This document shows positions 1-58,584 of a stretch of 58,584 nt of DNA, piece by piece (positions within the stretch are counted from its first letter, which is position 1; every line of letters begins with the position of its first letter). The notes below the pieces were generated by a model, which saw only the letters and a list, made by a program, of their open reading frames with translations, searched no databases and was not told where the DNA came from. Origin of the DNA: a bacterium (GTDB lineage Bacteria; Bacillota; Clostridia; Lachnospirales; Lachnospiraceae); the NCBI GenBank assembly GCA_028724545.1, contig JAQYCU010000031.1, positions 1 to 58,584 of the forward strand, in the 5' to 3' direction. The position numbers were made by a program, and so were the translations under genes.

Positions 1-87
1 AGTATGGGAATAAAAGAAGATGGAGAATAAAGTAAAAAAGAGTGGGTAAAAGAAAATAGGAAAATGAGAAAACGAAAAAGCGAAGAA

Positions 88-116
88 TTGTCTAGATAGA
101 AAAATTAAGGTATAAT
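88..116 (+). promoter_or_regulatory. Promoter of the flavin reductase-like gene
   Basis: TTGTCT at 88-93 and TATAAT at 111-116 are 17 bp apart, a good sigma-A spacing, about 40 bp upstream of the chosen ATG at 156. Confidence 0.6.
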
Positions 117-155
117 TGATTGTATAAATTTGAAGTTGTGAGGGAGAAGATAAAA

Positions 156-797
156 ATGAAAAGAGAAATGACAAATTGTCCAGAATTATTGGATGAAGAA
201 TACGGATTCTCATGGATGGAACATGTATTAGCAATTCCATCTCCTCTTGTAAATGTAACTACATATAAAAAAAATGGACTTCCAAATGCTACTATGCAGT
301 CTTGGTGTACTTTTGTCGGGGAAAATGGTTATCATGTAATTTTTGGAAGTGTGAATAAAAATGGACATATGTATAAATCTTGCAAAGAGACTGCGTGTTG
401 CGTGGTTAATATACCTTCACGAAATGTATTTTTACAATGCATGAAAACAATAGAGAATAACGCATATGATAATGACGAAATAACAATGTCAAAATTATCA
501 GTTGAAGCTGCACATAAAATAAATGCACCAATGATAAAGGAATGTATGGTAAATCTTGAGTGTGAACTAGAGTGGGAATATGATTTGGTTGAAGATGGCT
601 ACAGTGCGGTCATGTGTTTCAGAGTTGTAAATGTATGGATGGATGAGAGATTATTTGATGAAGAATTACAAGGTCGGTATGGAGATAATGGATACCTTTT
701 CAATATCCATTCACCTCAAAATCCAGAAACGGGTATGAAATATGAAACATATGTGGGAGTAATGAAAAAATTAGCAACTTATGATGAACTGAAGTAG
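156..797 (+). CDS. Flavin reductase-like (FMN-binding split-barrel) protein
   Basis: A 213-residue cytoplasmic protein of the flavin reductase/flavoredoxin split-barrel type. These bind FMN and pass electrons from NAD(P)H or redox partners; the exact substrate cannot be told. The N-terminal part has the family pattern of a short strand (SPLVNVTTY), a region aligning with the flavin-binding strand (ATMQSWCTFVGENGY) and CCVVNIPS. The frame stays open upstream to a TTG at 120, but I chose ATG 156 because AGGGAG at 141-146 sits just upstream. It is a single gene with its own promoter and lies between the window start and rpmH, a position where many Firmicutes have only the dnaA-rpmH origin spacer. 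Family assignment is fairly sure, function is not. Confidence 0.75.
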   Translation: MKREMTNCPELLDEEYGFSWMEHVLAIPSPLVNVTTYKKNGLPNATMQSWCTFVGENGYHVIFGSVNKNGHMYKSCKETACCVVNIPSRNVFLQCMKTIENNAYDNDEITMSKLSVEAAHKINAPMIKECMVNLECELEWEYDLVEDGYSAVMCFRVVNVWMDERLFDEELQGRYGDNGYLFNIHSPQNPETGMKYETYVGVMKKLATYDELK

Positions 798-986
798 ATA
801 AATCCCAGTTTGTAAAACTGACAAATAGGTATATTTTTAGATATATTTTTCAAAAAAAGGAAAAAACAAGGTGGAGAAAGAAAAGGGATGACCTGCAATA
901 TGCGTTAGAAAAGTTGATAAATATGTGAGAATAGAATGTATAAGGGAAAAAATAACTGAAAATATAGAGAAAAAGTAAAAAAATGC

Positions 987-1015
987 TTGACGAATGCTTG
1001 ATTTACTAATATAAT
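987..1015 (+). promoter_or_regulatory. Promoter of rpmH
   Basis: TTGACG at 987-992 and a perfect TATAAT at 1010-1015 with a 17-bp spacer. This is one of the strongest promoters in the window, as expected for a ribosomal protein gene. The transcript would have a leader of about 55 nt ending in an AGGAGG Shine-Dalgarno at 1060-1065. Confidence 0.85.
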
Positions 1016-1075
1016 ATGAGATACACGTGATTTTGCGTATTTTGATAATAATGATTTGAAGGAGGTGTATGGATA

Positions 1076-1210
1076 ATGAAGATGACATTTCAGCCTAAGA
1101 AAAAATCTCGTAGCAGAGTTCATGGATTTAGAAAGAGAATGCAGACAGCTAATGGAAGAAAAGTATTAGCAAGCAGAAGAGCAAAAGGAAGACATAAGTT
1201 ATCCGCATAG
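1076..1210 (+). CDS. rpmH: 50S ribosomal protein L34
   Basis: The frame encodes 44 residues, the normal L34 length, beginning [18 protein letters not shown] and ending [14 protein letters not shown]34 is a small, very basic protein of the large ribosomal subunit. A near-perfect Shine-Dalgarno (GAAGGAGG) precedes the ATG. It is followed by rnpA, the universal bacterial arrangement. A short hairpin overlaps its stop codon (see 1210-1231) and may reduce read-through into rnpA, matching the much higher need for L34 than for RnpA. Confidence 0.97.
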
Positions 1211-1231
1211 GTCGCATTTATGTGACCTTTT
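1210..1231 (+). terminator. Weak terminator/attenuator between rpmH and rnpA
   Basis: GGTCGCA, a TTTA loop, then TGTGACC (one G-U pair) followed by TTTTCTT. The stem is only 7 bp and begins at the last base of the rpmH stop codon, so it is more likely a partial terminator or processing site than a full stop. Confidence 0.55.
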
Positions 1232-1267
1232 CTTCTATATATAAGGTTTTGCTTTTGTAGAGGGATT

Positions 1268-1603
1268 ATGGTAGTAGATTCTATTAAAAAAAACAGAGAT
1301 TTTGTTAAAGTATATCGTCAGGGTAAATCCTATGCAAATAAGTATTTGGTGATGTATGTTCTTAAAAATAATTCGGAAAAGAACAGATATGGTATTTCGG
1401 TTAGTAAAAAAGTAGGAAATAGTGTTGTAAGGCATAGGGTTACCAGATTGATAAGAGAAAGTATTCGATTAAATTTGGAACAGTTTGAAAAAGGGTTTGA
1501 CATTGTATTAATAGCAAGGAATACAGCAAAAGGAAAAAGTTATTATGAAATAGAAAGTGCAGTTTTGCATCTGGCAAAAATGCATCATATTATAAAGAGA
1601 TGA
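1268..1603 (+). CDS. rnpA: Ribonuclease P protein component
   Basis: A 111-residue basic protein that binds the RNase P RNA and helps it mature the 5' ends of tRNAs. The N-terminal stretch (KKNRDFVKVYRQGKS), the GISVSKKVGNSVVRHRV core and the RHRVTRLIRE segment matching the RNR signature are all present. Length is normal. AGAGGGA lies 4 bp upstream of the ATG. It sits between rpmH and yidD in the standard order. The product acts in the cytoplasm. Confidence 0.96.
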   Translation: MVVDSIKKNRDFVKVYRQGKSYANKYLVMYVLKNNSEKNRYGISVSKKVGNSVVRHRVTRLIRESIRLNLEQFEKGFDIVLIARNTAKGKSYYEIESAVLHLAKMHHIIKR

Positions 1604-1608
1604 TTTAG

Positions 1609-1821
1609 ATGAAGAAAATAATGATTTTTCTTATAAATTTATATCGCAAATATGTATCTCCTTTAAAAAGAAGACCAACTTGTATTTATACACCCACTTG
1701 TTCTCAATATGCAATTGAAGCATTGGAAAAATATGGCTTTTTAAAGGGGAGTTTTTTAGCTGTAAAAAGAATATTAAGATGTCATCCTTTTGCGAAGGGA
1801 GGATATGACCCTGTACCTTAA
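1609..1821 (+). CDS. yidD: Membrane protein insertion efficiency factor YidD
   Basis: A 70-residue protein with the family hallmarks: an N-terminal amphipathic segment ([14 protein letters not shown]), the [20 protein letters not shown] block and the closing [14 protein letters not shown]. Three conserved cysteines are visible. YidD works at the inner face of the membrane with YidC. It starts 5 bp after the rnpA stop and ends just before yidC, so all three are probably translated from one mRNA. Confidence 0.96.
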
Positions 1822-1842
1822 TAGAGGCAGAGGAAAATTATT

Positions 1843-3102
1843 ATGATGAGCGCAATCTTAACAACTTATCAGGGTGCTTTTTTAGGACCTATTGCACGCT
1901 TACTAGGAAAAATACTGGAAGGTATTTTTTATGTTTTATCATTAGTAGGTATTGAAAACACAGGAATTTGTATTATTTTATTTACATTTTTAGTAAATGC
2001 TTTGATGCTGCCATTACAGATTAAGCAGCAGAAATTTGCGAAGATGTCTTCTGTTATGAATCCTGAAATTATGGCAATTCAGGAAAAATACAAAAATAAA
2101 AAAGACCAGGCATCACAGCAGAAAATGTCTATGGAAACTCAGGCAGTATACCAGAAGTATGGTGTCAGCCCGGCAAGTGGCTGTTTGCCTTTATTGATAA
2201 CATTCCCTATATTATTTGCTTTGTATCGTGTTATTTATAACGTACCTGCATATGTAGGACAAGTTTATGATATGTATGCCGGAATGGCAAATAGTTTAAA
2301 AGATTTGGGAGTTACTGTTGAAGAACTTTCAAAATTAGTAACTACAAAAACTTATGTTATTACGGATGCCGTAAACAATGCAAAGGAAAATGGCTCTAAA
2401 ATCAGCTATTTTGTCGATGTATTAGGTCAGTATAATACAACGGCATGGCATGATTTGGCAGATAAATTTCCAGCATTATCGACAGAAATTGCAAAGGTGT
2501 CAAAAGAAGCATCTCATATTAATTCTTTCTTAGGAATGAATATCGCAGATGCACCAAAAATTAAGAGCCTTAGCATTTCTATTCCAATTTTATCTGTTAT
2601 TACACAGATTATTAGTACAAAATTAAGTATGGCAAGTACTTCACAGCAGCAGACAAATGCGGAGAATCCTACTGCTGCATCTATGAAGATGATGAACAAC
2701 ATTATGCCATTTGTATCCGGTTTAATGTGTTTTATGTTCCCAATCGGTGTTGGTATTTACTGGGTAGCGGGTAACGTATTTAGAATTTTCCAGTCACTTG
2801 GCATTAATTTCTATTTTGGAAGAATGGATATTGATGAGCAGATTGAAAAGAATGTTGAGAAAACGAAAAAACGTTATGAAAAAATGGGCGTTGACCCAAA
2901 TACTGTAATGCAGGATTATGGCAAGAAAAAGCCACAGCCGGCTTCTCAGAAGAAGAAAGAAAATACGGTAAATGCTGCTACTGTTACTAAGAAAGTGAAC
3001 AAAACAAATTATCGTAGTACGGCAAATACAAAATATAAAGAAGGCAGTATTGCTTCGTATGCTAATATATTACAAAGAGATACTACAAATAATAAGAAAT
3101 AA
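1843..3102 (+). CDS. yidC: Membrane protein insertase YidC/OxaA
   Basis: A 419-residue Oxa1-family insertase that places membrane proteins in the cytoplasmic membrane, with or without Sec. Hydrophobic segments are near residues 22-57, 120-145 and 285-320, and the signature GIYWVAGNVFRIFQSL closes the last one. The long segment between the second and third core helices (about 150-245) is larger than in Bacillus SpoIIIJ. There is no lipobox at the N-terminus, unlike the Bacillus homologues. The C-terminal tail is rich in Lys, Gln and Asn, as expected for ribosome binding. The next gene, jag, follows after 39 bp in the usual pair. Confidence 0.96.
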   Translation: MMSAILTTYQGAFLGPIARLLGKILEGIFYVLSLVGIENTGICIILFTFLVNALMLPLQIKQQKFAKMSSVMNPEIMAIQEKYKNKKDQASQQKMSMETQAVYQKYGVSPASGCLPLLITFPILFALYRVIYNVPAYVGQVYDMYAGMANSLKDLGVTVEELSKLVTTKTYVITDAVNNAKENGSKISYFVDVLGQYNTTAWHDLADKFPALSTEIAKVSKEASHINSFLGMNIADAPKIKSLSISIPILSVITQIISTKLSMASTSQQQTNAENPTAASMKMMNNIMPFVSGLMCFMFPIGVGIYWVAGNVFRIFQSLGINFYFGRMDIDEQIEKNVEKTKKRYEKMGVDPNTVMQDYGKKKPQPASQKKKENTVNAATVTKKVNKTNYRSTANTKYKEGSIASYANILQRDTTNNKK

Positions 3103-3141
3103 AAAGAAAGAACCAAAATTTAGTTAGGAGGCATATGTATT

Positions 3142-3903
3142 ATGGAATGGAAAGAATTTACAGCAAAATCAGTTAATGAAGCATTAACAAATGCATTATT
3201 GGAATTTGAAGTAACGAGCGACAAAGTTGAATATGAAGTAATCGAAAAGGAATCAGCAAGACTTCTTGGATTAATCAGCAAGCCGGCTCGTATCCGTGTA
3301 CGTTTAAAAATGTCTTATGAAGAGATTGCAAGAGAATTTTTGAACAAGGTTTTCAATGCAATGAATATGGTTGTGCAGATTGATATTAATTATGATGAAT
3401 TAGAAAATCTTATGAATATCGAACTTTCCGGTGAAGAAATGGGAATCCTCATTGGAAAGAGAGGCAATACGCTGGATTCTTTGCAGTATCTGGTAAGTCT
3501 TGTTGTAAACCGTAACACAGAAAATTATATTAAGATTAAGCTGGATACAGAAAATTATCGTGAGAGAAGAAAAGAAACATTAGAAAATCTTGCAAAAAAT
3601 CTTGCTCATAAGGTAAAGAGAATCCATAAGCCTGTTTATTTAGAGCCAATGAATCCTTATGAGAGAAGAATTATCCATTCTGCATTACAAAAGGATAAAT
3701 ATGTGGAAACACATAGTGAGGGAGAAGAACCGTATCGTAAAGTGGTGATTACTTTAAAGCCTGGTGTTGATACCGGAAGAGAGCGTTATGGAAGATATTC
3801 TCGTAGTAACCGTTATGGAAAAAGCAATTACAACAAATCTTATAGAAGCAGAGTAGTAGAAAAAGAAAACCAAAGTGAAGAGAGTACTTCTGTAGAGGAA
3901 TAA
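3142..3903 (+). CDS. khpB: RNA-binding protein KhpB (Jag)
   Basis: A 253-residue three-domain RNA-binding protein: Jag-N (residues 1-55, KEFTAKSVNEALTNALLEF), KH (about 80-150, with GILIGKRGNTLDSLQYL) and R3H (about 165-215, NPYERRIIHSALQ). KhpB binds many small RNAs with KhpA and affects cell elongation and division. After the R3H domain there is a basic, Arg/Ser/Tyr/Asn-rich tail of about 35 residues, probably disordered. AGGAGG lies ahead of the ATG. A strong terminator follows, so the rpmH-to-jag transcript probably ends here. Confidence 0.95.
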   Translation: MEWKEFTAKSVNEALTNALLEFEVTSDKVEYEVIEKESARLLGLISKPARIRVRLKMSYEEIAREFLNKVFNAMNMVVQIDINYDELENLMNIELSGEEMGILIGKRGNTLDSLQYLVSLVVNRNTENYIKIKLDTENYRERRKETLENLAKNLAHKVKRIHKPVYLEPMNPYERRIIHSALQKDKYVETHSEGEEPYRKVVITLKPGVDTGRERYGRYSRSNRYGKSNYNKSYRSRVVEKENQSEESTSVEE

Positions 3904-3921
3904 AGAAGTGAATTGGTTAGG

Positions 3922-3945
3922 GGGCTGGATTCCAGCCCTCTTTTT
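3922..3945 (+). terminator. Rho-independent terminator after khpB
   Basis: GGGCTGG, a 3-nt loop, then CCAGCCC followed by TCTTTTTT. A compact GC-rich stem with a T tract. Confidence 0.88.
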
Positions 3946-3973
3946 GTTCTATATAGAAAGGATTTATTAAAAA

Positions 3974-5380
3974 ATGGATTGTGATACAATTGCAGGAATT
4001 GCCAGTGGTATGGGTGGTGGAATCGGAATTATCCGTATTAGTGGAAATGATGCACTTCGTATAGCTGGAGAAGTTTTTCGCACAAAGAAATTTGCTGAGC
4101 AACAGACAGAAGAAAAGTGGTCTTCTGATTATTTTGAAAAAAAAGAATCACATACAATACAATATGGATACATTGTGAATGATGATAATGTGGTTCTTGA
4201 TGAAGTAATGGTACTTTTGATGAAAAATCCCAAAAGTTATACTTGTGAAGACGTAGTAGAAATTGATTCTCACGGTGGACCATTTATTGTAAAAAAAATA
4301 TTGGAATTACTAATTCATCATGGTGCAAGACTTGCAGAGCCGGGCGAATTTACGAAACGTGCTTTTTTGAATGGAAGAATTGATTTGGCGCAGGCGGAAG
4401 CTGTTATGAAAATGATTTCTTCAAAAAGTGAATTTGCTTTGGATAGTGCTGTTAAGCAGTTAGAGGGAAGAGTTTCAAAATATATAGAAGAAATCAGACA
4501 AGAGATACTCTATAATATGGGTTATATTGAGTCGGCCTTAGATGACCCGGAGCATTATGATTTGGACGGATTTGCAGAAAAACTCCAGAAAACCACAGAA
4601 GAAGAAATAAGTAAATTGCAGCAATTGATGGATAATTTTGAAAATGGAAGAATGAAATCGGAAGGAATTAATACTGTTATTATAGGAAAACCGAATGCAG
4701 GTAAATCTTCTTTGATGAATCTTTTGTTGGATGAAGAAAGAGCCATTGTAACTAATATTGCTGGAACAACGCGCGATATTCTTGAGGAAACGGTAAATAT
4801 AGGGAATATTGTTTTAAATCTGGTTGATACAGCCGGAATCCATGATACAGAAGACATTGTGGAACATCTTGGTGTGGAAAAAGCAAAGGAATACTTAAAT
4901 CAGGCAGATTTTATTATTTATGTTGTAGATGCCAGTGTACCTTTGGATGAATCGGATATGCAGATAATGGAATTGCTTTCTGAAAAAAGAGGTGTTATTC
5001 TTTTAAATAAGTCAGATTTGGATTCTGTTGTTTTAGAGAAAGAATTGCAGAAGAAGATAAATTGGAACTGTATTACATTTTCAAGTAAAACAGCTGATGG
5101 TTTGTCGAAATTAGAAAATTATATTACCAATTCATTTTTGGATGGAAATATATCGTTTAATGACCAAATTTATCTTACCAGTATTCGTCATCTGGAAGCA
5201 GTGGAAAGTGCATGCCACAGTTTGCAGCAGCTTTTGCAGACAATAGAAGATGGAATGACAGAAGACTTGTTTATTATTGATATGATGGATGCATATAAAA
5301 AACTTGGTTTGATAAATGGCGAAACGGCATCTGAGGATTTGGTTAATAAAATATTTAAAGAATTTTGTATGGGAAAATAA
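3974..5380 (+). CDS. mnmE: tRNA uridine-5-carboxymethylaminomethyl modification GTPase MnmE
   Basis: A 468-residue GTPase that with MnmG installs the carboxymethylaminomethyl group on U34 of certain tRNAs. The N-terminal folate-binding domain (TIAGIASGMGGGIGIIRISG), an inserted Ras-like G domain with P-loop GKPNAGKSS near residue 238, the G3 DTAG and the NKSD base-recognition motif are all present. The C-terminal CxGK that carries the catalytic cysteine is seen as CMGK at the last four residues. AGAAAGGA precedes the ATG. mnmG follows after a 117-bp gap. Confidence 0.97.
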   Translation: MDCDTIAGIASGMGGGIGIIRISGNDALRIAGEVFRTKKFAEQQTEEKWSSDYFEKKESHTIQYGYIVNDDNVVLDEVMVLLMKNPKSYTCEDVVEIDSHGGPFIVKKILELLIHHGARLAEPGEFTKRAFLNGRIDLAQAEAVMKMISSKSEFALDSAVKQLEGRVSKYIEEIRQEILYNMGYIESALDDPEHYDLDGFAEKLQKTTEEEISKLQQLMDNFENGRMKSEGINTVIIGKPNAGKSSLMNLLLDEERAIVTNIAGTTRDILEETVNIGNIVLNLVDTAGIHDTEDIVEHLGVEKAKEYLNQADFIIYVVDASVPLDESDMQIMELLSEKRGVILLNKSDLDSVVLEKELQKKINWNCITFSSKTADGLSKLENYITNSFLDGNISFNDQIYLTSIRHLEAVESACHSLQQLLQTIEDGMTEDLFIIDMMDAYKKLGLINGETASEDLVNKIFKEFCMGK

Positions 5381-5497
5381 GAAGATGTAACAGATACAAG
5401 GTGTTATGCAATAAAAAAGCAGGTAAGTTAAAACGCTGATTTTGTGAATAAAGAACAGATGAGTGAAAAAATGATTTAGCAAAAGGAGAGATAGAAA

Positions 5498-7375
5498 ATG
5501 TCTTATACTTATGAAAGTTATGATGTTGTTGTAATCGGCGCAGGTCACGCAGGATGCGAGGCAGCACTGGCTACGGCAAGATTAGGTTTTAAAACGTTAG
5601 TTTTTACTGTCAGTATTGATAGTATCGCTATGATGCCGTGTAATCCGAATATCGGAGGAAGTTCAAAAGGACATCTGGTTCGTGAAATTGATGCTCTTGG
5701 TGGCGAGATGGGAAAAAATATTGATAAGACATATATTCAGTCAAAAATGCTTAATTTGTCAAAAGGTCCTGCTGTACATTCTCTCCGAGCACAGGCAGAC
5801 AAAAAAGATTATAGCCGGGAAATGCGAAAGGTTCTGGAAAATACAGATAATCTTGTGATAAAACAGGGAGAAGTAGCAGAGGTTCTAGTTGAAGATGGAA
5901 AAGTAACGGGTGTCCGGACAGCTTCAGATGCTATTTATCCATGCAAAGTAGCCATTATGTGTACAGGAACTTATCTGCAGGCAAGATGCATTTATGGAGA
6001 TGTTAGTAATAATACGGGACCAAATGGTTTATCTGCTGCTAATCTGCTGACACAAAATCTGATAGATTTAGGAATTGATGTCCGTCGTTTTAAAACAGGA
6101 ACGCCGGCACGTGTTGACAAAAGAACGATTGATTTTGATAAAATGACAGAACAAAAGGGCGATGAAAAGATTGTTCCGTTTTCTTTTACAAATACTCCGG
6201 AAGAAATCGAAAAGGAACAGGTTTCCTGCTGGCTGACATATACAAATGCAGAAACGCACAAAATTATTATGGATAATATTGACCGTTCTCCGTTATATTC
6301 TGGAAATATAAAAGGAACCGGACCAAGATATTGCCCTTCTATTGAAGACAAAGTAGTGCGTTTTGCTGATAAAGAGCGTCATCAGGTATTTTTGGAGCCA
6401 GAAGGAAATTATACAAATGAAATGTATATTGGTGGAATGTCCAGTTCATTGCCGGAAGATGTTCAGTATGCTATGTATCATAGTGTTCCAGGCTTGGAAA
6501 ATGCAACCATTGTCCGTAATGCGTATGCAATTGAGTATGATTGTATTAATCCGGTGCAATTAAAAGCTTCATTGGAATTTAAAGATATTGATGGATTTTT
6601 TAGTGCAGGACAATCGAACGGAAGTTCGGGTTATGAAGAAGCTGCTGCTCAGGGAATTATTGCAGGAATAAATGCTGCACAGAAACTGGCAGGAAAAGAG
6701 CCATTGGTATTAGACCGTTCACAGGCATATATTGGTGTTTTGATTGATGACTTGATTACAAAAGGAACAAATGAACCATATCGTATGATGACTTCCCGTG
6801 CTGAATATCGTTTGCTGCTCAGACAGGATAATGCTGATTTGCGATTGACAGAAATTGGTTACCATATTGGTTTGATTGAGCAGGAGCGTTATGATAAATT
6901 ATGTCATAAGAGAGAACTGATTGATTCGGAAGTGGAGCGTTTGAAAAAGACAACGGTAGGAACAAGTGAAACAGTACAGAAGTTTTTAGAAGAACACAAT
7001 AGTACACTTTTGCAGTCTGGTTCAACAATGGCAGAACTTTTGAAAAGACCGGAATTGTCTTATGATATTTTGTCGGTAATTGATAAAGACAGACCGGCAC
7101 TACCGGATGATGTATGTGAGCAGGTAAATATTAATTTGAAATATGATGGTTATATTCAGCGCCAGATGCGACAGGTTGCTCAGTTTAAAAAACTGGAGAA
7201 AAAGAAAATTCCTAATGATATTAATTATGATGAGGTATATAGTCTGAGAAAAGAAGCAGTGCAGAAATTGAAGGATTTTCGTCCGGCTTCTGTGGGACAG
7301 GCATCCCGTATATCAGGAGTTTCACCGGCAGATATTTCTGTATTACTTATTTATTTGGAAAAGAATGGAAAATAA
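5498..7375 (+). CDS. mnmG: tRNA uridine-5-carboxymethylaminomethyl modification enzyme MnmG (GidA)
   Basis: A 625-residue FAD enzyme, the partner of MnmE. The N-terminal dinucleotide-binding motif [10 protein letters not shown] (residues 14-23) and the family blocks [14 protein letters not shown] and [12 protein letters not shown] are clear, as are the helical C-terminal domain and its [10 protein letters not shown] segment. An AGGAGA Shine-Dalgarno precedes the ATG. Length is normal and all motifs look intact. It lies 30 bp upstream of rsmG, as in most Firmicutes. Confidence 0.97.
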
Positions 7376-7405
7376 ATTTGCTTTATAGGAAGGAAACAGA
7401 TATTG

Positions 7406-8113
7406 ATGAAAGATTATTTGAAATTATGTGCTGAAAAATTATCAATTTCTCTTACAGAGGAAATGTTGGCTCAGTTTGAAATATTTTATGATTTATTGTT
7501 AGAAACTAATAAGTCAATGAATCTTACGGCAATTACGGAAATGCACGAAGTTGTTTTAAAACATTTTATTGATAGTATATCTGTTTCAAAATTTATAGAT
7601 TTGTCACATTGCAAAGTAGTTGATGTGGGAACGGGTGCTGGTTTTCCGGGAATACCATTAGCAATTTTGTATCCGGAAACAGAATTTGTACTTATGGATT
7701 CCTTAAATAAAAGATTAAACTTTATCAATATGGTTACGGAAAAATGTCGTTTAAATAATGTGACAACAGTTCACGGACGTGCAGAAGATTTAGGACAAAA
7801 TCAGGAGTATCGCGAAAAATTTGATATTTGTGTATCGCGAGCTGTTGCTTCTTTACCTGTCTTGTTAGAATTGTGTACTCCTTTTGTAAAAGTAAATGGA
7901 AAATTTGTTTCATACAAAAGCGAATCTTTGCAACTGGAATTGGAAAAATCAAAAAATGCATTATCTGTTTTACATTGCAATTTGGAAAAAGAATATTCTT
8001 ATAGTATACCTGATAGTGACTTTTTTAGAGTACTTGCAGTTTTTCAAAAAAGCAAGAAGTTGGAAAAGAGGTACCCACGCCAGGCAGGAAAGCCAAAAAG
8101 AAATCCATTGTAA
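7406..8113 (+). CDS. rsmG: 16S rRNA (guanine-527-N7)-methyltransferase RsmG
   Basis: A 235-residue SAM-dependent methyltransferase that modifies G527 in the decoding region of 16S rRNA. The SAM-binding motif VVDVGTGAGFPGIPLA is near residues 73-88, followed by the acidic end of strand 2 (FVLMDSLNKRLNF). A TTG at 7403 directly precedes the ATG at 7406. I prefer the ATG because its distance to AGGAAGG (7388-7394) is acceptable and it is the stronger codon. It is the last gene of the ribosome and tRNA maintenance cluster. Confidence 0.95.
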   Translation: MKDYLKLCAEKLSISLTEEMLAQFEIFYDLLLETNKSMNLTAITEMHEVVLKHFIDSISVSKFIDLSHCKVVDVGTGAGFPGIPLAILYPETEFVLMDSLNKRLNFINMVTEKCRLNNVTTVHGRAEDLGQNQEYREKFDICVSRAVASLPVLLELCTPFVKVNGKFVSYKSESLQLELEKSKNALSVLHCNLEKEYSYSIPDSDFFRVLAVFQKSKKLEKRYPRQAGKPKRNPL

Positions 8114-8321
8114 GGTAAAAGAAAATTGTAATGTAGGGTTTCCTTTATTAAGTGCGAAAATAGTAAAAGGATAATATGAAATAAGGGTGTAGTGATACGT
8201 ACAATATTTGGTTTTATGAAGTAATATATAGGGCACAATTGTATATGTAATATCTGATTAAATTATGGGACTATAAAATAGTTATAAGAAATAGTTATAA
8301 AAATAGGATAGGAGGAAAATA

Positions 8322-8579
8322 ATGAAAAAGGAAAAATTTAGTTCAACACTCTACTATGTAGCTTCTGTGTTATTCTTTTTATCTGCAATAATAAGTTTTG
8401 TAAGTAGTAAAACTTATTATTTAGGAGGTATGTGGCTCGCTCTTGGTGCTACATTTCTATGTCTTGCTTCTACGTATAAGAATAACGAAGAAGAGAGCGA
8501 AGACGAGGATAATGGAGAAAATAATGGTGAGAGTAACAGTAATGAAGTTGGAAAAGAAAATGAAAATATTTCAAAATAG
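8322..8579 (+). CDS. Small two-helix membrane protein with acidic tail
   Basis: An 85-residue protein of unknown function. It has two hydrophobic stretches (about residues 10-28 and 34-52) and then a tail of some 33 residues made almost only of Glu, Asp, Asn, Ser and Gly, so it is probably a small membrane protein with a charged soluble end. AGGAGG lies 7 bp upstream of the ATG, which argues for real translation. It stands alone between rsmG and the first parS hairpin, which could terminate its transcript. Confidence 0.65.
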   Translation: MKKEKFSSTLYYVASVLFFLSAIISFVSSKTYYLGGMWLALGATFLCLASTYKNNEEESEDEDNGENNGESNSNEVGKENENISK

Positions 8580-8620
8580 AGTTTATTTAAGTGATAAGGA
8601 GATAAGTAATAGGTGATGTT

Positions 8621-8666
8621 AATAAGACAAGACAATGTTTCACGTGAAACGTTGTCTTGTCTTATT
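8621..8666. promoter_or_regulatory. parS: parS site 1 inside a 46-bp inverted repeat
   Basis: The parS core TGTTTCACGTGAAACG is at 8636-8651. It is flanked by a perfect 15-bp inverted repeat: AATAAGACAAGACAA at 8621-8635 and its exact complement at 8652-8666. Only the T/G pair next to the core fails to match. The hairpin is followed by TTTTTA and stands 42 bp after the small membrane protein gene, so it may also act as a terminator. ParB binding is inferred from the consensus. Confidence 0.92.
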
Positions 8667-8845
8667 TTTACTCTTGTGCTTATTTTGTACTTTATCTCTA
8701 TGTATTATTGTAGTTTTAGTTATATAATTTGTTTTTTACGTTTTACTTCTATGATTTGCTCTTATAAAATGTTTCAGTGATTTGATATATTTTATAGTTT
8801 GTTCTAGGTTTATTTGTGTTGAACTGTTAAAGTTTGTTTTGACGG

Positions 8846-9000
8846 TTTATTGTATGTTGTGCTTTTACAGTTTACTTTTGGTGGTTTATTGTATGTTATG
8901 TTTTTATAGTTTACTTTTGGTGGTCTATTGTATGTTATGTTTTTATAGTTTGCTTTTGGTGGTCTATTGTATATTATGCTTTTATAATATGCTTCAGTAA
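8846..9000. repeat. 39-bp tandem repeat, about four copies
   Basis: Units start at 8846, 8885, 8924 and 8963, each beginning T(T/C)TATTGTAT and containing TTTTA(T/C)AGTTT, with increasing divergence in the last copy. A weaker copy may precede the first. The open frame across it merely translates the repeat into a repeating hydrophobic 13-residue unit and has no Shine-Dalgarno, so I do not call it a gene. Confidence 0.8.
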
Positions 9001-9199
9001 TTATATTCTATACTTTATTCTAATTAATTTTATTTCTATAGTTCTTCTAGCAATTTTTCATCTTTTATTTCTATGTTTTATATCAACGCTTTTTATTACA
9101 ATTTTGTTTCCAAGTTTACAAAAAAATATAGTAAGAATAAGAATATGTGTTTTAAAATTTATATGGGTTATTTTTATTGTGATTTAATGTGTTAAGTGA

Positions 9200-9235
9200 A
9201 AAAGTAAAATGTTTCACGTGAAACGTTTACTTTTT
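9200..9235. promoter_or_regulatory. parS: parS site 2 with extended inverted repeat
   Basis: TGTTTCACGTGAAACG at 9210-9225. Allowing a small bulge next to the core, a further 9-10 bp pair on each side (AAAAGTAAA with TTTACTTTT). Confidence 0.9.
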
Positions 9236-9479
9236 TAAATAGATATATTTAATAGGTGATTGAATATATAAACATAATAATATAAAAATGTATAGATATA
9301 ATAATATATTTGTAATTATTATATTAATTTGCATATCTTACCAGTTATTTATGAAGTAATTCCTAAATAAATGGAAAGTGAGAAAAAATTTGGTTGTTAT
9401 AACAAATTAAAGTATTTTGAATACTATTGCTTTAGTAGAAGTATACGAATTTTTTCTTTTATATGATTTATTATCTGAC

Positions 9480-9519
9480 ACATAAATTTAAATGTTTCAC
9501 GTGAAACGTTTATTTATGT
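9480..9519. promoter_or_regulatory. parS: parS site 3 with extended inverted repeat
   Basis: TGTTTCACGTGAAACG at 9493-9508. The flanks extend the symmetry with AAA/TTT and then, after a 2-nt bulge, ACATAAAT at 9480-9487 with ATTTATGT at 9512-9519. Confidence 0.9.
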
Positions 9520-9861
9520 ATAAAATACTCCTCCTGTGAAAAAAATTATATTAAATATGCCTTACAATTTTTTATTATTGTTTTGCTTATAATTCCATTT
9601 TAATATCTATCTTATTAAGTATTATGATTTTGTTGTTCGTATCACAATTTCTTGATATGAAGATGCAAATACATATATATAAATAATACATGTATGTACA
9701 TATATAAAATATAAATATGCAAATTTTTAATTTTGGTTACGAAGAGTATGTGAATTCTATTTTTCTATATTTAGAAAAATATGTATTTATGGATTTATTC
9801 AGAAAGTTAATACGTATCTTTTCTATCATTCTAAAAAGTTAAAATATAGATACAATTTATA

Positions 9862-9890
9862 TTATCATATTGTAAAAAACGTGGTATAAT
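9862..9890 (+). promoter_or_regulatory. Promoter of parAB
   Basis: TATAAT at 9885-9890 with an upstream TG at 9882-9883 (extended -10), and a weak -35 TTATCA at 9862-9867 with a 17-bp spacer. parS site 4 lies within the leader, so ParB bound there could reduce expression of its own operon. Confidence 0.65.
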
Positions 9891-9953
9891 ATAATTGGTT
9901 AGAATTTTGTTTAACAGACAACTAAAATAGATTTCATAGAAAAACACACAATA

Positions 9954-9969
9954 TGTTTCACGTGAAACA
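9954..9969. promoter_or_regulatory. parS: parS site 4, perfect 16-bp palindrome in the parA leader
   Basis: TGTTTCACGTGAAACA, a perfect match to the Bacillus-type consensus. It ends 17 bp before the parA ATG, just ahead of the Shine-Dalgarno GAAAGGA. Unlike the other three sites it has no long flanking inverted repeat. Confidence 0.95.
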
Positions 9970-9986
9970 TTTGAAAGGAAAAAGTA

Positions 9987-10754
9987 ATGGGTAGAGTAAT
10001 TGCAATATCAAATCAGAAAGGTGGAGTAGGCAAAACAACAACGGCAATTAATTTGTCTGCTTGTCTTGCTGAAAAAGGTAAAAAAGTTTTAGTGATTGAT
10101 ATGGACCCCCAGGGAAATGCTACAAGTGGTTTAGGAATTGATAAATCTAAAGTAGTCAATACTAGCTATCAAATTTTATTAGGGCAAACTACAATCTGGG
10201 AAGCAATGGAGCCATCTGTTTGTGATGGATTGACAGTGATTCCTTCGGAGAGAGGTCTGGCAGGTGCCGAGATAGAATTGATAGGTAAAGAAAATAGGGA
10301 GTACATATTAAAAAAGGAAGTTGATAAAGTAAAGGACAATTATGATTTTATCATTATAGACTGTCCTCCATCTTTGAATACTTTAACAGTTAATGCAATG
10401 ACTACAGCAGATACTATACTAGTACCAATTCAGTGTGAATATTATGCTTTGGAAGGACTTAGCGAATTACTTTATACAATTGAATTGGTAAAAGAAAGAC
10501 TAAATGATAAATTAGAAATAGAAGGCGTTGTATTTACTATGTACGACGCGAGAACGTGTTTATCACTGCAAGTAGTCGAAAATGTAAAAGAAAATTTAAA
10601 ACAAAATATTTATAAAACAATAATACCAAGAAATATCCGTTTGGCTGAAGCACCAAGTCACGGAAAACCAATTAATTTATATGATAGTAAGTCTGCAGGA
10701 GCAGAGGGCTATCGTGATTTAGCAGACGAAGTGATAGAAAGGGGATTGGAATAA
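9987..10754 (+). CDS. parA: Chromosome partitioning ATPase ParA (Soj)
   Basis: A 255-residue deviant Walker A ATPase. KGGVGKTT at residues 11-18, the Walker A' region DMDPQGNAT and Walker B IIIDCPPSLN are intact. ParA binds DNA non-specifically in its ATP form and with ParB moves or positions origins; Soj also regulates DnaA in Bacillus. parB begins 3 bp after its stop, so the two are one operon. The leader carries a parS site. Confidence 0.96.
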   Translation: MGRVIAISNQKGGVGKTTTAINLSACLAEKGKKVLVIDMDPQGNATSGLGIDKSKVVNTSYQILLGQTTIWEAMEPSVCDGLTVIPSERGLAGAEIELIGKENREYILKKEVDKVKDNYDFIIIDCPPSLNTLTVNAMTTADTILVPIQCEYYALEGLSELLYTIELVKERLNDKLEIEGVVFTMYDARTCLSLQVVENVKENLKQNIYKTIIPRNIRLAEAPSHGKPINLYDSKSAGAEGYRDLADEVIERGLE

Positions 10755-10757
10755 AAT

Positions 10758-11660
10758 ATGCCAGCAAAAAAAGCATTAGGAAGTGGGTTGGATTCATTGA
10801 TTCCAAAAACACATGAAGCAGAAAATGGAAAAAAGAAAGAAATTGTGAAAGAAATTATTAAAGAAGTTGATAAAGTTGCTATTAATAAAATAGAACCAAA
10901 TGCATCTCAGCCTAGAAAGAATTTCAATGAAGATTCTTTGCAGGAACTAGCTGATTCTATAAAGCAGCATGGTTTGATAGAACCTTTGATTGTACAGAAA
11001 GGAAAAAAGGGATTTTATCAGATTATTGCCGGTGAAAGAAGATGGAGAGCATCAAAAATCGCTGGATTAAAAGAAGTTCCTGTTATTGTAAAAGAATATA
11101 CAAATCAGGAAGTTATGGAAATTGCGTTGATAGAAAATATACAGCGTGAGGATTTGAATCCGATTGAAGAAGCAGAGGCATATCAGCGATTAATTGAAGA
11201 ATATAAATTGAAACAGGATGAAGTTGCAGAAAAAGTTTCAAAGAGCAGAGTGACAATTACAAATTCTCTTCGTTTATTAAAATTAGATGAGAGAGTCAGA
11301 GTGATGTTAATTGAAGATAAAATCAAAAGTGGACATGCCAGGGCGTTGCTTGCCATTGAGGATAAGGACGTACAGTATGATACGGCAGTGAAAATTTTTG
11401 ATGAAAAATTAAGCGTCAGAGAAACAGAAAAATTAGTAAAGAAAATTTTAAGCGGAGAAGAAAAGAAAAAAGGCAATACAGAGGAAAATGAGCAGTTAAA
11501 AATTGTATTATCTAAATTTGAAGAAAAATTGAAAGCAATTATAGGAACAAAAGTAAATATTAACCAAAAGAAAAACGGAAAAGGAAAAATCGAAATAGAA
11601 TATTATTCTACAGAAGAATTTGAAAGAATAATGGAACTTATGGGACAAATGAAAAACTAG
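10758..11660 (+). CDS. parB: Chromosome partitioning protein ParB (Spo0J)
   Basis: A 300-residue CTP-dependent DNA clamp that loads at parS. The N-terminal CTPase domain shows NASQPRKNF, GERRWRA and the ENIQREDLNPIEEA block. The helix-turn-helix domain follows (KLKQDEVAEKVSKSRVTITN), then a Lys/Glu-rich linker and a C-terminal dimer domain. Four parS sites lie within 2.2 kb upstream. The start 3 bp after the parA stop implies translational coupling. Confidence 0.96.
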   Translation: MPAKKALGSGLDSLIPKTHEAENGKKKEIVKEIIKEVDKVAINKIEPNASQPRKNFNEDSLQELADSIKQHGLIEPLIVQKGKKGFYQIIAGERRWRASKIAGLKEVPVIVKEYTNQEVMEIALIENIQREDLNPIEEAEAYQRLIEEYKLKQDEVAEKVSKSRVTITNSLRLLKLDERVRVMLIEDKIKSGHARALLAIEDKDVQYDTAVKIFDEKLSVRETEKLVKKILSGEEKKKGNTEENEQLKIVLSKFEEKLKAIIGTKVNINQKKNGKGKIEIEYYSTEEFERIMELMGQMKN

Positions 11661-11990
11661 TATTACATAACATATGTAAAGTAAAATATTCTATTACATA
11701 GAATGGAAATATTTTAGTCATTTGATGCAGATATTATATTTATAATGTAAATATTATAAACTGTATTTAATGAAATAATATAATTTATCACTAGATTGTA
11801 ATATATTATTTTATGGCTAATACTTTATACATATGATATATAATGATACAAATTATTTTAGTTGGTAATATATTATAGACTATCTTAAATGAAAAAAGAT
11901 AAAACAAAAAGATGTGTGAATATTGCAAATATATTTATGAAGTAAAAAGATAATAATAACGCAAAGTAAAACACAGGAATGGAGAATAAA
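11661..11990. other. AT-rich spacer with small inverted repeats after parB
   Basis: No gene is visible. Just after parB there is TTACATA-ACA-TATGTAA at about 11663-11679, then ATTCTAT-TAC-ATAGAAT near 11688-11704. Neither has a T tract, so a terminator role is uncertain. The rest is A/T with repeated TATTATA-type words. Confidence 0.4.
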
Positions 11991-12521
11991 ATGGAATTAT
12001 TTGAACAGTACGGAATTGACATTGGTTATGTTGTAATGGGAATGGCTGTAGTTATATTAATTATGTTTATTATGCTGGTTGTGACCATGGCAAAAAATGC
12101 AAGTATGCGCAAAAAGTATAAAATCTTTATGGCAGGAGAAAGCGGAAAAAATCTTGAAAAGTCCATATTAGAAAAATTTGCTGCAATTGATACGCTGGAG
12201 GTAAATGTAAAGGATATTTATTCTAAGATAAAATCAATTAATGGCCAGTTAATTACAGCATATCAGAAAATTGGACTGGTAAAATATGATGCATTTAAAG
12301 AAATTGGTGGAAAGTTAAGTTTTGTGTTAGTTTTATTAACGGCAGAGAATAACGGATTTATCATCAATTCTATGCACAGTTCAAAAGAAGGCTGCTATAC
12401 TTATGCAAAAGAAGTTGTAAACGGCGAGGCATTTGTAATACTTTCCGAAGAGGAACAGCAGGCACTTGAGGAAGCAAAGGCTAATACAAGTCTGAAAAAG
12501 TTAGCAGAGAAAAACAGATAA
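11991..12521 (+). CDS. DUF4446 family membrane protein
   Basis: A 176-residue protein with one N-terminal transmembrane helix (about residues 12-36), a coiled segment (about 45-85) and a C-terminal globular domain with the family pattern KIGLVKYDAFKEIGGKLSF and NGFIINSMHSSKEGCYTYAK. The family is common next to parB in clostridia; its function is unknown to me. ATG 11991 is chosen over ATG 11979 because GGAG at 11981-11984 is correctly spaced only for the later codon. A strong terminator follows. Confidence 0.82.
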   Translation: MELFEQYGIDIGYVVMGMAVVILIMFIMLVVTMAKNASMRKKYKIFMAGESGKNLEKSILEKFAAIDTLEVNVKDIYSKIKSINGQLITAYQKIGLVKYDAFKEIGGKLSFVLVLLTAENNGFIINSMHSSKEGCYTYAKEVVNGEAFVILSEEEQQALEEAKANTSLKKLAEKNR

Positions 12522-12610
12522 GGCAGTAGCAAAGAAGAAAACGTATAAAAAAGAAAAGACAAAAAGCAAGAAAACAATGAAGTAAAGAAGTAAAAATAAA
12601 AGACATTATG

Positions 12611-12667
12611 GATATTAGCAGATTTTCCAGATACATAATCTGCTAATATCACACAGTGTCTTTTTTG
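12611..12667 (+). terminator. Rho-independent terminator after the DUF4446 gene
   Basis: A perfect 14-bp stem, GATATTAGCAGATT at 12611-12624 with AATCTGCTAATATC at 12637-12650, plus an outer AGACA/TGTCT pairing and a run of seven T at 12661. It may also help stop minus-strand transcripts from the alarmone synthetase gene. Confidence 0.85.
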
Positions 12668-12774
12668 TTTATATCATATTCAAAAGAAATTGCAGAACAA
12701 ATTTTAAATAAGAATCAAACCATATTCAAAACTATATCCAAAACAAAAATCAAAACAAAATTCAAATAAAAAAC

Positions 12775-12824
12775 TATATTCCAATTGAATATTAAAACAA
12801 AATCAAATTATATTCCAATTGAAT
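12775..12824. repeat. 34-bp repeat in the A-rich spacer
   Basis: TATATTCCAATTGAAT occurs at 12775-12790 and again at 12809-12824, followed each time by similar A-rich sequence. A third partial copy begins near 12847. The spacer 12668-12867 holds no gene I can support. Confidence 0.6.
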
Positions 12825-12867
12825 ACGAAATCAAAAACAAATCATATTCCAAATAAATTTTCCAATC

Positions 12868-13611
12868 TTAATCACTTTCAATTGTACTAAATAGAGATTT
12901 GATATGTTCAGAAAAACCATCTTCTATATCATCCTCTGGAGCAGCGTCAACATCAGAGTCAACCGGATTATTGTGATAATAATCATCATTGTAATGCTTT
13001 ACGGATTCATTGATAGAAAGCATTTTTTGGTCCAAAAAAGAAATGATATTAGCACATTCTTTTAATTCATCTCGGATTCCCTGAGGAGCTTTCCCCTCAA
13101 ATTTATAGTAAATCTTGTGCTCTAAGCTGGCCCAAAAATCCATTGCAATAGTACGGATTTGAATTTCTACTTTTGTATCAATAACATCATTTGATAAAAA
13201 GATAGGGATGGATACAATCATATGATAACTGGTGTATCCGTTTGGTTTTGGGTTGGCAATATAATCCTTTACTTTGATAACCGTAACATCATTTTGTTTT
13301 GCGATGGCTTCAGCAATACGATAATTGTCAGAAGTAAAAGAACAGATAATTCGTACACCGGCAACATCATTGATATAGCGCAGGATATTTTCCAAAGTAA
13401 GTTCTTTTCCTTTGTGCCTGATTTTTCGTGCAATACTTTCAGCAGACTTAATGCGCGAAGTGATGTGCTCAATAGGATTGTATTGGTGTGCCAGTTTAAA
13501 TTCGTTATTTAATATTTCAATTTTCGTACAAACTTCTTTTAGTACAGCGTTATAGAGCAGTAATGCACGATTCCACTCGTCCTCTTCATTATAGTACAAT
13601 AATTCCCCCAT
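12868..13611 (-). CDS. Small alarmone synthetase (RelA/SpoT domain, RelQ/YjbM-like)
   Basis: A 247-residue single-domain (p)ppGpp synthetase that transfers pyrophosphate from ATP to GDP or GTP. The synthetase motifs are complete: SRIKSAESIARK (substrate loop), DVAGVRIICSF, KDYIANPKPNGYTSYH and VEIQIRTIAMDFWASLEHK. There is no HD hydrolase domain and no TGS/ACT regulatory domain. The last 40 residues are Asp/Glu-rich and have no counterpart in a minimal synthetase. AGGAGG precedes the ATG. It lies 21 bp after the glycosyltransferase stop, so the two probably share an mRNA. Confidence 0.9.
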   Translation of the reverse strand: MGELLYYNEEDEWNRALLLYNAVLKEVCTKIEILNNEFKLAHQYNPIEHITSRIKSAESIARKIRHKGKELTLENILRYINDVAGVRIICSFTSDNYRIAEAIAKQNDVTVIKVKDYIANPKPNGYTSYHMIVSIPIFLSNDVIDTKVEIQIRTIAMDFWASLEHKIYYKFEGKAPQGIRDELKECANIISFLDQKMLSINESVKHYNDDYYHNNPVDSDVDAAPEDDIEDGFSEHIKSLFSTIESD

Positions 13612-13632
13612 AAGTGCCTCCTAAGGTAATAA

Positions 13633-14649
13633 TTAGTTAAACGAATAAATTTTGTTGAAAAAACGGTATCCGTAAACAATTACTTTTTTTCCTAAATTAC
13701 TCTTGAACTGCAAAGGCAATCCAAATTTACGGTCACGTATGATTTTGTAAACCGTGTAATTACTGTTTTTTAGGTAATCCCAAAGTTCTTCTCTTTTTGC
13801 AAGGCTTTCTTCAGAACCTTCATTTACCAGCAAAGCAGAACTGACTATCATCATCATAGACAAATATTTTAGCATATAACTTTGCAATTTTTTGTTTTCC
13901 AAAGCAAGAAAATCATGAGAATCAATCATAATTTTTGTGATTTTGATTTGCTGGTCGATTCTCTTTGTCATTACTGCTTCATTTACGGACTGGTCATCTC
14001 TTCCGATAAAATAGCGATATAAATCGACGTTCAAATAATACATTTTCTTAACATAAGGAAGTGGCGTGAAAGCAAAAATGTTGTCCACATAAAATGTATG
14101 TTCCGGAAGGGTAAGATTGCAGTCGCGTAGCAATTGTGTTCTGTACATCAAAGAATGCATCAGAAGATTCTGACTCATTTTAAAATGCTTAACATCATCC
14201 CAGGTAAAGAATTTGTTGCACGGCAGAGCACTCTTATAATTAATAGATTTCTGCTTGTTCAAACTAGGTTTTTCATATACATAGTTGCTGATAATTAAAT
14301 CCAATGGGATATCTTCTTTATTAACGTATTCGATGAAGTGCATAATTTTCTTTAAACTGCTTTCATCAAACCAGTCGTCGCTATCCAGCACTTTGAAAAA
14401 AAGTCCTGTAGCATTTTGGATACCTGTATTTACAGCAGAACCGTGTCCACCATTTTCTTTGTGAATAGTCCGGATAATTGTTGGATATTTTTCTTCGTAT
14501 TCTTTTCCGATGCGCAAAGTATCATCTGTAGAACCATCATCAACAATTAAAATCTCGACATTTTCACCACAAACCAATGCACTTTCTATTGCATGGCTCA
14601 TATATTCTTCCGAATTATAACATGGTATTGTAATAGTAAGTAATTTCAT
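13633..14649 (-). CDS. Family 2 glycosyltransferase
   Basis: A 338-residue GT-A fold glycosyltransferase. The N-terminal strand LTITIPCYNSEEYM, the nucleotide-binding VDDGSTDDTL, the NGGHGSAVNTGI block and the metal-binding DSDDWF are intact. There is no clear transmembrane helix, so it probably acts at the inner membrane face. Sugar donor and acceptor cannot be read from sequence. It is the first gene of a pair with the alarmone synthetase; an AGGGAG Shine-Dalgarno stands ahead of the ATG. Confidence 0.88.
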   Translation of the reverse strand: MKLLTITIPCYNSEEYMSHAIESALVCGENVEILIVDDGSTDDTLRIGKEYEEKYPTIIRTIHKENGGHGSAVNTGIQNATGLFFKVLDSDDWFDESSLKKIMHFIEYVNKEDIPLDLIISNYVYEKPSLNKQKSINYKSALPCNKFFTWDDVKHFKMSQNLLMHSLMYRTQLLRDCNLTLPEHTFYVDNIFAFTPLPYVKKMYYLNVDLYRYFIGRDDQSVNEAVMTKRIDQQIKITKIMIDSHDFLALENKKLQSYMLKYLSMMMIVSSALLVNEGSEESLAKREELWDYLKNSNYTVYKIIRDRKFGLPLQFKSNLGKKVIVYGYRFFNKIYSFN

Positions 14650-14833
14650 TTTTTTCTCCCTCCATTTTGCGATTGTTTTGGCATAACGGATAATATATTA
14701 TGTTACAAATTATTCCCAGCCTTTATTATAATATGAAATCTGTCGAAGGGAAAGTAAATTATTATTAAATATCCTTAATATAACCATAATTATTAACTGG
14801 AATGTGATGAATCAAAGAATATTTATGCTGCAA

Positions 14834-14849
14834 TACATTTTGTAATGTA
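14834..14849. promoter_or_regulatory. Possible operator upstream of deoC
   Basis: TACATT-TTGT-AATGTA forms a 6-bp inverted repeat about 80 bp upstream of the extended -10 of deoC. A regulator site for nucleoside catabolism is one guess; no regulator gene is nearby. The rest of the 14650-14969 spacer is AT-rich without a gene. Confidence 0.3.
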
Positions 14850-14927
14850 ACATATAAATGTTGAAAAAGTGTGAACAGTCGTAAAATGATTGTTCAAAAA
14901 GAAATCAATGTAAAAAAAGAGAAAAAA

Positions 14928-14936
14928 TGGTATACT
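14928..14936 (+). promoter_or_regulatory. Extended -10 promoter of deoC
   Basis: TGGTATACT, an extended -10 element, about 34 bp upstream of the deoC ATG. No good -35 is seen. Confidence 0.5.
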
Positions 14937-14969
14937 GAAAGAAAGAATAAACTGGAGGATAGAAAAGAT

Positions 14970-15623
14970 ATGAAAACAGAAATATTAAATAAAGTTGACC
15001 ATACATTACTGGCACAGACAGCAACGTGGGAAGAAATAAAAGAAATTTGTGATGATGCAATAGCATATCAGACGGCTTCTGTTTGTATTCCACCATCTTA
15101 TGTCAAACAGGCAAAGGAATATGTAAAAGACAAAATGAAAATTTGCACAGTGATTGGTTTTCCGAATGGATATATGACAACAAAAGCAAAAGCGTTTGAA
15201 ACAAAAGATGCGTTAGAAAATGGTGCTGATGAAATTGATATGGTTATTAATATCGGTATGTTAAAGGATAAAAAGTATGAAGAAATCACAAATGAAATTA
15301 AAAAAATAAAAGAAATTTGCGAAAATCATATATTGAAAGTTATTATTGAAACCTGTTTGTTAACAAGACAGGAAAAAATCAAAATGTGTGAAATTGTGAC
15401 GGAAGCGGGTGCAGATTATATAAAAACATCAACGGGATTTTCTGAGGCAGGAGCTACATTTGAAGACGTTGAATTATTTGCAAAATATGTAGGAAAAAAT
15501 GTGAAAATAAAAGCAGCCGGAGGAATTGCTGATTTTGATGATGCAGAAAAATTTATTGCATTAGGAGCATCACGTCTGGGAACCAGTCGCTTAGTAAAAA
15601 TTATAAAAAATGAAGGCAAATAA
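14970..15623 (+). CDS. deoC: Deoxyribose-phosphate aldolase
   Basis: A 217-residue class I aldolase that splits 2-deoxyribose 5-phosphate into acetaldehyde and glyceraldehyde 3-phosphate. The Schiff-base lysine is in YIKTSTGF near residue 152; KAAGGI and the GASRLGTS phosphate-binding end are present. The frame is open further upstream (ATG at 14871), but GGAGG at 14954-14958 and family length support ATG 14970, and the promoter-like TGGTATACT lies between the two. It heads a deoC-cdd-pdp salvage set. Confidence 0.94.
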
Positions 15624-15680
15624 AGAAAGTACACGGGAAATAAAAAGAGCAAAAAGTGTAGGAAAGAAAGAGTACCAGAA

Positions 15681-15835
15681 AGAGCGAGAAATACAGGATA
15701 GAAAAAGAAGCAGGAAGAGTGAGAAGTATAGGATAGAAAAAGAAGCAGGAAGAGCGAGAAGTATAGGATAGAAAAGGAAGCAGAAAGAGCGAGAAGTATA
15801 GAATAGAAAAGGAAGCAGAAAGAGCGAGAAGTAAA
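15681..15835. repeat. 35-bp tandem repeat between deoC and cdd
   Basis: The word AGAGYGAGAA recurs at 15681, 15716, 15751, 15786 and 15821, exactly 35 bp apart, with the intervening RTAYAGRATAGAAAARGAAGC largely conserved. That is about 4.4 purine-rich units with no long open frame. Confidence 0.85.
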
Positions 15836-15899
15836 TCGTAGAAAAAACGAAGAAAAAGATAAATTAATTTAAAAAGTAAAAGAAAAGGGGATGGCAGGT

Positions 15900-16340
15900 A
15901 TGGAAAAAAATAATTCAGAAAGCCGGTATGAAGAACTTATTCGTCTGGCTCTGAAAGCACGCGAATTATCGTATGCACCGTATTCTGATTTTTGTGTGGG
16001 AGCGTGTCTGGAAACAAAATCTGGAAAATTATTTTCTGGCTGCAATATAGAAAATGCAGGATATACTGCTACAAATTGTGCCGAAAGAACAGCATTTTTT
16101 AAAGCAGTCAGTGAAGGCGAAAGAGAATTTCAAAAAATAGCGATAGTAGGTGGCAAAGCAGGAAGAGAACTAGATTACTGCGCACCTTGTGGCGTTTGCT
16201 TACAAGTAATGGAAGAATTTTGCAATCCAAAGCAATTTGAAATTATTTTGGCAAAATCAGAAAAAGAATGTCAGATTTATTTATTGGAAGATTTGCTTCC
16301 TATGGGATTTGGACCAGGGAATCTAACAGAAGACAGATAG
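15900..16340 (+). CDS. cdd: Cytidine deaminase
   Basis: A 146-residue small tetrameric-type cytidine/deoxycytidine deaminase. Zinc ligands are the Cys of CAERTAF (residue 60, with the proton-shuttling Glu at 62) and the two Cys of PCGVC near residues 94-97. YAPYSDFCVGA and GCNIENAGYTATNCAER are typical. An ATG at 15891 is possible, but the AAAAGGGG Shine-Dalgarno directly abuts it and fits ATG 15900 better. Its product feeds (deoxy)uridine to the phosphorylase encoded next. Confidence 0.93.
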   Translation: MEKNNSESRYEELIRLALKARELSYAPYSDFCVGACLETKSGKLFSGCNIENAGYTATNCAERTAFFKAVSEGEREFQKIAIVGGKAGRELDYCAPCGVCLQVMEEFCNPKQFEIILAKSEKECQIYLLEDLLPMGFGPGNLTEDR

Positions 16341-16384
16341 GCACAGGATATGAAAAGATAAGATAAAAAGAAAGCACTTTACAA

Positions 16385-16480
16385 AAAAGCATAATGCTGA
16401 GGAGAACTAGATTACAAAAATGCATAACGCTGAGGAAAACCAGCTTACGAAAAAATATAATGTTGAGGAGAACAGCTTAT
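16385..16480 (+). repeat. Three tandem 33-bp copies of the pdp translation-initiation region
   Basis: AAGCATAATGCTGAGGAGAA (16387 on), TGCATAACGCTGAGGAAAA and TATAATGTTGAGGAGAA lie exactly 33 bp apart (GAGGA cores near 16399, 16432 and 16465). The third copy supplies the Shine-Dalgarno and ends in the ATG of pdp. The first two carry similar Shine-Dalgarno-like cores followed by TTAC instead of TTATG. Confidence 0.85.
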
Positions 16481-17801
16481 GAGAATGTATGATATTATTG
16501 AAAAAAAGAAACACGGAGAGGTATTAAGCAAAGAGGAAATAGCATTTGCCGTAGACGGATATGTTAAGGAAAAAATTCCGGATTATCAGATGTCAGCCCT
16601 GTTGATGGCAATTTATTTTAAGGGAATGACAGACAAAGAATTACTGGATTTGACAAATTGTATGGCAGAGTCTGGTGATATGGTGGATTTGTCGGAAATC
16701 AAAGGGATTAAAGTGGACAAACACAGCACGGGTGGAGTAGGCGATAAGACGACACTTGTTGTTGCGCCACTTGTTGCAGCTTGTGGTGGAAAAGTTGCTA
16801 AAATGAGTGGACGAGGACTGGGATTTACTGGAGGAACAGTAGACAAATTGGAATCAATCCCCGGATTTCAAACGGCCATTCCCGAGAAGGTGTTTTTTCA
16901 GAATGTGAACCAGTCAGGTGTTTCAGTAATTGGACAATCTGCAAATATTGCACCGGCTGATAAAAGAATATATGCACTTCGTGATGTTACGGCTACGATA
17001 GACAGCATTCCTTTAATTGCAGCTTCTATTATGAGTAAGAAACTGGCAGCAGGTAGCGATAAGATTGTTCTTGATGTTACAGTGGGAAGTGGTGCTTTTA
17101 TGAAAACAAAAGAGGAAGCTGTTAAACTGGCTGAAAAAATGGTTGCTATCGGGGAAGGTGCCGGAAGAGAAACCATAGCAATCCTGACAAATATGGATGT
17201 TCCGCTGGGAGTAGCCGTTGGTAATGATATTGAGATGATAGAAGCCATTGAAACATTGAAAGGATTTGGCCCGGAAGATTTTCAGGAAATATGTGAAATT
17301 TTTGCTGTTAATATGCTGGTATTAGGCGAAATAGGAGATTATAAACAATGCCAGAAGTTAGTGAAAGAAGCAATAGAAAATGGAAGTGCTTTAGAGAAAT
17401 TTGCTGAAATGGTAAAAATGCAGGGAGGCGATGAATCTTATATTTATCATCCTGAAAAGTTTAAAAAAGCTCCTTTCCAAAAAAATCTTACTGTCCCAAA
17501 AATGGGATATATCCAACATATGGATACGGAAATGTGTGGTAAAGCATCCGTAATTTTAGGAGCAGGCCGTGAAACGAAAGACAGCATCATTGATAGCACT
17601 GCTGGCATTCGTTTCTTTAAAAAGACGGGCTGCAAGGTAGAAAAAGGAGAGGTTTTAGCAACTCTGTATTCTTCTTCTGAAAAGAAATTAGAGGAAGCCT
17701 TATCCTATTTGAAATCGGCATATACATTTAGTGACACACAGCCGGAAAATATGAAAAATGTTCTGGCAATGGTAACAAAAGATGGTGTTACAACATATTA
17801 A
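16479..17801 (+). CDS. pdp: Pyrimidine-nucleoside phosphorylase
   Basis: A 440-residue member of the thymidine/pyrimidine-nucleoside phosphorylase family, which cleaves (deoxy)uridine and thymidine with phosphate. The signature KHSTGGVGDKTTL binds phosphate. SGRGLGFTGGTVDKLE and ALRDVTATIDSIPLIAASI are intact, as is the C-terminal domain. deoC handles the deoxyribose 5-phosphate formed after mutase action; no phosphopentomutase gene lies here. Confidence 0.95.
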   Translation: MRMYDIIEKKKHGEVLSKEEIAFAVDGYVKEKIPDYQMSALLMAIYFKGMTDKELLDLTNCMAESGDMVDLSEIKGIKVDKHSTGGVGDKTTLVVAPLVAACGGKVAKMSGRGLGFTGGTVDKLESIPGFQTAIPEKVFFQNVNQSGVSVIGQSANIAPADKRIYALRDVTATIDSIPLIAASIMSKKLAAGSDKIVLDVTVGSGAFMKTKEEAVKLAEKMVAIGEGAGRETIAILTNMDVPLGVAVGNDIEMIEAIETLKGFGPEDFQEICEIFAVNMLVLGEIGDYKQCQKLVKEAIENGSALEKFAEMVKMQGGDESYIYHPEKFKKAPFQKNLTVPKMGYIQHMDTEMCGKASVILGAGRETKDSIIDSTAGIRFFKKTGCKVEKGEVLATLYSSSEKKLEEALSYLKSAYTFSDTQPENMKNVLAMVTKDGVTTY

Positions 17802-17825
17802 AATAGTAGCGGTAAAAATAAAATA

Positions 17826-20045
17826 TTAACGGTAAGAATCCTGATTTGTTTTCAGAATTCTTTTATTTTGGTAAATGTCAAGGATTCCTTTTTTCTTACG
17901 AAAAACTGTTTTTGTGCCGGAGAAAACGGTCAGAGAAGTTTTCAGTAATTTTCCGTTGCTGTTGTAAAAGGCAAGTATTGTATTAGGGTAAGAAGTGCTG
18001 GTACGAACACTATTTTGCGTTATGGCATTACTGCTGTAATATGAAATGTCAAGCGTCTGTGGTATAAAGTCAGATGGTGCAGTTAATACAGCAGAGGATG
18101 ACGAATTAGCAGAAGCTATGGATGCAGAATTGGTCGAGGCAGAATTGGTTGATGCAGAGTTTGTTGAGGCTGCTGTATAAGAGGATGAATTAGCAGGTTT
18201 ACAGCAAATTTGGGCAGAGGGTGCTTCTGACAAGGTATTTTCTGCATTCTGCGATAATATGAGTTTTTGTGTATTCAGGACAGAATAGGTTTCGCCTACC
18301 ATTGTGTCGGAAATGGGACACAGTAAATACTTTCCGTCTTTTAGTAGTGATGAAATAACCAGATTGGCTGTTGGCAGACGATAGGAAGAAAACAGAAAAG
18401 GGGTACTGGAAAAAGAACCGACTAAAAAGTATCTGCTGTCCCAAATCTGGTACAGGTTAAAAGAGGCTGTAGCAGAAGAATTTGCAGCCATATTATTGGA
18501 CATATTAACGGAATTGCCAAAAACCAAAATTCGTGAATAGTATGGTTTTTCTAAAGAAATAAGCAATGGCAAAATCCTACCATTTCTTACCTGTAAAGAA
18601 GATACGGAGGAAATACCTGTCACAGTATTCTGGCTGTCATTAGCACGCAGCTGTACATAATAATTTCCATCGGGCAGAGATAAGCTGGAAAGCAAAGGAA
18701 GAGAAATTGTATTTTCTGCAATGGCAAGCGATTTTTTAGCATATGTTTTTTGGTAAAAAGGAACGGCATCCTCTTTGCAAAACAAGGATACGGTAAGTGT
18801 CTGGCAGGAATCGATATCAATATTATGGTTATAGTCAATGTAAAGTGAATTTGTTTTTGTTACGGGAAGCTCTTTTAATTGCATATGAAGCAAAACGTGG
18901 TTTGTATAAAAAGGGGCAAAAGAAAAAATCATCTTTTTTGTTTCATAACTTTTTGCTGTGTTTTTTTGCGTAGCATTTTTTGTAAAATAGATAAGGTAAG
19001 TTTCGTCCTGACGGAGTGGCTTTGCTAACTGCTTCCGATTCCAAAGACTGGTCTGATAAGTGCGCAAATAGGAAAACTGTGTGTCATTTTTCCATACAAT
19101 TTTTGTGTAAGGAGTCAGAATGGCATTTTTTGCAGAGCCAAGCGATAATCTTCCGGAAGAATCCGTTTTTCCGGAGAAAACAATATTTCCTTTTTTGAGT
19201 GTGTCAGTCTGCGAAGAACAGCCTGACAATTTTTGTGTATTTTTTCGCGCAGTTGCAGAAAAAATCTGAATGGTTGTATCTGACAGCGGCTGGTTATTAT
19301 AATCGGTCACTAGAAAATCCAGCAGGCAGGAAGAGTTTTTGGAGGATTTTAATATAATATTTTCGCAAACAATTCCCTTTGAAGAAAGGTTTAATGAAGT
19401 AATGGTATTTTTTTGAAAACCTTTTTTTGTGGCAGTCAGAGAAACCGGTTTACGGTTGCAGAACAGATGATAGTATCCGTTTTTGTTTGTTTTGCAGGTA
19501 AGGGTTTTAGAAGTTGTTTTTAATCTGACAGAGGCATTTGCAATCGGTTTTCCGTTGTAGTTGCATACGAATCCTGCAATTGTATTTTTTGTTAAGCGTT
19601 CGCTGTAACGGACTTTTCTTTTTCCGGCAAAAAGGGAAGACTGCAAATAGTAAATTCCATTTTTGGAAGTGTTTGCAGGACACAGAAGATGCTGCTTTGA
19701 GGCAGGTATTTTGTATAAAATATTTCGTCCGTTTTTGGAAAGTTTATAAAAAGAAGCAATTATTTTAAAGTTTTTCTTCTTTTTGGAAGAAAGGACAATT
19801 TTGCTTTTTGCAACTTCTTTTTTTAGCAGAATACGGCTGCTTTTTAATGTAATCGTAAAATTCCACGGATTGACAGTGGTTTCTGCTGTGATTCTGGCGT
19901 AGGGGAGGCGCGTGGATTCTTTGGCAGAGCAGGAAACAGGATTTCTAAAACAAAGCAGGGTAAAAAAGAAAATAATCGCAAGACAATAAAAAGGAAATAA
20001 AGTGTTATCGCTCGTTTTGTTTGCTTTCAGTAGTCTATTTATCAT
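17826..20045 (-). CDS. Large secreted or membrane-anchored protein with carboxypeptidase-regulatory-like domains
   Basis: A 739-residue surface protein of unknown function. A hydrophobic stretch at about residues 17-38 (FPFYCLAIIFFFTLLCF) is a signal peptide or anchor. At least two carboxypeptidase-regulatory-like beta-sandwich repeats are visible (around 155-215, NYNGKPIANASVRLKTTS, and 240-310, DYNNQPLSDTTIQIFSA). They belong to the class that often carries surface adhesins. A Ser/Asn/Ala stretch with STNSA repeats near 620-650 may be a flexible linker. The ATG follows AGGAGG and starts 9 bp after the kinase stop, so it is the last gene of a three-gene operon. No sortase or lipid anchor motif is seen. 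Confidence 0.7.
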   Translation of the reverse strand: MINRLLKANKTSDNTLFPFYCLAIIFFFTLLCFRNPVSCSAKESTRLPYARITAETTVNPWNFTITLKSSRILLKKEVAKSKIVLSSKKKKNFKIIASFYKLSKNGRNILYKIPASKQHLLCPANTSKNGIYYLQSSLFAGKRKVRYSERLTKNTIAGFVCNYNGKPIANASVRLKTTSKTLTCKTNKNGYYHLFCNRKPVSLTATKKGFQKNTITSLNLSSKGIVCENIILKSSKNSSCLLDFLVTDYNNQPLSDTTIQIFSATARKNTQKLSGCSSQTDTLKKGNIVFSGKTDSSGRLSLGSAKNAILTPYTKIVWKNDTQFSYLRTYQTSLWNRKQLAKPLRQDETYLIYFTKNATQKNTAKSYETKKMIFSFAPFYTNHVLLHMQLKELPVTKTNSLYIDYNHNIDIDSCQTLTVSLFCKEDAVPFYQKTYAKKSLAIAENTISLPLLSSLSLPDGNYYVQLRANDSQNTVTGISSVSSLQVRNGRILPLLISLEKPYYSRILVFGNSVNMSNNMAANSSATASFNLYQIWDSRYFLVGSFSSTPFLFSSYRLPTANLVISSLLKDGKYLLCPISDTMVGETYSVLNTQKLILSQNAENTLSEAPSAQICCKPANSSSYTAASTNSASTNSASTNSASIASANSSSSAVLTAPSDFIPQTLDISYYSSNAITQNSVRTSTSYPNTILAFYNSNGKLLKTSLTVFSGTKTVFRKKKGILDIYQNKRILKTNQDSYR
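17835..17868 (+). terminator. Terminator after pdp, inside the 3' end of the opposing gene
   Basis: AGAATCCTGA, a 7-nt loop, then TCAGAATTCT (one mismatch in 10 bp) followed by TTTATTTT. It overlaps the last codons of the convergent minus-strand gene. Confidence 0.65.
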
Positions 20046-20054
20046 AAATACCTC

Positions 20055-21722
20055 CTAATATAAAATGGTGCAAAGAGGAAGTTTTTTTTGCAAAAAGGAA
20101 ACCTCTTTTTTCGTAATGTTAGTATCTGTTATAACAAGATATTGCAATTTTTTCAGTGTAGACAGAGTGCGAATATTTTTAATATTTTTATTGCCGGATA
20201 TATCTAAAATGGACAGGGATGTAATTTTAGAAAGTTCGGTTATGTCGCAAAGTTTATTGTCTGACAAACTCAGAATTTTCAATTTTTTCAATTCTGACAG
20301 GCCAGACAGGGAGCAGATTTTATTGTTATCAAGGTATAACTCCTGCAAAGAAGTAAAACTTTCAAAAGTACTACTGTTGTTAAAAAGATTATGACTGGCA
20401 ATCACTATTTTGATTTCATTTGTAGCAGTGGTTACATGTAACGACGATAAATCGGATGATGATAAATCTGCATAAGATTTATTCGCAATATTCAAAGTGC
20501 AATCCAGAGTTCCCGACGGAGAAGGAACAGGAGAAGCCGTTATAGCGTTTTCCACTGGAGAGGACACAGGAGATTCTGTTACAGCACTTTCCACTGGAGA
20601 AGGTGTAGAAGATGCCGTCACAGTATTTTCCGACTGAGAGGGTGTAGGGGATTTTGTCACAGCATTTTCCACCGGAGAGGGCGCAGAAGATGCCGTAGTT
20701 TTCTCTAGTGCAGAACCTGTCGCAACTGATATTACATAATCCTGCTTTTTTGAAAAAGTATCTTCTTTTACTTTTGGTGCAACAACCTGGTAAAGAGAAA
20801 ACAAAAAAAGGCATCCGGCAAAAAGAAACAGCATACTTGCGAGTCCTTTTTCTTCTTTTTCGTGAGAAATCATTTCCAGCGTTGTATCGTTTAAGATATC
20901 AGCTATATCGCTTTTTGCTACACTGGCATCAGATAAAGCAATTTTGTACTCCCGGCAAAGACGTTCTTTGTCGCAGAGTGCAAAGGCTTCTGCTAAAGAA
21001 GCAAAAAAGGCTTCCGTCGAATAAAGTGGCTGTTTGGTTTTTGGCAGTTCATCTGTATGCACATTGTCTGCCACAAAAAATATTTTCTGAAAAATGTTAT
21101 CTGCCGGAGTAAAAGGACTTATATCTGCTAAGGAAATATTTTCAGGAAGATTTCCGTTGTGCAGCAGCATAAATAAAAGCAGTGAAATCTGATACAAATC
21201 CTGATAATACGCAGGCAGTGAAGATTTTCTTTGTTCCGGCAGCGAAAATGTAGTGCGTGACCGGGTACGGTAAACTTTCTTTTTGTAATAAAAGGAAAGC
21301 AAAAAATTCTTATCTGCGTAACACGAGGAGGAAAAGTCACCTAGATAAAAGTGATGATTTTTATCCAGATAAATATTTTGTGGTGTGATATCCAGATGAA
21401 GGATTCCGGCCTGATGCAGGGCAGAAACAGCCTGTCCAATATCTTCTGATAATTGTCTGATTTCAGCAAAAGAAAAATTTCGTGTGGATAACACCTGTCC
21501 TAATGTATCAAAATATGGCGTGATAAAATAAACATAAGAAGCATCACGAAATTCTTCTGCCGGCAGCAGCAGATGTTTGTTTTTGAAAGAAAAAATAGTT
21601 TGATAAAGTGATTTGCAAAAATACTTTTTGGAAAGTATTTTTAAGACATAGTATTCTCCAGTTTCAAGGGAAATCACTTTATACAGTACATTATGTTGAT
21701 TTGCAGTTATCATTCGCTGCAC
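20055..21722 (-). CDS. Receptor-like protein kinase: cytoplasmic kinase, one TM helix, Pro/Ser/Thr stalk, extracellular leucine-rich repeats
   Basis: 555 residues from GTG 21722. Hanks-type kinase (about 1-255): beta-3 Lys28 in YYVLKILSK, catalytic loop HLDITPQN (Asp111, Asn116), Asp129 in DFS instead of DFG, LPE for APE (Glu163), Asp175 in helix F. The Gly-rich loop is replaced by TANQHNVLYKV. One TM helix at 293-315, a stalk of 13-residue PSPVENAVT repeats (about 344-405), then SDS22-like LRRs (about 425-555, ELYLDNNKI, ILSLSDNKL). The start is uncertain: ATG 21713 follows GAGGTG, but the frame is open up to 21806 and its codons read KYEVQRMI, like a kinase N-lobe start. AGGAGGG (21807-21813) has only ATT 21800 at good spacing. 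Whether the kinase is active is unknown. Confidence 0.82.
   Translation of the reverse strand: MQRMITANQHNVLYKVISLETGEYYVLKILSKKYFCKSLYQTIFSFKNKHLLLPAEEFRDASYVYFITPYFDTLGQVLSTRNFSFAEIRQLSEDIGQAVSALHQAGILHLDITPQNIYLDKNHHFYLGDFSSSCYADKNFLLSFYYKKKVYRTRSRTTFSLPEQRKSSLPAYYQDLYQISLLLFMLLHNGNLPENISLADISPFTPADNIFQKIFFVADNVHTDELPKTKQPLYSTEAFFASLAEAFALCDKERLCREYKIALSDASVAKSDIADILNDTTLEMISHEKEEKGLASMLFLFAGCLFLFSLYQVVAPKVKEDTFSKKQDYVISVATGSALEKTTASSAPSPVENAVTKSPTPSQSENTVTASSTPSPVESAVTESPVSSPVENAITASPVPSPSGTLDCTLNIANKSYADLSSSDLSSLHVTTATNEIKIVIASHNLFNNSSTFESFTSLQELYLDNNKICSLSGLSELKKLKILSLSDNKLCDITELSKITSLSILDISGNKNIKNIRTLSTLKKLQYLVITDTNITKKEVSFLQKKLPLCTILY
20515..20700 (-). repeat. 39-bp repeats encoding the kinase stalk
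   Basis: The coding strand repeats a 13-residue unit about four times (SPVENAVTK-type, with PSPS/TPSP spacers), giving a Pro/Ser/Thr-rich extracellular stalk. Copies differ at several codons, so copy number may vary between strains. Confidence 0.75.
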
Positions 21723-21806
21723 CTCATATTTTTGCAGAATAGGAGCAGGAAACGAAAATGTTGCATTGTGATTAGAAAACCTGTTAAAAAAATCGAAAAT
21801 AAAAAT

Positions 21807-21813
21807 CCCTCCT
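21807..21813 (-). promoter_or_regulatory. Strong Shine-Dalgarno without a canonical start codon
   Basis: The mRNA reads AGGAGGG at 21813-21807. No ATG, GTG or TTG follows within 15 nt in any frame. An AUU at 21800-21798, in frame with the kinase, has a 7-nt spacing. This may be an AUU start, or a chance match just after the stop of the upstream gene (21816). Confidence 0.45.
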
Positions 21814-21815
21814 GT

Positions 21816-22580
21816 TTACATAACGCGAATCAGACAGGAACGATTGCAAAAAGAAGAAGACTTGCTTTTAAAATAAAGGATAGCCGTTCCCGGTGATACT
21901 GCTGTTATTTTGTTTTCTTTTATAGTAACTACATCTGTGTTGGTACTGATTATTTTAAAGTATTTTGAAACAGATGATTTTTTCGTGTTTGTCAGAGTGA
22001 CCATATGACTGCCATTTTGTTTCATATACAGAAAGTGAGGACAAACCACGGATATTGCATCTGGTGTGACAGACTGCTTTTTTTCAGAAGGAGAAGTGAC
22101 AGCTTTCTTACTTACTTTTTTTGATTTTCTCAGGCTGGAGTTGATTTTTTCTGCCGACAAGCGAATAGCCAGGGAAGAATGTGATATATTCGTGATTTTC
22201 AGAAAAATATACTTTCCTCTTTTCGGAACAAGTAACGTATCTGTCTGTTTGTTAGGCTGCTTCATTGAGGATACAGGAGAAATTCTTCTGCCGGTATCCG
22301 TAAAATATTTCCATACTGCTCCAGACATTTTTGTTGACTGGAGTTGAAAGGTCAGCTTCTTTTTGTAAGAAACGCAGTAATAATGTGATTCATTAGCCGG
22401 TATGCTGTCAGAATACGTTTTTGAGAGCGAAAGAAATTTCGCATTTGTTACCGTGTCATTACCAGAATGTTTTGAAGCATCTGAAACGGACTTGCACGGA
22501 CAAATCAAAAGCAGACTGCTCAATGACAAAAATAGTATGAAACATTTTATAAACAATCCTTTCAAAAATAACTCTTTCAT
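21816..22580 (-). CDS. Secreted or membrane-anchored protein with a C-terminal bacterial Ig-like domain
   Basis: 254 residues, unknown function. The N-terminal hydrophobic stretch (about 10-30, FIKCFILFLSLSSLLLIC) is a signal peptide or anchor. There is no proper lipobox because the -1 position is Ile. The middle has an all-beta look (SHYYCVSYKKKLTFQLQ, GKYIFLKITNI). The last 75 residues resemble a BIG2-type Ig domain (VVTIKENKITAVSPGTAILYF). ATG 22580 is preferred over the TTG just before it. First gene of the operon with the kinase, whose reading frame begins 16 to 94 bp after this stop. Confidence 0.68.
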   Translation of the reverse strand: MKELFLKGLFIKCFILFLSLSSLLLICPCKSVSDASKHSGNDTVTNAKFLSLSKTYSDSIPANESHYYCVSYKKKLTFQLQSTKMSGAVWKYFTDTGRRISPVSSMKQPNKQTDTLLVPKRGKYIFLKITNISHSSLAIRLSAEKINSSLRKSKKVSKKAVTSPSEKKQSVTPDAISVVCPHFLYMKQNGSHMVTLTNTKKSSVSKYFKIISTNTDVVTIKENKITAVSPGTAILYFKSKSSSFCNRSCLIRVM

Positions 22581-22709
22581 CAATAGTTCGTTCCTTTCAT
22601 CAATAATTTTTTCTTTTCGTCTTGTGTAAGTATTTTAGTTGTTTTCACAGGAAAATTCTATTGACAGAATACTTAAAATGATGAGAAATATTTTGTTACA
22701 TATGAATAG

Positions 22710-22742
22710 AAAAAGACAGATACCAAATTTTTGATATCTGCC
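22710..22742 (-). terminator. Terminator after the C39-like protein gene
   Basis: On the minus strand GGCAGATA pairs with TATCTGTC (one G-U), followed by TTTTTC. It separates the 839-residue protein gene from the downstream kinase operon. Confidence 0.6.
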
Positions 22743-22832
22743 TTTTTTATGGAAATTGTATAAAAATGCATCTGCTATTTTTACATAGCAGGAAAATGTC
22801 TGTTCTAAGTGCAGGCTCTATGCTAAAACACA

Positions 22833-25352
22833 CTAATTTGAAATATAACTTACAAATTTATATCCGGCATTTTTAAACATATGCTCTGCCGTGGTTAACG
22901 CAACGGTTCTCTTAGAACGGGTAGCCGGGTCCATCCAGCTGACGGTAGAAGAGGTGTATTCGGTAATCAGAACTGCGTGATTGTTGTCTAACATACCGAT
23001 AACCGGGCGTTCACTGCTGACAAAATAAAGGACTTCATCCAGTGTACATCCCGTCAGATTGACCGGACGCTCCAGATGCTTTTTCAACATAGAAAGGATA
23101 GATTTTCCTTTTAATTGCGAAGTGGTTGTCGTTACCTGTGCTGCCTGAAGCAACATATTCGTACAAGCCTTTATCGTAGAAGTGTTTCCTTCCGGATAAC
23201 TGATGTTTGACAGTTGCTTGCTCAAAAACTTACCACCACGCTCCCATACAATGTGGGAATCGCTATCCATAACAACACCCATTTGCTCATCAGCCAGCGT
23301 AATTGCTTTGGAAGCACTTGTTGTAGACTGGGTAATTCCTCCGTTGGCATAAATATAGTATGTTACGGATTTTGACAAATCCTCTTCTGTTAAATGCAAT
23401 GTTGTATTTTCGGTTACCATAACGCATTTTGTGGAAGTGACTTCCGGTTTATTTGCCAGAACAAAACCTGCCGGAAGTGACAGATATTTTTCTGTTAATG
23501 CCTGCTGGGTAACACGTGTTGTCAAATGAACAGAAGCTTTTACCGTATTTTTCTGGTTCATAATAGTGTCGTCCGTGGTGTCTTTAAATCTGCCATTTTG
23601 CTTTTTGACACGTTTTAAATGGATTACGTTATCATCGACACTGGCACTGGTAACATAATAGTTTTTGATTCGGTATTTTCGCAGAACGGTTCCCTTGCAA
23701 TCAGAAATAATCAACTGGTAAGCCGGCTTGATGACATCCCCGGTAGTGGATTCGTAAATATCTTTATTTCGCACAAATCCATATACAATATTGGAGTCAA
23801 TCGTTCCAAAAACAACGATATTTTGATTTGCAGGCGATTTCACCGTCAATTCTTTGGAAGTATCCAAATCCAGAATGGTAATGTTATCGGCATAACCGTC
23901 TTCATTCATATTGGACCAGACAAAACATTTTGCTGCTTCCAGCATAGAGAAATGATTTCTCGTTGCTTCTTCTGTCAGAATATCATAGCGTTTGGATGCG
24001 ATATTATACGCGTAAACCGTATCATTCAAAGAAAAATAGAAAATATTTTTCTTATTTACATAGGAGAATTTACCTAAATCCTCTTTTAATTTCTGGTAGG
24101 TGGTTGTCAGAGGAATGTAGACACGTTCTGTAATCTGGTTGTCCTCTGCACTGTAATCATAAAGCAGAATGCCTACACGGCCCTCATAATCGCCACAATT
24201 CATATAGCCATAAAGCATAAAACTGATATTGCCGTCATCATCTGTCTGCAGGATTTTTATATCGTGCTGGTCATAGTGGTCCCTGAGATAATCTTTGGAA
24301 TCCTGTGCAAATGAAAAGACAGATGTCAGTTTATTTTTTTCTAAATCATAATACCAGAGCGTTCCATTTCTGACGAAAGCCACTTTTTTGTTGGAATCGC
24401 TGGAACTGATATCCAAATCGGACTGATTGGTAATACCAATTTTAAATTCACTTTTCGTCAGAGAAATTAAATCCGGATTGAAAAATGCTTCCATAGTACG
24501 GTTAAATGCCAGAAGATAAATTCGGTTGGAAGAGTAACGTACCCGGTAAAATTCTTTGACATGGTAAATTTCTTTGCCGGAATCTGTTTTTGCCTGCACA
24601 AAATAATCCTGAAAGACGGAAGCCGTTTCGATATTAATTTCTTTAATGGTAGGAACTGCTTTCGTCAATTTCTTTGGATTCAATTTTTTCCAGGTAATCA
24701 GGTTACGGCTGGAATGAATATTTACATCGGCAAAAGTGGAATCATCTGACGTATTTGCTTCCAGATAGGGAGAAATATCAAATGATTTTTCTTTATTAAA
24801 AGTTGCCTGATGAAAAGAATTTACAAAATCCAGTTTCTCATCCAGAAAACAATCATTGTTATAATATTTTATTCTGGTATAGAAATGGATTTTTTTGCTG
24901 TAACTTGTTGTCAGTGTAATCTGCATACCATATTCCGTGCTGGTGTCCAGCCCCTGGCTGATTTTTATGACAGCAGTACGATAGCCGTCTTCTGTGTCAA
25001 AAGCCGTAAGTTCATTTGTTTCGAGTACCTTGTCATTTGCAATGTCACGCAATTCATATTTCAGCTTTTTGATTTTTGATTCATTCTGCTGAATTTTTAC
25101 AGTAAACTTCTTTGTCGTATCAAGTGGAGTAATGGATTCGCGAACGGAATCACTGTTCATTTCACTGCTGTAGCCGTGCAGGGTATTGATGGTATAATCA
25201 TTGACCTGCAGGTAGACAATAGGAAAGGTAGAATCCTGCAGGCTGGTAGCTGTTGTCTTGGTAACAGACAGTTCTGGAATATCCCGTCCAAAGAAGAAAA
25301 TGGATGCAATAAATAAAAATAGTAATCCGATAAATTTATATAAATGTTTCAA
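22833..25352 (-). CDS. Membrane-anchored extracellular protein with C-terminal C39-like cysteine peptidase domain
   Basis: 839 residues. A single N-terminal helix (about 4-22, FIGLLFLFIASIFFF) anchors a large extracytoplasmic part. Residues about 300-600 contain repeated strand units (KKVAFVRNGTLWYYDLEKN, KKNIFYFSLNDTVYAYNIA) that suggest a beta-propeller. The last 120 residues look like a papain-like C39 domain: candidate Cys in ACTNMLLQAA, His in NNHAVLITEY, Asp in WMDPATR. The usual Gln before the Cys is not in an obvious place, so peptidase activity is a guess. No transporter gene is adjacent. It is transcribed alone, upstream of the kinase operon. Confidence 0.65.
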   Translation of the reverse strand: MKHLYKFIGLLFLFIASIFFFGRDIPELSVTKTTATSLQDSTFPIVYLQVNDYTINTLHGYSSEMNSDSVRESITPLDTTKKFTVKIQQNESKIKKLKYELRDIANDKVLETNELTAFDTEDGYRTAVIKISQGLDTSTEYGMQITLTTSYSKKIHFYTRIKYYNNDCFLDEKLDFVNSFHQATFNKEKSFDISPYLEANTSDDSTFADVNIHSSRNLITWKKLNPKKLTKAVPTIKEINIETASVFQDYFVQAKTDSGKEIYHVKEFYRVRYSSNRIYLLAFNRTMEAFFNPDLISLTKSEFKIGITNQSDLDISSSDSNKKVAFVRNGTLWYYDLEKNKLTSVFSFAQDSKDYLRDHYDQHDIKILQTDDDGNISFMLYGYMNCGDYEGRVGILLYDYSAEDNQITERVYIPLTTTYQKLKEDLGKFSYVNKKNIFYFSLNDTVYAYNIASKRYDILTEEATRNHFSMLEAAKCFVWSNMNEDGYADNITILDLDTSKELTVKSPANQNIVVFGTIDSNIVYGFVRNKDIYESTTGDVIKPAYQLIISDCKGTVLRKYRIKNYYVTSASVDDNVIHLKRVKKQNGRFKDTTDDTIMNQKNTVKASVHLTTRVTQQALTEKYLSLPAGFVLANKPEVTSTKCVMVTENTTLHLTEEDLSKSVTYYIYANGGITQSTTSASKAITLADEQMGVVMDSDSHIVWERGGKFLSKQLSNISYPEGNTSTIKACTNMLLQAAQVTTTTSQLKGKSILSMLKKHLERPVNLTGCTLDEVLYFVSSERPVIGMLDNNHAVLITEYTSSTVSWMDPATRSKRTVALTTAEHMFKNAGYKFVSYISN

Positions 25353-25519
25353 TTTGTCCTCCTAAATAACATAAGTCAGTTTGTCACAGTATAAGTATAG
25401 TGTTTTTGGAACAAAAAGGCAACCGGCTTCATAGATTAGTTTATAGAGAAATAAAGAAAAAGTTTTCCTGAAAAGTTTTATCAGAAACGAAAAAAGGGAA
25501 ACAGAAAAGAGGTTCAGAT

Positions 25520-25894
25520 ATGAAAGAAACTTCGTATGAAAGAGGAAATTATATGACGTTTCCACTGGAACTGACGGAAGCAGAGGACAGAGAAATGATA
25601 ATGGAAAATAAATATCTGTATCCTGCCGAAGTGTTAGAAATTCAGGGATTTGTAGAAGAAGCCTGCGACAGAATGGAATATGATGGAAGTCTTATGTATG
25701 ATGAGTATCCGGATAAAGTATCGATTGAAAGAATGGCACGGAAAATCTGCCGGGAATGTAAATGTAATCATCAGGAAGAAATCAGTAACCGATGGATGCA
25801 GGCGCTGGTTCAGGTGATGTTGTGCAAAGAGATGTCTTACCGGCGAAGAAGGCACCATATGCACAAAAGAAATCTTGGCAGGCAGGGCGATTAG
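25520..25894 (+). CDS. Conserved hypothetical protein
   Basis: A 124-residue soluble protein with an acidic N-terminal two thirds (EVLEIQGFVEEACDRMEYDG, LMYDEYPDKVSIERMARKIC) and a basic end (YRRRRHHMHKR). I do not recognise a function. Two cysteines in CRECKC could bind metal. An AGAGG stands 7 bp before ATG 25520; a second ATG at 25553 with AGAGGA is also possible. It is transcribed away from the C39-like gene. Confidence 0.55.
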   Translation: MKETSYERGNYMTFPLELTEAEDREMIMENKYLYPAEVLEIQGFVEEACDRMEYDGSLMYDEYPDKVSIERMARKICRECKCNHQEEISNRWMQALVQVMLCKEMSYRRRRHHMHKRNLGRQGD

Positions 25895-25915
25895 CCAAAA
25901 GCAGATAACGGTTTC

Positions 25916-26053
25916 TTATTTCGATGGAAAAGAGGAATAATATGCAAATGCAGGGATAACATTTTCAGCAGAAAACCGGGTAAAAACGGCCTGAAAAAAA
26001 GTAACTCCCCAGCATAAAAAAGCAAGACATAACGTGATAAAAATTTTTTTCAT
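25916..26053 (-). CDS. Possible 45-residue secreted or membrane peptide
   Basis: Starts MKKIFITLCLAFLCWGVTFF, a good signal or anchor sequence, and follows AAAGGATG at fair spacing. It lies downstream of rsmI on the same strand. No family recognised; the call rests only on the start region and the signal-like sequence. Confidence 0.35.
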   Translation of the reverse strand: MKKIFITLCLAFLCWGVTFFQAVFTRFSAENVIPAFAYYSSFPSK

Positions 26054-26131
26054 GATGCTACACATCCTTTCATATAAATGATTTTGAAGTGTTATCATCA
26101 TTTTTTCCAAAAAAGGAAAAATTATTCGTTT

Positions 26132-26980
26132 TTACTCTTTTTCTTCCAGCAGAATCTGATAAATATCGCGTTTGGAAACACCACGGTCTGATGCCACTTT
26201 TTTCATGGCATCCTTCTTTGTAAGATTTTGCGATAAATAATACTGAAAATGCTCCGGAACAGACATCGTTTCCCATTTTGCACGGGCCTGCGCATCTAGT
26301 TCTTCCTGAGCAACGCCCTCTAAAACAAGAACATATTCGCCTTTTGGTGCGTGTTCCTGAAAGTATTCTACGGCAGTAGAAAGCGTAAGAAGCTGCGCAT
26401 TTTCGTGAATTTTAGTCAGTTCCCGGCAAAGGGTAATGTTGCGTTCTCCCAAAGCGTTGTAAAGCTCTGTCAGTGTTGCCTTCAAATGATGAGGTGCTTC
26501 GTATAAAACGACAGTACGTGTTTCGGTTTTCAGATTTTCCAAAATGAGCTGTCGTTCTTTCTTGTCATGTGGAAGGAATGCTTCAAATGCAAAACGTCTG
26601 GTTGGCAGACCTGACATCGTTAAAGCAGTGATGCAGGCACAGGCACCAGGCAGAGAAGTAACCTCGATGCCGGCAGCATAGGCCTGACGGACAATTTCTT
26701 CGCCGGGGTCAGAAATACCGGGAGTACCGGCATCCGTCACCAGTGCAATGTTTGTACCATTTAGCATTTTATCGACAAGATAAGCTGCTTTATCTATCTT
26801 ATTATATTCATGATAACTGGTCATAGGAGTTTTGATATCGAAATGGTTTAATAATTTGATGGTATTGCGCGTATCTTCAGCAGCAATTAAATCGACTTCT
26901 TTTAGCGTGCGAAGAACGCGGAAAGTAATATCTTCCAGATTCCCAATAGGGGTAGCACATAAATATAACATTCCTTGCAT
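26132..26980 (-). CDS. rsmI: 16S rRNA (cytidine-1402-2'-O)-methyltransferase RsmI
   Basis: A 282-residue tetrapyrrole-methylase fold enzyme that methylates C1402 of 16S rRNA. YLCATPIGNLEDITFR, AAEDTRNTIKLLNHF, VTDAGTPGISDPGEE and LPGACACITAL are family blocks. GGAG lies 7 bp before the ATG. It ends the tmk-to-rsmI operon, matching the position of yabC in the Bacillus gene order. Confidence 0.95.
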   Translation of the reverse strand: MQGMLYLCATPIGNLEDITFRVLRTLKEVDLIAAEDTRNTIKLLNHFDIKTPMTSYHEYNKIDKAAYLVDKMLNGTNIALVTDAGTPGISDPGEEIVRQAYAAGIEVTSLPGACACITALTMSGLPTRRFAFEAFLPHDKKERQLILENLKTETRTVVLYEAPHHLKATLTELYNALGERNITLCRELTKIHENAQLLTLSTAVEYFQEHAPKGEYVLVLEGVAQEELDAQARAKWETMSVPEHFQYYLSQNLTKKDAMKKVASDRGVSKRDIYQILLEEKE

Positions 26981-26995
26981 TTTGTTACTCCGTTT

Positions 26996-27739
26996 CTAAT
27001 AACCATAAATTTCCAGAAGCTGTCTGGTATAAACACCGGGACTTTCATATACAATGATGGGTGGCTCTATTGTTATCCGAGGCCTTCCATCTTTGACAGC
27101 TTCAATTAATACCATATTTGGCTCCTTGTGAAGATAGGGATGCACCAGACACATTCTCTTCGGTTCTAACCGATACTTTTCCAATGTCCTGAAAATTTCT
27201 GCCAGGCGAAAAGGACGGTGAACCATATAAAGACTTTTTTTTGGTTTTAAAACAGCTGCACTTTCCCGGATAACATCTTCTAAAGTGCATAACACTTCAT
27301 GTCGCGCAATTGCTTTTGGAAGTTCTGGATTCTTGAGTCCATGCTTATCGTTCATATAGGGTGGATTTGTTACCACGGCATCAAAGGAATGATTGCCAAA
27401 AAGAGCAGAGGCATTTACCAGACTGCCGGTGGTAATATGAATCCGGTCTTCCAGATGGTTGCAGGCAACGCTACGTCGTGCCATATCAGCACTTTCTTCC
27501 TGAATTTCTATTGCTTCAAAAAATTCGGTGTCCGTTTTTGCGGACAGGAGAATAGGAAGAATGCCCGTCCCTGTTCCCATATCCAGTACCCGTTTGCAAT
27601 GTTCCAATTTTGCAAACGAAGAAAGCAGAACGGCATCCATACCAAAACAGAATTTTTCAGGGTTTTGTATGATTTTATAGCCATTTCGCTGCAAATCATC
27701 GAGCCGTTCGCCGGGATATAAATAATCCTGCATATTCAT
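26996..27739 (-). CDS. trmN6: tRNA (adenine-37-N6)-methyltransferase-like protein (TrmN6/YabB)
   Basis: A 247-residue SAM methyltransferase. Motif I VLDMGTGTGILPILL and the N6-adenine motif NPPY are clear, and the overall layout matches the YfiC/YabB group that modifies A37 of tRNA-Val. It sits between ricT and rsmI as in Bacillus. The target RNA is inferred. Confidence 0.85.
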   Translation of the reverse strand: MNMQDYLYPGERLDDLQRNGYKIIQNPEKFCFGMDAVLLSSFAKLEHCKRVLDMGTGTGILPILLSAKTDTEFFEAIEIQEESADMARRSVACNHLEDRIHITTGSLVNASALFGNHSFDAVVTNPPYMNDKHGLKNPELPKAIARHEVLCTLEDVIRESAAVLKPKKSLYMVHRPFRLAEIFRTLEKYRLEPKRMCLVHPYLHKEPNMVLIEAVKDGRPRITIEPPIIVYESPGVYTRQLLEIYGY

Positions 27740-27762
27740 AATTCGTTGTTTCCTATATACAA

Positions 27763-28962
27763 TTAGTGTGTTTTATGATTTTTGTAGTTTTTATTATGTG
27801 GGGTTTTGTTGTGTGGATTTGAATTATGCTGATTTGTATTCTTTCCTCCACGGTTATTTTTGTATGGTTTCTTTTCAGAAAAGTCTTTTTGTTTCTTTTC
27901 CGAAAAATCCCTTGTTCGCTTTTCGGTATCGTATTCACCAGTTCTTTTGCCATACGGTTTTCTCTGTCTGCCGTTGTATGGTTTCTTTTCGCTGCGTGGC
28001 TGAGGCTGCGGTTTTACAGAAACTTCTTCTGTATTGCTTGGCTCTAAATCTTCGTTTTCCAGCTGCTCCAGTTCTTTTAATTCACTCTCGTCCAATTCTT
28101 CAGAAGGAAGTGTCAGGGAACTGTTTTCATCTGCTTTATGACGATACTGGTTTTCAAACTGCAATTCAGAAACCGGATATTCCCGGATATCTTTCTCGTC
28201 ATTTTCCTTTGTGACAACAACCTTGACTTTTTGTTTCAGTACGCTTACCTGCAGAACTTCACCGGTATAGCCGTCATCCGTGCTTACTTTTGCACCGATA
28301 TGAGGAAGATTTTTGTTCAGATATTTATAAGCTTCCTCTTCATTTTTCAGACAACACATCAGGCGTCCGCAGGCACCGGATATTTTAGAAGGGTTCAGTG
28401 AAAGGTTCTGCTCTTTTGCCATTTTAATGGAAACAGGGGCAAAGTCAGATAAATACGTGTGGCAGCAGAGTGGTCTTCCACAAATGCTGATGCCACCCAG
28501 TAACTTCGTTTCATCACGCACACCAATCTGTCTGAGTTCAATACGGGTACGGAAAACGGCTGCCAGGTCTTTTACCAGTTCACGGAAATCAATGCGTCCG
28601 TCAGCTGTAAAGTAAAATAACAGCTTATTTCTGTCAAATGTATATTCTGAATCAATTAATTTCATTTCCAGATTGCGTTCCTGGATTTTTTGTTTGCATA
28701 TCTGAAATGCTTCTTTTTCCAACTCCAGATTTTCCTGACAAGTCTTGTCATCCTCTGGTGTGGCAAGACGGATTACTTTTTTGAGTGGCTGAACGATTTT
28801 ATCGTCCTCTACTTCCTTTGGTGGCAATACGATAGTTCCGTATTCTACACCACGTGCCGTTTCTACAATCGCGTGGTCTCCTTTTTTGCATTGCAGATTA
28901 TCAGGGTCGAAATAATACACTTTTCCTGATTTTCTAAAACGGATTCCTATAATAACTGTCAT
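27763..28962 (-). CDS. ricT: PSP1 domain protein RicT (YaaT)
   Basis: A 399-residue PSP1-family protein. In Bacillus RicT forms the Y-complex with RicA and RicF, carries [4Fe-4S] clusters and steers RNase Y. The conserved cysteines are visible in ISICGRPLCCHTYL and GACGRLMCCL. The last 110 residues are a low-complexity tail, first Glu/Pro then Lys/Arg/Asn/His-rich, absent from shorter homologues. It lies between holB and trmN6 in the common Firmicutes order. Confidence 0.93.
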   Translation of the reverse strand: MTVIIGIRFRKSGKVYYFDPDNLQCKKGDHAIVETARGVEYGTIVLPPKEVEDDKIVQPLKKVIRLATPEDDKTCQENLELEKEAFQICKQKIQERNLEMKLIDSEYTFDRNKLLFYFTADGRIDFRELVKDLAAVFRTRIELRQIGVRDETKLLGGISICGRPLCCHTYLSDFAPVSIKMAKEQNLSLNPSKISGACGRLMCCLKNEEEAYKYLNKNLPHIGAKVSTDDGYTGEVLQVSVLKQKVKVVVTKENDEKDIREYPVSELQFENQYRHKADENSSLTLPSEELDESELKELEQLENEDLEPSNTEEVSVKPQPQPRSEKKPYNGRQRKPYGKRTGEYDTEKRTRDFSEKKQKDFSEKKPYKNNRGGKNTNQHNSNPHNKTPHNKNYKNHKTH

Positions 28963-28998
28963 AATGAATTTAATCCTTTCTGTAATAAAGCAATAAAA

Positions 28999-29988
28999 TT
29001 AATCTTTAATCGTCAAAATCAGCAGTTCGATAGCTGTATCAAAATTGACATTGGCGTTTAAACGGACTTTTGCTTTATCAATTGCTTTTATAATATTTTC
29101 GATATCTTCATAATTACGAGCTGTTGCCTGCTGGGAAATGGCTTTATATTCATTCCGGTATAGCAGAATGTTAGCGTCTTTTGTTACTTTAAACATTAAA
29201 ACGTCCCGGTACCACAGTAACATCAAATCCAGATAATCTGTGATTTTTCCTTTGTTCTGGCTTAGCTCTTTGATAACTGCCATAATTTCCGGCAATTCCA
29301 TATTATCCAGATTCTTTAACAGGCGAAGCGTATCTTCCTTCATATCAAAAAAATCCGGAGAAGATGCAAAGTCAATTGCTTTGCCTACATTTCCCTGACA
29401 GAAACCGGCAGCAATTTGTGCCTGTTCCGGCTCCATCTGAAGATTTTTAATCAGGTATTCGGTAATAATCTCCTGGTCAAGAGGTTTTGTGTTCAGAATA
29501 ACACAACGCGACTGCACAGTTTCCAAAAGATTTTTTGCATTATCTGTAATTAAAATAATAACGGCATATTCCGGTGGCTCTTCGATTGTTTTTAACAATG
29601 CATTCTGTGCCTGCTCCGTCATTTTATCAGCATCCGGCACGATATAGATTTTGTGGGCACTGCTGTATGGTTTGATGGAAATATCATTTACTAACTGTTC
29701 ACGGATATCGTCAACACCGATACTTACCTTATCGTGCGTCAGATAGCGCACATCAGGGTGATTGTTAGATTCAACCTGAAGGCAGGACTTGCAGTGGCCA
29801 CAGGCATCACCAAGTTCTGTTCTGTTTTCACAAAGCAGTGTTTTGGTTAAGGCAGATGCCAGCAGACGTCTGCCGGAACCGGTTTCCCCATTAATTATAT
29901 AGGCGTGGGAAATGCTATCGGTTTTGATGCCGTCCAGAAGATGTTTTTTTACTTTTTCCTGTCCTATAATATCATTAAAATTTGCCAT
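28999..29988 (-). CDS. holB: DNA polymerase III delta' subunit
   Basis: A 329-residue AAA+ clamp-loader subunit. The start MANFNDIIGQEKVKKHL at 29988 follows GGAG at good spacing; the frame continues upstream but without that support. The Walker A site reads GETGSGRR (34-41), with Arg in place of the usual Lys, so ATP hydrolysis is unlikely, in line with the non-catalytic role of delta'. The zinc site is C53, C63, C66 and C69. The arginine-finger region NALLKTIEEPPEYAV and LLETVQSRC are intact. Confidence 0.93.
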   Translation of the reverse strand: MANFNDIIGQEKVKKHLLDGIKTDSISHAYIINGETGSGRRLLASALTKTLLCENRTELGDACGHCKSCLQVESNNHPDVRYLTHDKVSIGVDDIREQLVNDISIKPYSSAHKIYIVPDADKMTEQAQNALLKTIEEPPEYAVIILITDNAKNLLETVQSRCVILNTKPLDQEIITEYLIKNLQMEPEQAQIAAGFCQGNVGKAIDFASSPDFFDMKEDTLRLLKNLDNMELPEIMAVIKELSQNKGKITDYLDLMLLWYRDVLMFKVTKDANILLYRNEYKAISQQATARNYEDIENIIKAIDKAKVRLNANVNFDTAIELLILTIKD

Positions 29989-30045
29989 AATATACTCCAT
30001 TCTGCGTAAGAACGCTGCTATTAAAATTTGCTTCTGCAAGGTTTA

Positions 30046-30486
30046 TTATGTAAAAATATCTAAAAGCAGACCACGGATTTCATCTACTTTGCTTAGAATG
30101 GCAATGTGGTCTTTTTCTTCACAAAGAAGTTCTTCTGCCAGTTCATCTAATGTCTGGTTGATTTTTTTGATAATACCATAGACACGGTGGCGTCCTTTTC
30201 TGTCCAAAAAATTTTCACGGCTGAACTGGTGGGAATGTGTCACGATTTCATTCATAAATTCCTGAATGAGTTTCCGGTATTGCTTCATATCCCTTACATC
30301 CATTTTCCTGCTCAACCGGTCACCCTGCTGGATGATGTCTTCCATCATAAGGGAAAGTTGTGACTGCAGTTCGTTTTCTTCCAGATTGCTTAGCAGGGCA
30401 AAGCGAAAGGAACTGTCGGTTTCGGCAGTAGTTGTTTTTTGCTGTGTCTGTACGAGCTGCTGCATATTATTTACTTTTAAATTCAT
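30046..30486 (-). CDS. yaaR: YaaR family protein (DUF327)
   Basis: A 146-residue helical protein of unknown function. The family segment KQYRKLIQEFMNEIVTHSH and the GRHRVYGIIKKINQTLDEL block are present. It lies between tmk and holB, as in Bacillus; the Bacillus yaaQ is not seen here. Confidence 0.88.
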   Translation of the reverse strand: MNLKVNNMQQLVQTQQKTTTAETDSSFRFALLSNLEENELQSQLSLMMEDIIQQGDRLSRKMDVRDMKQYRKLIQEFMNEIVTHSHQFSRENFLDRKGRHRVYGIIKKINQTLDELAEELLCEEKDHIAILSKVDEIRGLLLDIFT

Positions 30487-30509
30487 ATCACAACCTCCTT
30501 TCCGGGTAG

Positions 30510-31136
30510 TTATAGGAAGAAGTGCTGCACCTTGTTCCAGATGTCAGCAGAAATTTTTTCTATCGTCTGATTTCCGTCAATGATAAAGATGGTTTCTTTT
30601 TCCTGTAATGTATCAATCAATTCTAAATAACGCTGTCTGACTTCTGTCAGGCGTTCCTTTGTTTCAAAAAGGTCTTTGTGGAAACGTCCCTGTGCCATTC
30701 GCTCTAAAGCCGTATCCGGTGTTACGTCAATAAAAATGTGGCAATCCGGTTTCAATGTCTGAATGGCCTGCTCATTCAACTGCATCACCCAGTCAAGAGG
30801 AACACGGACACTCTGATAAGCGTAACTGGACAAAATATAGCGGTCACAGATTACATTGATGCCCTGCTCTATCTTGGAACAAATTCCATCATTTTCGTTC
30901 AGCAGATGGTCCAGACGGTCAGCTGCAAAAAGTGCAGCAAGCGTTTTTTCGTCGGTTTTCATTCTGCCGGAAAGACACTGCCTGAGCATCGCACCTACCG
31001 GACCACCGGAGGGCTCTAATGTTTCATAGCAGGAAGCATCGCACTGTTCAATATGTTTTTTTAACAGACTGATTTGTGTGCTTTTTCCACTGCCGTCAAT
31101 TCCTTCAAATGTAATAAAACGTCCACGTTTGTTCAT
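30510..31136 (-). CDS. tmk: Thymidylate kinase
   Basis: A 208-residue kinase that makes dTDP from dTMP. P-loop GIDGSGKS at residues 12-19, the DRY motif in VICDRYILSSYAYQ, and ETLEPSGGPVG for the LID/nucleotide region. The first gene of the housekeeping operon that runs to rsmI. It lies 100 bp downstream of the J-domain gene on the same strand. Confidence 0.95.
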   Translation of the reverse strand: MNKRGRFITFEGIDGSGKSTQISLLKKHIEQCDASCYETLEPSGGPVGAMLRQCLSGRMKTDEKTLAALFAADRLDHLLNENDGICSKIEQGINVICDRYILSSYAYQSVRVPLDWVMQLNEQAIQTLKPDCHIFIDVTPDTALERMAQGRFHKDLFETKERLTEVRQRYLELIDTLQEKETIFIIDGNQTIEKISADIWNKVQHFFL

Positions 31137-31236
31137 AGTAATCCTCGTTTCTGTGTGAAAAAATAATCGAACCGGCTTATTTTTTACACTAATGTCTTCT
31201 ATATAGTAAGTATATGATTAAGGCATTGTTTTGCTG

Positions 31237-32403
31237 TCAGATGGATTCCTGCTGGTTAATCCAGATGGAGTTGCCTCTTTTGCTGGCATCGGAGCAGACT
31301 GCAAACACGGCATCTTCTATGGCAGAAGTACCACGATACTGAATAACACCAGCATTCAGCGTAAAAGGTTCGGACTGCCTTCGCTGAATCGACGCTATAA
31401 ACTTCTGTGTTGCACACATTGCCTGGTCCTGCGTTGTTTCGGCAAGAAGGCATACAATCTGATTGTTTCCAAAACGTGCAACGATATCGGTAATACGGCT
31501 CGAGGCCTTGATAATGCCGGCGCACTGGCACAGACACGGAATCTCCCTGGTGCTGTCATCACAATGAATTTGAAAAGCAATGAGCGAGAGAGGATGCTGA
31601 TATCGTTTGAAACGTTCTATCTCTTTTAATGCTTCGTCATAAAATCCACTTTCGCTTAGCAGTCCTGTCAAAGGGTCCCTTTTTGATACGGCACTCTGAT
31701 AGAGTGCAACAGGGTCATAATTTTTCCTGCGTTGCGCCATCAGTTTAAACTTCAGGGTAGCCTGCTTCACAGATTTGATGCCCAGACAGACTTTCCAGGA
31801 AGTGCCGTCGTAGGCAACGTATTTGTGTGTCGTAGACTGCGAAGTCTGTGAAGTCTGCAGGTCCATATCCGTGATGATAACGGCATATTCTGTGACCTGG
31901 TCATAAATATATTCACCAATCCGGCAGCGTTCGTATTTGCGATATTGCTGAATCCGGTAATCCTGCATTTCAAAACAATCGCTGACAGCTTCGCGCCAGG
32001 CGCAAAACTGGGATTTGGATATTCTCTGCTGGTCTTCGGATGTCAGACAGGAATAAGCTGATGTCCAGTTTTTGGTATACAAAGCATGAAAAAACTGGTC
32101 CAGTACATTTTTAGCAGAATCATATTGTAAGCCTTTCGGTGGTTGTGTTACCGGAAAGACAAACTGGTTTCTTTGTGTACAATGCTCCTGCCAGACACGG
32201 TGATAGGAGGCCCTTCTGTCAGCATCACTTAATACCCGGTATGCTTCATTAATATCCATCATACGCAAATCTTCATTTGCATTCCGGCTGGTATCAGGAT
32301 GATACAGGGTGCATAACTTGCGATATGCAGCCTTGATGACATCAGGTGATGCGTCATGATGTACCTGCAAAATCTGATAATAATCCTTAAATTGTGAAGG
32401 CAA
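31237..32403 (-). CDS. J-domain protein fused to an NTF2-like segment and a degenerate GGDEF domain
   Basis: 388 residues. J domain at about 6-68 with the intact HPD at 35-37, so it could stimulate DnaK. The middle (about 95-215) has the size and alpha-plus-beta look of an NTF2/SnoaL-like domain (FFHALYTKNWTSAYSCL, TSWKVCLGIKSV). The C-terminal part (about 238-385) opens with DPLTGLLSESGF, the start of a GGDEF domain, but the catalytic motif reads RFGNNQIVCLL, so cyclase activity is lost. The start is a TTG at good distance from AGGAGG; no ATG is near. It is divergent from an HD-GYP gene. Confidence 0.8.
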   Translation of the reverse strand: MPSQFKDYYQILQVHHDASPDVIKAAYRKLCTLYHPDTSRNANEDLRMMDINEAYRVLSDADRRASYHRVWQEHCTQRNQFVFPVTQPPKGLQYDSAKNVLDQFFHALYTKNWTSAYSCLTSEDQQRISKSQFCAWREAVSDCFEMQDYRIQQYRKYERCRIGEYIYDQVTEYAVIITDMDLQTSQTSQSTTHKYVAYDGTSWKVCLGIKSVKQATLKFKLMAQRRKNYDPVALYQSAVSKRDPLTGLLSESGFYDEALKEIERFKRYQHPLSLIAFQIHCDDSTREIPCLCQCAGIIKASSRITDIVARFGNNQIVCLLAETTQDQAMCATQKFIASIQRRQSEPFTLNAGVIQYRGTSAIEDAVFAVCSDASKRGNSIWINQQESI

Positions 32404-32819
32404 TCAAAGCACCTCCTTTTTTCCTTTACGCAACATCCGTTTCAATGATTTTTTAAATGTCAACAGATACTATAATCATACGCTTTTTTGGGTGTATTTG
32501 CAAGCAATTCGTCCCGTGAATCACTTTTATCACATTCGCCGTGAACATTTTTGGCACGCCGGGATAGAAAACGATTATGAAAAAAGCGTTTTTTCTATAT
32601 AATTCTAGAAAAAGACACACAAATTGACAGTTTTTTACCGTTTTTTTCTATTTTTTTGCAAAAATTTAGAAAGAAAATGAAAAAAAGAGTGGCAATTTCT
32701 GCCAGAGTAGTGTATAATTACGAATATGATTAAGTAGCCTAAAAATAGGCAAAAACGTGATTGAATTAATTGTAAAAAAGTTGTATTGGGAAAAGCAGTC
32801 AGAAAATGCGGAGGGTATT
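32404..32819. promoter_or_regulatory. Divergent regulatory spacer between the J-domain gene and the HD-GYP gene
   Basis: No gene. On the plus strand TTGACA lies at 32624-32629, with a poor TCTATT 17 bp later, and a TATAAT at 32713-32718 just after the inverted repeat TGGCA-ATTTC-TGCCA (32690-32704). On the minus strand TTGACA occurs upstream of the TTG start of the J-domain gene. Which of these are used is uncertain. Confidence 0.45.
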
Positions 32820-33989
32820 ATGAAGACGAGGACAATTTTGGCAAAGGAAGTTACACCAGATATGGTAGTTGCCGAAGATGTATATACATATAGTGGGCAG
32901 AAGATTATTCCTAAGGGAACAACTGTTTCGCATCGCACGATTACGAAAATGAAGTTGTATTCTATTACACAGCTTACTATTCAGATAGAAAATGAAGAAC
33001 TGGCAGAAGTTGATAATCCACTTGAGGAAGCAAAGGAATTGCCAAACAGTGATTTACTGGCTTATGCGCAGGAAAATAAGAAAAAAGCCCTTGCAAATCA
33101 GAAAATGGGAGATGAATACATTAAAATTATCCAGCAGACGCGCGAATATACACAATTTAACCGGAATGTATATGAGTCAGCGAAAAAATTAGAATATTCG
33201 CTTTCGACTTTTATTAAAAAAGCTGGACAAGACTTCGATAAGAACACCCTGATTAACCAGACGAAGGAAATCATTATGATGAACCAGAATCCGATGAATA
33301 CCTTCCACATTCTGGAAAATGTAAGGGAATATGATGATTGTACTTTTATTCATAGTTTAAACGTGGCAATTATCTGTAATACTTTTGGCAGGTGGATTCA
33401 TATGTCAAAAGAAGATTTGGATATACTGACACTGGCAGGTCTGTTGCATGATGTCGGCAAGATGGCAATACCGGAAAATATTATTAAGAAACCGGAAATT
33501 CTTACAGATTCTGAATACAGTGTTGTAAAAAGACATCCAAATCGTGGATACCATATTGTGGAATCTATGCGAATTGATGAGAGAATTAAAAATGCCGTAT
33601 TGCAGCACCACGAGCGATGCGATGGCTCCGGCTATCCATACGGTCTGCATGGGGAACAGATAGATGATTTTGCAAAGATTGTCGCAATAGCAGATATTTA
33701 TGATGCGATGACCTCGGCAAGAGTTTACAGAGGACCTGTTTGTCCGTTTGAAGTAATTGCTATGTTTGAACGGGAAGGTTATGAGAAGTTTGAAGCGAAG
33801 TTTATTATTCCATTTCTGGAGGGAATCGTAAACAGTTACCTCAATTCACATGTGGTACTTTCCGATGGCCGTGAAGGCAGGATTGTTCTGAATAATAAAA
33901 ATGCGCTGTCACGTCCGATTGTGTTAGTAGGACGCGAGCTGGTTGATTTAAGCAAAGAAGAAGATTTGTCAATCAGCAGGATTGCCTGA
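32820..33989 (+). CDS. HD-GYP domain protein (probable cyclic di-GMP phosphodiesterase)
   Basis: 389 residues. The C-terminal two thirds are an HD-GYP hydrolase with the metal ligands in HDVGKMAIP (His/Asp near 209-210) and HHERCDGSGYP (GYP near 275), followed by KIVAIADIYDAMTS. The N-terminal 100 residues include VAEDVYTYSGQKIIPKGTTV, a common N-terminal extension of soluble HD-GYP proteins. There is no transmembrane helix. GGAGGG before ATG 32820 decides the start; the GTG at 32757 lacks one. Activity on cyclic di-GMP is the usual one for intact motifs. Confidence 0.9.
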   Translation: MKTRTILAKEVTPDMVVAEDVYTYSGQKIIPKGTTVSHRTITKMKLYSITQLTIQIENEELAEVDNPLEEAKELPNSDLLAYAQENKKKALANQKMGDEYIKIIQQTREYTQFNRNVYESAKKLEYSLSTFIKKAGQDFDKNTLINQTKEIIMMNQNPMNTFHILENVREYDDCTFIHSLNVAIICNTFGRWIHMSKEDLDILTLAGLLHDVGKMAIPENIIKKPEILTDSEYSVVKRHPNRGYHIVESMRIDERIKNAVLQHHERCDGSGYPYGLHGEQIDDFAKIVAIADIYDAMTSARVYRGPVCPFEVIAMFEREGYEKFEAKFIIPFLEGIVNSYLNSHVVLSDGREGRIVLNNKNALSRPIVLVGRELVDLSKEEDLSISRIA

Positions 33990-34036
33990 CTGGCAGCAGT
34001 CCGATAAAATTGCCTTTCTTTTTTTATAAACTATAT

Positions 34037-34076
34037 AAAAGGAGTTTTTACAAGATAATTTGTAAAAACTCCTTTT
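34037..34076. terminator. Bidirectional terminator between convergent genes
   Basis: A perfect 17-bp stem, AAAAGGAGTTTTTACAA at 34037-34053 with its complement at 34060-34076. A/T runs flank both arms, so it can stop both the HD-GYP transcript (plus) and the murA transcript (minus). Confidence 0.85.
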
Positions 34077-34142
34077 CAATTCTTCACGATTATTGGTTTT
34101 TGATTTTGTTTACATCAAACGTCATTATTGCAAGAAAGGTTT

Positions 34143-35444
34143 TTATCCGACTTTTAACTTGAATTTCTGGATGGCTCTTTCGTCATCAACAGGAATTTTT
34201 TCCATAACGGCACCCAGAGCATTCATCTTTGATTCAAAACATTCATAACCACGTTCGATATACTGGATGGAATCAATCGTAGTATATCCGTCAGCCACCA
34301 GACCGGCAACAACTAATGCAGCACCGGCGCGAAGGTCAGGAGCGCTGAGGGACGTACCCGATAACTCGTTAACACCTTCGATAATGGCAACATTTCCTTC
34401 TACTTTGATAGAAGCACCCATACGGGTTAATTCATCTACATATTTAAAACGGTTTTCAAAAATACTTTCGGTAACGGTGCTTGTTCCTTTTGACAGAGCC
34501 AGAAGAGTAGCAATCTGTGGCTGCATATCGGTAGGAAATCCCGGATAAGGCAATGTTTTAATCTGTGTATGGCTCAAACGTTCAGAAGCAGATACACGGA
34601 TTGCATCATCAAATTCTTCTACGGTAGCACCTATTTCAATTAATTTTCCGGAAATAGCTTCCAGATGCTTAGGAATTACATTTTTAATCAGGACATTTCC
34701 TTTTGTGGCAGCAGCAGCGACCATAAAAGTTCCGGCTTCAATCTGGTCAGGAATAATAGAATATTCACTGGCATGTAATTTCTCAACGCCTTTGATACGG
34801 ATTTTGTCAGTACCTGCACCTTTGATATCGGCTCCCATGCTGTTTAAGAAGTTTGCCACATCAACGATGTGTGGCTCCTTCGCAGCATTTTCTATGACGG
34901 TACGGCCTTCTGCCATACAGGATGCAAGCATAATATTGATGGTGGCACCAACAGAAACGACATCAAGGAAAATGTGGTTTCCTGCTAAATGTTCAGCCTG
35001 TGTATCAATCATACCACGCTCAATATTTACAGTAGCACCCAGTGCACGGAATCCCTTTAAGTGCTGGTCGATAGGACGGCTTCCGATATCACATCCACCC
35101 GGCAAAGCAACAGTTGCTTTTGCATATTTACCAAGCAGTGCGCCCAGTAAATAGTAAGAAGCACGGATTTTGCGAATAGAATCGGAATCTATTGTAAAGT
35201 TAGAAATGGTACTGCCGTTAATTTCTACGACATGTGAATTAATACGGTTCACGGTAGCACCAATTCCCTGAATGGTTTCCAAAAGAACATTAATATCTCT
35301 TACGTCGGGCAAATTATCAATAACAACAGTATCATCGGCCATAATGGCAGCAGCGAGGATGCCTAAAGCAGCATTTTTGGCACCACTGATTGTTACTTCC
35401 CCGTGAAGAGAGTTGCCACCTTTTATAATATATTGATTTTCCAT
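34143..35444 (-). CDS. murA: UDP-N-acetylglucosamine 1-carboxyvinyltransferase
   Basis: A 433-residue EPSP-synthase-fold enzyme that starts peptidoglycan synthesis by adding enolpyruvate to UDP-GlcNAc. The catalytic Cys118 in LPGGCDIGSRP is present, so it should be fosfomycin-sensitive in principle. GGNSLHGEVTISGAKNAAL and PDQIEAGTFMVAAA are typical. ATG 35444 follows GAGGTG; the frame upstream lacks support. A promoter lies 140 bp upstream (35581-35608). Confidence 0.95.
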   Translation of the reverse strand: MENQYIIKGGNSLHGEVTISGAKNAALGILAAAIMADDTVVIDNLPDVRDINVLLETIQGIGATVNRINSHVVEINGSTISNFTIDSDSIRKIRASYYLLGALLGKYAKATVALPGGCDIGSRPIDQHLKGFRALGATVNIERGMIDTQAEHLAGNHIFLDVVSVGATINIMLASCMAEGRTVIENAAKEPHIVDVANFLNSMGADIKGAGTDKIRIKGVEKLHASEYSIIPDQIEAGTFMVAAAATKGNVLIKNVIPKHLEAISGKLIEIGATVEEFDDAIRVSASERLSHTQIKTLPYPGFPTDMQPQIATLLALSKGTSTVTESIFENRFKYVDELTRMGASIKVEGNVAIIEGVNELSGTSLSAPDLRAGAALVVAGLVADGYTTIDSIQYIERGYECFESKMNALGAVMEKIPVDDERAIQKFKLKVG

Positions 35445-35580
35445 ATTGCACCTCATAAAATCCAAACTAACAATTTATTTCGTAACGTAATTATGCTATA
35501 AATTTCATTCATCAAATTTTTGTCGACGTGTGTAGAATGGTGTATTTCCTATATTTGAACAGAACTCTACACATATCAAT

Positions 35581-35608
35581 ATTATAATCATTTGCTGTAA
35601 TATGTCAA
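35581..35608 (-). promoter_or_regulatory. Promoter of murA
   Basis: On the minus strand TTGACA (35608-35603) and TATAAT (35586-35581) are separated by 16 bp, both perfect hexamers. The leader to the murA ATG is about 130 nt. Confidence 0.75.
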
Positions 35609-35644
35609 TAAGTATTCTAAAAGAATGACAAAAAAGTGACACGT

Positions 35645-37504
35645 CTATTTTTTCCTGTTTTCAAAGTAAACAAAAGAGTCGATTGCATCAAAAATATCCT
35701 GGAATGTTTCCCGTGGTGCCACATCAATATATTTTTTCAAAATTTCCTGTTTGTCACTTCCGTGATATTTTCCGTAAAAAATGTCAAAGAGATTATGTCC
35801 ACGTACATAAATTTTGATGTCCTCTATGTTGTCCTTGATATCCTGCTTGCTGCGGATTCGTATGTTTTTTGTGCGCAGCAGGCGTTTCATACTGTTCAAT
35901 TTATATAAGTAATCTTTGTATTTTTTAAACAAAATATTATAGAAGTCTTCTTCGGATTTTATGACACCTATTTTTGCCATTACCTTCGGGTCCAGAAAAT
36001 AATTCTCAAATGAATAATATTTCAGAATCAGCACATTTTTTGGTTCCACCTTTGGTAAATTGCCAACATCCTCCTGCGAACGATGACTGTAATAATTGCA
36101 TAACTGCTTTTTGAGATATTTCGGGTTTTTGCCGTCGCTGTCGCGAATCATAAGAAACTGGTCTTTCAAATATAATTTATTAATATATTTCAGGTTGGCA
36201 TATGTCTTAATGTTAGTACAGCTGTTTACCGGAATAATCGTGATGCGCTGCAGTTTTCCTTCGTCATCATAAATTTCGGAATAATATTTTTCCAGCAAAA
36301 GTGGAAGACGGTTGCTGTCCTGTTTTCCTTCCACAATGAAAACAAAACTGACATTCATCAGGTCGTTTGCCGTATATCCCAAATCGTCAAGAATAATATC
36401 TACGTTAGTGTCTTTTTTGACAACGGTATAATAATCATCATCCAGCACAACCTCTTTTATTTGCTTTGTCGAAAAATTAAAAATCATATTTGGCGAGTGT
36501 GTGGAGAAGACAACCTGATTTTTTTTGGAAAGACGGAACAGTATCTCACTGGCTACTTTTTGCAGTTGTGGATGCAGATACATTTCCGGGTCTTCTATCA
36601 TAATAATGCAGGGAAGTGTATCATCTTCTTCGATATAAGTTTCCAGAAGCGATAACGTATAAATGCTGCGCAGGCCTTCGCTGAGAAGATTAATAGGGCC
36701 AATCATACCGCCGTGCATTTTGTCGCAGACAAGTGTGTCGATATGAAGAAGATTATCCATATTGTAATTCATAACATACTGGATTTCCTGTGAAGGACTT
36801 CCGTTTGCATAGAAATGTTCATTTACTTTTCGTTCAAATTCCTTCAGATTGGTATGGAATAATTTATATTGTAAGAGGCGTGCAGTTTCAAAAAGGGTTA
36901 GCTCCTCCGGTGTCTTCTTATTAATCAGACCGATGCATTGAAAACAACGGTTACACGTTCTTGTTGCGTCAAAAGTACATTGGTTATCTTTTAATTTTTG
37001 AAAAGATTCTTTGTCATAGAAGCTAAATACATCATTCTGCAACGCCTCGAGATTTCTACTTTGGTCGATATGGTATATTTTTGGCATAATATTTATAATC
37101 TGGGGGTTGTTTTTCTGGAATCCGTCGTTATAGCGGATTTCCCCTTTGGGATTGATAAGGCAGGTAAAAGAAATACTGCCATCCTGAAAGGAAGGAAGCT
37201 GCTTGCAAAATTCTGTCAGCCAGGCATCATAATCACGCAGTTTGCTGATAACGCCTTTTTGATGGAAATATTGCAAATCGGCCTCTGTAAATTCAATGTT
37301 GACGGAAACTTCTATGGTACGGCTTGCGTCCAGATAGTCGTAAGGTTCTACCGGGCGCAGACCGGCAGTGACAAGTAGCGCGTCAATAACGGCAGTTTTT
37401 CCAGTATTGTTTTTGCCGACCAGAATAAGTGCGTTTTCAATATCGTTAATTTCAAGTTCACGGATGGATTTGAAATTTTTGATTTTGAGATAACATATCT
37501 TCAT
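35645..37504 (-). CDS. OLD-family nuclease (ABC ATPase plus TOPRIM) with a cysteine-rich insert
   Basis: 619 residues. ABC-type ATPase with Walker A GKNNTGKT at 30-37, signature LSEGLRSIYTL and Walker B CIIMIEDPEMYLHP; the D-loop/H-loop region reads VVFSTHSP. A TOPRIM nuclease domain follows, with VFIVEGKQD and the DxD-like MIRDSDGKN. In the ATPase domain insertion there are four cysteines, C176, C184, C187 and C190 (CNRCFQC), likely a zinc site. OLD proteins are exonucleases or nicking enzymes often found in phage defence, but no helicase partner (GajB-like) is adjacent. It lies between a flavin reductase and murA. Confidence 0.85.
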   Translation of the reverse strand: MKICYLKIKNFKSIRELEINDIENALILVGKNNTGKTAVIDALLVTAGLRPVEPYDYLDASRTIEVSVNIEFTEADLQYFHQKGVISKLRDYDAWLTEFCKQLPSFQDGSISFTCLINPKGEIRYNDGFQKNNPQIINIMPKIYHIDQSRNLEALQNDVFSFYDKESFQKLKDNQCTFDATRTCNRCFQCIGLINKKTPEELTLFETARLLQYKLFHTNLKEFERKVNEHFYANGSPSQEIQYVMNYNMDNLLHIDTLVCDKMHGGMIGPINLLSEGLRSIYTLSLLETYIEEDDTLPCIIMIEDPEMYLHPQLQKVASEILFRLSKKNQVVFSTHSPNMIFNFSTKQIKEVVLDDDYYTVVKKDTNVDIILDDLGYTANDLMNVSFVFIVEGKQDSNRLPLLLEKYYSEIYDDEGKLQRITIIPVNSCTNIKTYANLKYINKLYLKDQFLMIRDSDGKNPKYLKKQLCNYYSHRSQEDVGNLPKVEPKNVLILKYYSFENYFLDPKVMAKIGVIKSEEDFYNILFKKYKDYLYKLNSMKRLLRTKNIRIRSKQDIKDNIEDIKIYVRGHNLFDIFYGKYHGSDKQEILKKYIDVAPRETFQDIFDAIDSFVYFENRKK

Positions 37505-37555
37505 AAGAACTTCCCCCTTATTATATAGTATGAAATGAGTCTGAATTGGTGCCTT

Positions 37556-38323
37556 TTAAGACTTTGTTCCTCTTATTTGCCGGTGGTTTGTGCTAACGCT
37601 TTTTCGCGTTCTGCCTTTCTCCTTCGCAGCCGGTTTCTTTGGATTTCTCTTGCTTGTTTTTGTCGTGGGCTGTTTTAGTTTTCTTTGGCTTCTTTTTGTA
37701 TTCGCTTTTTTCTTTTTTTCGATGTTTGTTTTCGCAGCCGGTTTCTTTCGGTTACTTTCTGTTTTCTTCCGGATGGAATATCCAAATGTGCCAAGTGCCT
37801 GTCCTAATGTAAAATAAGTTCCGTGTGAATAGGCAAGCAAATCACTGTCATTCAGATGAAATGTATTTTTTTCGTCCATATATTTTTCATCAACGTGAAC
37901 TGCTGTTACTTCGGCAAGAAACATATGGTGCGAGCCCAATTCCCTGATTTCGGTAACACGGCACTCTATATTTACCGGTGATTCTGCGACCATAGGGCAG
38001 GACACCGTATCGGCAGGGACGGGAGTGAGGTTACAGTCCTTCCATTTGTCGGTATCCCTTCCGGAGCGTACGCCACAGTAATCGGTAGCATAGACAAGGC
38101 TTTTTGTAGTAAGATTAATGACAAATTCGCCGGTTTCCTTAATCATCTGGTAAGAGTGACGCTCAGGACGGACAGAGATGGAAACCATGGGTGGATTCGT
38201 GCAGACTGTGCCGGCCCAGGCGACTGTAAACAGGTTTGGTTTCTGCCCCGGTGCCTGACAGCTGATTAGAACTGCCGGCAGTGGATACAGCATATTACCG
38301 GGCTTAAAATTTATTTTCGACAT
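37556..38323 (-). CDS. Flavin reductase-like protein with a lysine-rich C-terminal tail
   Basis: 255 residues. Residues 1-183 form a flavin reductase split-barrel (MLYPLPAVLISCQAP, NLFTVAWAGTVCTNPPMVSI, GEFVINLT, YCGVRSGRDTDKW). The last 70 residues are a Lys/Arg-rich, Pro/Ala/Thr-containing tail (KKPAAK and KRNPKKPAAKEK units) that resembles histone H1-like or ribosomal tails. Such a tail is not needed for the enzyme and may bind nucleic acid or the cell envelope. Confidence 0.85.
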   Translation of the reverse strand: MSKINFKPGNMLYPLPAVLISCQAPGQKPNLFTVAWAGTVCTNPPMVSISVRPERHSYQMIKETGEFVINLTTKSLVYATDYCGVRSGRDTDKWKDCNLTPVPADTVSCPMVAESPVNIECRVTEIRELGSHHMFLAEVTAVHVDEKYMDEKNTFHLNDSDLLAYSHGTYFTLGQALGTFGYSIRKKTESNRKKPAAKTNIEKKKKANTKRSQRKLKQPTTKTSKRNPKKPAAKEKGRTRKSVSTNHRQIRGTKS

Positions 38324-38433
38324 AAGAAAATCCTTTCTGATATATTCTGATTTCAGTATACCATAGATAAGATTTCCTGCGACATTTTTTTATAAAAAAC
38401 CATATGCAGATTTTCCACGCCAAAATAGCGAAG

Positions 38434-38451
38434 GTAATCCAATTGGGTTAC
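38434..38451. promoter_or_regulatory. 18-bp palindrome between divergent genes (possible operator)
   Basis: GTAATCCAATTGGGTTAC has perfect dyad symmetry apart from one pair. It lies about 110 bp from the flavin reductase start and about 90 bp upstream of the plus-strand promoter at 38538-38566. The protein that binds is unknown. Confidence 0.45.
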
Positions 38452-38513
38452 GGAAAACCAGATATCTGAGGAAAGAATTTAGCTGAATAGCCAATTTGTA
38501 AATGGATTGTGAT

Positions 38514-38539
38514 AAAAACAGAGTTTCCACTCTGTTTTT
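38514..38539. promoter_or_regulatory. Hairpin overlapping a -35 element
   Basis: AAAAACAGAGT, a 4-nt loop, then ACTCTGTTTTT, an 11-bp perfect stem. Its last bases overlap the -35 TTGACG at 38538. It looks like a terminator but no plus-strand gene precedes it, so it may serve as an operator. Confidence 0.5.
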
Positions 38540-38566
38540 GACGTAGGAAAACACATATGTTAAAAT
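38538..38566 (+). promoter_or_regulatory. Promoter of the SbsA-type Ig protein and histidine kinase genes
   Basis: TTGACG at 38538-38543 and TAAAAT at 38561-38566 with a 17-bp spacer. Confidence 0.65.
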
Positions 38567-38631
38567 AGTAAGAGCAGACTGATGGAAAATATTTTACAGA
38601 AAACATACATTGCGGGAGGAAGGTGAAGCTT

Positions 38632-38976
38632 ATGTCAAATTATTTGGCATTTGAATCAATGACAGAAGGTCTTGAAAGCAAAGTAAAGCAGGATTTAAAA
38701 TTTAAGACGGGTAATTTTTTGTGGAAAATCAAATTCAATGTTCCTTTAGACCCGAAAACGGTAAATAATGTCAATTTATACGTTACGACTATGAATATGA
38801 CTCCACTAAAGACAGCGATACGATACAATTCATTAGAAAACGAAATAGAAGTAGAGCCGCTAGAGCCATATGCACAGGAGGAATCCTACATATTAAATAT
38901 AACCACAAAAGTAACCTCGCTGAGTGGCAAACCGTTAAAAAAACCACTACAGGTGCAATTCAAGATTGAAAATTAG
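38632..38976 (+). CDS. Small protein with an SbsA-type Ig-like (Big_5) domain
   Basis: 114 residues without a signal peptide. It has the SbsA Ig pattern: FNVPLDPKTVNNVNLYV (the opening), an inner strand IEVEPLEPY, the YILNITTKVTSLSGKPLKKP turn and a closing QVQFKI. Most relatives are extracellular; this one appears cytoplasmic unless exported otherwise. The start is ATG 38632 after GGAGGAAGGTG; GTG 38623 overlaps that site. It ends 15 bp before the histidine kinase, so the two are probably one operon. Confidence 0.7.
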   Translation: MSNYLAFESMTEGLESKVKQDLKFKTGNFLWKIKFNVPLDPKTVNNVNLYVTTMNMTPLKTAIRYNSLENEIEVEPLEPYAQEESYILNITTKVTSLSGKPLKKPLQVQFKIEN

Positions 38977-38990
38977 GATTAGGGAGAGCG

Positions 38991-40808
38991 ATGAAAAAAA
39001 GAAAGACGAAAAGAAAATGGGCTGATTTTGGCAGTAATATACGGTTTCATGAAAGAATGCTTCTTATTTATATAATAGGAGGCATTATTCCTTTTGTCTT
39101 TGCGATTAATTATTCTAATCAGCGAAGCAGCGATGCCTTGCTGGCGCAGAACAAAAAAGCACAGGCAGAGGAAATTTCCCTGATTTGCTCCAGTATCAAA
39201 GAATCAATGCAGGTGGCCGAGGATGTTGCCGAGCAGATTTACACTGACGAAAAAGTAAAGGCGATTGCGTCTAAGGTATCCCGGAAAGGTTACAAAAAAG
39301 CAGAAACGTTTGAAGAAGACTGTCAGGAACTGCATTTTATTGACAAATATGAAGAGTATTACCAGCAGGAGATTTCTTCTATTAAAATATATGTAAAAAA
39401 CAAAACCATTGTTTCAAACAAATATTTTAGTTATGTCGGGGGAAACGTAGAAAAATTAAACTGGTATCTTCCTACTTATTATAGAAACGGCAATACATTC
39501 TGGTCCTATAACTATGATGATACCGAATCGAAAAAAGTATTACAGCTGACACGTCTGCTAAAGGATAAAAATGGTGCAGAAATAGGTGTTCTGGCGATAC
39601 AGCTGCAAACAAAAAATACGACAGAAAGAGTGTTAAGACGCAGCGATGACACGGTGCTGATTTATGGAGAGAATAATGTTCTGGCAACAAATTTTCAGAT
39701 AGAAAAAGAACAGGAATACATTTTCAACAAGTTAAGCAAATACGAAAAGAAAAAAGGAACGAAGACGATACCATATGGAATTAAAGAATATCTGGTTTCA
39801 TACGAAAGAATCTATTCTGAGCAGGAGGACAAGTATTTCACGGTAATCGGCGTGCTGGATTATCAGGAGTTACGGGCGACCATTTACCAGACGGGATTTG
39901 TAACAGTACTTATCGTAGGAATTGGTCTTCTGATTTCTGTTGTGCTGATTTTCTTCTTTTCTGTGAAGTATGGAAACCGGATTAAAAAACTGCGTACCCA
40001 GATGCATTTTGTTGCAACGGGACAATATGACATGCTTGAGCCGATAGAGGGTAGTGACGAGGTGGCACAAATCTATCAGGAAGTAGAGCGTATGGCAGCA
40101 GATATCCAAAGTCTGACAACGAAAGTGGTGGATGAAAAAGTACAAAAAGAAAAACTGCATACCAAACAAAAAGAAGTTGAATTTAAGATGCTGGCAAGCC
40201 AGATTAATCCACACTTTTTGTATAATACATTGGAAACTATTCGCATGAAGGCGAAGATTAACAAAGAACCGGAAATCGAAGAACTGGTAAAAATGCTGGC
40301 GAAAATTATGCGAAGAAATATGCAGGTTGGAAACCAGATGGTTACGCTGAAATCGGAAATTGAACTGATTGAAAATTATTTTGTCATTCAGAATTATCGT
40401 TTTGGCGACAGAATCCATACGGAGGTTACCATAGATGAAAATGTGAATATGAATGGAATGGTAATTCCCCTGATTATGCAGCCGTTTGCAGAAAATGCGT
40501 TTATACACGGCCTGGAATCAAAAGATTCCGACGGGATTCTGGCAGTACACATTATGCAGACAGAAAATATTGTAACCATAGAAATCGCCGACAATGGTGT
40601 CGGAATGAGTTATTACAAGCTGGGAAATATCCGGAGAAATTTACGGGAAGGCAAGTCCGTAGACAAAACGCATATTGGTATCAGTAATGTAAACCAGCGA
40701 ATCCGTATTCTGTACGGAGAGGAATACGGGGTGTCGATTGTCAGCAAAGAAGGGCAGGGAACCTGCGTCACCATCCGTTTTCCACTAGAGGAAGAAGGGG
40801 ATGTATAA
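38991..40808 (+). CDS. YesM-type sensor histidine kinase
   Basis: 605 residues. Cytoplasmic N-terminus, TM helix at about 23-42, an extracellular sensor region (about 43-300), a second TM (about 302-325), HAMP, then a His_kinase domain with the phosphoacceptor His408 in INPHFLYNTLETI and an HATPase with FAENAFIHG and ADNGVGM. This group normally pairs with an AraC-type response regulator (YesN), and the pair often controls polysaccharide uptake. No response regulator gene lies next to it here. Confidence 0.92.
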   Translation: MKKRKTKRKWADFGSNIRFHERMLLIYIIGGIIPFVFAINYSNQRSSDALLAQNKKAQAEEISLICSSIKESMQVAEDVAEQIYTDEKVKAIASKVSRKGYKKAETFEEDCQELHFIDKYEEYYQQEISSIKIYVKNKTIVSNKYFSYVGGNVEKLNWYLPTYYRNGNTFWSYNYDDTESKKVLQLTRLLKDKNGAEIGVLAIQLQTKNTTERVLRRSDDTVLIYGENNVLATNFQIEKEQEYIFNKLSKYEKKKGTKTIPYGIKEYLVSYERIYSEQEDKYFTVIGVLDYQELRATIYQTGFVTVLIVGIGLLISVVLIFFFSVKYGNRIKKLRTQMHFVATGQYDMLEPIEGSDEVAQIYQEVERMAADIQSLTTKVVDEKVQKEKLHTKQKEVEFKMLASQINPHFLYNTLETIRMKAKINKEPEIEELVKMLAKIMRRNMQVGNQMVTLKSEIELIENYFVIQNYRFGDRIHTEVTIDENVNMNGMVIPLIMQPFAENAFIHGLESKDSDGILAVHIMQTENIVTIEIADNGVGMSYYKLGNIRRNLREGKSVDKTHIGISNVNQRIRILYGEEYGVSIVSKEGQGTCVTIRFPLEEEGDV

Positions 40809-40858
40809 TTTTATAGGTAAAAATGTATAAAAAATATGGTTACTTTTGTGAGAATTTG

Positions 40859-40867
40859 TGTTATACT
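40859..40867 (+). promoter_or_regulatory. Extended -10 promoter of the surface protein gene
   Basis: TGTTATACT, an extended -10, about 65 bp upstream of the ATG at 40935. No good -35. It suggests this gene is expressed apart from the kinase operon. Confidence 0.5.
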
Positions 40868-40934
40868 ACTATAGTACGTGTAAATGTACATAGAAATTTT
40901 ATTTATTATTAATAAGAAAGAGAGGAAAAAGGTA

Positions 40935-41765
40935 ATGAGAAAATCATTAAAAACAGTTATGACTGCAGTAATGGCTTTAGCACTCGCAGTTACAGCAGTA
41001 CCAGCAGGAATTGCATCTGCAACAGAGTCATCTGAAGATGCTATCGCAGCAGGAAAGGCTGCATTTGATGCAAGTGGTAACACAGAGTATCATGCATACC
41101 TTATGTTCCAGGTAGACCAGACATGGGTATATAGAAATTCATATTCTGAGCCAGAAACAGGTAGAGGATATGCTGATTTCAATCACGTATTAACATCTTT
41201 AGATGTAGATACACCTAAGGTAGTTGATGGTGAGATTACAGATGCAGTAATCAAAGGAAATGGTACTTATACAGTTAAAGTAGAAGGTATGAACGGTGCT
41301 TGTCTGGCAGGTAATCCAGCAAATACACCAATGCTGAAATATGTTGGTGTTTCTACAGATATCCCAACAAGCAGCAACATTACAATTTCTGAAGTTAAGA
41401 CAAAAATTGATGGTATGACAAAATTAGAGCAGGCTACAGCTCTCTTTGATGATGAAGAGACAGCTCGTTCTAAGACTATGACAGTTCTTTGCAACAACTT
41501 ATACAGAAACACAGAGGAACTGAAAACAGAAATCCAGGTTCCTAATGATTCTATTGAAATTACATTCAAAGTATCTGGTTTTGATGTTGACAATCCAGAT
41601 GCAGTAGAGGCAACAAAGGCTCCTGCAACTGACGCAGCAAAAGCAGATTCTTCAAGCAAAAAAGACAGCTCTATTTCAACACCTGTTGTAGTAGGTATTG
41701 TAGTGGTTGCTGTTGTAGTAATCGCCGGAGTTGTTATTGTAGTATCTAAAAAGAAGAAAAAATAA
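40935..41765 (+). CDS. Secreted surface protein with C-terminal membrane anchor
   Basis: 276 residues of unknown function. A classical signal peptide (MRKSLKTVMTAVMALALA, cleavage near IASA/TES), a domain of some 200 residues with few recognisable features (YHAYLMFQVDQTWVY), a Thr/Ala/Lys/Ser linker, and a C-terminal TM helix (TPVVVGIVVVAVVVIAGV) with a KKKKK stop. There is no LPXTG motif, so it is likely held as an integral membrane protein. The codons are strikingly uniform (AAC, ACA, GAA, GGT-rich), as in highly expressed genes, unlike the neighbouring kinase. ATG 40935 follows AGAGGAAAAAGG. Confidence 0.72.
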   Translation: MRKSLKTVMTAVMALALAVTAVPAGIASATESSEDAIAAGKAAFDASGNTEYHAYLMFQVDQTWVYRNSYSEPETGRGYADFNHVLTSLDVDTPKVVDGEITDAVIKGNGTYTVKVEGMNGACLAGNPANTPMLKYVGVSTDIPTSSNITISEVKTKIDGMTKLEQATALFDDEETARSKTMTVLCNNLYRNTEELKTEIQVPNDSIEITFKVSGFDVDNPDAVEATKAPATDAAKADSSSKKDSSISTPVVVGIVVVAVVVIAGVVIVVSKKKKK

Positions 41766-41789
41766 TGATTCCTAAGGAGTAGTTAGGAT

Positions 41790-41826
41790 AGAGATGAGAT
41801 GATATTAGGTCATCTCATCTCTTTTT
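41790..41826 (+). terminator. Terminator after the surface protein gene
   Basis: A 13-bp perfect stem, AGAGATGAGATGA at 41790-41802 with TCATCTCATCTCT at 41810-41822, followed by TTTTT. Confidence 0.88.
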
Positions 41827-41996
41827 CAACTAAATCACATAGTACTCTAAAAAATTGTGTATAAAGTTTGAAAAATGCGTGTATTTTGAGTGAATAAATT
41901 ATGGTATTCATAAAATGCACTTTTTGATAAAATTAATGTTATAAAGAGATATTGTCTTTAGAAATAAGGGGAAATCTAGTAGTTAAGGAGGTTACT

Positions 41997-43466
41997 ATGA
42001 AAGAGGACAAGACAGAAAAGAAGGGAGCGGTCAGCAGTCTATACATAGTACAGCGTATTTTTACTGTATTAATGATTGTTATGGCTTTCTTCCCAATTGC
42101 CAATCCTGCTAAAATCTGTGGATTGGTCAGCAGAAAAATCTCATTGTTTACTTCTGCTGTTTCCTATTCTTCTTTGGTAGGAGAATGTAAAAGAGCATTC
42201 CGTATGAACTGGATAGATGAGTACATATTCATCATCACATTCGTCGGAGCATTGATTGCCGTAATCGGCATTATTGCAACAGGTGTTGGTATCTGTGCAT
42301 CACTGGGTAACTTAAAACTTCAAAGACTTGGTTTGAGATTTACGATTTTTGGTACAATCGGAGAGGTTGTAGGATATATCGTATGTTTCGTGTCTTACAT
42401 TATTCTGAAAGGTAATGTTCGTCCGGATAAGTTAGAGAAAGTAAATCCGGATTTTCCAATCGGAGTTATTGTATTTGGCGTCGGCGCAATAATCTTATTA
42501 GCGCTGTCACTTGCTATTTCAGCAAAATTGCCAAAAGTACCAGAAGGTATGAAATATGAGATGGAATCAAAATACAAATTATTCCTGATGTTCTTACCAT
42601 TTGCCCTTCTGGCATTCCTGTTCTGCTATCTTCCATTATATGGTTGGAGATATGCATTTTTCGATTACAAATCAGGTGGAACACTTTCAGCTGATAACTT
42701 TGTAGGATTTAAATGGTTTACTTATCTGTTTAAGAATGAGGCTACAAGACGTGACTTGATTAACGTTATGACAAATACACTGGCTATCAGTGGTCTGAAC
42801 GTTGTAACAAGCTGGATTCCTATGATTTTCGCCGTATTCCTTTGCGAAATGCGTAGTATGAAGTTCCGTCGTATTGTACAGACATTTACAACAATCCCTA
42901 ACTTCATCAGCTGGGTACTTGTATATGCCGTAGCACTTTCTATTTTCTCAACAGATGGTTTCATTAATACATTTGCAAAACAAATCGGTCTTTTGGCACC
43001 TGGCAAAACAGGACCAAACTACTTGATGGGTGATAGTATGACCTGGGTTAAGATGTGGGCCTGGGGTACATGGAAAGGTGTTGGTTGGAGCGCCATCATC
43101 TATGTTTCCGGTATTGCCGGTATCGACCAGTCGTTGTATGAAGCGGCGACGGTGGATGGCGCAGGACGTTTCCAGAAGATGCGCCACGTTACAATTCCTG
43201 GTCTGTTGCCAACATTCTTCGTATTGTTACTGATGGCAATTGCAGGTATCCTGAGTAACGGTCTTGACCAGTATCTTGTATTTAGAAATGCAGAGAATGC
43301 TGAGCATATCAACGTTTTGGATTTATATGTATACACACTTGGTATTGGTAATGGTAGTATCCCGTTGTCAACCGTAGTAGGTATGTTTAAGTCGGTTATT
43401 AGTGTTATCTTGTTGTTTGCTGCGAATGGAGCTTCAAAACTCTTACGTGGCGAGAGTATTGTATAG
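41997..43466 (+). CDS. ABC transporter permease, LplB/YtcQ-associated type, with extra N-terminal helices
   Basis: 489 residues. The C-terminal 300 match a MalF-like binding-protein-dependent permease with the EAA loop EAATVDGAGRFQKMRHVTIP. About 190 residues precede that core; they hold four hydrophobic helices (about 25-45, 75-100, 120-145, 155-180) not usual for LplB. ATG 41997 follows AAGGAGG; the longer open frame has no such signal. Likely imports an oligosaccharide with the second permease at 43480 and the lipoprotein at 44500. No ATPase gene is nearby, so a shared MsmK-like ATPase is likely elsewhere. Confidence 0.88.
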   Translation: MKEDKTEKKGAVSSLYIVQRIFTVLMIVMAFFPIANPAKICGLVSRKISLFTSAVSYSSLVGECKRAFRMNWIDEYIFIITFVGALIAVIGIIATGVGICASLGNLKLQRLGLRFTIFGTIGEVVGYIVCFVSYIILKGNVRPDKLEKVNPDFPIGVIVFGVGAIILLALSLAISAKLPKVPEGMKYEMESKYKLFLMFLPFALLAFLFCYLPLYGWRYAFFDYKSGGTLSADNFVGFKWFTYLFKNEATRRDLINVMTNTLAISGLNVVTSWIPMIFAVFLCEMRSMKFRRIVQTFTTIPNFISWVLVYAVALSIFSTDGFINTFAKQIGLLAPGKTGPNYLMGDSMTWVKMWAWGTWKGVGWSAIIYVSGIAGIDQSLYEAATVDGAGRFQKMRHVTIPGLLPTFFVLLLMAIAGILSNGLDQYLVFRNAENAEHINVLDLYVYTLGIGNGSIPLSTVVGMFKSVISVILLFAANGASKLLRGESIV

Positions 43467-43479
43467 GAGGTGAGTACAC

Positions 43480-44445
43480 ATGGCAAAGACTGCACAAGAA
43501 AAAATTGATGCAAAAAAAGAAAAAGAGTATTACAAGAAACATAAAAAAATGTATCGTACAACTCCAGGCGATGTTGTATTCAACGTTTTAAACTATACGT
43601 TTTTTGGTTTATTTACATTAACATGTATTTTCCCATTCTATTATTTGTTTATCAACACGGTATCAAATAATGACTTGGTTAAAAAAGGTCTGGTTAACTT
43701 CTATCCAAAGGGATTTAACATTGACAACTATATCGCATTACGTCAGGTAAGCGATTTAGGAAGTGCGTTTATTGTAACAATTACCAGAACAATTATCGGT
43801 ACGATTCTGATGGTATTAGCATCTGCATTCGTAGGTTATCTGGTAACAAAACAGGAAATGTGGCACAGAAGTTTCTGGTATCGTTTCCTCGTAATTACAA
43901 TGTATTTCAATGCCGGTATGATTCCAATTTATTTGAATATGGCATTGTTAGGTTTGACACAGAACTATTTAGTTTACATTATTCCTGGTATTGTACAGCC
44001 GTACAACATAATTTTGGTAAAGACCTACATAGAGTCGATACCGTCCGAATTGGAAGAGAGTGCCTTTATTGATGGTGCCTCGTATATGGCTGTATTCCGT
44101 AAACTGATTTGGCCACTGAGTAAACCAATTCTTGCGACAATCGCAATCTTCGGTGCCGTTGGTCACTGGAACTCATTCCAGGATTCCTTGCTTTACATGC
44201 AGGGTAACAGTTCACTCTTTACATTACAGCATAGATTGTATGTATATCTGAATACATCATCTAACCTGGCTGCTTTGATGAGTCAGGGCCGTACTGCTGC
44301 ACAGCAGGCGATGGAACAGGCGTTGAACGCAAAGGTTATCAAGTACACAATCTCAATGGTATCCGTAATCCCTATCTTCTGTGTATATCCATTTATGCAG
44401 AAGTACTTTGAAAAGGGTATTATGTTAGGTGCCGTTAAGGGTTAA
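43480..44445 (+). CDS. ABC transporter permease, LplC/YtcP-like
   Basis: 321 residues, the MalG-like partner. Six hydrophobic segments are visible, with the EAA motif region ESAFIDGASYMAVFRKLIWPL. Typical AFVGYLVTKQE and FNAGMIPIYL blocks of the LplC group are present. It begins 13 bp after the first permease gene and ends 54 bp before the lipoprotein gene, so the three form one operon. Confidence 0.9.
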   Translation: MAKTAQEKIDAKKEKEYYKKHKKMYRTTPGDVVFNVLNYTFFGLFTLTCIFPFYYLFINTVSNNDLVKKGLVNFYPKGFNIDNYIALRQVSDLGSAFIVTITRTIIGTILMVLASAFVGYLVTKQEMWHRSFWYRFLVITMYFNAGMIPIYLNMALLGLTQNYLVYIIPGIVQPYNIILVKTYIESIPSELEESAFIDGASYMAVFRKLIWPLSKPILATIAIFGAVGHWNSFQDSLLYMQGNSSLFTLQHRLYVYLNTSSNLAALMSQGRTAAQQAMEQALNAKVIKYTISMVSVIPIFCVYPFMQKYFEKGIMLGAVKG

Positions 44446-44499
44446 TACAAAATTAATACAAAAATTAAGACAGAGTCACTGATGTAAGGAGAAAAAGAG

Positions 44500-46206
44500 A
44501 TGCATAAGAACTTTCTAAAGAAGTTGACCTCAATGCTTCTTATTTCCAGCATGGTAGTTGGTTCAACTGCTATGCTGACTGGCTGTGGCTCAAGTAAGGA
44601 TGAGGTTGTTACACTTGATGTTTATAGTCAGTTAGCAAATTATTCCGGATTGCAGACCGGATGGATTGCTGATGTATTAAAGAAGAAATTTAACGTCAAA
44701 TTAAATATTATTTCCGATGGAGATGGTGTTTATGAAACCCGTATGGAAGATGGCGATTTAGGCGATATTATGGTTTGGGCCAACGACAGCGACAGATATC
44801 CTACTGCCGTGAAAAATGGTCTTTTGTATGATTGGAATGAAGATGACCTTCTTTCTGATTATGGCAAATATATCAAAAAGCATATGTCGGCTGCATTGAC
44901 GAAAAATCAGGAATTAACTTCCACGATTACCGATGGTGCAAAAGATACACTTTATGGTTTTGGTCATAATGTTGCTACATCCAGTGAGGACCACGAATCT
45001 TTCTTCTATACATGGGATGTGCGTTGGGATTTATACAAGCAACTGGGTTATCCAAAAGTAAAAGACCTGGACGATTTCAAAAAACTGATGCACGATATGG
45101 TGGAACTTTGTCCGACAGATGATTCTGGAAACAAAACATATGCTGTGTCACTGTGGCCTGATTGGGACGACGCTATGGTTATGTATGTAAAAGCAACAGT
45201 TACTGCTTACTATGGTTATGATGAATTAGGCATTGGATTATATGACCCACAGACAGGAAAACTGCATGACGCACTTGAGGAAAACGGTCCATACCTTGAG
45301 GTGTTGAAGTTTTATAATGATTTATATCAGGATGGTCTGCTTGACCCTGATTCTATGACACAGACTTATGACAAGATGATTGAAAAAGTACAGAATGGTG
45401 GAACTATGTTTTCTATCTTTAACTATTCCGGCTCTCTTGCTTATAACAAAAAAGAGCATACAGAGAATGGAAAGTTAATGTATTGTATGAAGCCGGAAAA
45501 GGCAACGCCGATTGTATATGGTATGAATCCACAGGGTGGTGACCGTATCTGGTCAATTGGTGCTACGACAGAATATCCGGAGTTATGTATGAAAGTAATT
45601 AATTACTTATGTACACCGGAAGGACGCCTTACGACGGAGTATGGTCCAAAGGGCGTATGTTGGGATTATGATGAAGAAGGAAATACCTATTTCACAGAAT
45701 TAGGTAAGAAATGTAATTCAAACAAGAATACAAAAATGGGTGGAGATTATAAAGGCTCTTTCCAGGATGGAACCCTTCAGATTGTCAATACAACATGGTC
45801 AATAGATGCTTCTAATCCGGATTCAAATGGGGAAACCTATAACAGCAACAACTGGAAGAGCAATCTTTCAAAGGCTGAAACTGATATTGAGCAGGATTGG
45901 CGCGACAAGACAGGATGTACCGGTATTAATGATTATATGGAGAAGGGCAACTACGTTGTTTCGCCGGGTACGTCTTATACAAAGAGCGAAAAGTCAGATG
46001 AATTAAAGACGACATGGTCGCAGGTAACAACAGAGATTACCAATGGTTCATGGAAAGCAATCTATGCCGATACAGATGCTGAGTACGATAAAATTGTCAA
46101 TGATATGATTAGAAAATGTAATAAATATGGTTATGATGAGTGCGTTAGCTGGACAGCAAATGAAGCTGCCAAGCGAAAGAGTTTGGAGGACGCAGTCACG
46201 AAATAA
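44500..46206 (+). CDS. Solute-binding lipoprotein, LplA-like
   Basis: 568 residues. The signal peptide ends in the lipobox LTGC (lipid-modified Cys near residue 29), followed by DEVVTLDVYSQLANYSG. The rest is a large type I-class extracellular binding protein (DLGDIMVWANDSDRYP, WDLYKQLGYPKVKDLDDF), presumably for an oligosaccharide. A close paralogue lies at 47210; read side by side, most positions are the same. A terminator follows. Confidence 0.9.
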   Translation: MHKNFLKKLTSMLLISSMVVGSTAMLTGCGSSKDEVVTLDVYSQLANYSGLQTGWIADVLKKKFNVKLNIISDGDGVYETRMEDGDLGDIMVWANDSDRYPTAVKNGLLYDWNEDDLLSDYGKYIKKHMSAALTKNQELTSTITDGAKDTLYGFGHNVATSSEDHESFFYTWDVRWDLYKQLGYPKVKDLDDFKKLMHDMVELCPTDDSGNKTYAVSLWPDWDDAMVMYVKATVTAYYGYDELGIGLYDPQTGKLHDALEENGPYLEVLKFYNDLYQDGLLDPDSMTQTYDKMIEKVQNGGTMFSIFNYSGSLAYNKKEHTENGKLMYCMKPEKATPIVYGMNPQGGDRIWSIGATTEYPELCMKVINYLCTPEGRLTTEYGPKGVCWDYDEEGNTYFTELGKKCNSNKNTKMGGDYKGSFQDGTLQIVNTTWSIDASNPDSNGETYNSNNWKSNLSKAETDIEQDWRDKTGCTGINDYMEKGNYVVSPGTSYTKSEKSDELKTTWSQVTTEITNGSWKAIYADTDAEYDKIVNDMIRKCNKYGYDECVSWTANEAAKRKSLEDAVTK

Positions 46207-46228
46207 TTATTATTGCAACAATAGGTGG

Positions 46229-46259
46229 GGCTGTTCTTGCTTTGAGAACAGCCTTATTT
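46229..46259 (+). terminator. Terminator after the first lipoprotein gene
   Basis: GGCTGTTCT, a 7-nt loop, then AGAACAGCC and TTATTT. Confidence 0.78.
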
Positions 46260-46287
46260 AATCGCTTTTCTATATATGAGGTAATTT

Positions 46288-47076
46288 ATGAGTAATTTTT
46301 TTAGTTTAGAGAGTCCTTTCTACAAATTTATGAGCCGATTATTTGATATGTTGAAATTAAACGTATTGTGGCTGCTTTGTAGTGGACTTGCTGCAAAATT
46401 TGTTGTTGAATATTTTTTGCTGTATTTTGGTTTAGAATCATTAAGGGCATTGAGTTTTCTTCCGTTGATTTTTATGGGCGCTGCAACAACAGCTGTCTAT
46501 ACAATAACCCTTCGTATGGTAGATGAACAGGAAGGCTATATCGCAGCTCCTTTTTTTCAGGCGTTTAAAGAAAACATGAAAAAAGGCTGCCTGCTGGGAA
46601 TTATCCAGATGGCCGCTGCATATGCGATTTATATTGATTTTCAGTTTTACAAGCATGCAACCCAAAATAATACAATGTTTCTGGTAGCTGGCGTAATCGG
46701 TATTGTTTTGACGATAATGCTTACATTATATGCATTCCCGTTACTGGCGCGTTACGAAAATTCATTGATTAATACGATGCGAAATTCGTATGCCATCGTA
46801 ATACGTTATTTTCCAAGAACTATTTTTCTACTGATAATTATAGTAGTAGAACTTGTAGTAATCTTCTGGAATAATACGACAGTATTTCTGGGGATTCTGA
46901 TTGGTCCGTCGTGCATTATGCTTACGGTCAGTGGAATTGCAATGTATGTTTTCCGTAAAATAGAAGAACAAAATGGCACAGCAGCAGAAGAAGAAGAAAC
47001 TGCCGAAGAAGAACTAATTGAAACCGAAGAAACTATTGAGGAAGAAGCAATTGAAATGCAAGAGGAAGAAAAATAG
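46288..47076 (+). CDS. yesL: YesL family membrane protein
   Basis: 262 residues with about five hydrophobic helices. The start (NFFSLESPFYKFMSRLFDMLKLNVLWLL) and MGAATTAVYTITLRMV match the DUF624/YesL group, usually beside YesM/YesN kinases and LplA-type transporters. The last 40 residues are almost all Glu, Thr, Ile and Ala (EEETAEEELIETEETIEEE), an acidic cytoplasmic tail that shorter homologues lack. Function unknown. Confidence 0.88.
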   Translation: MSNFFSLESPFYKFMSRLFDMLKLNVLWLLCSGLAAKFVVEYFLLYFGLESLRALSFLPLIFMGAATTAVYTITLRMVDEQEGYIAAPFFQAFKENMKKGCLLGIIQMAAAYAIYIDFQFYKHATQNNTMFLVAGVIGIVLTIMLTLYAFPLLARYENSLINTMRNSYAIVIRYFPRTIFLLIIIVVELVVIFWNNTTVFLGILIGPSCIMLTVSGIAMYVFRKIEEQNGTAAEEEETAEEELIETEETIEEEAIEMQEEEK

Positions 47077-47137
47077 TAAAATGACAAAAAACGATAGGAA
47101 ATCATTAAAAAAAAGCGATAAAATATCACTTATTCTC

Positions 47138-47166
47138 TTGTAAATATTGCTATTTCCTATTAAAAT
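47138..47166 (+). promoter_or_regulatory. Promoter of the second lipoprotein gene
   Basis: TTGTAA at 47138-47143 and TAAAAT at 47161-47166 with a 17-bp spacer. The second solute-binding protein therefore can be transcribed on its own. Confidence 0.65.
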
Positions 47167-47209
47167 AGAATAAAAAGATAAATTTCACAAATAACATAAA
47201 GGAGGCATT

Positions 47210-48925
47210 ATGAAAAGAAGAAATTTATGGAAAAAGTTAATGTCTATGGCATTAGCTGGCAGCATGGTTATTGGTTTGACATCCACATTAACTGCCTGCG
47301 GAAAAGACGAAGTAATCACATTGGATGTCTATAGTCAGTTAGCAAACTATTCTGGTTTGCAGACAGGTTGGAGTGCAGATATTTTAATGGATAAGTTCAA
47401 TGTAAAATTGAACATCGTATCTGATGGTGATGGCGTGTACGAAACACGTATGGAAGATGGTAACTTAGGTGATATTATCATCTGGGGAAATGATGTAAAC
47501 AAATATGCAACAGCTGTTAAGAATGGTCTTCTGTTTGACTGGAACGAAGATGATACGCTGAAAGAGTATGGTCCTTACATCAAGAAACATATGCCTGATG
47601 CCATTACAAGAAACCAGAACCTGACAAAGGAACTGACAGACGGTAAAGAAGATACTTTATACGGAATTGCTGATGCAGTTGCTACATCCAGTGAAGACCA
47701 TCAGATGTTCTTCTACAACTGGGATTTACGTTGGGATTTATACAAACAGTTAGGATATCCAAAGGTAAATGACTTAGATGATTATTTACAGTTATTAGTA
47801 GATATGCAGAAACTTTGCCCAACAGATGATGCTGGTAACAAGACATATGCCGTATCATTATGGCCAGACTGGGATGATGCAATGGTTATGTATGTTAAAG
47901 CTACAGCTACAGCATACTATGGATATGATGAGTTAGGTGTTGGTTTATATGATTCTGACACTGGTACTTACCATGATGCATTGGAGGAGAATGGTCCTTA
48001 CCTTCAGATGTTAAAATTCTTTAACAATCTTAACCAGAAGGACTTATTAGACCCTAACTCAATGACACAGACATACGATAAGATGATTGAGAAAGTACAG
48101 AACGGTGGAGTATTAGCTTCTATCTTTAACTACAGTGGTTCTCTTGCTTACAATAAGAAAGAGCATACAGAAGCAGGTAAGTTAATGTACTGTATGAAAC
48201 CAGAAGATGCAAGCCCAATCGTTTATGGTATGAACACACAGGGTGGCTCTTACATCACAAGTATTGGTGCAAGCACAGAGTATCCTGATTTATGTATGGA
48301 AATCCTTAACTACTTCTGTACTCCAGAGGGACGTATGACATATGGTTATGGTCCTAAGGGCGAGTGCTGGGATTATGATGAAGAAGGTAACACATACTTC
48401 ACAGAGTTAGGTAAGAAGTGTCACGAGAACAAGAAGACAAAGATGGGCTCTAAGCATGAAGGAACATATAGCGATGGTGAATTACAGGCAGCATTCGCTA
48501 CATGGTCAATCGATGCAGAAAACCCAGATTCTAATGGCGAAACATATAACAGTGATAACTGGAAGAGCAATGTATCTGAAGCTGAAACTGAGATTGAGCA
48601 GGATTGGCGTGATAAGACAGGTTGTGTCAGCATCAATGATTACTTTGAAAAGGGTGATTATGTAGTTGCACCTGGTACATCATTCACTATGGCAACTAAG
48701 GATGATGAGTTAAAGACAACTTGGTCACAGGTAACAAATGAGATTAAGAATGGTTCATGGAAAGCAATGTACGCAAAGACAGATGCTGAATATGAGAAGA
48801 TTGTTAATAGCATGATTAAGAAAGCTAAGAGTTACGGTTATGACACTTGTGTTAAGTGGAGTAAAGAGCAGGCTGCTGAAAGACATAAATTAGAGCAGCA
48901 GGTAACTGCAAAAACAAGTAAATAA
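47210..48925 (+). CDS. Solute-binding lipoprotein, paralogue of the one at 44500
   Basis: 571 residues. Signal peptide with lipobox LTAC, then DEVITLDVYSQLANYSGLQ. Collinear and mostly identical with the 44500 protein over the whole length, including the C-terminal half (WSIDAENPDSNGETYNS). Its codon choice is more uniform (AAC, GGT, CCA, TTC, ACA), hinting at higher expression. It has its own promoter, AAGGAGG Shine-Dalgarno and terminator. A shared ligand or slightly different specificity is likely. Confidence 0.9.
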   Translation: MKRRNLWKKLMSMALAGSMVIGLTSTLTACGKDEVITLDVYSQLANYSGLQTGWSADILMDKFNVKLNIVSDGDGVYETRMEDGNLGDIIIWGNDVNKYATAVKNGLLFDWNEDDTLKEYGPYIKKHMPDAITRNQNLTKELTDGKEDTLYGIADAVATSSEDHQMFFYNWDLRWDLYKQLGYPKVNDLDDYLQLLVDMQKLCPTDDAGNKTYAVSLWPDWDDAMVMYVKATATAYYGYDELGVGLYDSDTGTYHDALEENGPYLQMLKFFNNLNQKDLLDPNSMTQTYDKMIEKVQNGGVLASIFNYSGSLAYNKKEHTEAGKLMYCMKPEDASPIVYGMNTQGGSYITSIGASTEYPDLCMEILNYFCTPEGRMTYGYGPKGECWDYDEEGNTYFTELGKKCHENKKTKMGSKHEGTYSDGELQAAFATWSIDAENPDSNGETYNSDNWKSNVSEAETEIEQDWRDKTGCVSINDYFEKGDYVVAPGTSFTMATKDDELKTTWSQVTNEIKNGSWKAMYAKTDAEYEKIVNSMIKKAKSYGYDTCVKWSKEQAAERHKLEQQVTAKTSK

Positions 48926-48976
48926 TTTACTAAAAGCAAGTAAATAAGTTGCAGTGAAATAATGATAGCAAGAAAA

Positions 48977-49005
48977 GGGTATCGCTTTTGGGCGATGCCC
49001 TTTTT
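48977..49005 (+). terminator. Terminator after the second lipoprotein gene
   Basis: GGGTATCGC, a 6-nt loop, then GCGATGCCC (one G-U) and TTTTT. Confidence 0.85.
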
Positions 49006-49041
49006 GTGTTTCGTAGTTGAAAACAGACTTTTGTCAGACAC

Positions 49042-49110
49042 TTGTTAAGAGAAGAGGCAAAATAAAAAACAGGCTCTTTGTTAAGAGAAGAGGCAAAATA
49101 AAAAGCAGGC
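49042..49110. repeat. Two 33-bp direct repeats, 36 bp apart
   Basis: TTGTTAAGAGAAGAGGCAAA starts both copies, at 49042 and 49078; each continues ATAAAAARCAGGC. The copies differ at one base. Confidence 0.85.
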
Positions 49111-49172
49111 ATAAAGTGAAAAGACGAGAAATATAATGATAATAGGAAATAAAAATAAGACCGGAGGCAGTT

Positions 49173-49613
49173 ATGTCAAAAACCAGAATTGTTATCCTGC
49201 AGGCAAGGCAGTTGATTTTTACAGCGATTTTTGCAGCAATTGGAATAATACTGCTTGTTGTGCTATGCGCAATGTTTTTGCCGGGAGAAAGCAGCAAAGG
49301 GGATTCTCTGTCAAACCAGACAGAGAAAAAATATGAGGCCGGCATCTACACGCAGGAATTAAAAGTAGGCGATACTACTTTGAATCTGCAGTTGTCACTG
49401 GATGAAAATTGCGTAAAGTCTGTAGAACTTGTCCATCTTGATGAAAGTGTAGAAACTATGTATCCGTTAATGGAACCGACCGTAGAAAAGATTTCAAATC
49501 AGCTTGCAGCAGGAAAAAGCGTAGATGAAATTGTAGTTTCAGAAGAATCGCAGTATACAGAAAAAGTAATTGTCGGTGCAATTAGCGAAATGCTGCACGA
49601 ACATCAGAAATAA
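49173..49613 (+). CDS. Membrane-anchored FMN-binding-domain-like protein
   Basis: 146 residues. One TM helix (about 14-38), then an extracytoplasmic domain (about 52-146) with the layout of FMN-binding or related domains (YEAGIYTQELKVGDTTLNL, VEIVVSEESQYTEKVIVGAI). The SGATxTS flavin-attachment motif is not intact, so covalent FMN is unlikely. An AGACCGGAGG Shine-Dalgarno precedes the ATG. It stands before addB with a promoter-like TGGTACAAT at 49662 between them. Confidence 0.6.
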   Translation: MSKTRIVILQARQLIFTAIFAAIGIILLVVLCAMFLPGESSKGDSLSNQTEKKYEAGIYTQELKVGDTTLNLQLSLDENCVKSVELVHLDESVETMYPLMEPTVEKISNQLAAGKSVDEIVVSEESQYTEKVIVGAISEMLHEHQK

Positions 49614-49661
49614 AAACGAAAATAGAAAGTCAAAACAAAGACAGCGAGTTTTGTGGATTTG

Positions 49662-49670
49662 TGGTACAAT
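49662..49670 (+). promoter_or_regulatory. Extended -10 upstream of addB
   Basis: TGGTACAAT, about 120 bp before the addB ATG; no clear -35. Confidence 0.45.
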
Positions 49671-49792
49671 ACATATAATAATCTTAAAAAAATATTTGGA
49701 AATCTGCCGACACAAGAAGAGTTTTGGCAGAAAATGTGTGAAAAAAGTAACGAAAAAATAAGCAGAAGACAGAACGGGACAAAGGAGAAGTT

Positions 49793-52700
49793 ATGGCATT
49801 ACAGTTCGTTTTAGGAGGCTCCGGACGGGGAAAAACCTATTATTTACAGCATTATATATCTAAAGAAGCAAAAATGTTTCCAGAACGTCAATATATTTAT
49901 GTGGTTCCGGAACAGTTTACGATGCAGACGCAGAAGGCATTTATTGAAATCAGTGAAGAAAAAGGGATTTTAAATATTGATGTCCAGAGTTTTGTGCGCC
50001 TTGCATTTCGTGTCTTTGAGGAAACCGGTGCCGGTAATGCGCCGGTACTAGATGATATGGGCAAGACAATGGTGCTAAAGAAAGTACTGGATTCGTTGGA
50101 GGATGAACTGCAATATTTTGGGAAAAATATTCACAAAAAAGGATATGTGCAGGAAATCAAATCCTTTCTTTCCGAACTTTATCAATATGGCGCAGATGAA
50201 AGCGTAATAGATGAAATGATTGATGCAGCTAAGAACCACCCACTTCTTGCAAAAAAACTGACGGATATGAAACTGATTTATCAGTCATTTTCTGCGTATT
50301 TGGAAAATCACTATATCACGTCTGAAGAATTGCTTACGGTGCTGGCAGATGTCGTGGAAGATTCGGCATTGTTAGAAAACAGCATTATTTGTCTGGACGG
50401 GTTTACCGGTTTTACACCAACGCAGTATCGCCTGATTGAAAAACTGCTAAGACAAGCAAGAAAAGTTTATGTAACGGTTACAATTGACAAGAGAGAGTCG
50501 ATTGTCAAAATAGGAGAAAAACATAAATTATTTCATATGAGTCAGCAGACTATCTGGCGTTTGTGCAAAATAGCAAAGGAAAACGGGATAGAAGTGTGTC
50601 CCGAAATATGGACAGGTGAAAATGTGGCAGAAACCCGTTTTGCCGAAGCAGAGGATATTTGTGCATTAGAGGAGAGAATCTATCGTTATCCGATAGAAAA
50701 ATATGATAAAGAAGTACAGGGAATTTCCTTGCATGAATTGGGGCAGCCGGAGGACGAAATTGCTTTTGTGGCAGAGCAGGTCAGGGGACTTCTTGTGGAC
50801 GAGCAGTGCCGTTACCGGGATATTGCTGTCGTTACCGGAGATTTGGAAGTCTATGGATTGCTGGCAAAAGAGATTTTTGGACAGGCAGGCATTCCGTGCT
50901 TTATTGACCAGAAAAAAAACATACTGGAAAATCCATTTGTTTCACTAATCAGTACCGTGATTGAAATTTTTCTGACAAATTTTAAAGAAGAAAAAGTCAT
51001 TTCTTTTGAAAAAAACATTTTCTCGGAAGCAACGCAGGAGCAAACGGATTTGCTGGACAATTTCCTGCGTGCGACAGGGATTCGTGGCTATCAGAAGTGG
51101 CTGGATGTCTGGGATTGCAGCAAAGTATTTACCGGTATTTCGCAGGAACAGAAGGAGTATGCAGCTTTACAGATAGACACGGTCCGACTGGAAACAGTAG
51201 AGCAGTTAGGCACGCTGTATGAAACGATAGGCAGAGGAAAGCACAGTGTGCGCGAATATGCACAGGCACTTTGCGAGTGGTTTGAAGAGCAGAAGTATTT
51301 CCTGAAAATCCAGAAAATCATAGAGAGAGCAGAACAAGAAAAGGAAGCCGAAACGGTAAGGGAATACAGCCAGATTTATACGATTGTGCTGGAAGTTCTG
51401 GAACGTCTGGTGGAATTGCTGGGCGAAGAAAAAATGGATTTGAAGGAATTTAAGGAAATTCTGGATACCGGTTTTAGTGAAGCGCGTGTAGGATTGATAC
51501 CTCCGGGCGTAGACCAGGTCGTAGTCGGCGATATTAACAGAACCCGTCTTACCAACATCAAGTATCTTTTCTTCCTCGGAATGAATGACAGCAACATTCC
51601 GAAAAGTGGTGCAAAAGGTGGCGTAATATCCGACTCAGAGCGTCTTTTTCTGGCAGAGGAGGAGTTTGAACTGGCACCGACGATTCGTGACAATGTATAT
51701 ACGGAGCAGTTCTATCTGTATCTGAATCTGACGAAAGCATCAAAACATCTGTATCTGACATATTGTGAAACGGGAAATGATGGAAAAGCACAGAATCCGG
51801 CATATATTATCGGACAGATACAGAAAATTTTTCCACAGTTGGAAACGGTTATGGAGAAAAAGAGAACAGATGACCGTTATTTGCTGGGAAATGATTTAGG
51901 AAAAGGGTATCTGATTCAGGGATTGCGTGACAGAGATTTTTCGGATGAAAAGTGGCAGGAAATCTATACTTTTTATGCCAAAGACCCTGAAAGAAAACAG
52001 TTGCTGGAGCGTTTTGTAACGGCAGCATTTTATAAGGAAAACCAAAGCAAACTGTCAGAACGTGTTGTTAAGGCACTATACCATGATATCCTGACGGGAA
52101 GCACATCGCAGTTTGAACGGTATGCAGCCTGTGCTTTTTCATATTTTATGCGTTATGGACTGCATCTGAAAGAACGCGCTGAGCATCAGGTAGAGTTTTT
52201 TGATATAGGAAATATTGTGCATGAAGCACTGGAAGAGTATACAAAAAGCCTGATTCGTGAGGGGAAAAATTGGGACGAGATACCGGAGGATGAGCAGCAC
52301 GTCCGGGCAAATCAATGCATCAATGAAGTAGTGGAAAGGTATAAAAACGGACTTTTGTATAGCACAGAGCGAGATACCTATTTGATTACAAGGCTGCGAA
52401 GATTATTGCAAAAAAGCATCTGGGCTATTACGGAACAGATGAAAGCAGGAAAATTCCGTACAGTGGACAGTGAAGTGAATTTTGAAGTGCTGCACGCCGT
52501 ACAGGGCAGCAGTGTGGCAGAGGAAATGGAGCAGTCTTCGGACGGTCAGGTTCTCCGTCTGATTGGCCGTATAGACCGTGTGGACAGTATGGTGCAGGGG
52601 GACGCTTCCTACATCAAAATTGTAGACTATAAAACAGGCAGGACAAACCTTTCCCTTTCGGATTTATATTACGGCTTGCAGATGCAGCTAATGATTTATC

Positions 52701-53266
52701 TGAAGGTAAGCGTGGAGGAAGAACGGCAGAAAGCAAAGAAGTTAGTAATTCCTGCCGGAATGCTTTATTATCATATCGATGACCCTTTGATAGAAGGAAA
52801 GGCTTCGGATGAAAAAATCGCAAGTGCCGTCCTGCAAAAACTTCGTATGGACGGTCTGTTAAATGAAGATAATCCGGTATTGCCTTCGATTGACAGTTCT
52901 TTTGCGACAGAAGGTGTGGAACTGGTGCCGGGAAAAGTATCGGATGTTGCACCTTTTGGCACGAACAAAAATGGTACACTGAAAAAGACTTCAAAAGTGG
53001 CGACGACAAAGGATTTTGAAAAACTGATGGCATTTACGGACAAAAAACTGGCCGATATCCGTGATGAAATTATGGAGGGAAACATTTCCGTAAATCCTTA
53101 CCGGAAAATAGATGCAACAGATGAAATGGGATGCCAGTACTGTCCATATCACAGCATTTGCCGGTTTGATACAAAGATAGAAGGAAATAAGTACCGTTTG
53201 TTGAAAAAGTTGTCAGATGATGATGTGATGCAGAAAATTGCGCAGGAGGAGAAGAATGAAGCCTAG
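49793..53266 (+). CDS. addB: ATP-dependent helicase/nuclease subunit B
   Basis: 1157 residues. P-loop GGSGRGKT at residues 8-15, YVVPEQFTMQTQKAF for motif Ia. The C-terminal nuclease has VDYKTGR, and the [4Fe-4S] ligands are Cys in YAACAFSYFMRYGL and the C-terminal GCQYCPYHSIC. It forms the AddAB double-strand break resection machine with the next gene. The last 11 bp overlap addA, giving tight coupling. Confidence 0.95.
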   Translation: MALQFVLGGSGRGKTYYLQHYISKEAKMFPERQYIYVVPEQFTMQTQKAFIEISEEKGILNIDVQSFVRLAFRVFEETGAGNAPVLDDMGKTMVLKKVLDSLEDELQYFGKNIHKKGYVQEIKSFLSELYQYGADESVIDEMIDAAKNHPLLAKKLTDMKLIYQSFSAYLENHYITSEELLTVLADVVEDSALLENSIICLDGFTGFTPTQYRLIEKLLRQARKVYVTVTIDKRESIVKIGEKHKLFHMSQQTIWRLCKIAKENGIEVCPEIWTGENVAETRFAEAEDICALEERIYRYPIEKYDKEVQGISLHELGQPEDEIAFVAEQVRGLLVDEQCRYRDIAVVTGDLEVYGLLAKEIFGQAGIPCFIDQKKNILENPFVSLISTVIEIFLTNFKEEKVISFEKNIFSEATQEQTDLLDNFLRATGIRGYQKWLDVWDCSKVFTGISQEQKEYAALQIDTVRLETVEQLGTLYETIGRGKHSVREYAQALCEWFEEQKYFLKIQKIIERAEQEKEAETVREYSQIYTIVLEVLERLVELLGEEKMDLKEFKEILDTGFSEARVGLIPPGVDQVVVGDINRTRLTNIKYLFFLGMNDSNIPKSGAKGGVISDSERLFLAEEEFELAPTIRDNVYTEQFYLYLNLTKASKHLYLTYCETGNDGKAQNPAYIIGQIQKIFPQLETVMEKKRTDDRYLLGNDLGKGYLIQGLRDRDFSDEKWQEIYTFYAKDPERKQLLERFVTAAFYKENQSKLSERVVKALYHDILTGSTSQFERYAACAFSYFMRYGLHLKERAEHQVEFFDIGNIVHEALEEYTKSLIREGKNWDEIPEDEQHVRANQCINEVVERYKNGLLYSTERDTYLITRLRRLLQKSIWAITEQMKAGKFRTVDSEVNFEVLHAVQGSSVAEEMEQSSDGQVLRLIGRIDRVDSMVQGDASYIKIVDYKTGRTNLSLSDLYYGLQMQLMIYLKVSVEEERQKAKKLVIPAGMLYYHIDDPLIEGKASDEKIASAVLQKLRMDGLLNEDNPVLPSIDSSFATEGVELVPGKVSDVAPFGTNKNGTLKKTSKVATTKDFEKLMAFTDKKLADIRDEIMEGNISVNPYRKIDATDEMGCQYCPYHSICRFDTKIEGNKYRLLKKLSDDDVMQKIAQEEKNEA

Positions 53267-56200
53267 TTGGACAAAAGAACAGCAGCAGGTAATTGATTTA
53301 CGGGACAGAAATATACTGGTGTCGGCAGCAGCAGGTTCGGGAAAAACTGCTGTTTTAGTCGAGCGTATTATCGAAAAAATTACGGATGAAACGGCTGCCT
53401 GCGATATAGACAGACTGCTTGTGGTGACATTTACAAAGGCAGCAGCTGCAGAAATGAGAAGCCGTATCGGAAGTGCGATCGAGGAAAAGATACAGGAGCA
53501 GCCGGGGAATGAGCATTTGCAGAAACAGGCAAGCCTTCTGCATACTGCCCAGATAACAACGATAGACAGTTTTTGCCAGAATATTATCCGGAATTATTTT
53601 CACGTCATTAACCTGGACCCAGCATTTCGCGTGGGAGATGAAACGGAATTTAAGTTAATGAAAGAAGAAGTATTAAAGGAACTTCTGGAGGAAAAATACT
53701 GTCAGGCAAAAGAGAATAAAGACGAAGAATTTTGGCATTTTACAGAAACGCTTTCGCCCGGACGGACGGATTCGGCAATTGAAGGTATGGTGCTGTCACT
53801 ATGCGAAATAGCGAATAGTTATCCGTGGCCGGAGGTGTGGCTTAGGGACTGTGCCGATATGTATCAGGTGTCAACGCTGGAAGAATTGGAAGAAAGCAAG
53901 TGGGCAAAAAAATTAGTTGCTTATTTGAAAGAATGTATACAAAATTTTATGGAACTGGCTGTTCGTGCGAAAGAAATCTGTGAGGATGCGTATGGACTGG
54001 AAAAATATCTGGATGCCATTTCCTCTGATATTGCATATTTGTCCCGACTGCAAACGGCAAATACATATCAGGAATTTAGCGAAATATTTGCACGGTACAA
54101 TCCTGCTAAATTGACGGGCGTGCGTTCTGAAAATGCTGATGTTGAAAAACGGGAACTTGTGAAAGCGTTCCGGAACAGTTATCAGAAAGAAGGCATTGCC
54201 AAAATTATTGACAAATTTTTCTTTCAGTCACCGGAAGAGATGCTTTCCGATATACAGGCGATGGCACCGGTGATTCAGCAACTGGTGTCTTTGACAATAG
54301 AATTTCGTCAGGCTTTTGCTGCGAGAAAACGTGACGAGGGGCTGATTGATTTTGCAGATATGGAGCATTTTGCACTGGAAATTCTCGTTGATAAAGATGA
54401 CAAAGGTGTTCAGCCGAGCGAAACGGCACGGGAATTACAGAAATATTATGATGAAATTCTGATTGACGAATACCAGGACAGCAACTATATACAGGAACTT
54501 TTACTGAAAAGTCTTTCGCGGGCGCCGAAGGAGAAACCGTATCTTTTTATGGTAGGAGATGTTAAACAGAGTATCTATAAGTTCCGTCTGGCAAGACCAG
54601 AACTTTTTATGAAGAAATATGATAATTATACGACAGGAGAGAGTCAGTACCAGCGCATTGACCTGCACCAGAATTTCCGAAGCAGGGAGCAGGTGCTTGC
54701 ATCGGCAAATTTTATTTTCCGGCAGATTATGAAAAAAGAGTTTGGTGGCATTGAATATGATGACGCTGCCAGTCTGGTGCCGGGTGCTGACTTTGGGGAG
54801 TGTGACAGACGTACATCCGGTCCGACGGAGCTTCTTCTGATAGAGGGGCAGCCGGATGGGGAAAAGATTGAGAAAAAAGTGTGCGAAGCAGCTGTCATTG
54901 GCCAAAAGATTAAAGATATGGTGCAGGGCGAAAATCCGTTATATATTCTGGATAAAGGAGAATACCGGCGGGTGCGCTATGGTGATATTGCAATTTTGCT
55001 GCGAAGTCTGAGTGGATGGACGGAAGATTTTACGGAAGTGCTGAATGATATGGGAATCCCGGTATATTCTGAAACGAAAACGGGTTATTTCACGACATTA
55101 GAAGTAGAAACGATATTAAATTATCTGTATATTATTGATAATCCAAGACAGGATATTCCTTTGGCAGCAGTACTCCGTTCGCAGCTGGTGCAGCTGACGG
55201 ATGAAGAAATGGCGTGGCTGGGAACGATGCCTCAGGAGTTAAATTACTGGGACAAGATACTGGATTTTATGGCATTTCGTAAATGGCAGCGTGGCGATAC
55301 GCAGGTGGAAGAGGAGTTTGCCCGAAAAGGGGTTTCTCTTGCACAGATAAAAGATATATTGGAAATGCCGGAAGCAGAAGCTGTTATATTGGAAGAAAAG
55401 CTGTCCCGTTTTTTGGACAGACTGACAGAATATCAGAAATTCGTTCAGACAAAGTCGGTTTATGAGCTGCTTCGCAGAATTTATGATGAAACGGGTTATT
55501 ATCAGATTGTTTCGGCAATGCCATCCGGCGAAAAAAGACGTGCCAACCTGGATATTCTGCTACAGCAGGCAATCGTGTTTGCGCAGAGTGGACACAGGGG
55601 TATCTATGGATTTACCAGATATATTGTAAATTTGCAAAAGTCAGATATTGATTTCGGAGAGGCAACGCTGGCAAATGAAAATATGAATGCTGTCCGGATT
55701 ATGACGATTCATAAGAGTAAGGGATTGGAGTTCCCGATTGTTTTTCTGGCAGGAATGGAAAAGAGGTTTAATCTGACAGATGCCCGGAAAGGGGTAATTA
55801 TCAATAGCGATTATGGCGTCGGATGTGATTTTACGGATTTGGAAAAGTCGCTTAAGCAGCCGACATTAATCAAGCGTTTTCTTGCAAATGAAACGATATT
55901 GAGTACACTGGCCGAAGAAATCCGTATTTTGTATGTTGCCCTGACCAGAGCAAAAGAAAAACTTTTTATGGTTGGAACGGTAAAAAACCTTCCGAAAAAA
56001 TTGACGTCGTGGTGTGTGGAATCGTTATCGTTAGATTACTACCAGCTGACAACGGCGCAGAGTTATCTGGACTGGGTTATGCCGGCACTGGGACAGAGAA
56101 GTGGATTTTGTCAGGCAGTAGAAAATTTTGTGGGAGAAGAGGAAACGCATTTCAGGGACGAAACAGATGCATTATTCCATCTGGAAATCTTTATGCCGGA

Positions 56201-57176
56201 GGATATTGTGACGCAGGAAAAAACATCCTGGGAAGAAGATGCCCTGCGATATGAGCAGTTGCAGCAGTGGGATACCGGCAATACTTATGATGACGCAATG
56301 CGTGAAGCGATACAGGAGGAACAGGAGTATCGATATCCTTATGCATATGAAGCGAATCTGCCGGTAAAGGTATCGGTATCAGAATTAAAACGACGGAGGA
56401 TGCAGCAGTTGCAGCAGCTGGAGGAGGAAGATGAACTGGGAAAAGATATGAGTTCTACAAGTGTAGAAAAAAGTTCTGGCGAAACAAATCCGGCTGAAAA
56501 AATATCGGAAAATGATGAAATAACAGAAAAACCTGATGAAGCGCAAAAAGATAATGAAATAATGGAAAAACCAGATGAAATACAGGAAGATATTGAAATC
56601 CCACGACCTTCTTTTATGCAGGAGGTCAAGGAAGTTTCCGGTGCTGCCAGAGGAACATTATACCATCTGGTAATGGAACATTTTCCATACAAGGAAATAG
56701 CATCTTCGGAAAAAGCATGGACTGTCGCAGAGTTTGCTGCGTACCTGGATAAGATGGTGCAGCAGGGCTATATGACAGAAGAAGAGAAAGCACTTCTGGA
56801 CTGCCGGAAGTTTGTGACATTTCTGGATTCTGGCATAGGCAGGAGAATGGCAGAGGCAGCAGCACAGAAAAAACTTCGTCTGGAGCAGCCATTTATGATG
56901 GGTGTAAAGGCAAGTGAGATAGAAAAAGACAATCCGAGTGATGAACTGATTATGGTACAGGGAATCATTGATGCGTATTTTGAAGAAGAGGATGCGATTG
57001 TTCTGGTGGACTATAAAACGGATGCAGTGAAAATCGGGCAGGAAGCGCAGCTGGTGCAAAAATATCAGGCGCAGTTAGAGTATTATGCACAGGCACTGGA
57101 GCGTTTTACCGGGAAAGCCGTATCCGAAAAAATAATTTATTCTTTTGCTCTGGGAAAAGAAATTCCGATAGAATAA
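53256..57176 (+). CDS. addA: ATP-dependent helicase/nuclease subunit A
   Basis: 1306 residues. UvrD-type motifs in order: AAAGSGKTAV (I), VVTFTKAAAAEM (Ia), IDEYQDS (II), VGDVKQSIYKFR (III), HQNFRSREQV (IV), MTIHKSKGLEFPIV (V), YVALTRAKEKLFM (VI), and a C-terminal RecB-type nuclease with LVDYKTDAV. ATG 53256 follows AGGAGGAG; the frame is open further upstream (TTG 53238) but inside addB. A Glu/Lys/Asp-rich linker with repeated EKPDE units (about 1075-1115) precedes the nuclease. Confidence 0.95.
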   Translation: MKPSWTKEQQQVIDLRDRNILVSAAAGSGKTAVLVERIIEKITDETAACDIDRLLVVTFTKAAAAEMRSRIGSAIEEKIQEQPGNEHLQKQASLLHTAQITTIDSFCQNIIRNYFHVINLDPAFRVGDETEFKLMKEEVLKELLEEKYCQAKENKDEEFWHFTETLSPGRTDSAIEGMVLSLCEIANSYPWPEVWLRDCADMYQVSTLEELEESKWAKKLVAYLKECIQNFMELAVRAKEICEDAYGLEKYLDAISSDIAYLSRLQTANTYQEFSEIFARYNPAKLTGVRSENADVEKRELVKAFRNSYQKEGIAKIIDKFFFQSPEEMLSDIQAMAPVIQQLVSLTIEFRQAFAARKRDEGLIDFADMEHFALEILVDKDDKGVQPSETARELQKYYDEILIDEYQDSNYIQELLLKSLSRAPKEKPYLFMVGDVKQSIYKFRLARPELFMKKYDNYTTGESQYQRIDLHQNFRSREQVLASANFIFRQIMKKEFGGIEYDDAASLVPGADFGECDRRTSGPTELLLIEGQPDGEKIEKKVCEAAVIGQKIKDMVQGENPLYILDKGEYRRVRYGDIAILLRSLSGWTEDFTEVLNDMGIPVYSETKTGYFTTLEVETILNYLYIIDNPRQDIPLAAVLRSQLVQLTDEEMAWLGTMPQELNYWDKILDFMAFRKWQRGDTQVEEEFARKGVSLAQIKDILEMPEAEAVILEEKLSRFLDRLTEYQKFVQTKSVYELLRRIYDETGYYQIVSAMPSGEKRRANLDILLQQAIVFAQSGHRGIYGFTRYIVNLQKSDIDFGEATLANENMNAVRIMTIHKSKGLEFPIVFLAGMEKRFNLTDARKGVIINSDYGVGCDFTDLEKSLKQPTLIKRFLANETILSTLAEEIRILYVALTRAKEKLFMVGTVKNLPKKLTSWCVESLSLDYYQLTTAQSYLDWVMPALGQRSGFCQAVENFVGEEETHFRDETDALFHLEIFMPEDIVTQEKTSWEEDALRYEQLQQWDTGNTYDDAMREAIQEEQEYRYPYAYEANLPVKVSVSELKRRRMQQLQQLEEEDELGKDMSSTSVEKSSGETNPAEKISENDEITEKPDEAQKDNEIMEKPDEIQEDIEIPRPSFMQEVKEVSGAARGTLYHLVMEHFPYKEIASSEKAWTVAEFAAYLDKMVQQGYMTEEEKALLDCRKFVTFLDSGIGRRMAEAAAQKKLRLEQPFMMGVKASEIEKDNPSDELIMVQGIIDAYFEEEDAIVLVDYKTDAVKIGQEAQLVQKYQAQLEYYAQALERFTGKAVSEKIIYSFALGKEIPIE

Positions 57177-57211
57177 TAGAAGGATTATGTTGCAGAAATG
57201 GAGATTTATAT

Positions 57212-57976
57212 ATGAAGAAAACAGTTTTGATTACAGGAGCCACAAGTGGAATCGGTTTTGCATTGGCACAGAAATTTGCGCAGGAACAGTATGCTCTGAT
57301 TCTGGTATCTTCTAATATACATCGTTTGGAAAAGGCAAAGAAAGCATTGGAGGAAAAATATCCGGTCTGCTCTGTGACGGTTATTTGTCAGGATTTGAGC
57401 ATAGAAGGAGCTGCGCAGAAGATTTTTGATAGCATCAAAGCGCAGAAACTGGAGGTTTCCGTGCTAGTCAACAATGCAGGAGTCGGTGTAATTGGAGAGG
57501 CCGTTACCAACGATAGCAAAAAGGAAGAAGAAATGCTCCAGATTAATATGGTTGCCGTTACGCAGTTATGCCGTCTGTTTCTGCAGGAAATGTACCGGAA
57601 AAAGCACGGAAAAATTCTGAATGTAGCGTCAGTCGGGGCATTTCAGCCGGGGCCATATACGGCAGCCTACTATGCAAGCAAAGCATATGTGGCAAGTTAC
57701 AGTCGGGCTATCCGTTATGAGGCAGCAAAGCATTATGTCGGGGTGTGTACTTTATATCCGGGAACAACGCGAACCGGCTTTTTCAAAAAGACGGGAAACA
57801 AGACACCATTCTATGCGATGTCGCCAAAGAAAGTAGCTGAATGTGCGTATGAAGGCCTGATGAAAAATAAAGAAATTATTGTGCCGGGTGTCCTTAATCA
57901 ATTGCTTCGTCTTGTGCCGGCAAAAATAAAAATGCCTGGTGTGGCTTTGTTGAAATCGTCATCTGTGAAGGATTGA
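57212..57976 (+). CDS. Short-chain dehydrogenase/reductase
   Basis: 254 residues of the classical SDR family. TGATSGIG (NAD(P) binding), NNAG, the catalytic Ser (VASVGAFQ) and YYASK with the Tyr/Lys pair are intact. The substrate cannot be told. The C-terminal stretch (LVPAKIKMPGVALL) could associate with membranes. It follows addA by 35 bp and ends before the terminator. Confidence 0.88.
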   Translation: MKKTVLITGATSGIGFALAQKFAQEQYALILVSSNIHRLEKAKKALEEKYPVCSVTVICQDLSIEGAAQKIFDSIKAQKLEVSVLVNNAGVGVIGEAVTNDSKKEEEMLQINMVAVTQLCRLFLQEMYRKKHGKILNVASVGAFQPGPYTAAYYASKAYVASYSRAIRYEAAKHYVGVCTLYPGTTRTGFFKKTGNKTPFYAMSPKKVAECAYEGLMKNKEIIVPGVLNQLLRLVPAKIKMPGVALLKSSSVKD

Positions 57977-58049
57977 TAGAAAAAAAGAAATGCGAAGGCC
58001 TGACAAAAAATACGAAGGCCCGATGCAAAAGTGAAAAAGGAAAAAGAAA

Positions 58050-58102
58050 AAGGCTGTTTTCCGAACGGACAAAAATCCGTGAGGTAACAGCCTTGTTTTT
58101 TT
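58050..58102 (+). terminator. Terminator after the SDR gene
   Basis: AAGGCTGTT at 58050-58058 pairs with AACAGCCTT at 58086-58094, enclosing a small inner hairpin (ACGGA with TCCGT), and is followed by a run of seven T. Confidence 0.75.
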
Positions 58103-58154
58103 GAAATAAAAAAAGCCCCTACCCAACAGTTCACTGACAAATGAGGACCTTTAG

Positions 58155-58227
58155 TGCGCGATCAGGGGTTCGAACCCTGGACACCCTGATTAAGAGTCAG
58201 GTGCTCTGCCAGCTGAGCTAATCGCGC
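58155..58227 (-). tRNA. tRNA-Lys(CUU)
   Basis: 73 nt on the minus strand. Acceptor stem GCGCGAT/ATCGCGC, D-arm GCTC-AGCTGGCA-GAGC, anticodon arm CCTGA-CTCTTAA-TCAGG with anticodon CTT, T-arm CAGGG-TTCGAAC-CCCTG and discriminator A. CCA is not encoded. Confidence 0.97.
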
Positions 58228-58253
58228 TGACTGTGTTCTTCACAACGAAATAT

Positions 58254-58282
58254 ATTATAACAGAGTGATTTTGGAAATGCAA
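58254..58282 (-). promoter_or_regulatory. Promoter of tRNA-Lys
   Basis: On the minus strand TTGCAT (58282-58277) and TATAAT (58259-58254) have a 17-bp spacer, 27 bp upstream of the tRNA 5' end. Confidence 0.75.
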
Positions 58283-58330
58283 TAGTTTTTTTGTAAAAAA
58301 TTTGCAGAAATTTCATGATTCCACATAATT

Positions 58331-58348
58331 TCTTAAACAAATCTTAAA
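58331..58348 (+). promoter_or_regulatory. Direct repeats upstream of the response regulator promoter
   Basis: TCTTAAA at 58331-58337 and 58342-58348, 11 bp apart, a spacing typical of OmpR/PhoB-family binding. They lie just upstream of the -35 of the response regulator gene, so autoregulation is plausible. Confidence 0.4.
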
Positions 58349-58359
58349 GATTTTTCACA

Positions 58360-58388
58360 TTGAATTTTAATCATGATTTTCCTACAAT
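58360..58388 (+). promoter_or_regulatory. Promoter of the response regulator gene
   Basis: TTGAAT at 58360-58365 and TACAAT at 58383-58388 with a 17-bp spacer. Confidence 0.65.
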
Positions 58389-58475
58389 AGAATACAGGAG
58401 GCAGGATAAAGCCGACCGGATTCATGAATCAAAAGAGAAGATGCTCTGCAGGGCACTTTCGGAATGGAGTAAACA

Positions 58476-58584
58476 ATGTATCATATACTGTTATGCGATG
58501 ACGAGAAAGATATTGTGACGGCGCTGGAGATTTATTTGCGCTCGGAGGACTATAAAATATTCAAGGCGTACGATGGCGCTGAGG
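58476..58584 (+). CDS. Response regulator, N-terminal fragment (cut by the window end)
   Basis: Begins MYHILLCDDEKDIVTALEIY, the start of a receiver domain with the acidic pocket DDE. TGGAG precedes the ATG. Only 36 residues are in the window; an OmpR-type regulator is likely, judging from the CDDEKDI start and the direct repeats upstream. Confidence 0.85.
   Translation, partial: MYHILLCDDEKDIVTALEIYLRSEDYKIFKAYDGAE

Follow-up and report, generated by a model that had tools for sequence, protein, structure and literature searches.

The window, i.e., the whole stretch of DNA that was analysed, comprises 58,584 nucleotides of a Lachnospiraceae contig (JAQYCU010000031.1). Four genes, hereafter A, B, C, and D, follow one another on its minus strand. 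Gene C encodes, from the N- to the C-terminus, a kinase domain, a transmembrane (TM) helix, a stalk containing proline, serine, and threonine (P/S/T), and leucine-rich repeats (LRRs). The positions of the genes and features are listed in Table 1. Elsewhere in the window, two very similar lipoprotein-like solute-binding proteins (identified by eye) are encoded close together at 44500-46206 and 47210-48925.

Table 1. Genes A to D and the features of gene C in the window.
Feature	Position	Strand	Description
Gene A	22833..25352	-	839 aa; hydrophobic N-terminus; weak C39_2 match at the C-terminus
Gene B	21816..22583	-	Hydrophobic N-terminus; C-terminal Big_2-like domain by alignment with relatives
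Shine-Dalgarno-like AGGAGGG	21807..21813	-	6 nt before ATT 21800
Gene C (kinase, TM helix, P/S/T stalk, LRR)	20055..21800	-	581 aa from ATT 21800
Atypical kinase domain, N-terminal	20976..21800	-	K54, HLD 135-137, N142, DFS 155-157, αF D201
Single hydrophobic helix	20778..20834	-	Residues 323-341; Kyte-Doolittle mean 2.14
Four 39-bp (13-aa) stalk units	20518..20673	-	P/S/T-rich; about 70% alike
SDS22/internalin-like LRRs and conserved C-terminal cap	20058..20510	-	
Gene D	17826..20045	-	Hydrophobic N-terminus; CarboxypepD_reg domain

The reading frame of gene C is open on the minus strand from 21815 down to the stop at 20055. The sequence-only reading of this DNA had started the protein at GTG 21722 (555 aa). 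This start is very likely too late, because relatives conserve the residues upstream of the GTG; Pro 18, which lies in this stretch, is kept in 20 of 23 relatives. No in-frame ATG, GTG, or TTG occurs upstream of GTG 21722 before the stop of gene B. The best candidate is ATT 21800, a likely start that follows a strong AGGAGGG. The nearest relative (L035) carries a similar AAGGGGGG, followed after 6 nt by an ATT at the matching place, and also has an ATG just before this ATT. In the other 23 members whose 5' end is present, the assigned starts are 13 ATG, 8 TTG, and 2 GTG. Rare start codons in the gene C family may hint at tuned translation.

Pfam profiles matched both ends of protein C: Pkinase (PF00069) at an E-value of 5.3e-12 (46.1 bits against a cut-off of 31.7) and LRR_4 at 3.9e-10 (40.1 bits against a cut-off of 27). 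Both families were matched at E ≤ 0.001 in 19 of 19 members, each scanned singly, which excludes a chance match; a chance open reading frame (ORF) or a false domain call was ruled out by these counts and scores. The Kyte-Doolittle profile showed one TM segment in the window copy. A strong hydrophobic segment is present in 25/25 members and is the only one in 24, with L037 having a second, weaker one. The parts described in the sequence-only reading, namely a Hanks-type kinase domain, one TM helix, a stalk encoded by 39-bp repeats, and SDS22-like LRRs, were thus borne out. The stalk of the window copy spans about 98 residues (45% P/S/T). Across species, its length ranges from 29 to 98 aa and its P/S/T content from 20 to 55%, so it is not always rich in these residues. 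Three other tandem repeats with units of 39, 35, and 33 bp lie at 8837-8986, 15644-15833, and 16379-16479 of the window, apparently in intergenic DNA.

The LRR domain of the window copy is short, with approximately 4-5 repeats as counted by eye. Among the NCBIfam models, those of InlA, InlH, and NEAT-LRR proteins were similar to it, at scores far below their curated cut-offs. Mean entropy is lowest, at 1.65, in the catalytic loop, the best conserved stretch of C, and at 1.90 in the LRR, the second best; it rises to 2.19 in the TM helix, 2.35 in the N-lobe, and 2.60 in the remainder of the C-lobe, and the stalk varies most (2.76). The LRR residues E487, Y489, and D533 are conserved. An argument for a ligand site based on them was dropped, since such residues are common in this class of LRR.

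A full-length relative of C was found in 25 of the 28 genomes of its genus (Butyribacter-like Lachnospiraceae), the source genome included; one of these copies (L051) lacks its 5' end. The three genomes lacking C are 85, 60, and 65% complete. Butyribacter intestini TF01-11 is among the named records behind these loci, as are Lachnospiraceae metagenome bins. The presence of C in 25 of 28 genomes ruled out an oddity specific to one locus. Among 397 genomes of the family, at least two more genera carry such a protein: G336, with a full-length match, and G298, which surfaced as an LRR match and was recognized on inspection as a kinase-TM-LRR protein. The survey gives a lower bound, because no more than three candidates were scored in each genome and only the matches listed were counted. 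Pkinase and LRR_4 were found in one frame in 0 of 40 genomes taken from the other families of the phylum, one per family. The source genome and these 40 together yielded 69 Pkinase (E ≤ 1e-8) and 31 LRR_4 (E ≤ 1e-5) matches, which shared a frame only in the source genome. A genome scan with the single protein found nothing. The same domain order was thus found genus-wide, in two more genera, and also in canonical kinases. The claim that an LRR ectodomain on a single-pass kinase is unusual holds for the 40 genomes sampled from the other families of the phylum; it has to be qualified within Lachnospiraceae, which hold kinase-LRR fusions in three separate kinase clades.

A B-type gene stands immediately before gene C wherever the contig extends far enough to show it. 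This is the case in 24 of the 25 genus loci, the contig of L051 beginning inside C. The count comprises 23 loci from three BLAST clusters, grouped by this position and a Big_2-like end, plus L040, whose truncated ORF there matches B at E 1e-8. The window copy of B alone had no Pfam match at E ≤ 0.01. Pfam Big_2 matched 6 of 22 B members at this threshold, and the B profile matched parts of surface proteins in the PDB, which we read as Big_2-like. Of the 23 clustered copies, the B alignment included 22, omitting that of L054, which contains unread bases; the truncated B of L040 was also omitted. In G298 and G336, the gene in the place of B matched the B profile at E 6e-21 and 3e-12, respectively, with a strong low-complexity bias.

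The commonest arrangement is the cassette A-B-C-D. Gene A precedes B in 22 genus loci. This region is cut off in L040 and L051, and the 1.1 kb visible in L047 has an unrelated 183-aa ORF in the place of A, so that A was not seen beside B and C there. In the G336 contigs 52 and 91 (L195 and L132), a gene that looks deoB-like by eye stands between A and B. B and C are still adjacent, and near-identical pieces of B suggest that the two contigs adjoin. The C39_2 match of A is below the cut-off (E 0.021, 15.8 bits against 24). The residues that we take to be the C39 catalytic ones are kept to different degrees in the relatives of A (Cys in 16/22, His in 18/22, and Asp in 22/22). No NCBIfam model matched the gene A family at E ≤ 0.1. 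Relatives of A occur in 117 of 120 family genomes, the source genome included, and are thus nearly universal in the sampled Lachnospiraceae. Outside the genus, the 20 loci with the closest A genes, some of them truncated by contig ends, have nothing behind A that matches C; five ORFs with kinase-like motifs there were judged by eye to be other enzymes or proteins. Gene D follows C in 19 of the 24 loci where the contig continues and is missing from L039, L047, L050, L052, and L054. CarboxypepD_reg was present in 18/18 D members scanned, and the D alignment covered 18 of the 19 loci, L037 being left out because its D is split into two frames.

Mean identity is low for B, C, and D (21.9, 29.1, and 27.9%, respectively), which evolve fast, versus 64.7% for A and 60-82% for eleven neighbouring genes. 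The partial correlation of evolutionary rate with C was 0.63 for D, 0.58 for A, 0.53 for parB, and 0.38 for B. This mirror-tree comparison was not used as evidence of partnership, because parB nearly equals D and A while B is low. A scan for promoter- and terminator-like sites gave 21 of the former (25.3 expected) and 14 of the latter (5.7 expected), and no operon borders were drawn. A role of C in defence was also considered and rejected. The PADLOC matches (best mad6, E 7e-15; also MkoA and PD-T4-6) are confined to the kinase part and are read as general kinase similarity; the three neighbours of C had no PADLOC match at E ≤ 0.01.

A tree was built from 49 kinase cores. The 27 receptors of the window type form one clade (support 100/99). 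The canonical kinase-TM-LRR proteins L133, L188, and L190, which keep HRD and DFG and have the domain order of C, form a second clade with the PASTA-type relative L189 (100/98). The TM-less kinase-LRR proteins L136 and L137 form a third (100/99), and L191 sits apart on a long branch. Because the kinase-LRR proteins fall into separate clades, an LRR was, in our reading, joined to a kinase three times or more in Lachnospiraceae. A single origin of all of them is disfavoured by the separate clades; one gain followed by many losses is formally possible. L189 (1390-3462, minus frame) and L188/L190 belong to one genus and bear PASTA-like repeats (by eye) or LRRs outside, which suggests an ectodomain swap between closely related kinases. 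Five further Lachnospiraceae membrane kinases (L077, L084, L093, L096, and L098) read HLDISPDN, with DFN in the place of DFG; all but L098 were placed in the tree, and these four form one clade. Pfam Big_2 was found in cis in L084 and L096, the two of these kinases that were scanned, and such a fusion hints at a link between B and C.

The N-terminal domain of C has a kinase fold, as judged from sequence profiles. A profile of 25 kinase domains matched solved kinases, best 9ymt and 4eqm (E 3.1e-23), the latter of which we take to be S. aureus PknB. Although the members are only 21-40% identical to the window copy, H135, D137, N142, G154, D155, and S157 are invariant in 25/25 genus members. The αF Asp (D201) is kept in 24/25 and the β3 Lys (K54 in the window copy) in 22/24, L051 being excluded from the Lys and Gly-loop counts. 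The invariant HxD Asp, Asn, and DFS Asp, with the mostly kept Lys, indicate that nucleotide binding and perhaps catalysis seem to be under selection. Other elements are gone. The Gly-rich loop GxGxx[GSA] is absent from 24/24 members having the N-terminus, and DFG reads DFS or DYS in 25/25, with Gly replaced by Ser throughout. The Arg of HRD is replaced by Leu, Met, Gly, or Phe in 25/25 (non-RD), and Glu occurs in at most 3 of 25 members at any column from 60 to 75, leaving the αC Glu unconserved. The missing Gly loop and the DFS noticed in the window copy are therefore real and family-wide, and the question they had raised, active kinase or pseudokinase, stays in a sharper form. Two members outside the genus diverge more, reading EADISPNN/GDLN in L132 and HKDIS/CDFP in L134; Pkinase was not matched in L132 at E ≤ 0.1. 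A Leptospira protein in the table of bacterial pseudokinases given in PMC12599244 also has DFS, but its HxD Asp is lost.

These losses, together with the β3 Lys missing from two members and the incomplete retention of the putative Cys and His in the C39-like end of A, would fit a pseudokinase platform. Here, the cytoplasmic domain would only anchor or recruit proteins, comparable to the pseudokinase EssB/YukC in its membrane machine. The LRR would join A, B, and D in a surface or adhesion complex, and no phosphorylation signal would be sent. We consider this account unlikely, though it deserves weight. It leaves the invariance of the catalytic-centre Asp, Asn, and Asp and the lower entropy of the catalytic loop relative to the rest of the C-lobe unaccounted for, and no YukC is among the Pfam matches. 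The same retained residues (the catalytic Asp, Asn, DFS Asp, αF Asp, and mostly the Lys) could instead indicate a fully active receptor Ser/Thr kinase resembling PrkC, in which the LRR replaces PASTA. A TGTxxFxPPE-like stretch seen by eye in many members and the occurrence of this architecture with canonical kinases point the same way. The absence of a Gly loop, the unconserved αC Glu, the DFS throughout, and the placement of canonical kinase-LRR proteins in a separate clade make such full activity improbable.

The kinase of C is probably in the cytoplasm, with the LRR outside on a stalk spanning the cell wall. This sidedness is inferred from the ATP need of the kinase family, the stalk, the signal-like N-termini of the neighbours, the internalin-like LRR, and the canonical kinases with the same order. 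The positive-inside rule was dropped as evidence because the test on aligned members came out null, with Lys/Arg residues more numerous on the N side in 9 and on the C side in 10, and equal in 6; a total of 77 versus 58, obtained with different borders, does not rescue it. That split, and the helix-less kinase-LRR proteins L136 and L137 in the family, could be taken to mean that the helix is peripheral or the topology reversed and the LRR a cytosolic interaction domain, which we regard as very improbable given the strong hydrophobic segment in every member, the stalk, the neighbours' N-termini, and the internalin-like LRR.

On balance, we favour the reading of C as a single-pass cell-surface receptor of Butyribacter-like Lachnospiraceae that would signal weakly or allosterically. 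At the envelope, its LRR would bind a ligand, either a protein or a glycan, and the co-encoded surface proteins B and D would most likely take part in this binding or mediate it. Ligand binding would alter how the cytoplasmic domain pairs or what shape it takes, and this domain has probably kept its ability to bind Mg-ATP. The output could be weak phosphotransfer or an allosteric or scaffold action on a partner; the latter is suggested by the non-RD make-up of the kinase and its lack of a Gly loop. A more specific and rather doubtful proposal is an LRR receptor-kinase system that arose independently of plants. It would comprise a genus-wide surface-sensing complex (A-B-C-D) in which a non-RD kinase with loosened catalytic constraint, as in plant EFR, is switched allosterically by an LRR reading a co-encoded secreted Big_2-like partner or the ligand of that partner. 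If the LRR is outside, bacteria arrived, as plants did, at coupling an LRR sensor to a kinase, probably on several occasions in one gut family, and one lineage kept an LRR-kinase receptor across a genus while loosening the kinase. Gene C would offer a small, tractable model of signalling by a non-RD or degenerate kinase. In gut commensals, the protein is also a candidate for sensing at the cell surface, and it may bind molecules of the envelope or of the host.

C shares with the PASTA kinases PrkC, PknB, and StkP an N-terminal kinase, a single helix, and a C-terminal ectodomain. It differs from them in its LRR ectodomain and degenerate kinase, and the PASTA kinases fall outside the window-type clade. 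No Pfam PASTA match was found in C or the scanned members; the source genome also encodes a PASTA kinase beside a PP2C-like gene (by eye). The premise that known membrane kinases carry PASTA domains was too narrow, since the membrane kinase PknD/Mbk is described with an NHL-propeller ectodomain (PMC1262709; PMC6213207). The canonical proteins L133, L188, and L190 have the domain order of C, and L133 also has a similar LRR cap, but they keep HRD and DFG and form a separate clade with the PASTA-type L189. Internalin-type LRRs resemble that of C in profile similarity, whereas the LRR of C is joined to a kinase via a helix. EssB/YukC of type VII secretion, a part of a membrane machine, has a cytoplasmic pseudokinase, a single helix, and an extracellular part. 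In C, the outer part is an LRR. A relation to EssB was rejected, as the YukC profile is absent from the Pfam families of C at E ≤ 1 and from the members scanned.

No bacterial kinase-TM-LRR receptor was found among the matches listed in the openly readable, non-preprint literature on receptors, pseudokinases, and non-RD kinases. The closest published bacterial cases among these matches are a P. aeruginosa STYK with an LRR, which combines kinase and LRR in one protein (PMC1262709), and the Vibrio STPKLRR, a secreted effector whose LRR precedes its kinase (PMC10237653). Unlike what we propose for C, neither is described as a transmembrane receptor in the available text of these papers. With its kinase probably inside, its LRR probably outside, and genes for secreted partners next to its own, C resembles plant receptor kinases and looks like their counterpart in bacteria. 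The comparison with a plant receptor kinase in reversed orientation is fair as an analogy. Plant LRR receptor kinases differ from C, in which the kinase is N-terminal, the repeats number approximately 4-5, the Gly loop is absent, and DFG reads DFS. The non-RD receptor kinases among them, such as EFR, share with C an LRR ectodomain, one helix, and a non-RD kinase. EFR is described as working in immunity without catalytic activity of its own (PMC8463890), and the likeness of C to it is best seen as analogy, not kinship.
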